From Hydrogenophaga sp. NFH-34 (GTDB lineage: Bacteria; Pseudomonadota; Gammaproteobacteria; Burkholderiales; Burkholderiaceae_C), in the NCBI RefSeq assembly GCF_021401345.1, contig NZ_JACBGE010000017.1, positions 1 through 64,000 of the forward strand: a stretch of DNA of 64,000 nt. Direction: 5' to 3'. Both the position numbers and the translations under genes were made by a program. Positions 1 to 64,000 of this stretch are shown piece by piece (position 1 is the first letter of the stretch; each line of letters starts with the position of its first letter). A model generated the notes under the pieces. The model was not told the origin of the DNA and ran no database searches. It was given only the letters and a program-made list of their open reading frames with translations.

Positions 1-107
1 TGACTCCTGCATCGCGTCTGAACCTCGCATCGTCTGGACTCCTTGTTGAGCGAGCAGTCAGTATCTACAACGATGCTCCTGAATGCCAGGTTTTATGGGA
101 GCGAAAT
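1..107. other. Left-edge stretch with no recognisable gene
   Basis: These bases lie downstream of the CaiB-like gene, which is transcribed leftward and ends at 108. I see no coding signal, no tRNA and no clear terminator hairpin. A gene entering from the left is not evident. Confidence 0.4.
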
Positions 108-1145
108 TCAACAGCCTGCTAGGGGCAGGTTGTCGCCGGCTTCGAACTTGTCGCGTGTCGCGAACTGCGGCAGCGCGGCCAAGCCGGAGGGCTCAACCAC
201 CGGGGCCACCGGCACGTCGTGCCGACTCAGCAGCTCGAACAGCGCGTCGGCGTCCCGGTCTTTCACGGCGTCGGCGATACGCTGGTTGATGGCCTGCGCA
301 TGGGGCTTGCGCCGCTTGAACGACCGGTACGCCTCACCATCGAACGGCGCCAGATCAATGGCCTCACAGAGACGTTGCCAGAAGTGGTCTTCCAGCGCCG
401 CGATAGAGAGGTGGCGGCCGTCGAGACAGGCGAACGCGCCATAGGCCGGCTTGACCAACGTCACTTCGCGCTGCGCTTCCAGCGTCTCCGCGCCGCCTTC
501 CCGGTAGGTGCCCAGACGCGGGTTCATCCAGTGCAGGGCGCAGTCGGCCAATGCCACGTCGAGGTGCTGACCGAGCCCCGTACTTTCCCGCTGGAACAAG
601 GCGGCCAGCGTGGACGACAGCGCATACATGGCACCACACAGGTCCGCCACCGGCAGACCCGCCCCCAGTGAGGGCGGACCGCCCGCTTCCCCCGATACGG
701 CCAGCACGCCAGCAGCCGCCAAATAGTTGATGTCGTGCCCGGGCAGGTGGGCCCAGGGGCCCGACTGCCCATAGCCGCTGAGCGAGACATAGATCAGGTG
801 CGGACAGTCGGCTTGCAGCGACGCGAAGTCCATCCCCAGACGCGCCATCACGCCCGGCCGGTATGACTCGACCAGGATGTCGGCGGACACCACCAGTTGA
901 CGCACCTGGGCACGCTGGGCCTCGTCCTTCATGTCGACCAGCAGGCTTTCCTTGCCCCGGTTGACCGCCGCAAATCCCCCCGCGCCCAGTCGGCGCGCAT
1001 TGTCGCCATGGGGCGGGCGCTCGATCTTGATGACGCGTGCGCCCATCTCGGCCAATGCCTGCGTGAAGAACGGGCCGGGCAGCAGTTCGCTGAAGTCGAC
1101 CACGGTGATGCCCGCCAGCGGCGGGCGCGTGGAAGGGCCCGTCAT
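108..1145 (-). CDS. CaiB/BaiF family protein, alpha-methylacyl-CoA racemase-like
   Basis: A 345-residue family III CoA-transferase/racemase fold. The ATG at 1145 overlaps the upstream ligase stop as ATGA, which fixes the start; the N terminus (MTGPSTRPPLAGITVVDF) is family-typical. The segment GHDINYLAAAG (His137), Asp168 in VADLCGA and Glu252 in ALEDHFW match the His, Asp and Glu positions used by alpha-methylacyl-CoA racemase. In true CoA-transferases the Asp alone carries the acyl-CoA anhydride. The protein is somewhat shorter than usual (360-400 residues). It is last in a leftward operon with an acyl-CoA dehydrogenase and an ADP-forming acyl-CoA ligase. Because a ligase is already present, racemising a 2-methyl-branched acyl-CoA is more plausible than CoA activation. 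The racemase call is inference; membership of the CaiB/BaiF superfamily is secure. Confidence 0.8.
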   Translation of the reverse strand: MTGPSTRPPLAGITVVDFSELLPGPFFTQALAEMGARVIKIERPPHGDNARRLGAGGFAAVNRGKESLLVDMKDEAQRAQVRQLVVSADILVESYRPGVMARLGMDFASLQADCPHLIYVSLSGYGQSGPWAHLPGHDINYLAAAGVLAVSGEAGGPPSLGAGLPVADLCGAMYALSSTLAALFQRESTGLGQHLDVALADCALHWMNPRLGTYREGGAETLEAQREVTLVKPAYGAFACLDGRHLSIAALEDHFWQRLCEAIDLAPFDGEAYRSFKRRKPHAQAINQRIADAVKDRDADALFELLSRHDVPVAPVVEPSGLAALPQFATRDKFEAGDNLPLAGC

Positions 1146-3307
1146 GCCGATGCCTTCTGTTCGGCGCGCTCGATGATGACGGCGTCGAGCGGCAAGGCCC
1201 CTTCGCCCTCGGCGCCCAGCCACACGGGGTTGAGATCCATCTCCTCGATGCGGTCGGCGTTCGCCACCACAAACGCCGAGACGCGAAGCAGCAGCGCTTC
1301 GAGCGCCTGGAGGTCGGCCCGTGGCCGACCGCGTGCGCCGTCGAGCAGCGGGAAGCAGCGCATCTCACGCACCATGGCCGCCGCATCTTCCGCACCGATC
1401 GGCAGCATGCGGCGCGTCACATCGCGCAGGATTTCCACGTAGATGCCGCCCATGCCGAAGGTCATCACATGACCGAACACCGGATCCCGGGTCACGCCGA
1501 TCATCAGCTCCACGCCGCCCTGGGGCGCCATCTTCTCGATGAGCAAGCCATCGATCGTGGCATCGGGGCGGTGGTGTGCCGCCGAGGCCATGATTTCCAC
1601 CCAGGCGACCGCCACCTGCTCGGCGGTTTTCAGCCCCACCTGCACGCCGCCGATGTCCGACTTGTGCACGATCTGTCCGCTGGCGATCTTGGCCACGACC
1701 GGGAAACCCATCGCTGCCGCCTGGGCCACGGCTTCTTCCTGAGTGCGGGCCAGTGCGTTGGGCAGCACCGCGATACCGGCCTCGCGCAACTGGCGCTTGC
1801 CTTCAAGTTCCGACACCGAGCGTGTGGCCGACGCGGGCGGCAGCACCGAGGTGAGCGTGACCGCAGACACGCCCGACTGGCTGCGCTTCCAGCGGCCATA
1901 CGCCACCCAGCGCCGCACCGCACTCAGGCCTTTGCCCACCGAACGCGGCGGCGCAAAACCATGTTCCACCAGCATGCGGTAGCCCTCGCCCATGCGATCG
2001 CTCATCCAGATCGGAACAATCGGGGTGGTGCAGTTCTTTTGCGCGGCAATGATGGTGCGCGCCATCTGGATGGTGGTCTCGCCGTAATCCAGGGTGATGG
2101 GCACGATCACGCAACCGAGGTGGGGGTCGCTGGCCACCGCGCCCAGCGTTTTCTCGATCAGCTGCGCATCGCTCAGCACCGCCGCCGTGGTGTCCACCGG
2201 GTTGTCGATCGCCGCGTAGTCGGGCAACAGCTCTTTCAGAAGCGCCCGCGTTTCGGGTGCGAAGGTGGCCAGCCGCAGGCCCCGCGTGCCCACCGCGTCG
2301 GCCGTCAGTGCGGCGGTGCCGCCCGACGAGGTGTAGATGCCGATGCCGTCCTCGGGGCCTGGCATGGCGCGCGCGAACAGCCAGGCCGTGTCGACCAGTT
2401 CGTCGATATCGTCCACTTCGATCACGCCGAACTGGCGGAACACCGCACTGTTCACCTCCGCCGAACCAGTCAGCGACGCGGTGTGCGACTGCGCCGCGCG
2501 CTGACCGTATTCGGACTTGCCCACCTTGAACGCGATCACCGGCTTGCCATTGGCCGCCGCCCGCTGGATGGCGGCGACGAACTTGGCGCCGTCCTTGATG
2601 CCTTCGAGCAAGGTGACGATGACCTTGATGTCCGGCGCGTCGGCCATGTAGTGAATGAAATCGGCCACCTGCAGGTCCACCTCGTTGCCGGTCGACGCCC
2701 ACAGTCCGATGCCGATGCCGCGGTCCATGGCCTGCATCACGTTGCGGCCCAGGCCGCCGCCCTGGGTGGCCAGACCGATCGGCCCCTTGATCAGGTCGTG
2801 CGGGAACGAGGGGGAGAAGGTCAGACCCAGGCGGTGGTTGACGTTGGTCAGTCCCGGGCAGTTCGGACCGTAGATCCGCATGCCGCCCGCGTCGGCGATG
2901 GCCTTGAGGCGCACCTGTGCTTGCTCGCCCTCTTCTCCAGCCTCGCCAAAGCCCGAGGTCAGCACCACGGCGAAGGGCACGCCCCGGCCGGCGCACTCCT
3001 CCGCCACGGCCAGCACGCCCGCCACCGGCACCACGATCACCGCAATGTCGGGTGTGACAGGCAAGGCGGCCACGCTGGGCCAGCATTTTTGCCCCCGGAT
3101 CTCGGTCTTGGTCGGGTTCACGAGAAAAATCTCGCCGTCGAACTCGGAGTGGTCCAGCAAGTTGCTCAGGGTACGCTCGCCAATGCTGTGAAGGCGATCG
3201 GAGGCGCCCACCAGAGCAATCGAGCGGGGGTGAATCAGCCGCGTCAAATCGGTCAACGTTGTCTCCAGAGGTCTTGTGTTTTGGGATGAGGCTGCGGTGC
3301 TCACCAT
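1142..3307 (-). CDS. ADP-forming acyl-CoA ligase (acetate--CoA ligase family)
   Basis: A 721-residue single-chain nucleoside-diphosphate-forming acyl-CoA synthetase. The N-terminal CoA-binding Rossmann domain starts near residue 23 (IHPRSIALVGASDR). Succinyl-CoA-synthetase-like domains follow, with the likely phospho-carrier His275 in QSHTASLTGSAEV. A C-terminal ATP-grasp domain begins near residue 505 (KRQLREAGIAVLP; VVAKIASGQIVHKSDIGGV). The enzyme would convert a carboxylate, CoA and ATP to acyl-CoA, ADP and phosphate in the cytoplasm. The ATG at 3307 overlaps the stop of the acyl-CoA dehydrogenase by one base (TGATG), and the stop overlaps the next gene by four, so the three genes look translationally coupled. 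It probably activates the acid brought in for this pathway. Substrate is not predictable; acetate, pimelate and branched or aromatic acids are all used by relatives. Confidence 0.88.
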   Translation of the reverse strand: MVSTAASSQNTRPLETTLTDLTRLIHPRSIALVGASDRLHSIGERTLSNLLDHSEFDGEIFLVNPTKTEIRGQKCWPSVAALPVTPDIAVIVVPVAGVLAVAEECAGRGVPFAVVLTSGFGEAGEEGEQAQVRLKAIADAGGMRIYGPNCPGLTNVNHRLGLTFSPSFPHDLIKGPIGLATQGGGLGRNVMQAMDRGIGIGLWASTGNEVDLQVADFIHYMADAPDIKVIVTLLEGIKDGAKFVAAIQRAAANGKPVIAFKVGKSEYGQRAAQSHTASLTGSAEVNSAVFRQFGVIEVDDIDELVDTAWLFARAMPGPEDGIGIYTSSGGTAALTADAVGTRGLRLATFAPETRALLKELLPDYAAIDNPVDTTAAVLSDAQLIEKTLGAVASDPHLGCVIVPITLDYGETTIQMARTIIAAQKNCTTPIVPIWMSDRMGEGYRMLVEHGFAPPRSVGKGLSAVRRWVAYGRWKRSQSGVSAVTLTSVLPPASATRSVSELEGKRQLREAGIAVLPNALARTQEEAVAQAAAMGFPVVAKIASGQIVHKSDIGGVQVGLKTAEQVAVAWVEIMASAAHHRPDATIDGLLIEKMAPQGGVELMIGVTRDPVFGHVMTFGMGGIYVEILRDVTRRMLPIGAEDAAAMVREMRCFPLLDGARGRPRADLQALEALLLRVSAFVVANADRIEEMDLNPVWLGAEGEGALPLDAVIIERAEQKASA

Positions 3308-4455
3308 CAGGCGATGGCTGACATGCCCAGAATCTCGCGGCCCACGATCAAGGTCTGCACCTCGGTCGTGCCTTCGGGGATCGTGCCGCCGCGCGTGTCC
3401 CGAAAAATGCGTTCGATGGGGTAGTCGGTTGCATAGCCCAGTCCGCCGTGCACCTGCAGGGCCATGCTGGCTACCTCGTGGGCGGCTTCGGTGGCGTACA
3501 GCTTGGCGATGGAAGCGGCCGTGCGGACGTCCTGCCCGGAGTCCAGCGCGGCGGCTGCGCGCAGGCCCAATGCCCGTGCAGCTTCCACGCGGACCGTCAT
3601 GTCCACGATGAGCTTCTGGATCAGTTGGAAGCTGCCAATGGGTCGACCGAATTGCGTGCGCGTGCGGGCGTGGTCGATGGACAGATCCAACGCGGCCTGG
3701 GCAGCACCCACCGCACCCATCGCGATATTCACCCGAGCGCCGTCCAGACCTTTCAACATCTTCTTCAGCGCCGAGCCCTCTTCGCCCAGCAGGTTTGCGC
3801 GCGGCACCTTGACGTTGTCGAAGTTGAGTTCGGCCGTGCCGGTGCTGCGCAGAACCATGGTATCGACCGCACGGATTTCATACGGCGAGACATCACGCTC
3901 GACCAGGAACGTGGACAGTTGGCCGTTGCAATCGGGGCTGAAGGTACGTGCCACCACGATACCGAAATCGCCAAAGACGCCGTTGGTGATCCAGAGCTTG
4001 CGGCCGTTGAGCACATAGTGGTCGCCCTGGAGGTCGGCCCGCGTCTGCACCTGGGCGATGTTGGAACCGGTGCCCGGTTCGCTGATGGCGTTGAACACGC
4101 GGCGCTCGGAAGCCATCAGGGGCTTGAGGAATCGCTCCTTCTGCTCCTCGTTCGCCTCGGCCGCCAGCTTGTGGATGGCGGCGTTGGTGATGTTGACCAT
4201 GGTCCGGAGCGACAGCCAGGTGTAGCCCGCCTCTTCCATCAGCATGGCCCAGTTCATGGCGTCCAGCTCCATGCCACCGAGCGACTCCGGCAAACGCCCG
4301 CCGATGTAGCCGAACGGGGTCAGCGCCTTGAGCAGCTCGAAGGGAAAGGTCTTGGCCTTGTCGTGTTCGGACACGAGGGGGGCGACTTCGCTCTTCATGA
4401 AGCGGCGGACACTGTCGCGCAACATCTCCTGGTCGGCATCGGCAACAAAATACAT
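3307..4455 (-). CDS. acyl-CoA dehydrogenase
   Basis: A 382-residue FAD enzyme of normal family length that introduces a 2,3-double bond into an acyl-CoA and passes electrons to electron-transfer flavoprotein. The order is an N-terminal helical domain, a middle beta domain (FNAISEPGTGSNIAQVQTRA; KLWITNG) and a C-terminal helical domain (ARTRTQFGRPIGSFQLIQ). The catalytic base is probably Glu361 in IPEGTTEVQ, the standard position. First gene of the leftward operon; the next gene overlaps its stop (TGATG). The IclR-type regulator gene lies just upstream, ending 46 bases away on the same strand, so this operon may be co-transcribed with it or have its own promoter in that gap. Chain-length or branch preference cannot be read from sequence. 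Confidence 0.9.
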   Translation of the reverse strand: MYFVADADQEMLRDSVRRFMKSEVAPLVSEHDKAKTFPFELLKALTPFGYIGGRLPESLGGMELDAMNWAMLMEEAGYTWLSLRTMVNITNAAIHKLAAEANEEQKERFLKPLMASERRVFNAISEPGTGSNIAQVQTRADLQGDHYVLNGRKLWITNGVFGDFGIVVARTFSPDCNGQLSTFLVERDVSPYEIRAVDTMVLRSTGTAELNFDNVKVPRANLLGEEGSALKKMLKGLDGARVNIAMGAVGAAQAALDLSIDHARTRTQFGRPIGSFQLIQKLIVDMTVRVEAARALGLRAAAALDSGQDVRTAASIAKLYATEAAHEVASMALQVHGGLGYATDYPIERIFRDTRGGTIPEGTTEVQTLIVGREILGMSAIA

Positions 4456-4501
4456 GGGTGGGTCTCCTGTGGGTTGAAATGGGATCGGACCCGGGCGCGG
4501 A

Positions 4502-5311
4502 CTACGCCGGCCCGGTCACTTTTGCGGTGGCGGCGCGCCGCGCACCGGTGGCACGCGGCGGCGCCGCGCCGTCGCGCGCGTGGAACACGAGCGCCTGGAC
4601 GTCCTTGAGGGCTTGCAGACAAGCGTCCTTGTGGGCCAGCATGCGCTGGGTGGGACCGGCCACGGAGATGGCCAGCGGCTGATCGCCCACGTAGCCGGCC
4701 ACCGCCATGGCGGACAGGCCGTCAAAACCTTCGTTCTCGACCCAGCTCCAGCCCTGCGCCTTGGCCTGGGCGATCTGTGCTTCCAGCACGGCCAGGTCGG
4801 TGATGGTGCCGGGCGCGATCTGCTTCATCGTCTTCAGGCGCAGCTGGCGCGCCGCCTCTTCGGGGGTGCCGAGCGCGAGCTCCGCCTTGCCCAGCGCCGA
4901 GACGTGCAGCGCGATCTTGTTGCCCACGTTGGAAACGTAGCGCAGCGGATGCGTGCCTTCGGCAAACGCCAGCACATGCACCACCCCCGACACCACATGG
5001 CCACACAGACCGGTCTCGCCGGTCTTGTCGCGCAACAACTCGCAGGCTTCCGTGGCCACCGCGAACAGCGGATCGCTGGCCGAAATCTCCTGCGCAATGT
5101 CCAGCAGTCGCGCCGTGGGATAGAAGCGCTTGCTGCGCGCCGTGCGCAGCAGATAGCCCATCTCGTGCAGCGTGAAAAGCAGGTCTGAACAACTGCTTTC
5201 CGGTAGGTCCATAAGACGCGCCAGATCCGAGTTGGACAGCTCTCGGCGCTCACGGGCAAACACTTCAAGCAGCAGCATGGTGCGGGTGGCAGCAGGAACG
5301 ATGGTGGGCAT
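4502..5311 (-). CDS. IclR-family transcriptional regulator
   Basis: A 269-residue regulator with an N-terminal winged helix (about residues 5-65: TRTMLLLEVFARERRELSNS, then LARLMDLPESSCSDLLFTLH) and a C-terminal IclR effector domain (about 80-250, including HVSALGKAELA and WSWVENEGFDGLSAMA). The C-terminal tail is Ala/Arg/Pro-rich and looks disordered. The gene is divergent from the Bug receptor gene, with 188 AT-rich bases between them that carry repeated TCTACGA boxes. It is upstream of, and parallel to, the dehydrogenase-ligase-racemase operon. It most likely senses the pathway substrate or its CoA ester and controls both arms of the cluster; that role is inferred from position. Confidence 0.9.
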   Translation of the reverse strand: MPTIVPAATRTMLLLEVFARERRELSNSDLARLMDLPESSCSDLLFTLHEMGYLLRTARSKRFYPTARLLDIAQEISASDPLFAVATEACELLRDKTGETGLCGHVVSGVVHVLAFAEGTHPLRYVSNVGNKIALHVSALGKAELALGTPEEAARQLRLKTMKQIAPGTITDLAVLEAQIAQAKAQGWSWVENEGFDGLSAMAVAGYVGDQPLAISVAGPTQRMLAHKDACLQALKDVQALVFHARDGAAPPRATGARRAATAKVTGPA

Positions 5312-5499
5312 AGTTACTCCGAAATTTCGTAGATAAGCTCGAATAATAACGAAATGACTTCAGAAAACCGTCCGATAAAAGGCTGTTTTTTCCCTATTTT
5401 TTTCAATGAAAAACTCAAAATTCGATCTTGCCTTTCTACGATATTTTGAAGTATTCTACGACTAGTCACGATATTGTGGCAGAAAAAATGGAGACAACC
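5312..5499. promoter_or_regulatory. Divergent IclR / Bug control region with repeated boxes
   Basis: This 188-bp gap is far more AT-rich than its surroundings. A 10-bp perfect palindrome CGAAATTTCG sits at 5320-5329. The box TCTACGA occurs as TTCTACGA at 5434-5441 and 5454-5461 (20 bp apart, two helical turns) and inverted as TCGTAGA at 5327-5333. Such boxes are good candidates for IclR operators; binding is inferred. No convincing -35/-10 pair was assigned. Confidence 0.5.
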
Positions 5500-6480
5500 A
5501 TGCGAAACATTCTGAGGAAGCTGTCCGTTCTGGCGCTCGGGTCACTCGCCCTGTGCACCGCCCATGCGGCAGATGTTCAATGGCCAGAACGTCCGATCAA
5601 ATTCATCATTCCGTTCACCCCCGGTGGCGTGACCGACAACACAGCCCGGTTGCTGGCGACACTGCTCGAACCCCATCTGGGGCAACCCGTGATCGTGGAA
5701 AACCGCCCTGGTGCTGGTGGCTCGATTGGCGTGGAAGCCGCTGCCCGCCAGACTCCCGATGGCTACACGATGGTCTACGGCACGCAAGGCACTCAGGGCG
5801 CCAATCTCGCGCTGTACAAAAAAGTGGGGTATGACCCGATCGCCGATTTCGTGCCGGTGTATGGCGTGTCGGAGTCCCCCTTGGTACTGGTGATCAACCC
5901 CAACCGGCCATTCAAAACGGTCCCCGAACTGATCGCCTATGCCAAAGCCAACCCGGGCAAGCTCAACTACGGCTCGGCTGGCGCGGGCACGGGCACGCAC
6001 CTCACGGCAGAAATGTTCCAGATGGTGACCGGCACCAAGATGACGCACATCGCCTACAAAGGCAGCAGCCCAGCGCTGACCGATCTCATGGCCGGCAACG
6101 TCGATCTGATGTTCGATTACCCGGCCATCGTGCTGCCGCTGGTGAACGGCAAGAAACTCACCGCACTGGCGGTCACGGCCAACAAGCGGCTTGCCAGCGC
6201 CCCTGATGTACCGGTGATCAGCGAGTTTGGACTGACCGGCGCAGAGTCCAGCTCCTGGGGCGCCGTCTTCGTGCCTGCCAAGACCCCACCGGCCATCGTC
6301 AAGAAGCTGGCAGACGCCATCGAGAAGGCCATGGTCGACCCCCAGATGGTGAAGAACAACCAGAAGTACGGAAGCATCCCGATGACCGGCATGCGCGATC
6401 AAAAGCTGGGCGACTTCGTCAAGACGGAAATGGTGCGCTGGCGCGATCTGGTGCAGAAATCCGGCGCCTCGCTCGAATGA
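5500..6480 (+). CDS. Bug-family (TctC-like) periplasmic solute-binding protein
   Basis: A 326-residue receptor of the tripartite tricarboxylate transporter family, highly expanded in Burkholderiales. The ATG at 5500 is chosen because GGAGAC lies just upstream and it begins a signal peptide (MRNILRKLSVLALGSLALCT, cleavage near residue 23-24). The mature part has the family hallmarks WPERPIKFIIPFTPGGVTDN, VIVENRPGAGGSIG and GTGTHLTAEMF. It should bind a carboxylate in the periplasm. No TctA or TctB membrane gene lies nearby, so it must use a transporter encoded elsewhere or act as a sensor. It is divergent from the IclR gene and is first in the rightward operon. Ligand is unknown; the neighbours suggest the acid degraded by this cluster. 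Confidence 0.9.
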   Translation: MRNILRKLSVLALGSLALCTAHAADVQWPERPIKFIIPFTPGGVTDNTARLLATLLEPHLGQPVIVENRPGAGGSIGVEAAARQTPDGYTMVYGTQGTQGANLALYKKVGYDPIADFVPVYGVSESPLVLVINPNRPFKTVPELIAYAKANPGKLNYGSAGAGTGTHLTAEMFQMVTGTKMTHIAYKGSSPALTDLMAGNVDLMFDYPAIVLPLVNGKKLTALAVTANKRLASAPDVPVISEFGLTGAESSSWGAVFVPAKTPPAIVKKLADAIEKAMVDPQMVKNNQKYGSIPMTGMRDQKLGDFVKTEMVRWRDLVQKSGASLE

Positions 6481-6486
6481 CCCCGC

Positions 6487-6504
6487 GGCCACGCTCGCGT
6501 GGCC
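6487..6504 (+). other. Intercistronic hairpin after the Bug gene
   Basis: A perfect 8-bp inverted repeat (GGCCACGC ... GCGTGGCC, two-base centre, so effectively a 7-bp stem with a CTCG loop). It begins 7 bases after the receptor stop. There is no U-tract, so it may stabilise the receptor mRNA or cause partial termination, as often follows receptor genes that need higher expression. Confidence 0.45.
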
Positions 6505-6533
6505 CTTCCCCTTGGCTTGACCGACCTTCATTC

Positions 6534-6965
6534 ATGATCGACCAACTGACTTCCTTGAAGCCTCTGCACCCCACGCTCTACCAGCTGGCGTCGGACGGCA
6601 CCTCCCTCGACTTCATCTTCTCACAATGCCTGGTTTGCGGAACGGTCAACTTTCCGGCCAACGTCCCGGGCTGCTCGCACTGTGGGAACCCACTCACCGA
6701 GGCCCCCCGGCTGACCCGCCCTGGCCAAGGAGAGTTGCTGGAGTTCGTGACCATCCATGTGCCGCTGATACCGGACATGCAGGCGCCCGCGATCGCTGGC
6801 GATATCCGCATCGCAGACGGCATCGTTGAAGAAGGCGTGATCGGGGTCAAAGACGATTCTGGCTTGCGCACGGGCATGACCCTCAAAGCCATCGCAGAGG
6901 TGCGCGAAGCGCAGGGGGTCTATGCCTGCGTCTTTGTTCCGATGAATGAGGAGGTCGCGACATGA
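6534..6965 (+). CDS. DUF35 / OB-fold zinc-ribbon protein
   Basis: A 143-residue protein with a rubredoxin-like zinc ribbon (Cys32, Cys35, Cys47, Cys50 in CLVCG...CSHCG) followed by an OB-fold domain (GELLEFVTIHVPLIPDMQAP, then AIAGDIRIADGIVEEGVIGV). DUF35 proteins partner thiolase-superfamily enzymes, as in archaeal thiolase-HMG-CoA synthase complexes and in steroid side-chain aldolases. The next gene, overlapping by ATGA, is a thiolase-like protein, so a stoichiometric complex is likely. Start ATG 6534 is preferred. An in-frame ATG at 6477 overlaps the receptor stop but would translate through the hairpin at 6487-6504 into a Pro/Arg-rich stretch unlike the family. Confidence 0.85.
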   Translation: MIDQLTSLKPLHPTLYQLASDGTSLDFIFSQCLVCGTVNFPANVPGCSHCGNPLTEAPRLTRPGQGELLEFVTIHVPLIPDMQAPAIAGDIRIADGIVEEGVIGVKDDSGLRTGMTLKAIAEVREAQGVYACVFVPMNEEVAT

Positions 6966-8146
6966 GCACCGGTACCCAACAACGAGCCGCCACCTCCGCG
7001 AACTGGATCGACCAAAACGGTGGCATCTACGTGGTGGGCATCGGCATGCACGCCTACCAGTTCCCCACCGAAACACCCTACACCCAGCTGGGCCTGACCG
7101 CCGTGCGCGCCGCGCTGGTCGACGCCGGGCTGCGCTGGGACCAGGTTCAAAGTGCCTACGTCGGCACAGCCGCCATCGGCATGGCCACCGGGCGCGTGAT
7201 GCTCCGCCACCTGGGCTCGACCGGTCTGGCCGTGACGCAGGTCGAAAACGCTTCGGCTTCAGGGTCTTTCGCTTTTCGCCAGGCCTGCATGGAGATCGCC
7301 ACCGGCATGAGCGACGTGGTGCTCGCCGTCGGTGTGGACAAACACGGCGACGGTCGCCGCGCGGCCAACAAGAACGGGCTCGAAAGCCTGAGCGACACCG
7401 CCAACCTGCCTCCGGTCAAGTTCGCCATGATGGCGCGCACCTACCTGCGCGAGCGCGGCGCCAGCGTGGCAGAGATGGCTGCGGTGGCGGTCAAGAACCA
7501 TGGCAATGCCGCACTCAACCCCTTCGCCCAGTTTCGCAAGCCCCGCACGCTGGACCAGGTGCTCGCCTCGCCGCGCGTCGTCGGGGATCTCACGGTGCAG
7601 CAGTGCACCCCGCGTGGCGAAGGCGCCGCCGCCGTGCTGCTGGTCTCTGGCCACGCGCTCAAGCGCCTGGGCTTGGACGCTAAGCGCTGTGTCCGCGTAC
7701 ACGCCTCGGTAGCCGGCAGCGACCGCGAAGAAACCGGCTACGGCGATGCGGCCACGGAACTGGTGCGGTCCAGCGCCCAGGCTGCCTGCGAGCAGGCCGG
7801 CATCGCCCCGACCGAGCTGGACCTGCTCGAACTGCACGACGCTTTCTCCATCGAAGAACTGCTCTACACCGAGGCCATCGGCATCTGTGAACCCGGCGAA
7901 GGCGCGCGCTACCTGGCCCGTGGCGACTCCCAGATCGGCGGCCGTTGCGCCGTCAACGCCTCGGGCGGCCTGATCGGCATGGGCCACCCGCTCGGGCCGA
8001 CCGGCATTGGCCAGATCGCCGAGATCACCCGCCAGTTGCGCGGCGAAGCGTCCGGTCGCCAGCACCCCAATGCGCGCTGGGCCATGGCCCACATGATCGG
8101 TCTGGGGTCGGTGTCGATTGCCCATGTGCTATCGACTGCCCACTGA
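6962..8146 (+). CDS. Thiolase-like (SCPx/Ltp type) protein lacking the nucleophilic Cys, probable acyl-CoA aldolase
   Basis: A 394-residue thiolase-superfamily protein of the lipid-transfer/SCPx type. The active-site loop that normally reads like NNNCATGS reads VENASASGS here, placing Ser98 (codon 7253-7255) where the acylated Cys should be. The HDAF segment (in LLELHDAFSIEEL) and the C-terminal GMGHPLGPTG (His342) are retained. Loss of the Cys argues against thiolysis. Thiolase-like proteins paired with DUF35 partners catalyse retro-aldol cleavage of beta-hydroxyacyl-CoA in steroid and bile-acid side-chain degradation. The upstream DUF35 gene overlaps by ATGA, and an enoyl-CoA hydratase that could make the beta-hydroxyacyl-CoA follows. 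Retro-aldolase activity is inference; a non-catalytic or condensing role is possible. Confidence 0.8.
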   Translation: MSTGTQQRAATSANWIDQNGGIYVVGIGMHAYQFPTETPYTQLGLTAVRAALVDAGLRWDQVQSAYVGTAAIGMATGRVMLRHLGSTGLAVTQVENASASGSFAFRQACMEIATGMSDVVLAVGVDKHGDGRRAANKNGLESLSDTANLPPVKFAMMARTYLRERGASVAEMAAVAVKNHGNAALNPFAQFRKPRTLDQVLASPRVVGDLTVQQCTPRGEGAAAVLLVSGHALKRLGLDAKRCVRVHASVAGSDREETGYGDAATELVRSSAQAACEQAGIAPTELDLLELHDAFSIEELLYTEAIGICEPGEGARYLARGDSQIGGRCAVNASGGLIGMGHPLGPTGIGQIAEITRQLRGEASGRQHPNARWAMAHMIGLGSVSIAHVLSTAH

Positions 8147-8173
8147 CCGCCCCGCACAACAGGAGAGAAGAGC

Positions 8174-8986
8174 ATGACCACCCAAAACCAGCCACAGGAC
8201 CTGGGCACGCTGCTGTACGAAGTGCGCGACCAGGTCGCCGTTATCACGCTCAACCGCCCCGAACGCATGAACACGCTGGGCGGCACGATGAAGGCCGACC
8301 TGGCTCGCGCCTTCTTCGAGCTCGCCCGCAGCGATGACCAGGTGCGCGCGGTGCTCATCACCGGCAGTGGTGACCGGGCGTTCTGCGCCGGCGCCGACAT
8401 CAAGGAGCGTGCAGGCGAAGTGGTTTGCGGCAGCGAGTACTTCGTTCGCCAGAAGGCCACCCACGACCTGTTCCGCAACATCGAAGAGTTCGAAAAGCCC
8501 GTGGTCGCCGCCATCAACGGCGTGGCGCTGGGCGGCGGGCTGGAAATCGCACTGTGCTGCGACATCCGGCTGGCCGCCTCGACCGCACGCTTCGGGCTGC
8601 CCGAAATCAAGCTGGGCGTGATTCCGGCCGCGGGTGGTACACAGCGTCTACCACGCGTGATCGGCGAAGCCCGGGCCAAGGAACTGATCTTCATGGCGGA
8701 CCTCATCGATGCCCATACCGCACTGGGCATGGGCCTGGTCAGCCGGGTTCTCCCCGGCGAAGAGCTGCTCCCTACCGCGATGGAGTGGGCAAAACGCCTC
8801 GCGCAGCACCCGCCCCTGGCGGTGCGCTTCGCCAAGCGCGCCATCAACCGCGGCATGCAGACCGATCTCGATTCCGGCCTGGAGTACGAGCGTTACGCCG
8901 CGTCGATGCTGGTGGACAGCGAAGACCGCATCGAAGGCATGCGCGCCTTTGTCGAAAAACGCGCACCGCGTTTCGTCGGTCGCTGA
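8174..8986 (+). CDS. enoyl-CoA hydratase/isomerase (crotonase family)
   Basis: A 270-residue crotonase with the oxyanion-hole segment AFCAGADIKE (residues 70-79), ALGGGLEIAL and LPEIKLGVIPAAGGTQRL. Both catalytic glutamates are present (Glu124 and Glu144, equivalent to Glu144/Glu164 of rat mitochondrial crotonase), so hydration of a 2-enoyl-CoA to a 3-hydroxyacyl-CoA is expected. An AGGAGAG ribosome-binding site lies just upstream of the ATG. It sits between the thiolase-like gene and an SDR gene and would act after the divergently encoded acyl-CoA dehydrogenase. The exact substrate is unknown. Confidence 0.9.
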   Translation: MTTQNQPQDLGTLLYEVRDQVAVITLNRPERMNTLGGTMKADLARAFFELARSDDQVRAVLITGSGDRAFCAGADIKERAGEVVCGSEYFVRQKATHDLFRNIEEFEKPVVAAINGVALGGGLEIALCCDIRLAASTARFGLPEIKLGVIPAAGGTQRLPRVIGEARAKELIFMADLIDAHTALGMGLVSRVLPGEELLPTAMEWAKRLAQHPPLAVRFAKRAINRGMQTDLDSGLEYERYAASMLVDSEDRIEGMRAFVEKRAPRFVGR

Positions 8987-9025
8987 CCTCCCTTTCAACA
9001 ACATCAACTTCATCAAAGGAATCGT

Positions 9026-9841
9026 ATGCAACTGGGATTGAACGGACAGATAGCCCTCGTCACGGGTGGCGGTCAAGGCGTGGGACGCAAGATCTGCCTG
9101 GAACTGGCCGCCGAAGGCGCCAAGGTCGTGGTCAACGACCTGTTTGAAGAGCGTGCCAACGCCGTAGCCAAAGAGATCGCCGCTGCGGGCGGCCAGGCGC
9201 TGGCGGCACCCGCCAACATCACCCAACTCGACGAAGTTGAAGCCATGGTCGCCCGCGCACGCGCTCACTTCTCGGCCCCAATTACCATCCTGGTGAACAA
9301 CGCCGGCATCATCCCCGAGCGCCGCGAAAAGGGTGGCCGCACGCCCCCCTTCCTGGAAACGCCGGTGGCCGACTGGACCAAGATCGTTGACCTCAACGTC
9401 TACGGCACCATGTATTGCTGCCGCGCAGTGCTGCCGGGCATGGTCGAGAAGAAGACCGGCCGCATCATCAACATCATTTCCGAGGCGGGGCGCATCGGTG
9501 AGGCCAACATGGCGGTGTATTCGGGCGCCAAGGCCGCCATCGGCGGTTTCGCCAAGGCTCTGGCGCGCGAGCATGGCCGCCATGCCATCACGGTGAACTC
9601 CGTTGCCTTGGGCGCGGTGTCGCACGAGGGCATCAAGGATGGACCACTCAACATCCATGCCACCGTGGACAACAACGAGCTGCTCAAGAAGATGCTCAAC
9701 GTCTACCCGATCTCCAAAGGAGTGGGCCGTCTCTCGCGTCCCGGTGACATCTCTGGCGTGGTGGCCTTTCTCGCTTCCGACCAAGCCCTGTTCATCACGG
9801 GTCAAACCGTGGGCGCATCGGGCGGCTTCGTGATGAATTGA
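9026..9841 (+). CDS. short-chain dehydrogenase/reductase (SDR)
   Basis: A 271-residue classical SDR. Visible are the nucleotide-binding TGGGQGVG (residues 13-20), Asp38 at the end of the second strand (VVNDLF, favouring NAD over NADP), NNAG (91-94), the catalytic Ser152 and the YSGAK motif (Tyr165, Lys169). It likely oxidises a hydroxyacyl-CoA or hydroxy acid, or processes the carbonyl product released by the aldolase candidate. It is the last gene of the rightward catabolic operon; an AAAGGA ribosome-binding site precedes the ATG. Downstream is a non-coding scar with a transposase remnant. Substrate cannot be assigned from sequence. Confidence 0.88.
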   Translation: MQLGLNGQIALVTGGGQGVGRKICLELAAEGAKVVVNDLFEERANAVAKEIAAAGGQALAAPANITQLDEVEAMVARARAHFSAPITILVNNAGIIPERREKGGRTPPFLETPVADWTKIVDLNVYGTMYCCRAVLPGMVEKKTGRIINIISEAGRIGEANMAVYSGAKAAIGGFAKALAREHGRHAITVNSVALGAVSHEGIKDGPLNIHATVDNNELLKKMLNVYPISKGVGRLSRPGDISGVVAFLASDQALFITGQTVGASGGFVMN

Positions 9842-9933
9842 GCAAACGGCGAGTGTGGTGCCAGGCGCAGCTCCCCGCACTCAGGGGTAGACGCAGGGTC
9901 CTACACTCGATCCCTGTCCCAATTCGCGTTGGA

Positions 9934-10152
9934 CATCCCTACAGCGATCAAGGCAGCCAGGACACCAGCCTGGCCCTTGGCGAACGTTGCCTGCAAATGC
10001 AGGATCGCCCATCCGCGGTGTGCGATGCCCACGACAACGCGATGGCCGAGAGCATTTTCGCCAGCCTGGAAGGCGAACTCATCGAGCGCAACTCTTTCCA
10101 AAGCAAGGCACAGGACCGCACGGTGGTATTCACCTGGATGGGAGACGGGTAA
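9934..10152 (+). pseudogene. IS3-family transposase (OrfB) C-terminal remnant
   Basis: In-frame codons give HPYSDQGSQDTSLALGERC, DNAMAESIFASLEGELIER and TVVFTW. These match the last third of an IS3-type integrase core, including its second Asp (YSDQGS) and the Glu (MAES). The N-terminal half with the first Asp, OrfA and both terminal inverted repeats are missing, so the element is dead. It lies immediately beyond the catabolic cluster and marks an old rearrangement. Boundaries are approximate. Confidence 0.75.
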
Positions 10153-10330
10153 CCCCCTCGGCGCCGTCACAGTGGCCAGGGTTTCTTCTCACCTCTGAAC
10201 TGCGCAAGGAGCAACGAAACCCTGTTTGAAGTTGTCGAAGAGGCCGTCGCGCATGTCGAGACAACACCCGAAATGGTTTGAGAATCAAACCGGTGCCCGT
10301 CCACGATAGTGAGTCAGTTCCAACTCCAAT

Positions 10331-10495
10331 GCGCTTCTTCTTGGTATCAACCAACCGTCCACGCCGCTTCTTTCCCAAAACCATGCCACTGCCACCGGCC
10401 ATCGCGATGGCGGGAATCAAGCCCCATAGACCTGGAGTCACGATGAGCGATTTCAGTCGCGCCACCGCTGCATCAGGGCCCAATAGCTCAACGAG
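10331..10495 (-). pseudogene. Fragment of a small membrane-protein gene
   Basis: Codons read LVELLGPDAAVARLKSLIV then TPGLWGLIPAIAMAGGSGMV and LGKKRRGRLVDTKKKR. This has the look of a membrane helix followed by a basic loop, and resembles a hypothetical integral membrane protein family of Comamonadaceae that I remember only vaguely. Flanking codons are not protein-like, so both ends appear truncated. No start, ribosome-binding site or full domain is present. The assignment is tentative. Confidence 0.35.
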
Positions 10496-10596
10496 GACGG
10501 TGGATGGACGTCCCCCCGTCTGTGCCCCGACATCCACCTCGCGTCCCGTGGAAGACTTTGGACAAAAGCGGACCAAGGATCATTCATTCTCCAAAG

Positions 10597-10631
10597 AAAA
10601 AAGGCGTTCACTGGACTTCAGTGAACGCCTT
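10597..10631 (-). terminator. Rho-independent terminator of ssrA
   Basis: On the minus strand a 13-bp stem (arms 10601-10613 and 10619-10631, core GGCGTTCACTG, 5-base loop) is followed by six U residues (10602-10597, overlapping the stem base). It begins 12 bases beyond the tmRNA 3' end. Confidence 0.9.
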
Positions 10632-10643
10632 TGGACGTTGTGG

Positions 10644-11020
10644 TGGTGGAGCTGGGGGGACTCGAACCCCCGTCCGCAAGCCTTCTTCGCGCAGTTCTAC
10701 ATGTGTAGTCGTCTGTTTTGAATCTCGCCGGTTGCGCCGCGCAGCGACACGCTACGCAACCCGCCAGTACCCTTGAGTCTCACCCCGCGCCAAGGTACCC
10801 GGCGCCGGGCCAGCCGATAAAAATTCCCTTGCAGCGAGGACAGCCTTGCGGCCACCCTTGCCCAGCCTATCGGCCTGCTGTTGCAAGGCTCGCCGGATTA
10901 AGCGGCGAGTGCGAAACGTTCGTCGTTTGCAGTTAGTTTTTTTCTGCGGTTTAACGAGGTGACAGAACCTCGACATGCCCTGCTGCGTGTCCGAACCCAC
11001 GTCGAAACCAATGCAGCCCC
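10644..11020 (-). ncRNA. ssrA: transfer-messenger RNA (tmRNA)
   Basis: A 377-nt one-piece tmRNA that rescues stalled ribosomes with SmpB. The 5' end GGGGCTGCATTGG pairs with the 3' end CAGCTCC followed by encoded ACCA, making the alanine-tRNA-like acceptor stem. The T arm reads GGGGGTTCGAGTCCCCC. The tag reading frame at 10930-10898 codes for ANDERFALAA and a TAA stop, the tag typical of Burkholderiales, so the full degradation tag is AANDERFALAA. Only 13 bases separate it from the gph stop, so its promoter lies at the end of gph. A strong terminator follows. ssrA 3' ends are common integration sites, and the adjacent scar is notable for that reason. Confidence 0.97.
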
Positions 11021-11030
11021 GGTACACCTG

Positions 11031-11057
11031 AGTTTAAGGCAATCCGAGCAATTTCAA
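11031..11057 (-). promoter_or_regulatory. Candidate ssrA promoter inside the gph 3' end
   Basis: On the minus strand, CTTGAA/TTGAAA near 11053-11058 and TAAACT at 11036-11031 are spaced about 16-17 bases. TAAACT includes the gph stop codon. The mature tmRNA 5' end is ten bases further, consistent with later RNase P trimming. Assigned by position; the match to consensus is moderate. Confidence 0.4.
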
Positions 11058-11708
11058 GAGGTCGGCCGGAGAATCGATGTGGGCATCGGCGCCCCAGTGG
11101 TCGACACGGCCTTCCACGCCCAGGTAACCGTAGCGGGCGGCCACGGTGTACATGCCGGCCTCGCGACCGGCCACGATGTCACGCTCGTCATCCCCGATGT
11201 ACAGGCAGGCAGCCGGTACCACCGCCAGCCGGCGGGCCGCCTCCAGCAGGGGTTCGGGATGGGGCTTGGCGTGTGGCGTGGTATCCCCGGAAATCACGGT
11301 GCCCGCCGCAGCCAGTTGAGGGAAACCGGCCACCAAGGGTGTGGTGAAGCGGTCGACCTTGTTGGTCACAATGCCCCAGGGCAAGCTGTGGCGGTGCAGC
11401 GCGGCGAGCAACAAATCCACCCCATCAAAGCAGTGTGTGGTGTCCAGCAGCCCTTGGGCATAGCTTGCCAGGAACTCCTGCTTCATCGCCTCGTAGACAG
11501 GCGCATCGGGGGTGATGCCAAAAGCAATGTCCAACATGCCGCGAGCGCCGGCACTGGCGTGCGGCCGGTAGCGGTCCAGGGGCAAAGGTGGCAGCCCACG
11601 GGCAGCGCGCATGCGCTCGGCAGCAAGCGCGAGATCGGGCGCGCTGTCGACCAGGGTGCCATCCAGATCGAACAGCACGGCGGCAATGGGGTTGGGAACG
11701 GGCCTCAT
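11034..11708 (-). CDS. gph: phosphoglycolate phosphatase (HAD family)
   Basis: A 224-residue HAD-superfamily phosphatase. Motif I is FDLDGTLVD (catalytic Asp near residue 14), motif II is the Thr in GIVTNK, motif III is the Lys in HAKPHPEP, and motif IV is GDDERD. The helical cap lies between motifs I and II. It would remove 2-phosphoglycolate formed during DNA repair or by RuBisCO. The start overlaps the ubiG stop as ATGA, so the pair is co-transcribed; this ubiG-gph pairing is common in proteobacteria. The ssrA gene follows after 13 bases. Other HAD substrates cannot be fully excluded. Confidence 0.88.
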
Positions 11709-12412
11709 GCCTTGCGCGTCGCCAACAGGTAGTTGACGCTGGTGTCGTTGCTGAGCCAGTAGCGCTGGGTCAAGGGGTTGTATTCCATGCCCCGGGTACG
11801 GAGGGCGTCAAGCCCGGCGTCGCGGCAGTAGGCGGCGAGTTCGCTGGGCCGGATCATGCGAGCGTACTCATGGGTGCCTTTGGGCAGCATCTTGAGCAGG
11901 TATTCGGCGCCCACAATGGCAAACAGAAAGGCCTTGGGGTTGCGATTGATGGTGGAGAAGAAAACCGATCCACCGGGCTTGACCAGCGTAGCGCAGGCGC
12001 GAACCACCGATGCCGGGTCGGGCACGTGCTCCAGCATCTCCATGCAGGTGACGACGTCGAAGCTGCCCGGCACCTCGGCCGCCAGGGCTTCGGCACTGAC
12101 TTCACGATACTGAATGCGGGGTGTTCCGGCCTCCAGTGCGTGCAGTTGGGCCACCTTGAGCGCTTTGGTGGACAGGTCGATTCCAGTCACGTCGGCACCG
12201 CGCCGCGCCATCGAATCGGCCAGGATACCGCCCCCACAGCCCACGTCCAGGACACGCTGGCCGGCCAAGGAAGCCTGGCTGTCGATCCAGTCGAGCCGCA
12301 ACGGGTTGATCTGGTGCAGGGGTTTGAATTCGCTTTCGGGGTCCCACCAGCGGTGGGCCAGATCGGAGAACTTGGCCAGTTCGGCCGGATCGGCATTGAT
12401 CGGAGCTGTCAT
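11705..12412 (-). CDS. ubiG: ubiquinone biosynthesis O-methyltransferase
   Basis: A 235-residue class I SAM-dependent methyltransferase responsible for both O-methylations in ubiquinone synthesis. The N terminus [20 protein letters not shown] and the SAM-binding loop [20 protein letters not shown] are characteristic, followed by [11 protein letters not shown] and [22 protein letters not shown] 12412 is used because it gives the standard N terminus; an upstream in-frame extension would run through the ompA terminator. The stop overlaps the gph start by four bases. Confidence 0.95.
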
Positions 12413-12436
12413 GCCCGGATTATCGCCACCGGCCAT

Positions 12437-12465
12437 AAAAAAACCGCGCCGAAGCGCGGTTTTTT
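12437..12465 (-). terminator. Terminator between ompA and ubiG (bidirectional)
   Basis: A GC stem CCGCGC/GCGCGG (12444-12449, 12454-12459) with a CGAA loop is flanked by seven A on one side and six T on the other, so it can work on both strands. It closes the ompA transcript 21 bases after the stop and precedes ubiG. Confidence 0.85.
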
Positions 12466-12485
12466 GCAGGCGAACCTGAAGAGGA

Positions 12486-13133
12486 TCAGTTGGCGCGGGT
12501 GCCGACCACTTCCACTTCCACGCGACGGTTCTTGGCGCGGCCTTCGCGGGTCTTGTTGTCGGCCACGGGCTGGGTTTCACCCTTGCCTTCGGTGTAGATG
12601 CGGTTGCTTTCGATACCCTTGCTCACCAGATAAGCCTTGACAGCTTCGGCGCGACGCACCGACAGCTTCTGGTTGTAGCCGTCAGCACCGGTGGAGTCGG
12701 TGTGGCCCACGGCGATCACCACTTCCAGATTGATGCCCTTGACCTTGCCGGCCAGATCGTCCAGCTTGGCCTTGCCTTCGGGCTTCAGAACAGCCTTGTC
12801 GAAGTCAAAGAATGCGTCAGCAGCGTAGGTCACCTTGGTGGCAGCCGGAGCCGGAGCCGGGGCCGGAGCGGGTGCCGGAGCGGGTGCAGCGGCCGGGGCC
12901 GGGGCGGGTGCCGGAGCCGGAGCGGGTGCAGCGGCCGGCACGATCGCGCCGTCGCAACCTTGGGCGGCGGTCGCCGGCGTCCAGAAGGCATCGCGCCAGC
13001 ACAGTTCGTTCGTGCCGTTCTTCCAGACCAGTTCCGACGTGCCATTGCGCCAGTTGTCGATGGATTGGGCGCCAGCGGCGGTTGCCATGGCGGCGGTTGC
13101 AAACAGCATTGCCACTTTGTTCAGTTTTTTCAT
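12486..13133 (-). CDS. ompA: OmpA-family outer membrane protein
   Basis: A 215-residue secreted protein. It has a signal peptide ([20 protein letters not shown], cleavage near GAQ), a short N-terminal region with two Cys (Asn/Trp-rich, no full eight-strand barrel), an Ala-Pro linker (about residues 70-100) and a C-terminal OmpA/MotB peptidoglycan-binding domain ([54 protein letters not shown]). It probably tethers the outer membrane to peptidoglycan. ATG 13133 is preceded by GAGGA six bases upstream, which decides it over an in-frame TTG at 13145. Divergent from gyrA and closed by a strong terminator. The DNA of the linker is internally repetitive. Confidence 0.92.
12841..12938. repeat. Ala-Pro linker repeat within ompA
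   Basis: Degenerate GCCGGAGCC/GCCGGGGCC units encode the Ala-Pro linker. A 22-bp perfect direct repeat occurs at 12875-12896 and 12917-12938, a 42-bp period (14 codons), so slippage or recombination would change linker length in frame. Confidence 0.75.
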
Positions 13134-13386
13134 GGTTTTCCTCAAGATGAGCCACAGGCGGGCCAGTTATTGGAACACATTCACGTCTTACAAGACGCTG
13201 AATTCATTGTGCCACAAGCGTGTGTAACGGTTGGTCAGTGCATGCGGCGCCACGACCCGGCAGCGACATGGTTTTCGGCACCGTTGCCTTCATGCAACAA
13301 CCGGGGTTTTCGGGCCCTTCTGGGCGCGCATCCTAAAATCGCCTATTGCCCTGCGCGGCATCCTTTTCTCAGCCACCGTATCGTCC
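13134..13386. promoter_or_regulatory. Divergent ompA/gyrA intergenic region
   Basis: This 253-bp gap must hold the promoters of ompA (leftward) and gyrA (rightward). A small inverted repeat CGTCTT/AAGACG (around 13184-13197) lies in the ompA leader. I could not place convincing sigma-70 boxes for either gene, and there is no gene in the gap. Confidence 0.5.
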
Positions 13387-16028
<2,642 letters not shown>

Positions 16029-16032
<4 letters not shown>

Positions 16033-17123
16033 CGCAGCGGCCCTACAACTTCTCGGCCGGGCCCGCCGCCATGCCCGAAGCCGTGCTGGCGCAGGCCGCC
16101 GCCGAAATGCTGGACTGGCACGGTTGCGGCATGGGCGTGATGGAGATGAGTCACCGGGGCAAGGAGTTCATCTCGATCTATGAACAGGCGGAGGCCGACC
16201 TGCGCGAGCTGCTGGCGGTGCCGCCCGAATTCAAGATCCTGTTCATGCAGGGCGGCGGTCTGGCCGAAAACGCCATCGTGCCGCTGAACCTCTCGCGCGG
16301 CGGTACGGTGGACTTCGTGGTCTCCGGCAGCTGGAGCCAGAAGTCGGCCAAGGAAGCCCAGCGCTACGCCACAGCGAACATCGCGGCCAGCGGCCAGGCG
16401 TCGGGCTTCACCGCCCTGCCCGCACCCGCCTCCTGGCAACTGAGCGCCGGCGCTCAGTACCTGCACCTGTGCAGCAACGAAACCATTCACGGGATCGAGT
16501 TCCACGAACTGCCCGACCTCAAGGCCCTGGGCTGCGACGCTCCGCTGGTGATCGATTTTTCGTCGCACGTGCTCTCGCGCCCGGTGGACTGGTCGCGCGT
16601 CGGCCTGGCTTTCGGGGGGGCCCAGAAAAACGTGGGACCGGCCGGCGTGACGCTGGTGATCGTGCGCGAGGACCTGCTCGGCCACGCCCTGCCCGCCTGC
16701 CCTTCGGCCTTCGACTACCAGACCGTGGCCGACAACCAGTCGATGTTCAACACGCCCCCCACCTACGCCATCTATATGGCCGGCCTGACCTTCCAGTGGC
16801 TCAAGCAGCAGGGCGGTGTGGCCGCCATGGAGCGGCGCAACATCGCCAAGGCCGAACTGCTCTACGGCTACCTCGACCGGTCGGCCTTCTATGTCAACAA
16901 GGTCGATCCGGCCGCCCGCTCGCGCATGAACGTGCCGTTCTTCCTGCGCGACGAAAGCCGCAACCAGGCTTTCCTCGACGGCGCCAAGGCGCGCGGCCTG
17001 CTGCAACTCAAAGGCCACAAGTCGGTCGGCGGCATGCGCGCGAGCATCTACAACGCCATGCCTATCGAGGGTGTACAGGCCCTGGTGGACTACCTGAAAG
17101 ATTTCGAGAAAGAACAGGCCTGA
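16029..17123 (+). CDS. serC: phosphoserine aminotransferase
   Basis: A 364-residue PLP aminotransferase that converts 3-phosphohydroxypyruvate to phosphoserine and also serves pyridoxal phosphate synthesis. The N terminus [19 protein letters not shown], the segment MSHRGKEF and Lys200 in [12 protein letters not shown] (the PLP Schiff-base lysine) are diagnostic, as is [16 protein letters not shown] near the C terminus. The start overlaps gyrA by four bases, and pheA follows after four bases. Linking serine and aromatic amino acid synthesis (serC-aroA) in one operon is classical in proteobacteria. Confidence 0.97.
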
Positions 17124-17127
17124 GCGC

Positions 17128-18225
17128 ATGAGCCAACCCATACAGACCGAGGCCCTGGGCGCGCTGCGCGTGCAGATCGATTCGCTGGACCAGCAATTGC
17201 TGAACCTGCTCAACCAGCGTGCCCGCGTGGCCGAACAGGTGGGCGAGCTCAAGCGCCAGGAAGGCACGCCGTTTTTCCGTCCCGACCGCGTGGCGCAGGT
17301 GATCGAAAAGATCCAGCGTGCCAACCAGGGCCCGTTGCTCAACCAGCACGTGGCCGCCATCTGGCGCGAAATCATGTCGGCCTGCCTGGCCCTGGAAACA
17401 CCGCAGCGTGTGGCGGTGCTGGGCCCGGAAGGCACCTTCTGCGAACAGGCGGCCGTCGAGTATTTCGGCAGCGCGGCCAACCTGATCTATTGCAGCAGCT
17501 TCGACGAAGTCTTCCACGCCACCGCGGCCGGCACCGCACAGTACGGTGTGGTCGGCATGGAGAACTCCACCGAAGGCGTGGTGGCGCGTTCGCTCGACCT
17601 GTTCCTGCGCTCGCCCGTGCACGTGGTGGGTGAAGTGAGCCTGCTGGTGCGGCACAACCTGCTGCGCCAGGCCAATTCGCTGGACGGCATCGAAGTGGTG
17701 ATGGCCCATCCGCAAGCGCTGGCGCAATGCCAGGGCTGGCTGAGCCAGCACCTGCCCCATGCCGAACGCCGTGCCGTCGGCAGCAACGCCGAAGGGGCCC
17801 GCCTGGCCGCCACCAACCCGGCGTGGGCTGGCCTGGCCAGCGAACGTGCGGCCGCCCAGTTCGGGCTGCACATCGTGGCCCACGCGATCCAGGACGAGGC
17901 CTACAACCGCACGCGTTTTGCCGTCATCACGCTGCCGCAGACCCTGGCCATGCCGCCGGCGTCGGGCCGGGACTGCACCAGCATCGTGGTGTCGGTCCCC
18001 AACCGGCCCGGGGCGGTGCACGACCTGCTGGTGCCGCTCAAGCAGCACGGCGTGTCGATGACCCGGTTCGAATCGCGCCCGGCCAAGTCGGGCCAGTGGG
18101 AGTACTACTTCTACATCGACATCGCCGGCCACCCCTCGCAGCCGCCCGTGGCCGCTGCCCTGGAGGAATTGCAGAGTCTGTGCGCGTTCTACAAGGTGCT
18201 GGGCGCCTACCCGGTGAGTGAGTGA
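17128..18225 (+). CDS. pheA: bifunctional chorismate mutase/prephenate dehydratase
   Basis: A 365-residue P-protein for phenylalanine synthesis. An AroQ-type chorismate mutase domain (about 1-92: LRVQIDSLDQQLLNLLNQRA) is followed by the prephenate dehydratase domain (about 94-275: VAVLGPEGTFCEQAAVEYFG, with the catalytic TRF motif in YNRTRFAVI). A C-terminal ACT domain (about 285-360: VPNRPGAVHDLL, ESRP) should give feedback inhibition by phenylalanine. It sits in the serC-pheA-tyrA-aroA operon with four bases to serC and one base between its stop and the tyrA ATG. Confidence 0.97.
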   Translation: MSQPIQTEALGALRVQIDSLDQQLLNLLNQRARVAEQVGELKRQEGTPFFRPDRVAQVIEKIQRANQGPLLNQHVAAIWREIMSACLALETPQRVAVLGPEGTFCEQAAVEYFGSAANLIYCSSFDEVFHATAAGTAQYGVVGMENSTEGVVARSLDLFLRSPVHVVGEVSLLVRHNLLRQANSLDGIEVVMAHPQALAQCQGWLSQHLPHAERRAVGSNAEGARLAATNPAWAGLASERAAAQFGLHIVAHAIQDEAYNRTRFAVITLPQTLAMPPASGRDCTSIVVSVPNRPGAVHDLLVPLKQHGVSMTRFESRPAKSGQWEYYFYIDIAGHPSQPPVAAALEELQSLCAFYKVLGAYPVSE

Positions 18226-18226
18226 C

Positions 18227-19129
18227 ATGGCATCCTCCCCAGGCTCTCCGGTTTTTGAACAGTTGGGACTCATCGGCTGCGGCCTGATGGGCGGATCGTT
18301 TGCGCTGGCGCTCAAGCGCGCCGGCATGGTCAAGCGGGTGGTGGGCTACAGCAAGTCGCCGTCCACCACCGAGCGCGCGCGCCAGTTGGGCGTGATCGAC
18401 GTCGAGGCCCCGTCGGCCCTGCTGGCGGTCTCGGGGGCCGATCTGGTGCTGTTGGCCGTGCCGGTGGCCGCCACCGAAGCCACCTTCAAGGCCATCCGCC
18501 ACCTGATCGGCCCGAACACGCTGGTGATGGATGTGGGGTCGACCAAGCGCGAAGTGATCGACGCCGCCCGCCGCGTGCTGCGCGACCAGGTGGGCGTGTT
18601 CGTGCCCGCCCACCCGATCGCGGGCAAGGAGCTCTCGGGCGTGGAGCACGCCGACCCCGAGCTGTACCAGGGGCGCCAGGTCGTCCTGACCCCGATCGAG
18701 CGCACGCTCACGGCCCAACTGGGCCGGGCCCAGCAGGTGTGGACGGCGCTGGGCTGCCAGATCAAGCAGATGTCGCCCGAGGCGCACGATGCCGCCTACG
18801 CAGCCGTCAGCCACCTGCCCCACATGATCGCGTTCGCGCTGATGAACGCGATCACCGGCCAGGCCCAGGGCGAGGCCTTTCTGTCGCTGGCCGGCCCCGG
18901 GTTCCGCGACTTCACCCGCATCGCGGCCAGCGACCCCTCGGTCTGGCGCGACATCCTCGCGTCCAACCGGGAAGAGCTGCTGGCACAGTCGCGCCATTTC
19001 CAGCGCGCGCTGCACGCCTTCGAGACGGCCATCGCCGCCGGCAACCCGGACGCACTGGAAGTCCTGATCGAGCAAGCCAGCGAAGCGCGCGCCACCTGGC
19101 GCATGAACGCCGTCAAGCCCCAATCCTGA
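18227..19129 (+). CDS. tyrA: prephenate dehydrogenase
   Basis: A 300-residue NAD(P)-dependent enzyme of tyrosine synthesis (prephenate or arogenate to 4-hydroxyphenylpyruvate or tyrosine). The Rossmann motif GLIGCGLMGGSFALALKRAG starts near residue 14. The catalytic His lies in AHPIAGKELSGVEHA, and SHLPHMIAFAL is the family helix. ATG 18227 lies one base after the pheA stop; a GTG at 18218 overlapping pheA is an alternative. It is a stand-alone dehydrogenase without fused mutase or ACT domain, the usual beta-proteobacterial form. Confidence 0.93.
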   Translation: MASSPGSPVFEQLGLIGCGLMGGSFALALKRAGMVKRVVGYSKSPSTTERARQLGVIDVEAPSALLAVSGADLVLLAVPVAATEATFKAIRHLIGPNTLVMDVGSTKREVIDAARRVLRDQVGVFVPAHPIAGKELSGVEHADPELYQGRQVVLTPIERTLTAQLGRAQQVWTALGCQIKQMSPEAHDAAYAAVSHLPHMIAFALMNAITGQAQGEAFLSLAGPGFRDFTRIAASDPSVWRDILASNREELLAQSRHFQRALHAFETAIAAGNPDALEVLIEQASEARATWRMNAVKPQS

Positions 19130-19174
19130 GTGCCCCGCGGCACTCCCTTTTTTCCGCTGCCCGGACCGCCGCGC

Positions 19175-21223
19175 ATGTACGCCATCGACCATCTCGACAT
19201 CCCCCCCTTGTCCGGCGCGGGCGGCACCGTTCGCCTGCCAGGCTCCAAGAGCATTTCCAACCGGGTGCTGCTGCTCGCCGCCCTGAGCGTGGGCCAGACC
19301 GACATTGCCGACCTGCTGGACTCCGACGACACCCGCGTCATGCTGGCGGCACTGGCTCAACTGGGTTGCCGCATCGAGACGGATACCCCTGGCCCTGGCT
19401 GGCTGCGCGTGCACGGCATCGGGGGTGAACTGCCGGTGCGCGAAGGCGCGCTGTTTCTGGGCAACGCCGGCACGGCCATGCGCCCGCTGACCGCGGCCCT
19501 GGCGCTGCTGGCCAGCCGCCATGGCGGGAAGTTCGAACTCAGCGGCATTCCACGCATGCACGAGCGGCCGATTGGCGATCTGGTCGACGCCCTGCGCCAG
19601 CTGGGCTGCCCGGTTGACTGCCTGGGCCAGGAAGGCTATCCGCCCCTGCGACTGGGCAACGGTGCCGCACAGGCCCTGACGCTGGACGCCCCCATCCGTG
19701 TGCGCGGCGACGTGTCCAGCCAGTTCCTCACGGCATTGCTGCTGGCGCTGCCCCTGGTCGCCCAGGATCGGCCGGTCACCATCGAGGTGGTGGGCGAACT
19801 CATTTCCAAGCCCTACATCGAGATCACGCTCAACCTGCTGGCGCGCTTCGGCGTGCCTGTGCAACGCGAAGGCTGGTCGCGCTTCATCATCCCGGCCGGC
19901 AGCCGCTACCGCTCTCCCGGCCAGATCCACGTGGAAGCCGACGCGTCGTCGGCCAGCTACTTCATCGCGCTGGGGGCGATCGCGCCGCCCCTGCCCGGCC
20001 GCGAGGGCATCACCATCGAAGGCGTCGGCCTGGCGTCGATCCAGGGCGACATCCGGTTCGTCGAGGCGGCACGCCAGATGGGCGCAGAGATATCCGGCGA
20101 AGCCAACCGCCTGCACATCCGCCGAGGGGCCTGGCCGCTGCATGCCGTCGACCTCGACTGCAACCACATCCCCGACGCTGCCATGACGCTGGCGGTGATG
20201 GCGCTGTACGCCGAAGGCACGACCACGCTGCGCAACATCGCCAGTTGGCGGGTCAAGGAAACCGACCGCATCGCCGCGATGGCCGCCGAATGCCGCAAGC
20301 TGGGAGCGATCATGGAAGAAGGAGGCGACTTCCTCCGCATCACGCCCCCCCAGGGCGGCGCAACCGCCCCGGACAGCACCACCCACGGCTGGCAGCCGGC
20401 AGCCATCCACACCTACGACGATCACCGCGTGGCCATGTGTTTTTCACTGGCGGCCTTCAACCCGGGCCGGGTCCGGGTACGCATCGAAGACCCCAAGTGC
20501 GTGGCGAAGACCTTCCCGGACTACTTTGAAACCCTGTTCGACGTGTGCGAGGCCGAGTCTGGCGCCATTCCCGTGATCTGCATCGACGGCCCCACGGCGT
20601 CGGGCAAGGGCACGCTGGCGGCCGAAGTGGCACGCCAGTTGGGCTACCACCTGCTGGACTCGGGGGCGCTGTACCGGGCCACGGCGCTGGCCGCGCAGGA
20701 CGCCGGCGTCTCGCTCGACGATGAACCAGCCCTCGCGCGCCTCGCTGCGGCATTGCCGCTGGCGTTCCGCGATCACCGCATCTTTCTGGCCGGGCGCGAC
20801 ATCACCGATCCGCTGCGCCTCGAATCCACGGGCGGCATGGCTTCGCGCGTGTCGCAGTACCCCGCCGTGCGCTCGGCCCTGCACGCGCTGCAACTGAGCT
20901 TTCGCCGCCTGCCGGGGCTGGTGGCCGACGGCCGCGACATGGGCACGGTGGTGTTCCCGGACGCCCCGCTCAAGGTCTATCTGACCGCCAGCGTCGCCCA
21001 GCGCGCCCAGCGGCGGCATAAGCAATTGATTTCCAAAGGGATTTCTGCTAGCATCGAAGACCTTCTGGCCGATTTGCAGGTACGGGACGCACGGGATATG
21101 AACCGCAGCACCGCCCCTTTGAAGCCGGCCGAAGATGCCTTGCAACTGGACAACTCCGAACTGGACATCGAGCAATCGGTCCGCCAGGTGTTGAACTGGT
21201 GGCAAGGCAGGCAACAGCCCTGA
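19175..21223 (+). CDS. aroA-cmk: fused 3-phosphoshikimate 1-carboxyvinyltransferase / cytidylate kinase
   Basis: A 682-residue bifunctional protein. Residues 1 to about 461 are EPSP synthase of the shikimate pathway ([51 protein letters not shown]). From residue 465 a complete cytidylate kinase follows ([17 protein letters not shown]-loop, [33 protein letters not shown]), about 218 residues, the normal Cmk size. There is no stop or frameshift at the junction near 20561, so one chain makes EPSP and phosphorylates CMP/dCMP. The fusion occurs in Comamonadaceae; elsewhere aroA and cmk are adjacent separate genes. ATG 19175 gives the usual N terminus; a GTG at 19130 is an unlikely alternative. rpsA follows, as is typical for cmk. 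Confidence 0.95.
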
Positions 21224-21416
21224 ACGGTCCGCCGTTCGCTGCTGCCAACCGGCCCAGACGGCCCCGCCGGGCATCCCCGCCCGCAGGCCCGATGGTTCTT
21301 GGACCCCAACCCCGCAGTGCCACGCACTGCACAGCAACGCCACCCATCCGTCGATCTCCCGCGAAAACCGCCTGCCGGCTGGTGCGCGCCCGACGCTGTG
21401 TGGCTGAGGAAACTTC

Positions 21417-23093
<1,677 letters not shown>

Positions 23094-23099
23094 AGCTGA

Positions 23100-23115
23100 G
23101 GCACCGCTCGGTGCC
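23100..23115 (+). other. Small hairpin after rpsA
   Basis: GGCACC/GGTGCC with a 4-base loop begins six bases after the rpsA stop. There is no U-tract, so it is at most a weak attenuator or mRNA-stability element between rpsA and ihfB. Confidence 0.35.
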
Positions 23116-23183
23116 GGATGCCATGGCCTTTCGGGTCGTGGTATCCGGTATCGGCGGCCTGCAAGGCTCTTCGCTTTCAAGAC

Positions 23184-23504
23184 ATGACGCGCAGCGACCT
23201 CGTTGAAGCCCTGGCAACCCGCTTTGCCCAGCTCACCCACCGCGATGCCGAGTTCGCCGTCAAGGCCATTCTCGACGCGATGGGTGATGCCCTGGTCAAA
23301 GGCCATCGCATCGAGATCCGCGGTTTCGGCAGCTTCTCGGTCAACCGCCGCGCTCCGCGCATCGGGCGCAACCCGCGTTCGGGCGAGAGCGTGATGATTC
23401 CCGAAAAGCGCGTGCCCCACTTCAAGCCGGGCAAGGCCCTGCGGGAAGCGGTGGACGCCAAGACCGCCGAGATCCTGGGGCAGGCACCGCGCCAGAACGA
23501 CTGA
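23184..23504 (+). CDS. ihfB: integration host factor subunit beta
   Basis: A 106-residue DNA-bending protein of the HU/IHF family that pairs with Ihf[18 protein letters not shown] is the IhfB N terminus, and [20 protein letters not shown] contains the DNA-intercalating Pro arm. Length is slightly longer than E. coli IhfB (94) because of a short C-terminal tail. ATG 23184 is chosen from the family N terminus; no strong ribosome-binding site precedes it, so translation may be coupled to rpsA. lapA follows after 33 bases. Confidence 0.96.
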
Positions 23505-23537
23505 CCGGTACAATCGTTCCACCACTCGGGGAACGGA

Positions 23538-23816
23538 TTGAGATACCTGATGTGGCTGCTCAATGCAGCCCTTTTTTTTGTTCTTTTCGCCTTTGCGCTG
23601 AACAACCTGGATGCGGTCACGCTGCACCTGTTCTTCGGCGTCAGTTGGCAGGCACCGCTGGTGCTCGTGCTGCTGGCCGCGCTGGTGGCAGGTGTTTTTC
23701 TGGGCGTGATCGTCATGCTGCCCCTGTGGCTGCGCGCGCGCCGCAAACCGACGGCCGCGACGGTGGCACCGGCGCCCCCCGGCCCGATCGACGGCTATCC
23801 GCCCCATGGACCTTGA
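23538..23816 (+). CDS. lapA: LapA-family inner membrane protein (DUF1049)
   Basis: A 92-residue membrane protein with two hydrophobic helices (about residues 4-22 and 38-62) and a basic/Pro-rich cytoplasmic tail. It has the LapA pattern FALNNLDAVTLHLFFG. The best start is TTG 23538, preceded by GGGGAACGG, giving MRYLMWLL as in relatives; ATG 23550 would remove four residues. LapA works beside LapB in lipopolysaccharide assembly control. The 3' end overlaps lapB by 11 bases, so the two are translationally coupled. Confidence 0.85.
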   Translation: MRYLMWLLNAALFFVLFAFALNNLDAVTLHLFFGVSWQAPLVLVLLAALVAGVFLGVIVMLPLWLRARRKPTAATVAPAPPGPIDGYPPHGP

Positions 23817-24951
23817 CCTGACCTGGCTGCTGTGGGGCCTGCCCATCGCCTTCGCCGCTGGCTGGCTCGCCTCGCGGCTCGATCTGCGGCAATGGCGCAT
23901 CGAAGGCCGGCAGGCGCCCAAAGCCTACTTCCGCGGCCTGAACCACCTGCTCAACGAACAGCAGGACCAGGCCATCGACGCCTTCATCGAGGCCGTGCAG
24001 GGCGACCCGGACACGGCCGAGCTGCACTTTGCGCTCGGCAACCTGTTCCGCCGCCGAGGTGACTACGACCGCGCCGTGCGCGTGCACGAACACCTGCTGG
24101 CGCGCGCCGATGTCAAAGGCAAGGACCGCGACCGTGCCCAGCATGCCCTGGCGCTGGATTTCCTCAAGGCCGGTCTGCTGGACCGTGCCGAAACCGCGCT
24201 GCAGCGTCTGGAAGGCACCGACTTCGAAGGCGAGGCCCTGCTGGCGCTGCTGGCCATTTACGAGCGCTCTCGCGACTGGCCACAGGCCCAGCAGATCGCC
24301 CAGAAGCTCGAACACACCCAGCAAGGCAGCTTCGCCACGCGGCTGGCCCACTACCTGTGCGAAGAAGCCGAGCTGGCACTGCGCGCCGGGCAGATGGACC
24401 GTGCCCGCGAACGCCTGGAGGAAGCCACGCGGCAGGCCCCCCAACTGGCGCGCGGCTGGATGGCCCTGTCGGCCCTGCAGAATCAACAAGGCGATGCCCG
24501 CGCCGCCCTGAACACCCTGCTGCAACTGGCCCACCAGGCGCCCCAGGGCCTGCCGCTGGCCGCCGGGGCACTGGCCGAACTGGCCCGGCGCACCGGTCAG
24601 GAGGCCGCCGTCAAGACCATTCTGCAGACCGCGAACGCGCGGGGGCCGGCGCTGGATGTGACCGAAGCGCTCGCCCAACTGGCAGCCAGCCCGGCCGAGG
24701 CCCGGGACCGATACCTGGAGCATCTGCGGCAAGAGCCTTCGCTCGTGATGGCCACCCGCTGGCTGGCCGACGAGCCGCTGTCCGATGCCGCCGCGCAGGC
24801 ACCGGTGCAGGCCGCGCTCAACCAGGCCAGCAGCCCCTTGCAGCGCTACCGCTGCGCCGCCTGCGGCTTCGAGGCCAGCCAGCATTTCTGGCAATGCCCG
24901 GGCTGCCAGAGCTGGGACAGCTACCCGGCGCGCCGCGTCGAAGAACTCTGA
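23806..24951 (+). CDS. lapB: lipopolysaccharide assembly protein LapB (TPR protein)
   Basis: A 381-residue inner-membrane-anchored adaptor. One N-terminal helix (residues 4-22) is followed by tetratricopeptide repeats across most of the protein. A C-terminal rubredoxin-like zinc ribbon (Cys350, Cys353, Cys364, Cys367: YRCAACGF...QCPGCQSW) completes it. In E. coli LapB binds LpxC and FtsH to set lipopolysaccharide synthesis; ftsH is also in this window at 47866-49785 but not adjacent. It overlaps lapA by 11 bases and is the last gene of this rightward run, convergent with the HyuAB gene. Confidence 0.93.
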   Translation: MDLDLTWLLWGLPIAFAAGWLASRLDLRQWRIEGRQAPKAYFRGLNHLLNEQQDQAIDAFIEAVQGDPDTAELHFALGNLFRRRGDYDRAVRVHEHLLARADVKGKDRDRAQHALALDFLKAGLLDRAETALQRLEGTDFEGEALLALLAIYERSRDWPQAQQIAQKLEHTQQGSFATRLAHYLCEEAELALRAGQMDRARERLEEATRQAPQLARGWMALSALQNQQGDARAALNTLLQLAHQAPQGLPLAAGALAELARRTGQEAAVKTILQTANARGPALDVTEALAQLAASPAEARDRYLEHLRQEPSLVMATRWLADEPLSDAAAQAPVQAALNQASSPLQRYRCAACGFEASQHFWQCPGCQSWDSYPARRVEEL

Positions 24952-25045
24952 CCCCACACGCACCGTGCCTGTGGTGCGCCCCCCGAAACGATTGGCATCC
25001 GTGGCCCGGCAGCGCGCCGGTGCCACGTCCCCAGGCTCCCCCGGC

Positions 25046-28698
<3,653 letters not shown>

Positions 28699-28702
<4 letters not shown>

Positions 28703-29244
28703 AAGGAAGCGGCCGAACGGGCGGCCTGGTCGTAGATGCCGGAGAGCACGCGCAGCAGGCGCGCGAGCTGTCCGATGTCGCGGTTGAGCGAATCGTCCGC
28801 CTTGAGCGCATGGATCAGGCAGGTTTCCCGGATTTCCCGATAGCGCGCCACGTACGCCTTGCCCGCTTCGGTGGGGCCGTAGGTGACCTCTTTGCCATTC
28901 TTGGTCGAGGTGACGACGCCCAGGCCCTGCAATTTCTTGAGCGCGTAGTTGATCAGGTGCGTGTCTTCCACATTCATGATGAAGGCGATGTCGGACAGGC
29001 GCTTGTCCCGCGCGCGGTGGGTGACGTGGTGCAGCACCAGCACGTCGAGCGCGGTGAGATCCTTGAGACCGGCCGCACTCATGCAGTGCACGATCCAGCG
29101 GTGAAACGCGTTGCCCGAAACGATGAGCCCGAACTCGAACTCGCTCATCTCGGCGCTCTGGGGTGAGACCAGGTGCGCCGAAGACACGATGGGATGCGCC
29201 GCGGAGGCGCTGACTGGCTTGGAGCTTGCTTGGGACTTGGCCAT
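28699..29244 (-). CDS. MarR-like winged-helix regulator
   Basis: A 181-residue regulator. After a Ser/Ala-rich N-terminal extension, the MarR-type winged helix is visible ([60 protein letters not shown]), followed by a helical dimerisation tail. ATG 29244 is used; an internal Met (MSEFEFGL) could be an alternative start. The stop overlaps the HyuAB start by GTGA. A 28-bp imperfect palindrome at 29287-29314, between this gene and the TRAP operon, is the likely operator, suggesting control of its own operon and of the transporter. Confidence 0.85.
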
Positions 29245-29286
29245 GACAGGACGGGCAGCAGGAGAGGATGCCAGTTTAGATTTTTC

Positions 29287-29314
29287 GTCAATGATTTGCC
29301 AACAAATTATTGAC
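29287..29314. promoter_or_regulatory. Palindromic operator candidate between marR-like gene and TRAP operon
   Basis: Arms GTCAATGATTTG (29287-29298) and CAAATTATTGAC (29303-29314) pair with one mismatch around a CCAA centre. The right arm overlaps a consensus -35 TTGACA (29310-29315) facing the TRAP genes; the matching -10 is weak. The symmetry and length suit a MarR dimer. Confidence 0.6.
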
Positions 29315-29415
29315 ATACAGGGAAAACACGAATCACACTTGCCCCTCCCGCAGCCAGAATCCCTGACGCCCCGGGCTCGGGCCCATCGAGTCTTCAACCT
29401 ACCGGAGTCGCCGAC

Positions 29416-30390
29416 ATGAAACGCCGTTGCTTTCACTTCACCCTGGCCGCCAGCGCCCTGGCCCTGAGCCTGCCCGCACTGGCCCAGACCAAGTGGGACC
29501 TGCCCGCCGCCTACCCGGCCACGAACTTCCACACGGTCAACCTGACGCAGTTCGCCAGCGACGTGGACAAGGCCACGGGCGGCAAGCTCAAGATCACCGT
29601 GCACGCCAACGCTTCCCTGTTCAAGGCCCCGGAAATCAAGCGTGCGGTGCAAGGCGGCCAGGCCCAGGCCGGCGAAATCCTGCTGCCCAACTTCCAGAAC
29701 GAATGGCAGATCTTCGGTGCCGACGGCATCCCCTTCCTGGCCGACAGCTACGACGAATCGCTCAAGCTCTACAAGGCCCAGAAGCCACTGCTGGACAAGA
29801 AGCTGGGTGAACAGGGCATGATGCTGCTGTACGCTGTGCCGTGGCCCCCGCAGGGTCTGTACAGCAAGAAGCCGATCAACAGCGCGGCCGACCTCAAGGG
29901 CGCCAAGTGGCGCGCCTACAGCCCGGCCACCGCCCGCATCGCCGAACTGGTGGGTGCCCAGCCGGTGACCGTGCAGGCGGCCGAGCTGTCGCAGGCCCTG
30001 GCCACGGGCGTGGTCGAAGCGAACATGACCTCCGGCGCCACCGGCATGGACAGCAAGCTCTACGAGCACCTGAAGCACTACTACGACGTGCAGGCCTGGC
30101 TGCCCAAGAACGCGCTGCTGGTGAACAAGAAGGCCTTCGACGCGCTGGACAAGCCGGTGCAGGAGGCCGTGCTCAAGGCCGCGGCCGAGGCCGAAACCCG
30201 CGGCTGGGCCGCCTCGCAGAAGGTCAACACCGACACCCTGGCCGGCCTCAAGACCAACGGCATGAACGTGGCCCCGCCCTCCCCTGCGCTCAAGGACGAT
30301 CTCAAGAAGGTCGGCGACACCATGCTCAAGGAATGGCTGGACAAAGCCGGCCCCGATGGCCAGGCCCTGCTGGACGCCTACCGCAAATAA
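29416..30390 (+). CDS. dctP: TRAP transporter substrate-binding protein (DctP type)
   Basis: A 324-residue periplasmic receptor with signal peptide (MKRRCFHFTLAASALALSLP, cleavage near ALAQ). DctP-family features are NASLFKAPEIKRAVQGGQAQ and the substrate-carboxylate Arg region AKWRAYSPATARIAELVGAQ, followed by QALATGVVEANM. It should deliver an organic anion to the DctQM permease encoded immediately downstream (15 bases to dctQ). It is divergent from the MarR-like regulator and HyuAB, suggesting that the ligand is the HyuAB substrate or its product. Ligand identity is unknown. Confidence 0.92.
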   Translation: MKRRCFHFTLAASALALSLPALAQTKWDLPAAYPATNFHTVNLTQFASDVDKATGGKLKITVHANASLFKAPEIKRAVQGGQAQAGEILLPNFQNEWQIFGADGIPFLADSYDESLKLYKAQKPLLDKKLGEQGMMLLYAVPWPPQGLYSKKPINSAADLKGAKWRAYSPATARIAELVGAQPVTVQAAELSQALATGVVEANMTSGATGMDSKLYEHLKHYYDVQAWLPKNALLVNKKAFDALDKPVQEAVLKAAAEAETRGWAASQKVNTDTLAGLKTNGMNVAPPSPALKDDLKKVGDTMLKEWLDKAGPDGQALLDAYRK

Positions 30391-30405
30391 GCCTTCAGGC
30401 CCGCC

Positions 30406-30912
30406 ATGAGAAAACTGCTCGACGGGCTCTACGACGGGGCGGCCTGGCTGGCCGCCCTGTGCATGATCGGTGTGCTGGCGATGGTGCTGCTCTCCATCGT
30501 CAGCCGCCTGGTGGGCTGGCACGTGCCCGGCACCGACGCCTACGCCGGCTACGCCATGGCCGGGGCCGGGTTCCTGGCGCTGGCGCACACGCTCAAGCGC
30601 AACGAACACATCCGTGTCACGCTCGTCATCGGTCGCCTCACCGGTTCGGCCCGCAAGGGCATGGAAATGTGGGCCCTGAGCGTGGCGGTGCTGCTCTCGG
30701 GCCTGTTCGCGTACTACGCGGCGCGGCTGGCCTGGCAATCGCACGCCTTCCACGACATCTCCACGGGCAACGACGCCACCCCGCTGTGGGTCCCGCAACT
30801 GGCCATGGTGGCCGGCACCTGGGTACTGTTTATCGCCTTCGTGGACGAATGGGTGCTGGAATGGCGCGGACAGCGGCGCCTGAACGACTCACAGGAGACC
30901 CATCATGAGTGA
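30406..30912 (+). CDS. dctQ: TRAP transporter small permease (DctQ type)
   Basis: A 168-residue inner membrane protein with four predicted helices (around residues 10-35, 48-68, 85-108 and 128-150). The DctQ landmark is the segment GTDAYAGYAMAGAGFLALAH followed by LKRNEHIRVTLV. It forms the stator-like small subunit of the TRAP permease. The 3' end overlaps the large permease gene by eight bases. Confidence 0.9.
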   Translation: MRKLLDGLYDGAAWLAALCMIGVLAMVLLSIVSRLVGWHVPGTDAYAGYAMAGAGFLALAHTLKRNEHIRVTLVIGRLTGSARKGMEMWALSVAVLLSGLFAYYAARLAWQSHAFHDISTGNDATPLWVPQLAMVAGTWVLFIAFVDEWVLEWRGQRRLNDSQETHHE

Positions 30913-32200
30913 CATGGCCATCACCGGCCTGCTGGTCCTGACCCTGTTCCTCCTGCTGGGCAGCGGCGTGTGGATCGGCCTCACGCTGGCCGGCGTGGCC
31001 TGGATCGGCATGGAGCTCTTTTCCTCGCGCCCGGCGGGCGACGCCATGGCGGTGACCATCTGGGGCTCGGCCAGCAGTTGGACGCTGACCGCGTTGCCAC
31101 TGTTCGTGTGGATGGGCGAAATCCTCTTCCGCACCAAGCTCTCGGAGAGCATGTTCCGCGGTCTGGCACCGTGGGTCAACGCACTGCCGGGCCGGCTGCT
31201 GCACACCAACATCCTGGGCAGCACCATCTTCGCTGCGGTGTCGGGCTCGTCGGCCGCCACCTGCGCCACGATCGGCAAGATGACCATCCCGGAACTGTCA
31301 CAACGCGGCTACCCCCCAGAAAAGATCGTCGGATCGCTGGGCGGCGCCAGCACGCTGGGGCTGCTGATCCCGCCCTCGATCATCATGATCGTCTACGGCG
31401 TCGCCGCCGAGGTGTCGATCGCCAAGCTGTTTGTGGCAGGGGTGCTGCCCGGCCTGCTGCTGGCCGCGCTGTTCTCCGGCCACCTGATGGTCTGGGCCCT
31501 GCTCAACCCCGACAAGGTGCCCAAGGCGGATGCCGGCCTGTCGTTCGCCCAGAAGCTGGCCGAGTCGCGCCACCTGATCCCGGTCGTGCTGCTTATCGGC
31601 GGCGTCATCGGCACCATCTACACCGGCATCGCCACCGCCACCGAAGCCGCTGCCGTGGGCGTGGTCGGGGCGCTGATCCTGTCGGCCAGCCAGGGCTCGC
31701 TCAACGCGGCCACGTTCAAGGCCTCGCTGCTCGGCGCCACGCGGCTGTACTGCATGATCGCGCTGATCCTGGCCGGCGCCGCGTTCCTGACGCTGGCCAT
31801 GGGCTACATCGGCCTGCCCCGCCACCTGGCGGAGTTCGTCGGCAGCCTGGGCCTATCGCCCGGTGCCCTGCTGCTGGCACTGGCGCTGTTCTACATGCTG
31901 CTCGGCTGCTTTCTCGACGGCATTTCCATGATCGTGCTGACCATGGGCGTGATCCTGCCGACCGTGTCGGCGGCCGGCATCGACCTGATCTGGTTCGGCA
32001 TCTTCGTGGTGATCGTGGTGGAAATGGCGCAGATCACGCCGCCGGTCGGCTTCAACCTGTTTGTGCTGCAAGGCATGACAAAACGCGAAATCACCTGGAT
32101 CGCCAGCGTCTGCGCGCCGTACTTCCTGCTGATGGTGCTGGCCCTGCTGCTGTTGTGGTGGTTTCCGGGGCTGGTGAACTGGCTGCCTTCCCGGATGTGA
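30905..32200 (+). CDS. dctM: TRAP transporter large permease (DctM type)
   Basis: A 431-residue polytopic membrane protein of 11-12 helices that carries the sodium-driven transport path. Recognisable segments are LPLFVWMGEILFRTKLSE, AVSGSSAATCATIGKMTIPE, GSLGGASTLGLLIPPSIIMI and the C-terminal EMAQITPPVGFNLFVLQGM. Length is standard for the ion-transporter superfamily subunit. It overlaps dctQ by eight bases and is followed by a strong terminator at 32224. Confidence 0.93.
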   Translation: MSDMAITGLLVLTLFLLLGSGVWIGLTLAGVAWIGMELFSSRPAGDAMAVTIWGSASSWTLTALPLFVWMGEILFRTKLSESMFRGLAPWVNALPGRLLHTNILGSTIFAAVSGSSAATCATIGKMTIPELSQRGYPPEKIVGSLGGASTLGLLIPPSIIMIVYGVAAEVSIAKLFVAGVLPGLLLAALFSGHLMVWALLNPDKVPKADAGLSFAQKLAESRHLIPVVLLIGGVIGTIYTGIATATEAAAVGVVGALILSASQGSLNAATFKASLLGATRLYCMIALILAGAAFLTLAMGYIGLPRHLAEFVGSLGLSPGALLLALALFYMLLGCFLDGISMIVLTMGVILPTVSAAGIDLIWFGIFVVIVVEMAQITPPVGFNLFVLQGMTKREITWIASVCAPYFLLMVLALLLLWWFPGLVNWLPSRM

Positions 32201-32223
32201 GCGCCACTTCCTCTAAGATGATC

Positions 32224-32256
32224 GCCCCGCACCGGCCGGTGACGGGGCTTTTTTTT
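32224..32256 (+). terminator. Terminator after the TRAP operon
   Basis: Stem GCCCCG-CACC... with a single bulged A pairs through 32224-32248, with the self-complementary centre CACCGGCCGGTG, and is followed by eight T (32249-32256). It ends 12 bases before the proposed rdgC start codon. Confidence 0.88.
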
Positions 32257-32268
32257 CGGATAGTTGCC

Positions 32269-33282
32269 TTGTTCAAGAACGTGACCCTCTACCGCCTGGC
32301 CCCCGGCTGGGCGCCCTCCCTGGAAGACATGGAAGCCGCCCTCGATCCGGCTCGTTTCGTGCCCTGCGGCGCGACGCAGGACAAGTCGATCGGCTGGGTG
32401 CCGCCGCGTGGCGAAGAACACGGCCCCCTGGTCGAATCGGTCAACGGCCAGCGCATCCTGCGCCTGGCCATCGAAACCAAGGCCGTGCCCGGCGCCGTGG
32501 TGCGCAAGAAGGCCCAGGAAGCGGCCGACCACATCGAAGCCACCACCGGCCGCAAGCCGGGCAAAAAGGAAACCAAGGCCCTGCGTGAGGACGCGCTGCT
32601 GGCGCTGCTGCCGCAGGCCTTTGCCCGCCAGGGCCAGATCGGGGTCTGGATCGACCTGGAAAACGGCTGGCTGGTGACCGACGCCGGCAGCCAGGGCAAG
32701 AACGATGAAGTGGTCACCGCCCTGGTGCGCGCCTTCGACGGCCTCGCCCTGGGCCTGCTGCAGACCGCGGTCTCACCGCAAACGGCCATGACGGCCTGGC
32801 TGTCGGCGCAGGATGCCGATGAATGGCCTGCCGGGATCGCGGTGGAGCGCGAATGCGAACTGCGTTCGGCCGACGAGGAAAAGTCCGTGGTGCGCTTCAC
32901 GCGCCACCACCTGCTCAACGACGAGGTGCGCAAACACGTGGCCGAGGGCAAGCTGCCCACCAAGCTCGCGATGAGCTGGGAAGGCCGCGTCGGTTTCGTG
33001 CTGACCGAAGGGCTGCAGCTCAAGAAATTGAATTTTCTGGACGGGGTGTTCGACGACCGCCCCAGCGGCGACGACGAGGACGCCTTCGACACCGACGTGG
33101 TGCTGGCCACCGGTGAGCTGCGCCAGCTCATCCCCGCGCTGGTCGAGGCACTCGGTGGCGAACTGCCCCCGGGCAGCGCCGCCCCGGTGAGCCCGCCAGC
33201 CAGCGCCGCATCGGGCACCACGACCACGGGCAAGGCCGCCCCGCTGGCCACGGTGGCCGACGACGACAGTCCCCCGTTCTGA
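32269..33282 (+). CDS. rdgC: recombination-associated protein RdgC
   Basis: A 337-residue homologue of the ring-shaped DNA-binding protein that restrains RecA (MFKNVTLYRLAPGW, CGATQDKSIGWVPPRG, KKLNFLDGVFDD). E. coli RdgC is 303 residues; the extra length is a Pro/Ala/Thr-rich C-terminal linker ending VADDDSPPF. That acidic, Phe-terminated tail resembles the SSB C-terminal tip. The start is taken as TTG 32269, giving the family N terminus; the only upstream in-frame ATG (32218) would translate through the terminator. No clear ribosome-binding site is visible. crcB follows after 18 bases and may be co-transcribed. Confidence 0.92.
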   Translation: MFKNVTLYRLAPGWAPSLEDMEAALDPARFVPCGATQDKSIGWVPPRGEEHGPLVESVNGQRILRLAIETKAVPGAVVRKKAQEAADHIEATTGRKPGKKETKALREDALLALLPQAFARQGQIGVWIDLENGWLVTDAGSQGKNDEVVTALVRAFDGLALGLLQTAVSPQTAMTAWLSAQDADEWPAGIAVERECELRSADEEKSVVRFTRHHLLNDEVRKHVAEGKLPTKLAMSWEGRVGFVLTEGLQLKKLNFLDGVFDDRPSGDDEDAFDTDVVLATGELRQLIPALVEALGGELPPGSAAPVSPPASAASGTTTTGKAAPLATVADDDSPPF

Positions 33283-33300
33283 TCGCCAGACCTGAGCCCC

Positions 33301-33684
33301 ATGCCCACCGTCCTCGCCATCTGCATCGGCGCCAGTCTCGGCGCCCTGTCCCGCTGGCAACTCGCGCAGTGGCTCAACCAGGGCCACGCCGTGCTGCCCT
33401 GGGGCACCCTGGCTGCCAACTGGCTGGGGGCGTGGCTCATCGGCCTGGTGGTGGCCGCCCTGCAGGCCCTGCCCGACATCGACCCCGTCTGGCGGCTGGC
33501 GCTGGTCACGGGCTTCCTCGGTGCGCTGACCACCTTCTCGACCTTTTCGGTCGAAGTGGTGTCGCTGCTCCAGCATGGCCGCATCGGGCTGGCCCTGGCC
33601 AATGCCGCCTTGCACCTGCTGGGCTCGCTGACACTGACCTGGCTGGGACTGCAAGCAGGCAGCCGCTGGTTCGGCCAGGGCTGA
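33301..33684 (+). CDS. crcB: fluoride efflux channel CrcB (Fluc)
   Basis: A 127-residue membrane protein with four hydrophobic helices. The signature GFLGALTTFSTFSVE carries the TTFS pore motif with stacked Phe, and GTLAANWLGAWLIG holds the conserved Asn. It forms dual-topology dimers exporting fluoride. It lies 18 bases after rdgC with no room for a fluoride riboswitch, so expression is probably constitutive with rdgC. Confidence 0.93.
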   Translation: MPTVLAICIGASLGALSRWQLAQWLNQGHAVLPWGTLAANWLGAWLIGLVVAALQALPDIDPVWRLALVTGFLGALTTFSTFSVEVVSLLQHGRIGLALANAALHLLGSLTLTWLGLQAGSRWFGQG

Positions 33685-33994
33685 CCGGTCTTCCCCAATC
33701 CAGAGACTTTGGTCTGCCCCTGGCCAGAACAAACACCCAAACCGGTATTTTTCGCCCGCCAAAGCAGGAAGGAGACCGCATGAAGCGCACCATCTCGCGC
33801 CGGCTGGTGCCAACCGAACAGCGACGCCACCCTCGCAAAAGCGGCGCCCGGCGAGCGCACGCTGCGCGCCCGCTCCTTGTGCCAGGTCAACAGGCCGGTT
33901 CACGCGCCTTGGGGATACTGCAGGGTTTCGCGCCCCAAGCACGGATAATGCAGGGTTGCCGTTGGCAGTCCTGCCGACGCCCCTCGTGAACTGA
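33685..33994. other. Intergenic region crcB to flavin oxidoreductase gene
   Basis: About 310 bases. It contains one small reading frame with a strong ribosome-binding site (33780-33989, listed separately) and an isolated GATAAT about 45-50 bases before the next gene that could be a -10 box without a clear -35. Nothing else was recognised. Confidence 0.45.
33780..33989 (+). CDS. Small Arg-rich reading frame with strong ribosome-binding site, uncertain
   Basis: ATG 33780 is preceded by AAGGAGA at ideal spacing and opens a 69-codon frame beginning MKRTISRRLVPTEQRRHPRK. The product is highly basic with no recognisable domain, signal peptide or membrane helix. It may be a real small basic protein, the 5' stub of a decayed gene whose frame has shifted, or chance. 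The ribosome-binding site is the only strong evidence. Confidence 0.25.
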   Translation: MKRTISRRLVPTEQRRHPRKSGARRAHAARPLLVPGQQAGSRALGILQGFAPQARIMQGCRWQSCRRPS

Positions 33995-35260
33995 ATGATG
34001 AAAAGACTGGACGACTTCCGCCTGCGCATGGGCCGCGATGAATTGGTGCCCATCATGATTGGCGGCATGGGCGTGGACATCTCCTCGGCCGACCTGGCGC
34101 TCGAAGCCGCCCGCCTCGGTGGCGTGGGCCACATTTCCGACGCGATGATCAAGACGGTCACCGACCGCCGCTACCAGACCAAATACGTCAAGGCCAAGCA
34201 GGCCCAGTACAAGCACAACATGGCCTCGTCGGACAAGTCCGAGGTCAAGTTCAACCTGGGCGACCTGGCCGAAGCCACGCGGCTGCACGTGCAGCACACC
34301 ATGGAGCGCAAGCGCGGCAACGGCATGGTGTTCATCAACTGCATGGAAAAGCTGACGATGAACGCCCCCAAGGACACGCTCAAGATCCGCATGGCTTCCG
34401 CGCTGGACGCCGGGATCGACGGCATCACGCTGGCGGCCGGCCTGCATCTGGGTTCGTTCGCCCTGATCGAGGACCACCCGCGTTTCCGCGACGCCAAGCT
34501 GGGCATCATCGTCTCCAGCCTGCGCGCGCTGCAGCTGTTCCTGAAGAAGAATTCACGCCTCAACCGCCTGCCCGACTACGTGGTCGTCGAAGGCCCGCTG
34601 GCGGGCGGCCACCTTGGCTTCGGCATGGACTGGGCGCAGTACGACCTGGCCACCATCGTGGCCGACATCCGTGCCTGGCTGGTGGCCGAACAGCTCGACA
34701 TCCCCCTGATCCCGGCCGGCGGCATCTTCACCGGCAGCGACGCGGTGCGCTTCCTGGAAAACGGCGGCGCGGCGGTGCAGGTGGCGACCCGCTTCACCGT
34801 CACGCGCGAATGCGGCCTGCCCGACGACGTCAAGCAGGAGTATTTCAAGGCCGACGAAGACGACATCGAGGTCAACGAAATTTCGCCCACCGGCTACCCG
34901 ATGCGCATGATCAAGGCCAGCCCCGGCATCGGTGACGGCATTCGCCCGAACTGCGAGGCCTATGGCTACCTGCTCGACGCCAACGGCAAGTGCGCCTACG
35001 TCGACGCCTACTACCGCGAACTCGCCGCCCACCCGGGTGAAAAGCGCATCTCGGTGAAGGACAAGACCTGCCTGTGCACGCACATGCGCAACTTCGCCAT
35101 CTGGACCTGCGGCCAGACCGCCGGGCGCCTGAAGGCGACCACGGTGCGCGCGGCCGACGGCAGCTACCAGCTGCTCAGCGCCGAACACGTGTTCAACGAC
35201 TATCTGCTCAGCACCGACGACCAGATCCGGCTGCCCGAGCCCGAAACCGCGCTGGCCTGA
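33995..35260 (+). CDS. NAD(P)H-dependent flavin oxidoreductase (nitronate monooxygenase-like)
   Basis: A 421-residue TIM-barrel FMN protein of the nitronate monooxygenase/2-nitropropane dioxygenase superfamily. Flavin-phosphate-binding segments VVVEGPLAGGHLGFG and LIPAGGIFTGSDAVRFL are clear, as is the N-terminal PIMIGGMGVDIS. A C-terminal extension with several Cys (CLCTHMRNFAIWTCG) is longer than in plain NMO. Two in-frame ATGs (33995, 33998) are possible starts. It precedes the cox-type operon by about 180 bases containing a hairpin, so it may be a separate unit. The substrate could be a nitronate, an enoyl compound or unknown. Confidence 0.82.
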   Translation: MMKRLDDFRLRMGRDELVPIMIGGMGVDISSADLALEAARLGGVGHISDAMIKTVTDRRYQTKYVKAKQAQYKHNMASSDKSEVKFNLGDLAEATRLHVQHTMERKRGNGMVFINCMEKLTMNAPKDTLKIRMASALDAGIDGITLAAGLHLGSFALIEDHPRFRDAKLGIIVSSLRALQLFLKKNSRLNRLPDYVVVEGPLAGGHLGFGMDWAQYDLATIVADIRAWLVAEQLDIPLIPAGGIFTGSDAVRFLENGGAAVQVATRFTVTRECGLPDDVKQEYFKADEDDIEVNEISPTGYPMRMIKASPGIGDGIRPNCEAYGYLLDANGKCAYVDAYYRELAAHPGEKRISVKDKTCLCTHMRNFAIWTCGQTAGRLKATTVRAADGSYQLLSAEHVFNDYLLSTDDQIRLPEPETALA

Positions 35261-35266
35261 GCGCCC

Positions 35267-35293
35267 CCGGTGCCCGCTTCGGCCGGGCACCGG
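35267..35293 (+). other. Hairpin downstream of the flavin oxidoreductase gene
   Basis: A perfect 10-bp stem CCGGTGCCCG / CGGGCACCGG with a 7-base loop begins six bases after the stop. No U-tract follows, so it may block 3' exonucleases or act as a Rho-dependent boundary before the cox-type operon. Confidence 0.5.
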
Positions 35294-35442
35294 CCTGATG
35301 CGCTGCAACAAGCGCGTCTCAATTTGAGAATCCTTGCGCCCGGGCGCGGCGATCCCCGCCGAACCAAGGGTTTCCACGCAGCCCGTCCGCGGGACGGCGT
35401 GATTCACTGCATCTTGCCCCTCGACAACATCAGGAGACAAGC

Positions 35443-35910
35443 ATGCAGGTTGAACTCAAGGTCAACGGCAAGGCCGTGACCGTGACCGCGGCGCCCCACA
35501 CGCTGCTGGTCCAGGCGCTGCGCGAGCATCTCAAGCTCACCGGAACCCATGTGGGTTGCGACACGGCCCAGTGCGGCGCGTGCACCGTGCTGATGAACGG
35601 CAAGGCCGTCAAGTCCTGCAACCTGCTGCTGGCCCAGGCGGGCGGCAGCGAGGTCACGACCATCGAAGGTCTGGCCCAGGCGGACGGCACGCTGCACCCG
35701 ATGCAGGCGGCCTTCAAGGAGTGCCATGGCCTGCAATGCGGCTTCTGCACCACCGGCATGGTCATGAGCGCGGTCGACCTCTGCCGGCGCCGCCCCGACG
35801 CCAACGAAACCGAAGTGCGCGAGATGCTGGAAGGCAACCTCTGCCGCTGCACCGGTTACCAGAACATCGTCAAGGCCGTGGTGCAAGGCGCCGCGGCCAT
35901 GAAAGCCTGA
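35443..35910 (+). CDS. coxS: molybdenum hydroxylase small subunit, [2Fe-2S] protein (CoxS-like)
   Basis: A 155-residue two-cluster iron-sulfur subunit. The plant-type cluster motif is [20 protein letters not shown] with a further Cys in VKSCNLL. The C-terminal helical cluster motif is CGFCTTGM...[10 protein letters not shown]. It passes electrons from the molybdenum site to FAD in xanthine-oxidase-family enzymes. It is first in an S-L-M gene order, 11 bases before the large subunit. An AGGAGA ribosome-binding site precedes the ATG. The symbol reflects family similarity, not proven CO oxidation. Confidence 0.9.
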
Positions 35911-35921
35911 GGAGCGCGGAC

Positions 35922-38303
<2,382 letters not shown>

Positions 38304-38305
38304 TC

Positions 38306-38341
38306 CCGAGGAGCGCCGCCCGTGGTGGCGGCGCTCCTCGG
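38306..38341 (+). other. 15-bp perfect intercistronic hairpin between L and M genes
   Basis: Arms CCGAGGAGCGCCGCC (38306-38320) and GGCGGCGCTCCTCGG (38327-38341) pair perfectly around a 6-base loop, starting three bases after the large-subunit stop. There is no U-tract, and the next gene starts 31 bases later with its own GAGGAG site. It probably protects or processes the mRNA, adjusting subunit ratios. Confidence 0.75.
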
Positions 38342-38372
38342 CCAGCCCATTTCCTTCGAGGAGCAGATCCCC

Positions 38373-39164
38373 ATGTATGCTTTCACCCTTGAACAGCCCA
38401 CCACCCTGGCCCAGGCCCTGCAGCAGATCGGCGCGGGCGGGCAGGCCCTGGCCGGAGGCCAGACCCTGATCGCCTCGCTCAAGCAGCGCCTGGCGCAGCC
38501 CGAAACCCTGATCGACCTGGGCCTAGTGCCCGAACTCGCGGGCATCCGCCGCGAAGGTGCCGGGGTGATGATCGGTGCCATGACGCGCCATGAAGCCGTG
38601 GCCGGCAGTGCCGATGTGCAGCAAGCCATCCCCGCACTCGCGGCCCTGGCCGGGGGCATCGGCGACCGGCAGGTGCGCGCCATGGGCACGCTCGGGGGCT
38701 CGGTCGCCAACAACGACCCGGCCGCCGACTACCCCGCCGCCGTGCTCGCTCTGGGCGCCTCGGTGCACACCGACCGGCGCCAGATCGCGGCCGACGACTT
38801 CTTCCAGGGCATGTACACCACCGCGCTGGAACCGGGCGAGCTCATCAAGGCCATTCACTTCCCGGCGCCGCGCAAGGCCGGCTACGCCAAGTTCCGCCAG
38901 CCGGCCTCGCGCTTTGCGCTGGTGGGCGTGTTCGTCGCCAAGACCGACAGCGGCGTGCGCGTGGCCATCACCGGGGCCGGCAACGGCGTGTTCCGCCACG
39001 CGGGGCTGGAAGCCGCGCTCAACGCCAGCTTCACGCCGCAAGCCGTGGACGCGGTGGCGGTGGACGCCAGTGAGCTCAACAGCGACCTGCACGCCAGCGC
39101 CGCCTACCGGGCGCAACTGATCAAGGTACAGGCCCGCCTCGCGGTGGCCCGGGCCAACGGCTGA
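38373..39164 (+). CDS. coxM: molybdenum hydroxylase FAD subunit (CoxM-like)
   Basis: A 263-residue FAD-binding subunit. It shows the two family flavin motifs, AGGQTLIASLKQRL (residues 27-40) and TLGGSVANNDPAADYPA (about 107-123), followed by the C-terminal CO_deh_flav_C domain. It accepts electrons from the iron-sulfur subunit. ATG 38373 follows GAGGAG; an upstream in-frame GTG at 38322 would lie inside the hairpin loop and is rejected. The MoxR-like gene starts nine bases after the stop. Confidence 0.9.
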   Translation: MYAFTLEQPTTLAQALQQIGAGGQALAGGQTLIASLKQRLAQPETLIDLGLVPELAGIRREGAGVMIGAMTRHEAVAGSADVQQAIPALAALAGGIGDRQVRAMGTLGGSVANNDPAADYPAAVLALGASVHTDRRQIAADDFFQGMYTTALEPGELIKAIHFPAPRKAGYAKFRQPASRFALVGVFVAKTDSGVRVAITGAGNGVFRHAGLEAALNASFTPQAVDAVAVDASELNSDLHASAAYRAQLIKVQARLAVARANG

Positions 39165-39172
39165 ACGCGCCC

Positions 39173-40159
39173 ATGACGGCAGGCCAAGGCCCCGCACCCC
39201 CGCCCTCCGCCGCCGGCTCGATCGACGCGCTCACCGCCGCGCTGGTGGCCCAGGGCTACCACGCGCCACGGGCGCTGGTGACCGCGGTCTTTCTGGCCCT
39301 GCGGCTGGAGCGGCCGCTGCTGCTCGAAGGCGAACCCGGCGTGGGCAAGACCGAACTGGCCAAGGCCCTGGCCCGGGTGCTGGGGCGTCCGCTGATCCGC
39401 CTGCAGTGTTACGACGGCATGGAGCAGCGCGAAGCGCTCTACGAATGGAACCACACGGCCCAGCTGCTGCACATGCGTGCGGCGGAACTGAGAGTGCCCA
39501 CGTTCGGCACGGGCGGGGCCGCCGAAGAGGCTGCCGCCCCCTCGGCGCGGTCTGGCAGCGGCGGTGCCAACCCGGAGCAGATCGAGCGCGAGGTCTACCA
39601 GGAGCGCTACCTGATCCGCCGCCCCCTGCTGCAGGCACTGCAGGCCCCGCCACCGGGCGCGGTGCTGCTGATCGACGAGGTGGACCGGGCCGACGAGCCC
39701 TTCGAAGCCTTTCTGCTCGAATACCTGGGCGAATACCAGGTCAGCATCCCGGAACTGGGCACCATCCGCGCGCAGGCCACGCCCGTGACGCTGCTGACCA
39801 GCAACCGCACGCGCGACCTCAACGACGCCGTCAAGCGCCGCTGCCTGTACCAGTGGATGGACTACCCCGACCGCGAGCGCGAACTCGCCATCGTGCGCAG
39901 CCAGGTGCCCGACGCGGGCGATGCGCTGTCGGCCCAGGTCAGCGCCTTTGTGGGCCGCCTGCGCTCGCAGCCCTTTGCCAATGCCTTCCAGCGCGCGCCC
40001 GGTATCGCCGAAAGCGTGGAATGGGCCAAGGCCCTGGTGGCACTGGACACGCTCGTGCTCGACCCGGAAGTGGTGCAGGGCACGGCCGGCATCCTGTTCA
40101 AGCAGCGCGAAGACGTGGCCGCGCTGCTGCCGCTGATCGACCAACTGCTCGCCGCATGA
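39173..40159 (+). CDS. coxD: MoxR-family AAA+ ATPase (CoxD-like)
   Basis: A 328-residue AAA+ ATPase with Walker A GEPGVGKTELA, Walker B AVLLIDEVDRADEPFEAF and sensor segment LLTSNRTRDLNDAVKRRCLY. An insert rich in Gly/Ala/Ser lies near residues 115-140. CoxD-type ATPases help insert or sulfurate the metal centre of molybdenum hydroxylases and work with a VWA partner, here the next gene (65 bases away). The enzyme subunits precede it directly, supporting a maturation role by analogy. Confidence 0.88.
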   Translation: MTAGQGPAPPPSAAGSIDALTAALVAQGYHAPRALVTAVFLALRLERPLLLEGEPGVGKTELAKALARVLGRPLIRLQCYDGMEQREALYEWNHTAQLLHMRAAELRVPTFGTGGAAEEAAAPSARSGSGGANPEQIEREVYQERYLIRRPLLQALQAPPPGAVLLIDEVDRADEPFEAFLLEYLGEYQVSIPELGTIRAQATPVTLLTSNRTRDLNDAVKRRCLYQWMDYPDRERELAIVRSQVPDAGDALSAQVSAFVGRLRSQPFANAFQRAPGIAESVEWAKALVALDTLVLDPEVVQGTAGILFKQREDVAALLPLIDQLLAA

Positions 40160-40224
40160 GCCACACACCGTTTTCCTCAGCCCGCCGGGCGGCACCCGCC
40201 CCGTCCCCCGCCATCTGAGGCGCC

Positions 40225-41394
40225 ATGCAGCTCGGCGACGCCCGCAGCGGCAAGCTGCCCGACAACCTCACCGGCTTCGGCCGGGCGCTGCGCCGCGCCG
40301 GCGTGCCGGTGGACAGCAGCCGCCTGGCCCTGGCCCAGGTGTCGCTGCGCTGGGTCGGACTGGAGCGCCGCGACGACCTGCGCGCCGCCCTGCAGGCCGT
40401 GCTGATCAGCCGGCCGCAGGACATCGAAGTCTTCCAGCAGCTGTTCGAAGCCTGGTTCCGCAACCCCGAGCTGGCGCAGCAACTGCTGGCGCAGATGCTG
40501 CCCAAGGCCGCCCCGGCGCATCCGCCGAAACGCAAGCCCCGGGTGCAGGAGGCCTTGCAGGCACCCCGCCCACCCGGCCAGGGCGCCCGTCCCGAATCCG
40601 AAGTGAAGCTGGACGCGGCCATGAGCGCCAGCGCCCGTACCCGCCTGCACCAGGCAGACTTCGCCAGCCTCAGCGCGAGCGAATACCGCCTCATCGAACA
40701 GTTGGTGCGCGACGTGCCGCTGCCGCTGCCACCCGTGCCCGGCCGCCGCACCCGGGCCGGCCTGCGCGGCGCCCAGCCCCACTGGGCGGCCGCCCTCCGG
40801 CAGGCCCAGCGCCAACAGGGCGAACTGCTGTGGCTGCCGCGCCGTGCCCGCGTTTCGCAGCCGCTGCCGCTGCTGGTGCTGGTGGACATTTCCGGCTCCA
40901 TGGAACGCTACGCGCGCCTGCTGCTGGCCTTCCTGCACGCGGCCACGCGCGGCCGCCCGCGCGCCGCCTACGCCTTCGGCACCGCGCTGACCGACCTGCG
41001 CACCGCCTTCCGCCACAGCGACACCGACCGCATGCTCGCCGACACCAGTGCCGCCATCGCCGATTTTGCTGGCGGCACGCGCCTGGGCGCCTCGCTGGCG
41101 CAACTGCGCACGCAACACGCCCGGCAACTGGTGGGCCGCCGCACCGTGGTGCTGCTGATCACCGACGGGCTGGACACCGGCGAGCCCGACGCACTCGACA
41201 CCGAAGTGCAATGGCTCAAACGCCACTGCCGCCGCCTGCTCTGGCTCAACCCGCTGCTGCGCTACGACGGCTACGCCCCGCTGGCGCGCGGTGCCGCGGT
41301 GCTGCACCGCCACGCCGACGCCATGCTGCCCGTGCACAACCTCAGCCACCTTGAAGACCTGGCCGATGCCCTGGCCCGGTTGATGAAAACCTGA
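40225..41394 (+). CDS. coxE: VWA-domain protein (CoxE-like)
   Basis: A 389-residue protein with an N-terminal helical CoxE-specific region, a basic Pro-rich linker (about 95-125) and a C-terminal von Willebrand A domain. The MIDAS motif is DISGSM (Asp221, Ser223, Ser225) and LLITDGLDTGEPDAL supplies the later Asp. CoxE pairs with the MoxR-like ATPase during maturation of the molybdenum enzyme. The 65-base gap before it has no terminator. Function is inferred from family and context. Confidence 0.87.
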   Translation: MQLGDARSGKLPDNLTGFGRALRRAGVPVDSSRLALAQVSLRWVGLERRDDLRAALQAVLISRPQDIEVFQQLFEAWFRNPELAQQLLAQMLPKAAPAHPPKRKPRVQEALQAPRPPGQGARPESEVKLDAAMSASARTRLHQADFASLSASEYRLIEQLVRDVPLPLPPVPGRRTRAGLRGAQPHWAAALRQAQRQQGELLWLPRRARVSQPLPLLVLVDISGSMERYARLLLAFLHAATRGRPRAAYAFGTALTDLRTAFRHSDTDRMLADTSAAIADFAGGTRLGASLAQLRTQHARQLVGRRTVVLLITDGLDTGEPDALDTEVQWLKRHCRRLLWLNPLLRYDGYAPLARGAAVLHRHADAMLPVHNLSHLEDLADALARLMKT

Positions 41395-41425
41395 CTGCCT
41401 TTTTCCACGAACCCGGAGACGCCCC

Positions 41426-42016
41426 ATGGACATGCAAGGACAACGGACCCTCACCGCGACCCAGCAACAGGCCTGGGCGGCGCTGAACGACCCTGAGGTG
41501 CTGCGCGCCTGCATCCCCGGCTGCGAAAAATTCGAGCCTGCCGGCGACAACGCCTACAGCGTGACCACCGCCCTCAAGATCGGGCCGGTCTCGGCCCGCT
41601 TCTCGGGCAAGGTGCAGCTCACCGACATCGTGCCGCCGCAGTCGTACCAGCTCAATTTCGACGCCCAGGGCGGCGTGGCCGGCTTCGGCAAGGGCCAGTC
41701 GAGCGTGTCGCTGCACCCCGTCGACGGGGGTTGCGAACTGCGCTACAGCGTGCACTCGACCGTGGGCGGCAAGATCGCCCAGCTCGGCCAGCGCCTCATC
41801 GACGGCGCCGCCAAGACCCTGGCCGACGACTTCTTCAAACGCTTCGAGGCCGAACTGGCACAGCGCCACCCGCCCGCCGACACCGCCGCGACCGACACTC
41901 CCGCGAAGGCCGCAGCGGACACCGAAGCGACCGAGAAGAGCGGAGGGTTCCCGGCCTGGGTCTGGATCGCCGGCATCGGCCTCGGCCTGGCGCTGGTGTG
42001 GTTCGTGACACGCTGA
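41426..42016 (+). CDS. coxG: CoxG-family SRPBCC protein with C-terminal membrane anchor
   Basis: A 196-residue protein. Residues 1-150 form a START/SRPBCC fold of the carbon monoxide dehydrogenase subunit G family (MDMQGQRTLTATQQQAWAAL, PEVLRACIPGCEKFEPAGDN). A charged Ala-rich linker is followed by one C-terminal helix (about 174-194). In CO oxidisers CoxG recruits the dehydrogenase to the membrane and delivers electrons to quinone. The anchor supports the same role here for a different substrate. It lies 31 bases after coxE. Confidence 0.9.
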   Translation: MDMQGQRTLTATQQQAWAALNDPEVLRACIPGCEKFEPAGDNAYSVTTALKIGPVSARFSGKVQLTDIVPPQSYQLNFDAQGGVAGFGKGQSSVSLHPVDGGCELRYSVHSTVGGKIAQLGQRLIDGAAKTLADDFFKRFEAELAQRHPPADTAATDTPAKAAADTEATEKSGGFPAWVWIAGIGLGLALVWFVTR

Positions 42017-42026
42017 CGGGGCCGCC

Positions 42027-43118
42027 ATGGAAAACCTGGATGTCACCGTGCTGCGCCACCTGCTGCAGTGGCGCCAGGAAGGCCGCCGTGCGCTGCTGGC
42101 CACCGTCATCCGGACCTGGGGATCGTCGCCCCGGCCGGTCGGCTCCATCATGGCGCTGTGCGAAACCGGTGCAGTGGCCGGCTCGGTCTCCGGGGGCTGC
42201 ATCGAAGACGACCTGATCTACCGCTACAGCCGCGCCCACACAGCGGCCGGTTCCCCGTCTGCCGAGGGCGTGACCCACGACATCCCCGACGGCCCGCCCG
42301 AACGCGTGCGGTACGGGGTCACGGCCGACGAAGCGCACCGCTTCGGCCTGCCCTGCGGCGGCACCCTGGAGCTGCTGCTGGAATTCAACCCCGACGCGAC
42401 CGCGCTGCAGGCCTTGCTGACCGCGCTCACCGATGGCCGCCTGATACTGCGCCACACCGAGATCGCCACCGGCCGCGTGCACCTGGAGGCGATCGAACGG
42501 CCGCAACCGCTGAGCGATGACGGCACCACGCTGCGCAACAGCTTCGGCCCCGAATACCGGCTGCTGCTGATCGGCGCCGGCCAGCTCAGCGAATACCTGG
42601 CCAGCATGGCGCTGTTCTGCGGCTTTGCCGTGACCGTGTGCGACCCGCGCGAGGAATACCGGGGCGGCTGGTCGGTGGCCGGCGTGCAGGTGGCCACCGG
42701 CATGCCCGATGACGTGGTGCGCGACTTCCACGTCGACCGGCGCACCGGGGTGATCGCGCTCACCCACGATCCGAAGCTGGACGATCTGGCCCTGCTGGAG
42801 GCACTGGACAGCGACGCTTTCTACATCGGCGCCATCGGCTCGCGGCGCAACAACCAGGCCCGCCGCGCGCGCCTGATCGAGCACTTCGGGCAGACCGAAG
42901 AACGGCTGGCCCGCCTGCGCGGGCCCATCGGGCTGTACATCGCCAGCAAGACCCCGCCGGAGATCGCCGTGAGCATCATGGCCGAGGTCCTGGCGGTGAA
43001 AAACGGCGCACCGCTGCCCGAAGAAATGGCCGTGGCCATCGCCAAAGACCGCATGCTGCCCAGCGGTGCCGATGGCCCCGTCTGTGGCACGCCGCCCCGC
43101 CCCCCGACACCCCGGTGA
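42027..43118 (+). CDS. XdhC/CoxF-family molybdenum cofactor maturation protein
   Basis: A 363-residue protein with an N-terminal XdhC/CoxI domain (LLATVIRTWGSSPRPVGSIM and GSVSGGCIEDDLIYRY with its conserved Cys) and a C-terminal Rossmann domain (LLLIGAGQLSEYLASMALFC; YIGAIGSRRNNQARRARLIE). The family binds molybdopterin, helps its terminal sulfuration and inserts it into xanthine-oxidase-type enzymes. It fits at the end of the cox-type operon. The stop overlaps the next gene as GTGA. Confidence 0.9.
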   Translation: MENLDVTVLRHLLQWRQEGRRALLATVIRTWGSSPRPVGSIMALCETGAVAGSVSGGCIEDDLIYRYSRAHTAAGSPSAEGVTHDIPDGPPERVRYGVTADEAHRFGLPCGGTLELLLEFNPDATALQALLTALTDGRLILRHTEIATGRVHLEAIERPQPLSDDGTTLRNSFGPEYRLLLIGAGQLSEYLASMALFCGFAVTVCDPREEYRGGWSVAGVQVATGMPDDVVRDFHVDRRTGVIALTHDPKLDDLALLEALDSDAFYIGAIGSRRNNQARRARLIEHFGQTEERLARLRGPIGLYIASKTPPEIAVSIMAEVLAVKNGAPLPEEMAVAIAKDRMLPSGADGPVCGTPPRPPTPR

Positions 43119-43897
43119 CGCACCCACCCCGCTCTGCCACACCGACCACCCGCCTGGGTGTCGTGCTGCTGGCCGCCGGTGCCGGCACCCGCCTGGGGGG
43201 TGTGCCCAAATGCCTGATTCACCACGGCGGGCACACCTTGCTGGCGCGCACGCTGGGCCACCTGAAGACGCTCGCGAGCGCGCCCGCGCTGACCATCGAC
43301 ACCGTGCTGGTGCTCGGCCACCACGCGCCGGCCATCGAAGCGGCGCTGCCCACCGCCCTGGCCCAAGCCGGCCTGCCGCCGTCGGCGCTGCGCTGCGTGC
43401 ACAACCCGGCGCCCGGCGACGAACCGGCCGACTCCCTGCACCTGGGCCTGGCGGCGCTGCCTGCCGAAGTGACCACCGTGATGGTGCTGCTGGCCGACCA
43501 GCCGTGGCTGGACGCCCACGATCTGCGTGAAACCCTGCAGGCCTTCCAGCAACGCCCGGCGGGAACCACCGCCCTGGTGCCCATGGTCGACGGCGAGCCG
43601 GGCCACCCGGTGGTGCTGGCAGCCGGCCTCGCGCAGGCGTTGCGCGCCACGGGCGCCAGCCTGCGCCAGTGGCGCCGCACCCAGCCGGCAGCGGTGTACG
43701 CCTGGCCCGCGCCCAACCGCCACCCGGTCGACGACCTGGACACGCCCGCCGACCTGGACCGCCTGCGCGCCCGGACCGGCCAGGCCTGGGAACTGCCCGC
43801 ATCCGGGCAGACCCTCTCCCCGCCCGCGCCGCAGACGGGTTCAATGGCAGCAGCAATGCCCCCCGACAGCCATCGCCCGCGCGAGAGCCATCCATGA
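43115..43897 (+). CDS. MobA-like nucleotidyltransferase (MocA family)
   Basis: A 260-residue NTP transferase with the nucleotide-binding loop LLAAGAGTRLGGVPKCL and LLADQPWLDAHDL. It likely transfers CMP to molybdopterin to make the cytosine dinucleotide cofactor used by this enzyme class. The GTG start at 43115 overlaps the XdhC-like gene (GTGA) and the 3' end overlaps the regulator gene as ATGA, so all three are coupled. A C-terminal Pro/Ser-rich tail of about 40 residues has no domain. Confidence 0.85.
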   Translation: MTHPPRSATPTTRLGVVLLAAGAGTRLGGVPKCLIHHGGHTLLARTLGHLKTLASAPALTIDTVLVLGHHAPAIEAALPTALAQAGLPPSALRCVHNPAPGDEPADSLHLGLAALPAEVTTVMVLLADQPWLDAHDLRETLQAFQQRPAGTTALVPMVDGEPGHPVVLAAGLAQALRATGASLRQWRRTQPAAVYAWPAPNRHPVDDLDTPADLDRLRARTGQAWELPASGQTLSPPAPQTGSMAAAMPPDSHRPRESHP

Positions 43898-45021
43898 CCC
43901 CGAGCCCGCCTTCCACGCTGCCTACCGACACCCGGCTGGACCTCATCGACCGGGCCCGGGAAGCGGTGCTGCACGCGCGCCAGGAAGTGCCCACGCCCTG
44001 GCTGGACCCGATGATCGAGCGCTCCTGGCGGCGCTGTCTGTCGCAAGGCTTCGAGCCCGACCGCCGCGTGGAATTCGACGCCGTCGGGCCCGGCGCACAG
44101 CGCCGCGCGCTCGACGCCAGCCAGCCCCTGCTGCAGGCGGCGGGGCCGGTGATCCAGTCGCTCGCCCGCGCCATGCTGCACACGCGTTACTTCGCCATGC
44201 TGACCGATGCGCGCGGCACGGTCATCGAGGTCAGCGGCCCGGTGGACCGCCAGAACCCGCACGCCGCCGCCATCGCCCGCGTCGGGGTCGACCTCTCCGA
44301 AGCCGCCGTCGGCACCACCGCCATCGGCACCACGCTGGCCGAGCAGCAATCGGTCTGGCTGCACCGCGGCGAGCACTTCTTCCGCGACACCAGCGTGTTC
44401 AGTTGCGCGGGCGCCCCGATCCGTGGCCCGCTGGGCGAATGCGTGGGCATGCTCGACCTCACCGGCGTCGACGTGGCCGAACAGCCGGCACTGCGGCATC
44501 TGGTCACGCAGGCCGCGCGCGGCATCGAAAACGCCATGGTGCTGGCCGCGCCGCACCGGCTGCTGCTGCGGCTGAACTGGCCGGGCCGCGTGCTGGGTGA
44601 CGACACCGACGGCCTGGTGTGCCTGGACGGCGACGGCCGGGTCACGGCCCTGAACCGGTCGGCCGCCGAGATGCTGAGCGTGCGCCCGCGCCTGGGTCAG
44701 CAGCCCGGCCACGCGGCCGACCTGTTCGCGGTCCCGTTCGACACCCTGTTCGATGCCGCACGCCAGCAGCGTGGCAGCCTGGAAGTGCCTCTGTGGTCGG
44801 GTCTGCGCATCCAGGTGCTGGCGCGCCAGCCAGACATGGCCAGAGGCCGGACACATGCGGCCTCGGCCGGAAGCGGCCAGGGCGGTGTACCCCTGCGTGA
44901 TCTGGAAACCTCGCTCATCCGCAAGGCGGTGGCCGACGCGCGCGGCAACGTGATGGAAGCGGCCCGGGCACTCGGCATCAGCCGGGCCACGGTCTACCGC
45001 AAGCTGCGCGGCCCCCGCTGA
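43894..45021 (+). CDS. GAF-Fis regulator lacking the AAA+ domain (AcoR-like)
   Basis: A 375-residue regulator resembling AcoR. The N-terminal part (about 20-225) has the AcoR/GAF-type sensor (PMIERSWRRCLSQGFEPDRR; AAVGTTAIGTTLAEQQSVWL; LTGVDVAEQPALRHLV). A middle PAS-like stretch lies near 245-310 (GLVCLDGDGRVTALNRSAAE), and a C-terminal Fis-type helix-turn-helix at 330-375 (VMEAARALGISRATVYRKLR). The roughly 230-residue AAA+ sigma-54 activation domain, with GAFTGA and Walker motifs, is absent, so it should not activate sigma-54 promoters itself. Its ATG overlaps the upstream gene as ATGA. It probably controls the cox-type operon. Confidence 0.85.
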   Translation: MTPSPPSTLPTDTRLDLIDRAREAVLHARQEVPTPWLDPMIERSWRRCLSQGFEPDRRVEFDAVGPGAQRRALDASQPLLQAAGPVIQSLARAMLHTRYFAMLTDARGTVIEVSGPVDRQNPHAAAIARVGVDLSEAAVGTTAIGTTLAEQQSVWLHRGEHFFRDTSVFSCAGAPIRGPLGECVGMLDLTGVDVAEQPALRHLVTQAARGIENAMVLAAPHRLLLRLNWPGRVLGDDTDGLVCLDGDGRVTALNRSAAEMLSVRPRLGQQPGHAADLFAVPFDTLFDAARQQRGSLEVPLWSGLRIQVLARQPDMARGRTHAASAGSGQGGVPLRDLETSLIRKAVADARGNVMEAARALGISRATVYRKLRGPR

Positions 45022-45028
45022 AAGCGCT

Positions 45029-45520
45029 TCAGTCGAGCCACTTCTGCATGAACTGGGCGGTGCCCATGGCCGGGTCGAGCTGGTAACCCGCGTAGCCGAT
45101 GCGCTGGTACAGCCGCATCGCAGGCGCATTGCCCGAGAGCACTTCCAGGGTCATCTTGACGGCGCCCCGCTCGCGGGCGATCCGCTCGGCCTCGCGCAGC
45201 ATGGCCTCGGCAATGCCCCGCCCCCGTTGGCTGGCCATGACGGCGACGTCGTGCACGTTGACCAGCGGCTTGCACCGGAAGGTGGAAAACCCCTCGATGC
45301 AGTTGACCAGGCCCACCGCCTGCGCCCCGTCGAAAGCCAGAATGCTGAACGCGTGTGGACGCGCCGCGAGTTCGGCCACGAGGTGGGTCTTGGCAAAGTC
45401 CGACAACGGCTCGGCACCGCCCGCCGGATCGCTGGCATAGGCATCGAGCACCTGCACGATGGCGGCAGCGTCGGCTGCATCGGTGTAGGCGGCCTGGCGG
45501 ATGGAGAAAGCGGCCGCCAT
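45029..45520 (-). CDS. GNAT-family N-acetyltransferase
   Basis: A 163-residue acetyltransferase with the acetyl-CoA pyrophosphate loop SQRGRGIAEAML and the C-terminal MRLYQRIGYAGYQ typical of GNAT enzymes. Its ATG overlaps the glmM stop by one base (TGATG), so it is translated with glmM. The substrate is unknown. It is convergent with the regulator gene with only seven bases between stops and no visible terminator there. Confidence 0.87.
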   Translation of the reverse strand: MAAAFSIRQAAYTDAADAAAIVQVLDAYASDPAGGAEPLSDFAKTHLVAELAARPHAFSILAFDGAQAVGLVNCIEGFSTFRCKPLVNVHDVAVMASQRGRGIAEAMLREAERIARERGAVKMTLEVLSGNAPAMRLYQRIGYAGYQLDPAMGTAQFMQKWLD

Positions 45521-46854
45521 CAGCCGGCCCTCACGGCATCGGCCAGGCGCTCGGCGCAGGCCTGCGCCTGGCCGGCATCGCGCGCTTCGACCATCACACG
45601 CAGCAGCGGCTCGGTCCCGCTGGCGCGGATCAGCACACGCCCCGCGTCGCCCAGTTCGGCCTCGACGGACTGGGTTTCGGTGGCCAGAAGGGTGTTGGCC
45701 TTCCAGTCCTGACCGGGCTGCAGGCGCACATTGACCAGCGTCTGCGGAAACAGGGTCACGTCGGCCAGCAACTGCGCCATGGTCTGGCCGCTGTCCACGC
45801 AGGCATTGAGCACCTGCAGCGCCGACACCAGGCCGTCGCCCGTGGTGTGGCGGTCGAGCACCAGCAGGTGGCCCGAGCCTTCACCTCCCAGCGTCCAGCC
45901 GCGCCGTTCCAGCTCTTCGAGCACGTAACGGTCACCGACCTTGGCACGCGCAAAAGCCACGCCCTTGCGGCGGAACGCCACTTCCACCGCCATGTTGGTC
46001 ATGAGCGTGCCCACCACACCGGGCACGTCGATGTCGCGCGCGATGCGGTCGGCCGCGATGAGGTAGAGCAGTTCGTCGCCGTTGAACAGGCGACCCGTGG
46101 CGTCGACCATCTGCAGGCGGTCGGCGTCGCCGTCGAGCGCGACCCCGTAGTCGGCGCCCTGCTCCCTGACGGCAGCCACCAGCGCTTCGGGGTGCGTGGC
46201 GCCCACACCCTGGTTGATGTTGAGCCCGTCGGGGTTGCAGCCGATCTTCACCACTTCGGCCCCGAGTTCGTGAAACACGTGCGGAGCAATGTGGTAGGCC
46301 GCACCATGGGCCGCGTCGACCACGATCTTCAGCCCCTTGAGCGAGAACTGGTGCGGGCAGGTGCTCTTGCAGAACTCGATGTAGCGGCCGGCCGCATCGT
46401 CCAGCCGGCGTGCCTTGCCCAGGCCGGCCGAGTCCACCCACACCGGCGGCTCGTCCAGCGCCGACTCGACCGCCAGCTCCCAGTCGTCGGGCAGCTTGGT
46501 GCCCAGCGCACTGAAGAACTTGATGCCGTTGTCGGCAAACGGGTTGTGGCTGGCGCTGATCACCACGCCCAGACTCGCGCGCTGGGCCCGCGTGAGGTAG
46601 GCCACGGCAGGCGTGGGCACGGGACCGAGCAGCACCACGTCAACCCCGGCGGAGTTGAAGCCGGATTCGAGCGCCGATTCGAGCATGTAGCCGGAAATGC
46701 GCGTGTCCTTGCCGATCAGCACCGTGGGCCGGGCTTCGGTACGGCGCAGCACACGGCCCACCGCGTGGGCCAGACGGAGCACAAAATCGGGGGTGATGGG
46801 GGCTTGCCCGACGGTGCCGCGAATGCCGTCGGTGCCAAAGTACTTGCGGGTCAT
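45520..46854 (-). CDS. glmM: phosphoglucosamine mutase
   Basis: A 444-residue enzyme converting glucosamine-6-phosphate to glucosamine-1-phosphate for peptidoglycan and lipopolysaccharide. [13 protein letters not shown] is the canonical N terminus. The phosphorylated Ser102 lies in VVISASHNP, the metal-binding loop is ALDGDADR, and the sugar- and phosphate-binding segments are GGEGSGH and [14 protein letters not shown]. Length matches E. coli (445). It is downstream of folP on the same strand (95-base gap), the conserved ftsH-folP-glmM order. Confidence 0.97.
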
Positions 46855-46949
46855 GACTGGTTTTCCTCCGGGGGCGCCTGGGAAATCGGATGGCGGGCAC
46901 TGCGCTGGAAAGCGGGCCGGCCGGGCGCGGTCGACATTATCGTTGCGGC

Positions 46950-47792
46950 TCAGGCCACGTCGCGCACCGCTTGCCAGACCCGCAGCGCGTCCACCGTCTC
47001 GCGCACGTCGTGCACCCGCACCACGGCCGCACCGTGCTGCACGGCCAGCAAGGCCGCTGCCACGCTGGCCGCGGCGCGATCGGCCGGCTGCGCCTGCCCG
47101 GTCACGGCGCCGAGCGAGGACTTGCGCGACCAGCCGGCCAGCACCGCACAGCCTGTGGCCGCCAGTGCCGATTGGTGCGCCAGCAGGCTGAAGTTCTGCG
47201 CCACGGTCTTGCCAAAGCCGATGCCCGGGTCCACCGTGATGCGGCTGGCCGCCACAGCGCGCGCTGCCAGCACCTGCACGCGTTCCTGCAGGAACTCCAC
47301 CACCGGCGCCACCACGTCGCCCGCCATGGGTGCGGCCTGCATGGTCTGCGGATCGCGGTGCATGTGCATCAGGCACACGCCGCAGCGCGGATGCCCGGCC
47401 ACGACGTCCACCGCGTGCCCGCGCCGCAGGGCCCAGATGTCGTTGACGATGTCGGCCCCGGCGTCGAGCACCGCCTGCATCACCTCCGGCTTGTAGGTAT
47501 CGACCGAAACCGGCACCCCCAGCTTCACGGCTTCGCGCACCACGGGCAGCACGCGCGCCAGTTCCGCCTCCAGCGGCACGGCCGGACTGCCGGGGCGCGT
47601 CGACTCGCCACCGATGTCCAGCAGGTGGGCGCCTTCGCGCAGCACCTGTTCACAGTGCCGCAGTGCCGCCACCGTGTCGGCGTGCTCCCCCCCGTCGGAG
47701 AACGAATCCGGCGTCACGTTGACGATGGCCATCACCTGCGGCTGGCGCAGGTCGATGTCGAAACGGGTGGTGGTCCAGACGGGGTGGTTCAT
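46950..47792 (-). CDS. folP: dihydropteroate synthase
   Basis: A 280-residue folate-pathway enzyme, target of sulfonamides. Visible are [78 protein letters not shown] and SRKSSLG, all hallmark motifs in order. It lies between ftsH and glmM; a hairpin terminator separates it from ftsH, so it probably has its own promoter or depends on read-through. Confidence 0.97.
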
Positions 47793-47824
47793 GGAAAACG
47801 GTCAAACACTGCAGCCAAACAATG

Positions 47825-47846
47825 AAAACGGGGCCCGAAGGCCCCG
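47825..47846 (-). terminator. Terminator between ftsH and folP
   Basis: On the minus strand, CGGGGCC-TTCG-GGCCCCG (7-bp stem, stable tetraloop) is followed by four U. It starts 20 bases after the ftsH stop and ends 33 bases before the folP start; the short U-tract suggests partial read-through. Confidence 0.7.
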
Positions 47847-47865
47847 CCGGAGACACCGCCGCGGG

Positions 47866-49785
47866 TCAGGCCGCGGTGGGTGCTGTGTCGGTGTTGACGG
47901 CGGGCGTGCCGCCACTGCTGCCACCACCACCGGCCGACGGTGTGCGCGGTGTCCAGTCCTTGGGCGGGCGCGGGGGCTTGCCGGCCATGATGTCGTCGAT
48001 CTGCTCCGCGTCGATGGTTTCCCATTCCAGCAGGGCCTTGGCCATGGCATGCATCTTGTCGCTGTGTTCCTCGATCAGCCGGCGCGCCAGGGCGTACTGC
48101 TCGTCAAGGATGCGGCGAACTTCCGCGTCGACCTTCTGCATGGTCTGCTCGGAGATGTTGGTGGTCTTGGTCACCGAACGGCCCAGGAACACCTCGCCCT
48201 CGTTCTCGGCGTAGACCATGGTGCCCAGTGCCTCGCTCATGCCGTAGCGCATGACCATGTCGCGGGCGATGTGCGTGGCGCGCTCGAAGTCGTTGCTGGC
48301 GCCCGTGGTCATCTGGTTCATGAACACCTCTTCCGCGATGCGCCCGCCGAACAGCATGGCGATCTGGTTGAGCATGAACTCCTTGTCCTGGCTGTAGCGG
48401 TCCTGCTCGGGCAGGCTCATGGTCACGCCCAGCGCACGGCCGCGCGGGATGATGGTGACCTTGTGCACCGGATCGCACTTGGGCAGCAGCTTGCCGATGA
48501 GGGCGTGGCCAGCCTCGTGGTAGGCGGTGTTCTTGCGCTCTTCCTCGGGCATGACCATGGTCTTGCGCTCGGGGCCCATGAAGATCTTGTCCTTGGCCTT
48601 CTCGAAGTCCTGCATCTCGACCACGCGCGCGTTGCGGCGCGCGGCCATCAGGGCGGCTTCGTTGCACAGGTTGGCCAGGTCGGCGCCGGACATGCCGGGC
48701 GTGCCACGCGCAATGATGCTGGCGTTGACGTCGGTGCCCAGCGGGATCTTGCGCATGTGCACGTTCAGGATCTGCTCGCGGCCGCGGATATCGGGCAGCG
48801 TCACGTACACCTGACGGTCGAAGCGGCCGGGGCGCAGCAGGGCGGCGTCCAGGATGTCCGGGCGGTTGGTGGCAGCCACCACGATCACGCCCAGGTTGGT
48901 CTCGAAACCGTCCATCTCGACCAGCATCTGGTTGAGGGTCTGTTCGCGCTCGTCGTTGCCGCCACCGAGGCCGGCACCCCGCTGGCGACCCACCGCGTCG
49001 ATTTCATCGATGAAGATGATGCAGGGGGCGTTCTTCTTGGCGTTTTCGAACATGTCGCGCACGCGGGCCGCGCCCACGCCGACGAACATTTCCACGAAGT
49101 CGGAGCCCGAGATGCTGAAGAACGGCACCTTGGCTTCGCCAGCGATGGACTTGGCCAGCAGCGTCTTGCCGGTGCCCGGAGGGCCGACCAGCAGCAGGCC
49201 GCGCGGAATACGCCCGCCCAGCTTCTGGAATTTCTGCGGGTCCTTCAGGAAGTCGACGACCTCCTTCACCTCTTCCTTGGCCTCGTCGCAGCCGGCCACG
49301 TCGGCAAAGGTGATGGTGTTGTTGTTCTCGTCGAGCATGCGTGCCTTGCTCTTGCCGAAGCTGAAGGCACCACCCTTGCCGCCGCCTTGCATCTGGCGCA
49401 TGAAGTAGATCCACACGCCGATCAGCAGCAGCATCGGGCCCCAGCTGACCAGCAGGGTCATGAGCAGTGAGCCTTCTTCGCGCGGCTTGACATCGAACTT
49501 GACGTTGTTGTTGATCAGGTCGCCCACCAGACCCCGGTCGAGGTAGGTGGCGTTGGTGCGGATGCGGCGGTCATCGGTGGTCACGGCCACGATTTCCGTG
49601 CCACCCGGGCCTTCCTGGATGGTGGCGCTCTTGACTCGCTGCGCCTTGACCTCGTCCAGAAAATCCGAATAGGCCACGGTGCCCGCGCCGGTCATGCTCC
49701 GCCCATCGAACTGCTTGAAGACGGTGAAAAGCACCATGGCGATCACCATCCACACGGCAATTTTCGAGAACCACTGGTTGTTCAA
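47866..49785 (-). CDS. ftsH: ATP-dependent zinc metalloprotease FtsH
   Basis: A 639-residue membrane-anchored AAA+ protease. Two membrane helices (residues about 5-22 and 105-123) flank a periplasmic domain. Walker A is [18 protein letters not shown], the pore loop is [16 protein letters not shown], Walker B is [13 protein letters not shown], and the zinc site is HEAGHALIG. The tail is Gly/Pro/Ser/Thr-rich. It degrades membrane proteins and regulators such as LpxC and sigma-32; LapB, its partner, is encoded at 23806-24951. It sits downstream of rlmE on the same strand, the conserved rlmE-ftsH pairing, with a 143-base gap. Confidence 0.98.
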
Positions 49786-49928
49786 AAGTGTCTCCTGGAA
49801 CGGACTGGGGGCAAACGAGAAAGGGTCAGATAAGGCTGGATTCTAGAACTTTCAAGGCTTTGAGACCTTGACACAGCCCTGAATATGGTCAATCGGCGGG
49901 ATAGCCAGGGCCTTGAGGCGCCTGCCCC

Positions 49929-50615
49929 TCACCGATCGACAGCCGGTTTCTTCAGACCACGCCCGACCAGAAAGGTTTCGGACGATTTGTCCCGGGAAGC
50001 TTTCGGCTTGACTGCCTTGACCACCCGGAAGGTCTCGCGAAAGCGCTGGATCAGGTGGTCGTAGGCCCCGCCATGGAACACTTTGGCCACCAGCGTCCCG
50101 TCGGGCTTGAGGTGCTGCTGGGCAAAATCGACCGCCAGCTCCACCAGGAGCTCGATCCGCGCGGCGTCGGCCGACTCGATCCCCGAGAGATTGGGGGCCA
50201 TGTCGGACACCACCACATCCACCTGGCTGTGGCCGCGCTCGGCCAGCGTGCGCTCCAACTCGGCCAGAACCGCGTCTTCCCGGAAGTCGCCCTGGATGAA
50301 CAGAACCCCCTCGATCGGATCCATGGGCAGGAGGTCGAGCGACACGATGCTGCCCTGCAACTGCCCGGTGGCAGCGCCGTCCGGACTGAGGCGGCGGCGC
50401 AGGTACTGACTCCAGGCACCCGGGGTCGAGCCGAGATCCACCACCGCCTGACCAGGCCGGATCAACCCCAGCGTCTCGTCGATCTCCTTGAGCTTGTACG
50501 CCGCGCGCGCGCGAAACCCCTCCTTCTGTGCCAGTCGCACATAAGGATCGTTCACGTGCTGGTTGAGCCAGGCCTTGTTGACCTTCTTGCTCTGTGTCTT
50601 GACCTTGATGCCCAT
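49929..50615 (-). CDS. rlmE: 23S rRNA 2'-O-ribose methyltransferase RlmE
   Basis: A 228-residue SAM-dependent methyltransferase (FtsJ/RrmJ) modifying U2552 of 23S rRNA. The SAM loop is [20 protein letters not shown]. The catalytic Asp lies in [11 protein letters not shown], a catalytic Lys in LVAKVFHGG, and [18 protein letters not shown] ends with the conserved Glu. Length is close to E. coli (209) plus a short insert. Divergent from yhbY with 47 bases between starts, and upstream of ftsH, the classical arrangement. Confidence 0.95.
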
Positions 50616-50662
50616 GGAATGCCGAAACGCCGGAGAAAGGCGGCGTCAACGATAATTGTCCC

Positions 50663-51133
50663 ATGCCCCAGATCATGCTCACGCCCGCACAGCGAAAGGT
50701 GCACCGCGCCGAAGCCCATCACCTCGATCCGGTCGTCCTGATCGGCGGCGACGGCCTCACCCCTGCCGTCCGCAAAGAGGTGGACGCAGCCCTCAAGGCC
50801 CATGGCCTGATCAAGGTCCGCGTCTTCAGCGACGACCGCACCGCCCGCGAGGCGATGCTCCAGACCCTGGCCGACGAACTCGACGCCGCCCCCATCCAGC
50901 ACATCGGCAAGCTGCTGGTGCTCTGGCGCCCGCAGCCGGAAAAGGTCCGCGCGGTCGATGAAGACCGCAAACCCGGCCCGAAGGATGTGCGCGTGCTCAA
51001 GTTCGCCAAAAAAGGCGGCGTCAAGCCCGAGATCAAGGTCGTGCGCGTGCTGGGCAACCAGCGCCTGACCTCCGGTGGCAAGGTCAAACGCGCCAAGGTC
51101 CTGCAAAAGAGCGTGAAGAAAACGGCGCTCTGA
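50663..51133 (+). CDS. yhbY: YhbY-family RNA-binding protein (CRM domain)
   Basis: A 156-residue protein. Residues 1-97 form a CRM domain (LTPAQRKVHRAEAHHLDPVV, LIGGDGLTPAVRKEVDAALK, and the C-terminal QHIGKLLVLWRP); YhbY associates with pre-50S ribosomal particles. A basic Lys-rich extension of about 55 residues follows, longer than the E. coli protein (97 residues). A GATAAT hexamer six bases before the ATG suggests a very short leader. Divergent from rlmE, as in many proteobacteria. Confidence 0.93.
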   Translation: MPQIMLTPAQRKVHRAEAHHLDPVVLIGGDGLTPAVRKEVDAALKAHGLIKVRVFSDDRTAREAMLQTLADELDAAPIQHIGKLLVLWRPQPEKVRAVDEDRKPGPKDVRVLKFAKKGGVKPEIKVVRVLGNQRLTSGGKVKRAKVLQKSVKKTAL

Positions 51134-51200
51134 GCCCATTTGCGCCCCCTGTGTCCGTGGCGACTTGAACTCCCGCCCCCGTTCCCCCATCTGAACGCGC

Positions 51201-53279
51201 ATGAACGATCGACTCGCCACCCCCACCAATCCGCTGCTCGACCTCCAGGCCCTCCCGCTGTTTGACGCCATCGAACCGACCCATGTGGGCGCCGGCATCG
51301 ATGCCCTGCTCCAGGCGGCCGATGCCGCCCTGACCACGGTGGCAGCCCCTGGTTTTCCCGCTGAATGGCAGGCCATCGCGCGCGAGCTGGACGTGGCCAC
51401 AGAACGCTTGTCGCGCGCCTGGGGCGCCGTCAGCCACCTCAACAGCGTGGCCGACACCCCTGCCCTGCGCGCCGCCTACAACGAAGCGCTGCCCCGCGTC
51501 ACCGAGTTCTGGACCCGTCTGGGCGCCGACGAACGGCTGTACGCCCTGTACAAGGCCATGGACCCGACCCGGCTGACGCCCGATCAGGCCCGCGCACGCG
51601 ACAACGCCCTGCGCGGTTTCGTGCTGGGTGGCGCGGAATTGCAAGGCGAGGCCAAGGAACGTTTTGCAGCCCTGCAGGAGCGGCAGGCCGAACTGGCCCA
51701 GAAATTCAGCGAAAACGCGCTCGACGCCACCGATGCCTTCGCGCTGTACGTGGAGGACGCCGAACTCGACGGCCTGCCCGACGACGTCAAACAGGCCACG
51801 GCTGCGGCGGCCCAGGCGGATGGCCGCAGCGGCCACAAGCTCACGCTCAAGATGCCGTGTTACCTGCCGGTGATGCAGTTCGCCCGCAGCAGCGCGCTGC
51901 GCGAAAAACTCTACAAGGCCTACGTCACCCGCGCCAGCGAGCAGGCCGAGGGCGATGCGACCCGGTTCGACAACACGGCCATCATGACCGAGCTGCTGGC
52001 TCTGCGCCACGAAGAAGCGCAGTTGCTCGGTTACCGGCATTTCGCCGACGTCTCGCTGGTGCCCAAGATGGCCGACTCGCCCGAACAGGTGGTGGCATTC
52101 CTGCGCGACCTGGCCCACAAGGCCCGCCCTTACGCCGAACAGGACCTGGCCGACCTGCGCAGCTTCGCCGCCGAGCATCTGGGCCTGCAAGACCCGCAGC
52201 CCTGGGACTGGTCCTACATCGGCGAAAAGCTCAAGGAAGCGCGTTACGCCTTCAGCGACCAGGAGGTCAAACCCTATTTCCCGGCCCCCAAGGTGCTGGC
52301 CGGGCTGTTCCAGATCGTCGAGACCCTGTTCGAGGTTGCTATCCGCCGCGACACCGCTCCCGTGTGGCACCCGTCGGTCGAGTTCTACCGCATCGAGCGC
52401 AGCACGCCACAAGGGCCGCAGCTCGTGGGCCAGTTCTACCTGGACCCGTCGGCACGCAACGGCAAACGGGGCGGCGCCTGGATGGACGACGTGCGCGCCC
52501 GCTGGCTGCGACCCGACACCGGTGCGCTGCAGACTCCGGTGGCGCATCTGGTGTGCAACTTCGCCGAAGGCGTGGGCGGCAAGCCGCCGCTGCTCACGCA
52601 CGACGACGTCATCACCCTGTTCCACGAATTCGGCCACGGCCTGCACCACATGCTCACGCAGGTCAACGAGCGCGATGTGTCCGGCATCAGCGGGGTCGAA
52701 TGGGACGCGGTGGAACTGCCCAGCCAGTTCATGGAAAACTTCTGCTGGGAGTGGGACGTGCTGCGCCACATGACCGCCCATGTGGACACCGGCGAGGCGC
52801 TGCCCCGAGCCCTGTACGACAAGATGCTCGCCGCCAAAAACTACCAGAGCGGCCTGCAGACCCTGCGCCAGGTGGAGTTCGCGCTGTTCGACATGCTGCT
52901 GCACAGCCAGGCCCAGCCGCCCGCCACGGGCGAGGCCATTCGCGCCCTGCTGCGTGAAGTCCGCGACGAAGTGGCCGTCCTGCCGGCACCGGCCTACAGC
53001 CGCACCGCCAACACCTTCAGCCACATCTTCGCGGGCGGCTATTCGGCAGGCTATTACAGCTACAAATGGGCCGAAGTGCTGTCGGCCGACGCCTACGCCG
53101 CTTTCGAAGAGGCCGCCCAGGCCGGTGGACACGGCACCCTCGACGTGGCCACCGGCCGCCGCTACCGCCAGGCCATCCTGGAAGCGGGTGGCAGCCGCCC
53201 GGCCATGGAGTCGTTCAAGGCCTTCCGGGGCCGGGAGCCGCAGATCGATGCCCTGTTGCGCCACCAGGGCATGGCCTGA
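51201..53279 (+). CDS. prlC: M3-family oligopeptidase A
   Basis: A 692-residue zinc oligopeptidase (E. coli OpdA/PrlC is 680) that cleaves short peptides, including signal-peptide fragments, in the cytoplasm. The zinc motif HEFGHGLHHML is present in ITLFHEFGH, and the downstream Glu lies in SQFMENFCWEW. The family C terminus FSHIFAGGYSAGYYSYKWAE is intact. No signal peptide is visible. It stands alone between yhbY and the DUF4124-glutaredoxin gene. Confidence 0.95.
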   Translation: MNDRLATPTNPLLDLQALPLFDAIEPTHVGAGIDALLQAADAALTTVAAPGFPAEWQAIARELDVATERLSRAWGAVSHLNSVADTPALRAAYNEALPRVTEFWTRLGADERLYALYKAMDPTRLTPDQARARDNALRGFVLGGAELQGEAKERFAALQERQAELAQKFSENALDATDAFALYVEDAELDGLPDDVKQATAAAAQADGRSGHKLTLKMPCYLPVMQFARSSALREKLYKAYVTRASEQAEGDATRFDNTAIMTELLALRHEEAQLLGYRHFADVSLVPKMADSPEQVVAFLRDLAHKARPYAEQDLADLRSFAAEHLGLQDPQPWDWSYIGEKLKEARYAFSDQEVKPYFPAPKVLAGLFQIVETLFEVAIRRDTAPVWHPSVEFYRIERSTPQGPQLVGQFYLDPSARNGKRGGAWMDDVRARWLRPDTGALQTPVAHLVCNFAEGVGGKPPLLTHDDVITLFHEFGHGLHHMLTQVNERDVSGISGVEWDAVELPSQFMENFCWEWDVLRHMTAHVDTGEALPRALYDKMLAAKNYQSGLQTLRQVEFALFDMLLHSQAQPPATGEAIRALLREVRDEVAVLPAPAYSRTANTFSHIFAGGYSAGYYSYKWAEVLSADAYAAFEEAAQAGGHGTLDVATGRRYRQAILEAGGSRPAMESFKAFRGREPQIDALLRHQGMA

Positions 53280-53332
53280 GAGAAACCACCCCTGATCTTG
53301 AATCCGCCCGCGCCGTGCCGATAGGAGTCCCT

Positions 53333-54028
53333 ATGCAACACCTTCGCCGCCCCACCCCGATGCTGGCCGCCACCCTGCTGGCCCTGTTGTCCACCACGGC
53401 CCTGGCCCAGGGGGTCTACCGCATCGTCGGCCCCGACGGCCGGGTCACCTTTTCGGACCAGCCGCCACCCAGCAGCGCCCCGGCCGCAGCAACCGGCTCG
53501 GCAAACGCCAGCGGCGGCACCAGCAGCAGCGGAACAACGGCCCTGCCCTACGCGCTGCGGCAAGTCACCGGTCGCTATCCGGTCACGCTCTACAGTGGCG
53601 ACAGCTGCGCCCCCTGCAACAGCGGGCGCAACCTGCTCAACGCGCGGGGCGTTCCCTACACGGAAAAAACCATCAACACGGCCCACGATGCGGACGCCCT
53701 GAAACGCCTGAGTGGCGAAACCTCGCTGCCGGTGCTGACCATCGGGTCACAGCAGATCAAGGGCTATTCGGAGCAGGAGTGGACCAGCTATCTGGATGCG
53801 GCCGGGTACCCCAAGCAGTCGCAGCTGCCGTCCAGCTATCGCCGGCCGGCCCCGTCGCCGCTGGTCGTCGCAGCGCCTGCGGCGCCCGCCACGAACACGG
53901 CCCCGGCCGCAGCCACCCCGGCGCCACGCGCGACCACCGGCCGGCAGCGCCCGGCATCGGGTGAGGAGACCCCAGCCGAAGTGCCGGTGACGCCAGCCCC
54001 TGCGAACCCGGCCGGCATCCGTTTCTGA
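53333..54028 (+). CDS. secreted DUF4124-glutaredoxin protein
   Basis: A 231-residue exported protein. A signal peptide (residues 1 to about 26, ending TTALAQ) is followed by a DUF4124 segment (GVYRIVGPDGRVTFSDQPPP), a Ser/Gly/Ala linker, and a glutaredoxin-like domain (about 83-165: VTLYSGDSCAPCNSGRNLL, SLPVLTIGSQQIKGYSEQEW) with a CAPC redox pair (Cys92, Cys95). A Pro/Ala/Thr-rich tail of about 60 residues follows. It likely acts in periplasmic thiol chemistry. An AGGAG site eight bases upstream fixes ATG 53333. Such fusions occur in Burkholderiales; the redox partner is unknown. Confidence 0.88.
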   Translation: MQHLRRPTPMLAATLLALLSTTALAQGVYRIVGPDGRVTFSDQPPPSSAPAAATGSANASGGTSSSGTTALPYALRQVTGRYPVTLYSGDSCAPCNSGRNLLNARGVPYTEKTINTAHDADALKRLSGETSLPVLTIGSQQIKGYSEQEWTSYLDAAGYPKQSQLPSSYRRPAPSPLVVAAPAAPATNTAPAAATPAPRATTGRQRPASGEETPAEVPVTPAPANPAGIRF

Positions 54029-54048
54029 GGTCCCAAGACCTCAGAAAC
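54021..54048. terminator. Convergent hairpin between DUF4124 gene and rpiA
   Basis: A perfect 12-bp stem GTTTCTGAGGTC / GACCTCAGAAAC with a CCAA loop. The upstream arm includes the TGA stop (54026-54028) of the left gene, and rpiA ends at 54062 from the other side. A/T runs are only three bases, so termination efficiency is uncertain, but the position suits a shared bidirectional terminator. Confidence 0.6.
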
Positions 54049-54061
54049 CCTCACCGGGCGG

Positions 54062-54733
54062 TCAGAACGTCAGCGTCTTGACCCCGCCCGGCGTGCCCAG
54101 CAGGCAGACATCGGCCTTCTGGTGGGCAAACACCCCCACCGTCACCACACCCGGCCACTGATTGACCTGGCTCTCGAACGCCAGCGGATCGCTGATCTGC
54201 AGCCCGGTCACGTCCAGAATGTGCTGGCCGTTGTCGGTGACCAGCGGGACGCCATCCTTGAGACGCACCCGCGCGTCCCCACCGAACGCCGCAAACTGGC
54301 GTGCGATGCGGGCGGCGGCCATCGGAATGACTTCCACCGGCAACGGGAAGGCGCCCAGCGTGCGCACCACCTTGGATTCGTCGGCAATGCACACAAACCG
54401 ACGGGACTGTGCGGCCACGATTTTTTCGCGCGTCAGCGCAGCGCCGCCGCCCTTGACCATGTGCCCCGCGGGATCGATTTCGTCGGCCCCGTCGATATAG
54501 ACCGCCAACTCGCCCACGGTATTGGCCTCGAACACCGGAATGCCCAGTGCCTGCAAGCGTGCGGTCGACGCTTCGGAGCTGGACACCGCCCCGGGAATGT
54601 GGTCCTTGAGTGCGGCCAGCGCGTCGATGAATTTGTTGACGGTGGAGCCGGTGCCCACCCCCACGATTTCGCCGGGCACCACGTAAGCCAGCGCGGCCTG
54701 CCCGACCAGCGCTTTGAGTTCGTCCTGGGTCAT
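54062..54733 (-). CDS. rpiA: ribose-5-phosphate isomerase A
   Basis: A 223-residue pentose-phosphate-pathway enzyme interconverting ribose-5-phosphate and ribulose-5-phosphate. Family motifs are [51 protein letters not shown] (the catalytic region), [19 protein letters not shown] and [14 protein letters not shown] 54733 gives the family N terminus; an in-frame TTG three codons earlier is less likely. Divergent from pyrD with 40 bases between starts. Confidence 0.97.
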
Positions 54734-54773
54734 TTGCGACAATCTGCGGTTGCTGAGAATTCCCCATTATCCG

Positions 54774-55856
54774 ATGTCGCTCCTGCCCTACGCCCTGGCC
54801 CGCCCTGTCCTCTTCGGGATGGATCCGGAAACCGCCCACGAACGCACCCTCGACGCCCTGGCTCGCCTGCAGGGCACGCCACTGACCTGCCTGTACGGCG
54901 AACGCCGGGTCGCCGACCCCGTTACCGTGGCCGGTCTGCGTTTTCCCAACCGCGTGGGCCTGGCGGCCGGCCTCGACAAGAATGCCCGCTGCATCGACGG
55001 GCTGGCCGCCATGGGTTTCGGCTTTGTCGAAGTGGGCACCGTCACGCCCCTGGGCCAGCCCGGCAACCCCAAGCCCCGCATGTTCCGACTGCCCGCGCGG
55101 CAAGCCCTGATCAACCGCCTGGGGTTCAACAACGACGGGCTGGAAGCCTTCGTGGCCCATGTGCAGAGAGCCCGCTTTCGCCACCAGAGCGGCGACACGC
55201 CGATGTTGCTGGGGCTGAACATCGGCAAAAACGCCGCCACCCCGATCGAACAGGCCACCAGCGACTACCTCACCTGCCTGGACGGCGTGTACCCACACGC
55301 CGACTACGTGACGGTCAACATCTCCAGCCCGAACACGAAAAACCTGCGCAGCCTGCAAAGTGACGAAGCCCTGGACGCGCTGCTGGGCGCCGTGATGGAG
55401 CGGCGTGAGCAGCTCGCACAGCGGCACGCCAAACAATCCCCTGTGTTCCTGAAGATCGCGCCGGATCTCGACGAGGCCCAGATCGGCGTCATCGCGGCGA
55501 CGCTGAAGCGCTACGGTTGCCGCGCCGATGGCAGCGCCTCGCAGCAACTGGGGGTCATCGCCACCAACACCACCCTCAGCCGCGATGCCGTGCAAGGGCT
55601 GCCGCACGCCGAGGAAACCGGCGGCCTGTCGGGTGCGCCGGTGCTGGCCGCGAGCAACCAGGTCATCCGCGCCTTGCGCACGCAACTGGGCTCAGGGTTC
55701 CCCATCATCGGGGTCGGCGGCGTGCTCAGTGGCGCGGACGCGGTGTCCAAGCGCGAAGCGGGTGCCGACCTGGTGCAGATCTACACCGGCCTGATCTACC
55801 GCGGCCCGGCCCTGGTTCGCGAAGCGGCCGAGGCCCTGCAGGCCCACGGCCGCTGA
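54774..55856 (+). CDS. pyrD: dihydroorotate dehydrogenase (quinone), class 2
   Basis: A 360-residue membrane-associated flavoprotein of pyrimidine synthesis, oxidising dihydroorotate with ubiquinone. The N-terminal amphipathic helix ([20 protein letters not shown]) marks class 2. [33 protein letters not shown], the catalytic Ser in [17 protein letters not shown] and the FMN-phosphate segment [14 protein letters not shown] are present. ATG 54774 sets the family start. Divergent from rpiA. Confidence 0.97.
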
Positions 55857-55903
55857 AGCCGGCAGGGGAAGCGCCCCCGGCTGCAAGGGCCTCCCCGTTG
55901 CGG

Positions 55904-56182
55904 TCAACGCTGCATCAGCAGAGGCAGCAGCCACGAACCCCAGCGCAGCAGCCGCCTCGGCCCTGCAATGGCCAGCGCAGCGGCAGCAGCCAGTCCCAGC
56001 GCGGGCCGCTCCAGCAGCAGGCGCAGCGTCAGGCTGCGCGGAAACGCTGCGGGTGCACCGCCTTCGGCCTCAAACGCCTTGTCGGCACGGGCCGGTACCG
56101 CCGCCTTCCAGCGCTCACGGCGCACAGCGATGCGGGCGCACAACTCGGCCTTGCGCTTCTCGATATCAGCGGATCGGCTCAC
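55904..56182 (-). CDS. small membrane-associated protein, YqjK-like
   Basis: A 92-residue protein with a basic, helical N-terminal half (SADIEKRKAELCARIAVRRE) and a hydrophobic stretch near residues 60-80. It overlaps the upstream YqjE-like gene as ATGA and is third in a small leftward operon with DUF883 and YqjE genes, matching the yqjD-yqjE-yqjK arrangement of enterobacteria. Sequence similarity to YqjK is weak by eye, so the name rests mainly on context. Confidence 0.6.
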   Translation of the reverse strand: MSRSADIEKRKAELCARIAVRRERWKAAVPARADKAFEAEGGAPAAFPRSLTLRLLLERPALGLAAAAALAIAGPRRLLRWGSWLLPLLMQR

Positions 56183-56586
56183 AGCGACTCCCGGATGAAA
56201 GACCAGTCGCGGGCCAGCTCTGCGCGTGTGAGCTCAAAAGCCGGCGCCGATCTCACGGCCACGGCCCACAGGGCCAACAGCGCGGCCAGCCAGGCGAACA
56301 GCCAGAAACCGGCCACAGCCCACGCTGCCACCACCCGGTGCTCGGTATCCCAGTAATGCACCACCACCGCGGTCGATCCCGCCAGCAGCAACACCAGCAG
56401 AAACACCGCAAGCAGCACCGACAGCAGCAGCAGCCAGAGCCAGCGGCGGCGCACGGCCTCCCACTCGATGGCCGCCAGTTCCAGACGCTCGGCCAGTGCG
56501 GCCGAGCCTTCGGCCGCCGCCAGCCGGGCCTGGGCCCGCAGGGAGCCGCCCCCCAACAGGGACAGCCAGCGTGCGAGGGACGTCAT
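56179..56586 (-). CDS. YqjE / phage-holin-like family membrane protein
   Basis: A 135-residue protein. An N-terminal amphipathic helix (RAQARLAAAEGSAALAERLE, then LAAIEWEAVRRR) is followed by two membrane helices (about residues 48-73 and 88-112). This is the putative actinobacterial holin-X/YqjE family, an inner-membrane protein of unknown function linked to stress responses. It lies seven bases after the DUF883 gene and overlaps the next gene by four. No lysis genes are nearby, so a prophage holin is not indicated. Confidence 0.75.
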   Translation of the reverse strand: MTSLARWLSLLGGGSLRAQARLAAAEGSAALAERLELAAIEWEAVRRRWLWLLLLSVLLAVFLLVLLLAGSTAVVVHYWDTEHRVVAAWAVAGFWLFAWLAALLALWAVAVRSAPAFELTRAELARDWSFIRESL

Positions 56587-56593
56587 GCGGGGA

Positions 56594-56896
56594 TCAGCGG
56601 CGGCCGATCAGGAAACCGAACACCGCGCCCACGGCCAGCGCCACACCGGCCACGCGCCAGGGTTCGTCGTGCGCATAGGTGTCGACACGGTGCACCGCGT
56701 CGCGCGCGTGCTCGGCGGCATCGTGCGCCACCTGAGAGGCGCGCTCGCGCACGGTGTGCACCCCGTCTTCCAGGCGCTCACGCAGGCTGGAGATTTCGGG
56801 CAGCACATCCAGCTCTTTGCGGGCCAGCACGTCGCGCAAGTCGGCGATCAGGTTTTCCAGTTCGGTCTGGGAAGCTGCGGCAGCTTTTCTCGGCAT
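56594..56896 (-). CDS. DUF883 (ElaB/YqjD) ribosome-associated membrane protein
   Basis: A 100-residue protein with a long charged helix (SQTELENLIADLRDVLARKE; REREASQ-like repeats through DAAEHARDAVHRVDTY) and a C-terminal tail anchor (VALAVGAVFGFLIGRR), ending with the ElaB/YqjD signature GFLIGRR. E. coli YqjD and ElaB tether ribosomes to the inner membrane in stationary phase. ATG 56896 follows GGAG at good spacing. It is first in the three-gene yqjDEK-like operon. Confidence 0.85.
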   Translation of the reverse strand: MPRKAAAASQTELENLIADLRDVLARKELDVLPEISSLRERLEDGVHTVRERASQVAHDAAEHARDAVHRVDTYAHDEPWRVAGVALAVGAVFGFLIGRR

Positions 56897-56962
56897 CAAA
56901 GTTCTCCTGGAAACAGTGGCCTTTCATCGTACCAGCCGGTTCGCAGTCCCCTGTAACCAGAT

Positions 56963-58081
56963 CTACATACCCGAGCCCAGCGCTGCGACGACGGCGTCGC
57001 CGATCGCCAGACAACTGGTGAGGCCCGGCGATTCGATGCCGAAGAGGTTGACCAGCCCCGGCACGCCGTGCACCGCTGGCCCATCGATGCGGAAATCGGC
57101 AGCCGGCTCGTTCGGGCCGCTGATCTTGGGCCGCAACCCCGCATAACCGGGTTGAAGCGCCCCTTCGGGCAGCGCCGGCCAATACCTGCGCACCTCGGCG
57201 TAGAAGGCTTCGCCGCGGGCCGGGTCAACCTGGAGATCGTCCTGCGCCTGAACCCATTGCACATCCGGTCCGAATTTGGCCTGCCCGCCCAGGTCCAGCG
57301 TGAGATGCACCCCCAGCCCGGCGAGGTGCTTGTCGGGTTCGGGCGCCGGGTAGATCAGCCGGGCAAACGGCACCCTCCCGGCGAGCGTGAAATAACTGCC
57401 CTTGGCCAGCCAGGGCTGCGGCACATGGCGCGCATCGAGCCCCGCCATACCGGCCGCGAGCGCACAGGCGCCATGACCGGCAGCGTTGATCACGGAGCGT
57501 GCCTGCAGCCGGGTTCCATCCACGGTTTCGACCTCGATGCCACCGGTCGCGACCGCCAGGCGTTTGACCCCCGAATGGCAGGCCAGCAAGCCACCGGCGT
57601 TTTCCACGTCGCCGAGCAGGCCCAGCATCAGCGCGTGGCTGTCGACGATGCCCGTCGAAGGCGAAAGCACGGCCCCCAGGCAACGCAGTGAAGGCTCCAG
57701 CGCCTGGGCTTCGGCAGCGTCGATCAGGCGCAGATCGTCCACCCCGTTGGCGCGCGCTTTTTCCACGATGGCGGGCAACGCCGCGCGCTGGCTGGGCGTC
57801 GTCGCCACGATGAGCTTGCCGCAGCGCTGGTGGCCAATGCCGCGCTCTGCGCAGTAGGCATAGAGCTGCGCCTTGCCCTGCACGCACAACCGGGCCTTGA
57901 GCGAACCCGCCGGGTAGTAGATGCCGGCGTGGATCACTTCGCTGTTGCGCGAACTGGTGCCGGTGCCGATGGCCTCAGCCTGTTCGAGCACCATCACCTC
58001 GCGTCCGACCCGTGCCAGCGCACGCGCCACCGCCAGCCCGACCACGCCGGCCCCGATCACCACCGCATCGACCTGTTCCAT
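56963..58081 (-). CDS. FAD-dependent oxidoreductase, L-2-hydroxyglutarate oxidase-like (DAO family)
   Basis: A 372-residue DAO-superfamily flavoprotein. The FAD dinucleotide motif is [17 protein letters not shown] with the ribose-binding Glu in [28 protein letters not shown] and GKLIVA resemble the L-2-hydroxyglutarate dehydrogenase/LhgO group. The C terminus ([20 protein letters not shown]) is typical. It probably oxidises a 2-hydroxy acid or amino acid and feeds the respiratory chain. It is a monocistronic gene downstream of tRNA-Val and separated from it by the tRNA terminator. Confidence 0.82.
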
Positions 58082-58133
58082 CCACGGCTCCTTGCCTGCC
58101 TTGTGTCACCCGCCAACAGCATAACGGGCACCC

Positions 58134-58169
58134 CAAAACAAAAAGCCCCAGGTGCGAAACCTGGGGCTT
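58134..58169 (-). terminator. Terminator of the tRNA-Val transcript
   Basis: On the minus strand a 10-bp stem AAGCCCCAGG / CCTGGGGCTT (arms 58160-58169 and 58143-58152, 7-base loop) runs into a U-rich tract (complement of 58144-58134). It starts six bases beyond the tRNA CCA end. Confidence 0.88.
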
Positions 58170-58174
58170 GGTGC

Positions 58175-58249
58175 TGGTGGGCGGTGCAGGGTTCGAACCT
58201 GCGACCCCTGCCGTGTGAAGGCAGTGCTCTACCACTGAGCTAACCGCCC
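58175..58249 (-). tRNA. tRNA-Val (anticodon CAC)
   Basis: A 75-nt tRNA with encoded CCA (58177-58175). Acceptor arms GGGCGGT and ACCGCCC pair, the D arm is GCTCAGTGGTAGAGC, the anticodon stem CTGCC/GGCAG encloses the loop TTCACAC, and the T arm is GCAGGTTCGAACCCTGC. The anticodon is CAC at 58217-58215, reading GUG. A perfect TATAAT -10 lies about 60 bases upstream and a terminator immediately follows. Confidence 0.97.
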
Positions 58250-58287
58250 GAATGTTCTGGCTGACAAGCTGGTCGACTTGTTCAGCG

Positions 58288-58303
58288 TTCCGAACGTTCG
58301 GAA
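58288..58303. promoter_or_regulatory. 16-bp perfect palindrome in the tRNA-Val leader
   Basis: TTCCGAACGTTCGGAA is fully self-complementary and sits about eight bases downstream of the -10 box of the tRNA promoter, over the predicted start point. It could be an operator or fold as a leader hairpin. Confidence 0.5.
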
Positions 58304-58310
58304 GCCTCGC

Positions 58311-58316
58311 ATTATA
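58311..58316 (-). promoter_or_regulatory. -10 box of the tRNA-Val promoter
   Basis: A perfect TATAAT on the minus strand, in TATAATGCG context. The -35 (TGGATC about 18 bases upstream) is weak. Transcription would start near 58304, giving a leader of about 55 bases before the tRNA. Confidence 0.65.
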
Positions 58317-58371
58317 GCGTGTTTTTGGCGCTTTGATCCAGTCTCTTCAAAAAGAGCATCGACAACCGACC

Positions 58372-59079
58372 TCAGGCAGCTGCACAGGCGCGCCAGACCG
58401 TCTTGCCCTTGCTGTCCTTGTCGATCCCGGTGAGCACGCCTTCGTGCGCGGCCAGTTCCTGGTCATTGGCCAGCAACACGGGCAGCTCGAAGCGGCTGAG
58501 GTCAACCGCCTCGTGTGCCGGACCTTCTTCGGTGCTGCCGCCCTCGTCCATGAGCAGCGCGTCCTGGCCGCGCGTCATGTTGATGTAGACGTCGGCCAGC
58601 AGTTCGGCATCCAGCAGGGCGCCGTGCAGGGTCCGGCCCGAGTTGTCGACCCCGAGCCGGTCGCAAAGCGCGTCCAGCCCGTTGCGCTTGCCGGGGAACA
58701 GCTCCTTGGCCATGACCAGGGTGTCGAGCACGCCGTCGACGATCTGTGTCACCGGCGGCAGCCCCAGCCGATCGAATTCCTTGTTGAGGAAACCCACGTC
58801 GAACGGCGCGTTGTGGATGATGATTTCGGCGTCGCGCAGGTACTCGACCAGTTCGTGCGCGATGGCAGCGAACTTGGGCTTGGTGCTCAGGAACTCGGTG
58901 GTCAGCCCGTGCACCTTGAGCGCGTCCTCGTGGCTGTCCCGCTCGGGATTGATGTAGTGGTGCAGATTGCGGCCCGTGAGCTTGCGGTTGAGCAGCTCGA
59001 CGCAACCGATCTCGATGATGCGGTCGCCGCTCTCGGCCGAGAGGCCGGTGGTTTCGGTATCGAGAACAATCTGTCGCAT
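58372..59079 (-). CDS. dnaQ: DNA polymerase III epsilon subunit (3'-5' proofreading exonuclease)
   Basis: A 235-residue DEDDh exonuclease. Exo I is MRQIVLDTETTG (Asp7, Glu9), Exo II IIHNAPFDVGFLNKEF, and Exo III HGALLDAELLADVYI with the catalytic His. It proofreads within the polymerase III core, bound to DnaE by its C-terminal tail, which here diverges as usual. ATG 59079 gives the family start; in-frame codons further upstream are not DnaQ-like. It lies 47 bases downstream of fdx on the same strand and upstream of the tRNA-Val gene. Confidence 0.96.
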   Translation of the reverse strand: MRQIVLDTETTGLSAESGDRIIEIGCVELLNRKLTGRNLHHYINPERDSHEDALKVHGLTTEFLSTKPKFAAIAHELVEYLRDAEIIIHNAPFDVGFLNKEFDRLGLPPVTQIVDGVLDTLVMAKELFPGKRNGLDALCDRLGVDNSGRTLHGALLDAELLADVYINMTRGQDALLMDEGGSTEEGPAHEAVDLSRFELPVLLANDQELAAHEGVLTGIDKDSKGKTVWRACAAA

Positions 59080-59126
59080 GGTGTCTTGGCTTCGGTGCGG
59101 TCCGCGCAAGGGCGGGCCGCAGGGGT

Positions 59127-59465
59127 TCAATGATTCTCTTTGGCGTGGTTGATGCTGTACTTGGGAATTTCCACCGTCACGTCCTGTTGCGCCAGGATGG
59201 CCTGGCAAGACAGGCGCGACTGCGGCTCCAGGCCCCAGGCGCGGTCCAGCAGGTCTTCTTCCTGCTCGTCGGCCTCGTTCAGGCTGGCATAACCTTCACG
59301 CACCACCACGTGGCAGGTGGTGCAGGCACAGCTCATGTCGCAAGCGTGCTCGATCTTGATCTGGTGGTCGAGCAGGGCCTCGCAGATCGAGGTGCCAGCC
59401 GGCGCGCTGATGGTCGCGCCCTGCGGGCAGTATTCGGGATGGGGAAGGATTTTGATGGTGGGCAT
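59127..59465 (-). CDS. fdx: ISC-type [2Fe-2S] ferredoxin
   Basis: A 112-residue adrenodoxin-type ferredoxin that supplies electrons for iron-sulfur cluster assembly. Cluster ligands are Cys42, Cys48, Cys51 (ACDMSCACTTCHVVV) and Cys87; the extra Cys46 is also found in E. coli Fdx. MPTIKILPHPEYCPQGA is the family N terminus. It lies four bases after the hscA stop, the last isc gene before dnaQ. Confidence 0.97.
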   Translation of the reverse strand: MPTIKILPHPEYCPQGATISAPAGTSICEALLDHQIKIEHACDMSCACTTCHVVVREGYASLNEADEQEEDLLDRAWGLEPQSRLSCQAILAQQDVTVEIPKYSINHAKENH

Positions 59466-59469
59466 GTTG

Positions 59470-61341
59470 TCAGACTTCTTCGACCTTGCGTCCGGCCAGC
59501 GCCTGCTGGATGCCGCGGTTCATGCGCTGGGCGGCAAACGGCTCGGTGCCTTTGGCCAGCGCATCGGTGGCGGCCTCGATCTCGGCCGCCGATCCGGCCG
59601 GCAGCAGGGCCTGCAAGGCATCGACCAGGCGGTCGATGGTGGCGCGTTCGGCGGGCTCCAGCAGATCGCCATCGGCGGCCACCGCGCTGCGCGTCGCGGC
59701 GATCATGCGGTCGGCATCGACCTTGGCCTCCACCAGCGCGCGCGCGGCCATGTCCTGCTGGGCGGTGGAAAAACTGTCCTGGAGCATGGTGGCAATCTGT
59801 TCGTCGCTCAGGCCGTAGGCGGGCTTGACGTCGATGCTGGCCTCCACGCCCGAAACCTGCTCGCGGGCTGAGACCGCCAACAAGCCGTCGGCGTCGACGG
59901 TGAAAGTCACGCGGATGCGGGCCGCGCCGGCCGCCATGGGTGGAATGCCGCGCAGCGTGAAACGCGCCAGGCTCCGGCAGTCGGCCACCAGATCGCGCTC
60001 GCCCTGCACCACATGCAGTGCCAGCGCGGTCTGGCCGTCCTGGTAGGTGGTGAAGTCCTGCGCCCGCGCCGTGGGAATGGTGCTGTTGCGCGGCACGATG
60101 CGTTCAACCAGGCCGCCCATGGTCTCGATGCCCAGCGACAGCGGGATCACGTCGAGCAGCAGCAGATCGCCCTCGCGGCTGTTGCCAGCCAGCGCATTGG
60201 CCTGCACGGCAGCGCCCAGCGCCACCACCTCGTCGGGGTTGAGATCGGTCAGCGGCTCCCTGCCGAAGAATTCGCCCACAGCGCGCCGGATCACCGGCAT
60301 GCGGGTCGACCCGCCCACCATCACCACGCCCTGCACCTCGTCTTTGCCGACACCGGCGTCGCGCAGCACCTTGCGCACGGCAGCGAGTGTGCGTGCGGTG
60401 AGCGCGGCGGTGCAGGCCTCAAAGTCTTCGACCCGCACCCGCTGGTTCAGCGGCCGGCCCTCGACTTCAGTATGGAACACCACCTCGGCGTGCACCGAAA
60501 GCTGCTCCTTCACCCGGCGCGCCTCGCGGTGCAGGGCGGCGCGCTCGGCCGCGTCGGCCACCGGCCCCAGACCTTGCGCCTGCAACACCCAGTCGGCCAG
60601 CGCCTGGTCGTAGTCGTCGCCGCCGAGCGCCGAATCGCCGCCTGTGGCCAGCACCTCGAACACGCCCCGCGTCAGCCGCAGGATGGAGATGTCGAAGGTC
60701 CCGCCGCCCAGGTCGTAGATGGCGTAGACGCCTTCGGCGCCGTTGTCCAGGCCATAGGCAATGGCAGCGGCCGTGGGCTCGTTGATCAGGCGCAGCACCG
60801 GAATGCCCGCCAATTGGGCCGCGTCCTTGGTGGCCTGACGCTGGGCATCGTCGAAATAGGCGGGCACGGTGATGACGGCACCGAACAGTTCATCATCGAA
60901 GCTGTCTTCGGCGCGGTAGCGCAACGTGGCCAGAATTTCGGCGCTGACCTCCATGGGGGTCTTGCGACCAGCCACGGTGTCGATCACGGCCATGCCCTGG
61001 TCGTCGACCACGGTGTACGACAGCTTGTCGACATCGGCCACCTGCGCACGGCTGCGGCCCATGAGCCGCTTGACGGAGCTGATGGTGTTGGCCGGATCGC
61101 CAATCTGGGCGGCCAGCGCCTCGAAGCCCACCTGTCGGCCCGCACCGCCGGCCTGCGGATCAAGGTAGCGGACCACGCTGGGCAGGATCACACGCCCCTG
61201 CAGATCGGGCAGGCATTCGGACACCCCGTGCCGCACAGCCGCCACCAGCGAATGGGTGGTGCCCAGATCGATCCCCACGGCAATGCGCCGCTGATGCGGA
61301 TCGAGGGACTGGCCGGGCTCGGAAATTTGCAGAAGTGCCAT
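59470..61341 (-). CDS. hscA: Fe-S assembly Hsp70 chaperone HscA
   Basis: A 623-residue Hsp70 specialised for IscU. The ATPase domain begins near residue 19 ([19 protein letters not shown]), with [19 protein letters not shown] and [13 protein letters not shown]. The substrate-binding domain follows near 400 ([20 protein letters not shown]). Length is near E. coli HscA (616). HscB, its J-partner, is encoded 61 bases upstream; fdx follows after four bases. ATG 61341 is chosen from the family N terminus. Confidence 0.96.
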
Positions 61342-61402
61342 GGATACAGAAATACGCGAAGAACGGGGAATCGGTCGTGGCCCTGGGGCCTGCGGCAACC
61401 CG

Positions 61403-61921
61403 TTATTGTCCCAGTTGATCGAGGCGGGCCTCGACGTCGTGGGCAAAACGCTCAACAAACATGAGGGCTCTGACCTGGCCGGCCAAGGCAGCAAAGTCGT
61501 GCCGCTCGTCGGCCGTCACCTGCAACTGGGCCAGCATGGCGCGCCGCGCGGCGGCCACCTCGTCGGCCAGATCCTCCGCCGCAGCGGCCGAGCCCGCTTC
61601 TTCCAGCGCTTCGCGCCAGGCCATCTGCTGCATCAGAAAAGCCGCCGGCATGGCGGTATTGTTTTCGGCCTCGATCGCCACGCCATGCAACTCGCACAGG
61701 TAGGCGGCGCGCTTGAGCGGGTCCTTCAGGCGTTGGTAGGCTTCGTTGATGCGCACCGACCACTGCATGGCCTGGCGCTGGGTCTGGGCATCGGCGGACG
61801 CATGCCGGTCCGGATGGGCCTCCCGCTGCAGCGCTTTCCAGCGCTCATCGAGCGCCGCCCGGTCCACCGCAAAAGCCGGCGCGATGCCGAAGATCTCGAA
61901 ATCGTTGGACTGCAGGTTCAT
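61403..61921 (-). CDS. hscB: Fe-S assembly co-chaperone HscB
   Basis: A 172-residue J-protein with an N-terminal J domain ([23 protein letters not shown] motif in [28 protein letters not shown]) and a C-terminal three-helix IscU-binding domain. It delivers IscU to HscA and stimulates its ATPase. The gap upstream (iscA side) contains a hairpin followed by a U-rich run, which may reduce expression of hscBA-fdx relative to iscSUA. Confidence 0.95.
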
Positions 61922-61930
61922 GGCACGTTC

Positions 61931-61966
61931 AAAGAAAAGCCGCCAGCACGCAAGGCACTGGCGGCT
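61931..61966 (-). terminator. Attenuator-like hairpin between iscA and hscB
   Basis: On the minus strand a 9-bp stem AGCCGCCAG / CTGGCGGCT (61966-61958 with 61946-61938, 11-base loop) is followed by a U-rich tract (UUUUCUUU, overlapping the stem base), 10 bases before the hscB start. It resembles an intrinsic terminator inside the operon. Confidence 0.65.
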
Positions 61967-61989
61967 GGCTCAGGCTGTGCCCGAGGGTA

Positions 61990-62313
61990 TCAGACGCGAA
62001 ACGACTCGCCGCAACCGCAGCGATCGCGCTCGTTCGGGTTGTTGAAGCGGAAACCTTCGTTGAGCCCTTCGCGCACGTAGTCCAGTTGCGTGCCGTCGAT
62101 GTAGGCCATGCTCTTCGGATCGATCAGCACCTTCACGCCGTTGTCCTCGAACACGACGTCCTCAGGCGCAATCTCGTCGGCGTACTCCAGCTTGTAGGCC
62201 AGGCCGGAACAGCCTGTCGTCTTGACGCCCAGGCGCACCCCCACCCCCTTGCCTCGTTTGGCCAGGTAGCGGTTCACGTGCCGGGCGGCGGCTTCGGAGA
62301 CGGTGACGGCCAT
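61990..62313 (-). CDS. iscA: Fe-S assembly scaffold/carrier IscA
   Basis: A 107-residue A-type carrier. Its conserved cysteines are in [13 protein letters not shown] and the C-terminal DRCGCGESF (three Cys), the standard triad. It delivers clusters or iron to target proteins. It lies four bases after iscU (stop 62318), so the two are coupled, and is followed by the hairpin before hscB. Confidence 0.96.
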
Positions 62314-62317
62314 GGGA

Positions 62318-62704
62318 TCAGTTCACCCGCTTCTTGCGGTAGTCCTCGACCGCCGCCTTGATGGCGTCTTCGGCCAGGATGGAGCAGTGGATCTTGACCG
62401 GGGGCAGCGCCAGCTCTTCGGCGATCTGGCTGTTCTTGAGCGCCATCGCTTCGTCCAGCGTCTTGCCCTTGACCCATTCGGTCACCAGCGAGCTCGACGC
62501 GATGGCCGAGCCGCAGCCGTAGGTCTTGAAGCGTGCATCCTCGATCACGCCGGTGTCGGCATTGACCTTGATCTGCAGCTTCATCACATCACCGCAGGCC
62601 GGTGCGCCGACCATGCCGGTGCCCACCGTTTCGTCGCCCTTGTCGAAGGAGCCGACATTGCGGGGGTTTTCGTAGTGGTCCACCACTTTTTCAGAGTAAG
62701 CCAT
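62318..62704 (-). CDS. iscU: Fe-S cluster scaffold IscU
   Basis: A 128-residue scaffold on which clusters are built. Ligands Cys37 ([11 protein letters not shown]), Asp39, Cys64 ([11 protein letters not shown]) and Cys107 are present, and the HscA-recognition motif LPPVKIHCS is intact. Length equals E. coli IscU (128). It follows iscS after a 129-base gap that contains a GC-rich repeat-like sequence. Confidence 0.98.
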
Positions 62705-62754
62705 TTCAATCTCCTAAATGCTCCGGCCACGTGTGTTCGGAGGTTCCAACATCC

Positions 62755-62830
62755 AGAACGCCGCGGAACCGGCTTTGCCGGGCCGCCAGCGTTGCCCCCT
62801 GGGGGAGACGCGAAGCGGCGCGGGGGGAAT
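62755..62830. repeat. GC-rich intergenic repeat-like element between iscS and iscU
   Basis: The gap holds short inverted repeats, including CCCCCTGGGGG, then GAAGCGGCGCGGGGG. It resembles GC-rich intergenic elements I recall from Comamonadaceae genomes. Only one copy is in this window, so its repetitive nature is not shown here. Confidence 0.3.
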
Positions 62831-62833
62831 TCT

Positions 62834-64000
62834 TCAATGCGCCGCCCACTGGATGGTGGACAGGTCCACGCCATCCTTGAACATCTCCCACAACGGCGAG
62901 AGCTCGCGCAGCTTGGCCACGTTTTCCTTGATCGTGCCGATGGCGTAATCGATCTCTTCTTCCGTCGTCCAGCGGCCGATGGTCATGCGCAGGCTGCTGT
63001 GGGCCAGTTCATCGCTGCGGCCCAGGGCGCGCAGCACGTAACTGGGCTCCAGACTGGCCGAGGTGCAGGCCGAGCCCGAAGACACCGCCAACCCCTTGAT
63101 GCCCATGATCAGCGACTCGCCTTCGACGTAGTTGAAGCTCATGTTCAGGTTGTGCGGAATGCGGCGGGTTTCGTGTCCGTTGATGAACACTTCCTCGATG
63201 CCCTTGAGCCCGTCGAGCAGGCGATCGTGCAGCGCCTGGATGCGGCGGTTGTCTTCGTGCATCTCGGCTTTGGCGATGCGATAGGCCTCGCCCATGCCCA
63301 CGATCTGGTGCGTCGGCAACGTGCCCGAGCGCATGCCGCGCTCGTGGCCGCCACCGTGCATCTGCGCCTCGATGCGCACGCGCGGCTTGCGGCGCACGAA
63401 CAGCGCGCCGATGCCCTTGGGACCGTAGGTCTTGTGGCTGGTCAGACTCATCAGGTCGACCGGCAGCGACGCCATGTCGATGTCGATGCGCCCGGTGGCC
63501 TGGGCCGCGTCCACATGGAAGATCACGCCCTTTTCGCGGCAAATGGCCCCGATGGCGGCGATGTCCTGGATCACGCCGATCTCGTTGTTCACGAACATCA
63601 CCGACGCCAGGATGGTGTCAGGCCGGATGGCGGCCTTGAACACCTCCGGGTCGACCAGGCCGTCCGCCTGCACGTCCAGGTAGGTGACCTCGAAACCCTG
63701 GCGCTCCAGTTCGCGACAGGTGTCGAGCACGGCCTTGTGCTCGGTCTTCACGGTGATGATGTGCTTGCCCTTGCCCTGGTAGAAATGGGCCGCGCCCTTG
63801 AGCGCCAGGTTGTTGGATTCGGTGGCACCACTGGTCCAGATGATCTCGCGCGAGTCGGCGCCGATCAGGGCGGCCACATGGCCCCGCGCGGTTTCCACCG
63901 CCTTCTCGGCTTCCCAGCCCCAGGCGTGGCTGCGCGAGGCCGGGTTGCCGAAATGCTCGCGCAACCAGGGAATCATGGCGTCCACGACGCGCGGATCGCA
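62834..64000 (-). CDS. iscS: cysteine desulfurase IscS, 5' end beyond window
   Basis: 388 codons of the PLP enzyme that supplies sulfur to IscU; about 15 N-terminal residues lie past the right edge, where the frame is still open. The PLP lysine is in [17 protein letters not shown], the [10 protein letters not shown] segment binds PLP, and the mobile-loop catalytic Cys is in [17 protein letters not shown]. The C terminus ends [20 protein letters not shown] plus His, close to E. coli IscS. It is upstream of iscU in the isc operon; iscR would be expected further right. Confidence 0.97.

Follow-up and report, generated by a model that had tools for sequence, protein, structure and literature searches.

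A serine-type thiolase homolog paired with a DUF35 protein in a putative beta-oxidation cassette of Hydrogenophaga sp. NFH-34

Thiolases are textbook cysteine enzymes. The bbs operons, which code for the benzoylsuccinyl-CoA thiolase BbsAB, also hold genes for an acyl-CoA dehydrogenase (ACAD), a hydratase, an SDR dehydrogenase and a CoA-transferase. We know of no DUF35 subunit in SCP2-thiolase or in DpsC, and of no member of the clade described below whose activity, substrate or structure is established. Excerpts of the literature describe several variations of the active site in this superfamily. The base of TcLtp2 is Tyr294 of the motif YDHF and its acid is Tyr344, while CtSal uses Tyr302 and Cys304 of YDCY and has a glycine at the nucleophile position (PMC12329534). 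In PhlC, Cys88 and His347 are the thiolase Cys and His, and the C88S variant is inactive (PMC6392133). The KAS III-like protein DpsC of daunorubicin priming features a natural serine, Ser118, in a thiolase fold and is said to self-acylate (PMC12664062).

The window analysed here is a stretch of 64,000 nucleotides of Hydrogenophaga sp. NFH-34 (contig NZ_JACBGE010000017.1, positions 1 to 64,000). Judged from its sequence, the protein P0001 that it codes (Table 1) appears to be a member of a coherent serine variant of DUF35-linked thiolases found in several bacterial phyla. No description of a natural serine clade of DUF35 thiolases was found in the portions of the open-licence PMC literature consulted.

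Table 1. Features of the locus and their positions in the window
Feature	Position	Strand	Remarks
CaiB-type (family III) CoA-transferase	108..1145	-	
NDP-forming acyl-CoA synthetase	1142..3256	-	
Acyl-CoA dehydrogenase (ACAD)	3307..4455	-	
IclR-family regulator	4502..5311	-	
TctC-type (Bug) solute-binding protein	5476..6480	+	Start at 5428 possible
DUF35 subunit, 143 aa	6534..6965	+	Zn ribbon and OB fold; could also start earlier, at 6477
Ser-type thiolase-superfamily protein P0001	6962..8146	+	394 aa, intact ORF
Ser98, codon TCG, nucleophile position	7253..7255	+	Ser in 95/95 rows
His292 of HDAF	7835..7837	+	His in 95/95 rows; Tyr in Ltp2/Sal
His342 of GHP	7985..7987	+	Would pair with Ser98 as in thiolases
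Pro346 of GPTG	7997..7999	+	Clade-diagnostic; Ala in 29/30 Cys rows
Met378	8093..8095	+	Clade-diagnostic; aligned with the presumed second catalytic Cys of classical thiolases
Enoyl-CoA hydratase (ECH)	8174..8986	+	Both catalytic Glu present, E124 and E144
SDR dehydrogenase	9026..9841	+	Ser-Tyr-Lys as S152, Y165, K169; candidate 3-hydroxyacyl-CoA dehydrogenase
Short ORF	9838..10152	+	No Pfam match
ssrA (tmRNA)	10644..11020	-	

The serine position and its conservation

P0001 has the fold of the thiolase superfamily: Thiolase_N and Thiolase_C are both over their Pfam cut-offs, the AlphaFold model has a mean pLDDT of 89.5, and 1000 of the 1000 chains passed by Foldseek have a Z of at least 8 against this model. 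Its active-site loop reads VENASASGS with Ser98 inside. The original prediction that this serine stands where thiolases carry the acylated cysteine is borne out by phmmer alignments, in which a Cys faces Ser98 in BbsB (7pxp), zebrafish SCP2-thiolase (6hsj, 6hrv) and Pyrococcus thiolase (7yvy); the acylated Cys (CxS) of the catalytic Cys thiolases is thus replaced in P0001. The clade lacks the second catalytic Cys, which is that of CxG or, in SCP2-type enzymes, of HDC; it has Met378 and Ala294 instead, at positions that we partly assume, and the Met378 column is taken to be that of the CxG cysteine of classical thiolases. The C-terminal catalytic His region had also been predicted to be kept, and His342 of GHP is indeed present, as is His292 of HDAF.

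Serine fills the Ser98 column in all rows with at least 49% identity: 95 rows with 86 distinct sequences, made up of the scan loci, additional whole-genome matches, the window and copies of the latter. His342 is found in 94 of these rows, with one gap. It is the serine, and not the Ltp-type tyrosines, that is conserved in close homologs, since every row has His and not Tyr at the 292 column. The 30 more distant rows, at no more than 38% identity, all have Cys facing Ser98; they represent at most 29 proteins because L002 and L003 are one ORF. L102, a deeper row at 39% identity, also has Ser. The contig scan confirmed 90 places, of which the best 80 (49–85% identity) were kept; Ser is present in 80/80, and alignment A1 holds 67 of these 80 loci and the window. 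The Ser codons, read in 94 of the 95 Ser rows and in L102, are TCN with a single AGC exception.

A phylum sample of 299 genomes had a match at 1e-70 in 23 of them, and 30 of the 34 matches were read: the five with at least 593 bits (window included) and L102 (336 bits) carry Ser, and the other 24 carry Cys. In an Actinomadura-centred sample of 296 genomes, with 15 of 17 matches read, the three matches above 580 bits have Ser and the other 12 (34–42% identity) have Cys. Plasmids gave 19 matches, five of them read; Ser is present in 5/5 fetched from the seven with at least 54% identity, and the other twelve matches have less than 40% identity.

An assembly or sequencing error as the source of the serine was rejected because Ser is conserved in homologs. 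A relocated nucleophile was rejected as well: the one Cys that all clade members share is C215, in a LQC(C/T)P stretch, and 16 of the 30 Cys rows have a Cys there too. No other Cys was seen at the nucleophile position within the clade.

The Ser clade can be told from the Cys rows at 18 positions, S98, D126, P150, E298, Y302, P346, M378 and H388 among them; L102 shares ten of the 18, including the eight just named. A quick tree was built from 100 of the 126 rows, leaving out near-copies and short rows and removing columns 98, 346 and 378. In this tree 70 Ser rows fall into a single clade (SH-aLRT 99), and one change between Ser and Cys is needed. L102 itself sits on a long branch and is joined to the Ser clade with a support of 65, so that a single origin of the serine covering L102 as well is only possible. 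For L102/L144 (genome G572), two ACAD matches lie within 19.9 kb; no DUF35, ECH or SDR match was found among the ORFs of at least 90 aa in the 19.9 kb of L102.

The record titles of the clade name Pseudomonadota, Actinomycetota, Acidobacteriota, Chloroflexota, Binatota and Myxococcota. Its distribution is patchy: a match at E 1e-80 is present in 8/399 genomes of the window's family, its own included, and a Ser-thiolase ortholog (81–100% identity) in 2/67 genomes of the genus, again with its own, 5/67 passing 1e-60. Note that L028, from a MAG labelled Desulfovibrionaceae, has about 80% identity to the window's Ser-thiolase and is nested among Comamonadaceae on the tree; it is therefore probably a misbinned contig or a recent transfer.

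DUF35 partner, gene neighborhood and genomic setting

The ATGA overlap with a DUF35 gene, from which a partnership had been proposed, is confirmed at 6962/6965, where the thiolase ATG overlaps the TGA of the DUF35 ORF. In the DUF35 protein, zf-ChsH2 is over its Pfam cut-off (26.5 vs 23.2) and OB_ChsH2_C is under it (22.5 vs 27.1; E 1e-4). The best fold matches of its model (pLDDT 94.5) are BbsA, then ChsH2, the Shy DUF35 protein and PhlB; the zf-ChsH2 score and these matches identify the Zn ribbon and the OB fold. By a six-frame profile search, 80/81 loci, window included, have a DUF35-like ORF directly upstream of the thiolase. The sole locus without one, L060, has just 143 upstream bases in its sequence. 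A called DUF35 gene occupies this place in 59/80 loci, 42 of the 59 pairs having the same 4-base overlap as the window, and the six-frame search added 20 further DUF35-like ORFs, each just upstream of the thiolase. The DUF35 protein and the Ser-thiolase presumably form a heteromer. The DUF35 sequences are variable (alignment A2 holds 38 of the 59 called genes and the window), with ribbon cysteines missing in Roseomonadaceae and L071. The partners in L051, L053, L054 and L071 lack Zn-ribbon cysteines yet are still paired with the Ser-thiolase.

The loci were divided into 34 near loci (the window, L018–L048, L058 and L090) and 47 far loci, 29 of which have five genes on each side. The order CaiB, NDP-forming synthetase, ACAD and IclR (all on the minus strand) followed by TctC, DUF35, Ser-thiolase, ECH and SDR (plus strand) is found in 28/34 near loci. 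ECH and SDR both lie within five genes of the thiolase in 31/34 near loci, 19/47 far loci and 16/29 full-flank far loci; six of the latter 29 have neither, and just four have an ACAD within that distance. An ALDH gene is found within five genes in 5/47 far loci, with an SDR also present in each. ECH genes are enriched next to the thiolase (52 of 448 genes within three positions vs 3 of 373 at the outer positions of the same loci). The two catalytic Glu are kept in 52/53 and 48/53 of the nearest ECHs, the catalytic Ser and Tyr in 59/59 SDRs and their Lys in 58/59, and the catalytic Glu in 34/38 ACADs. A second thiolase-like ORF was detected by motif in 4/81 loci, six or more genes away; profile labels add one each in L049 and L075, at seven genes, and another in L081 at five genes.

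The farther relatives have as extra neighbors AMP-forming ligases, NMO-type or LLM flavoproteins and TetR regulators. Of the 33 near loci other than the window, 26 have a gene for an NMO-type flavoprotein beside CaiB; its place in the window would be beyond the contig start. The best NCBIfam names of the window's SDR, CaiB and synthetase and of the L045 NMO-type protein are all below cut-off, and for this reason no substrate is claimed. By its gene content the cassette reads as a full set for beta-oxidation that has no second obvious thiolase, and among the genes that can be named the Ser protein would be the evident candidate for C-C cleavage.

A compact Ser-thiolase module is present on a 19.9-kb mobilizable plasmid of Comamonas sp. 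C11 (NZ_CP101748.1, L139). It codes for IclR, a DUF35-like protein, the Ser-thiolase, ECH, SDR, a flavin reductase, TctC and an AMP-ligase; ACAD is not among the annotated genes of the plasmid. This module is possibly a mobile catabolic unit. An IS5 transposase and toxin-antitoxin genes are also carried by the plasmid. In plasmid annotations the Ser-thiolase is a 'thiolase family protein' and its partner a 'hypothetical protein', a 'zinc ribbon' or an 'OB-fold' protein.

In the window, about 800 bases lie between the end of the cassette and the 3' end of ssrA; past ssrA come the housekeeping genes gyrA, a class-V aminotransferase gene and pheA-, tyrA- and aroA-cmk-like genes. The stretch on the ssrA side (10640–11720) has a match, at least partial, in 13/13 genomes of the genus, the own one included, compared with the 2/67 that have the Ser-thiolase ortholog, and a genomic island at ssrA is thus possible. 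A search of the assembly for another copy of the ssrA end gave none. The short ORF listed in Table 1 ends in DNAMAESIFASLEGELIER, which we take to resemble the tail of an IS3-type transposase; it is possibly a remnant of the element that brought the cassette.

Proposed reaction and its alternatives

The gene neighborhood suggests that P0001 makes the final C-C cut in the breakdown of an acid. Tentatively, and with nearly an even chance of being right, we favor the reading that the DUF35-thiolase heteromer, with Ser98 replacing Cys, carries out the retro-Claisen cleavage that closes a dedicated beta-oxidation cassette. The acid would be activated by CaiB and/or the NDP-forming synthetase, and the acyl-CoA would then be dehydrogenated by the ACAD, hydrated by the ECH and oxidised to 3-ketoacyl-CoA by the SDR. 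Ser98, made reactive by His342 and by the fold's helix/oxyanion-hole arrangement, would attack the 3-keto carbon to yield an acyl-Ser ester and an acyl-CoA enolate, the acyl group passing afterwards to CoA or water. We infer the acyl-Ser intermediate, the retro-Claisen chemistry and this order of steps from a set of arguments. Retro-Claisen cleavage is favored because the SDR would supply 3-ketoacyl-CoA and because the thiolase His, and not the aldolase Tyr, is kept; the absence of the Ltp2/Sal tyrosines, taken with a beta-oxidation set that has no other evident thiolase, makes it the likeliest role. Since the thiolase Cys and His of PhlC are Cys88 and His347, these correspond to Ser98 and His342, and the inactivity of the Cys88Ser variant implies that the loss of Cys must have been compensated here, perhaps by clade-specific residues. 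The DpsC precedent indicates that acylation of a serine is feasible in a thiolase fold. Several observations count against this reading: the inactivity of the PhlC variant, Thr347 where DpsC would have its acid partner, the full-flank far loci that have neither ECH nor SDR (6/29), the small number of them with an ACAD within five genes (4/29), and the deep Ser row L102 with its lack of DUF35, ECH and SDR matches. The ALDH genes of the five far loci, each of which also has an SDR, would suit an aldehyde product.

A bolder version, to which we give a rather modest chance, is that the clade consists of Ser-dependent 'retro-Claisen hydrolases' spread over several phyla, in which the acyl-Ser formed from 3-ketoacyl-CoA is released by water and not by CoA. 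The presence of both CaiB and the synthetase would fit a free-acid product, and is also ordinary. Such chemistry is otherwise known from unrelated hydrolases.

The original prediction was of a non-thiolytic reaction such as retro-aldol cleavage, by analogy with Ltp2-ChsH2. Its general part is supported, as the natural Ser, the kept His, the DUF35 partnership and the inactivity of the PhlC Cys-to-Ser variant point to a departure from ordinary Cys thiolysis; its specific part is not supported. A retro-aldol lyase would split the 3-hydroxyacyl-CoA produced by the ECH into an aldehyde or ketone and an acyl-CoA with no covalent intermediate, Ser98 and His acting as acid/base or hydrogen-bond donors and an ALDH or SDR handling the carbonyl product. 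Two known aldolases are found among the DUF35-thiolase heteromers with non-Cys nucleophile positions, according to an excerpt of PMC12329534, and the loci bearing ALDH keep this reading alive: the gene is directly upstream of DUF35 in L069, L077 and L079, and Fe-ADH and ALDH are found near the Roseomonas mucosa plasmid copy and in L045. However, no locus has an ALDH without an SDR within five genes, and the joint occurrence of ECH and SDR (31/34 near and 16/29 full-flank far loci) makes the gene set favor retro-Claisen cleavage. The tyrosine of Ltp2 and Sal is His292 here, the GHP His is kept, and Ser and not Gly occupies the nucleophile column; in both sequence and fold, P0001 resembles BbsB and SCP2-thiolase more closely than the two aldolases. 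Retro-aldol cleavage is thus unlikely.

The heteromer could also work in the synthetic direction, as a DpsC- or PhlABC-like acyltransferase or condensing enzyme that passes an acyl group via Ser98 to another acceptor. Excerpts of the literature offer precedents for the Ser in the thiolase fold of DpsC (PMC12664062) and for a DUF35-type partner in PhlABC (PMC6392133). This role is quite improbable in a neighborhood of catabolic appearance, with genes for an ACAD, a hydratase, CoA activation, IclR and a Bug receptor, and the Pfam scan of window genes gave no acyl-carrier-protein family among those it covered. Alternatively, Ser98 would not be a nucleophile and the enolate site of His342 and His292 would serve another CoA-ester reaction, for instance decarboxylation or proton transfer. 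Both histidines are conserved, while Ala294 and Met378 occupy the two places where a second Cys might stand; TbSLP of the same superfamily decarboxylates malonyl-CoA, though very slowly, as an excerpt of PMC12329534 has it. The strict conservation of the serine nevertheless suggests a role for its hydroxyl, because an idle residue would be expected to drift to Gly or Ala, and this alternative is distinctly improbable. Pseudo-enzymes do arise through loss of the nucleophile, and P0001 might then be catalytically idle, serving the DUF35 protein or the hydratase as a partner or scaffold; with both His and the surrounding motifs kept across several phyla, and a nearby second thiolase being the exception, such a role is very improbable.

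If retro-Claisen cleavage by Ser98 holds, a strictly conserved natural Ser clade with a DUF35 neighbor would show that the thiolase scaffold supports Ser catalysis in catabolism. The Ser-thiolase would also serve as a marker for an unannotated degradation pathway.

Comparison with known systems

The top fold score of the P0001 model is with SCP2-thiolase type 1 (6hrv, 6hsj; Z 53.9, 364 residues, 1.7 A, 33% identity), followed by BbsB (Z 51.6) and, lower, Ltp2 (Z 42.4) and Sal (Z 41.0); all have the same fold, so that this order measures likeness and not function. SCP2-thiolase differs by its Cys nucleophile and by HDCF in the aligned chain. By their titles, engineered Cys-to-Ser variants are present among the solved structures matched by fold.

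Ltp2-ChsH2 (6ok1) and Sal-Shy (9myr) resemble the window's pair in their thiolase fold, DUF35 partner, non-Cys nucleophile position and a hydratase in the pathway, but they use Tyr catalysis in YDxF/Y; the catalytic Tyr of YDHF/YDCY is absent from P0001, which has a His of the thiolase type at both tyrosine positions. The 6/6 Ltp2-like loci, six of 11 NF005892 loci from two Actinobacterial genomes, have Gly facing Ser98 and Tyr facing His292 and have lost GHP; their Ltp2-like identity is deduced from the YDxF/Y motif, just L130 being over the family cut-off. Membership of P0001 in the Ltp-type aldolases was rejected on residues, all three positions differing (Ser/His/His vs Gly/Tyr/no GHP).

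The PhlABC Friedel-Crafts acylase (5m3k) also combines a thiolase-type protein, PhlC, with a DUF35-type one, PhlB, but uses Cys88 and has a third subunit, PhlA. DpsC differs in its ACP-dependent biosynthesis and its Ser-His-Asp triad, whose acid partner presumably maps five residues after its His, onto Thr347 of P0001. The latter has the Ser and the GHP His of such a triad and, five residues past His342, this Thr and no acid. An excerpt of another source describes the DpsC active site otherwise, as Ser-His-His (PMC9573744).

BbsB (7pxp, 7pyt) is the best PDB sequence match of P0001 (E 3e-64). Like P0001, it is encoded with a DUF35-type small subunit, BbsA, whose fold is the one closest to the window's DUF35 model, and HDAF and GHP are kept in both large subunits. 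The differences are the Cys of BbsB at the Ser98 column and its GASG where the window has GPTG; P0001 scores 236 bits with the BbsB equivalog NF053628, below the cut-off of 750. By this comparison P0001 would work most like the benzoylsuccinyl-CoA thiolase BbsAB, yet with a serine in place of its cysteine.
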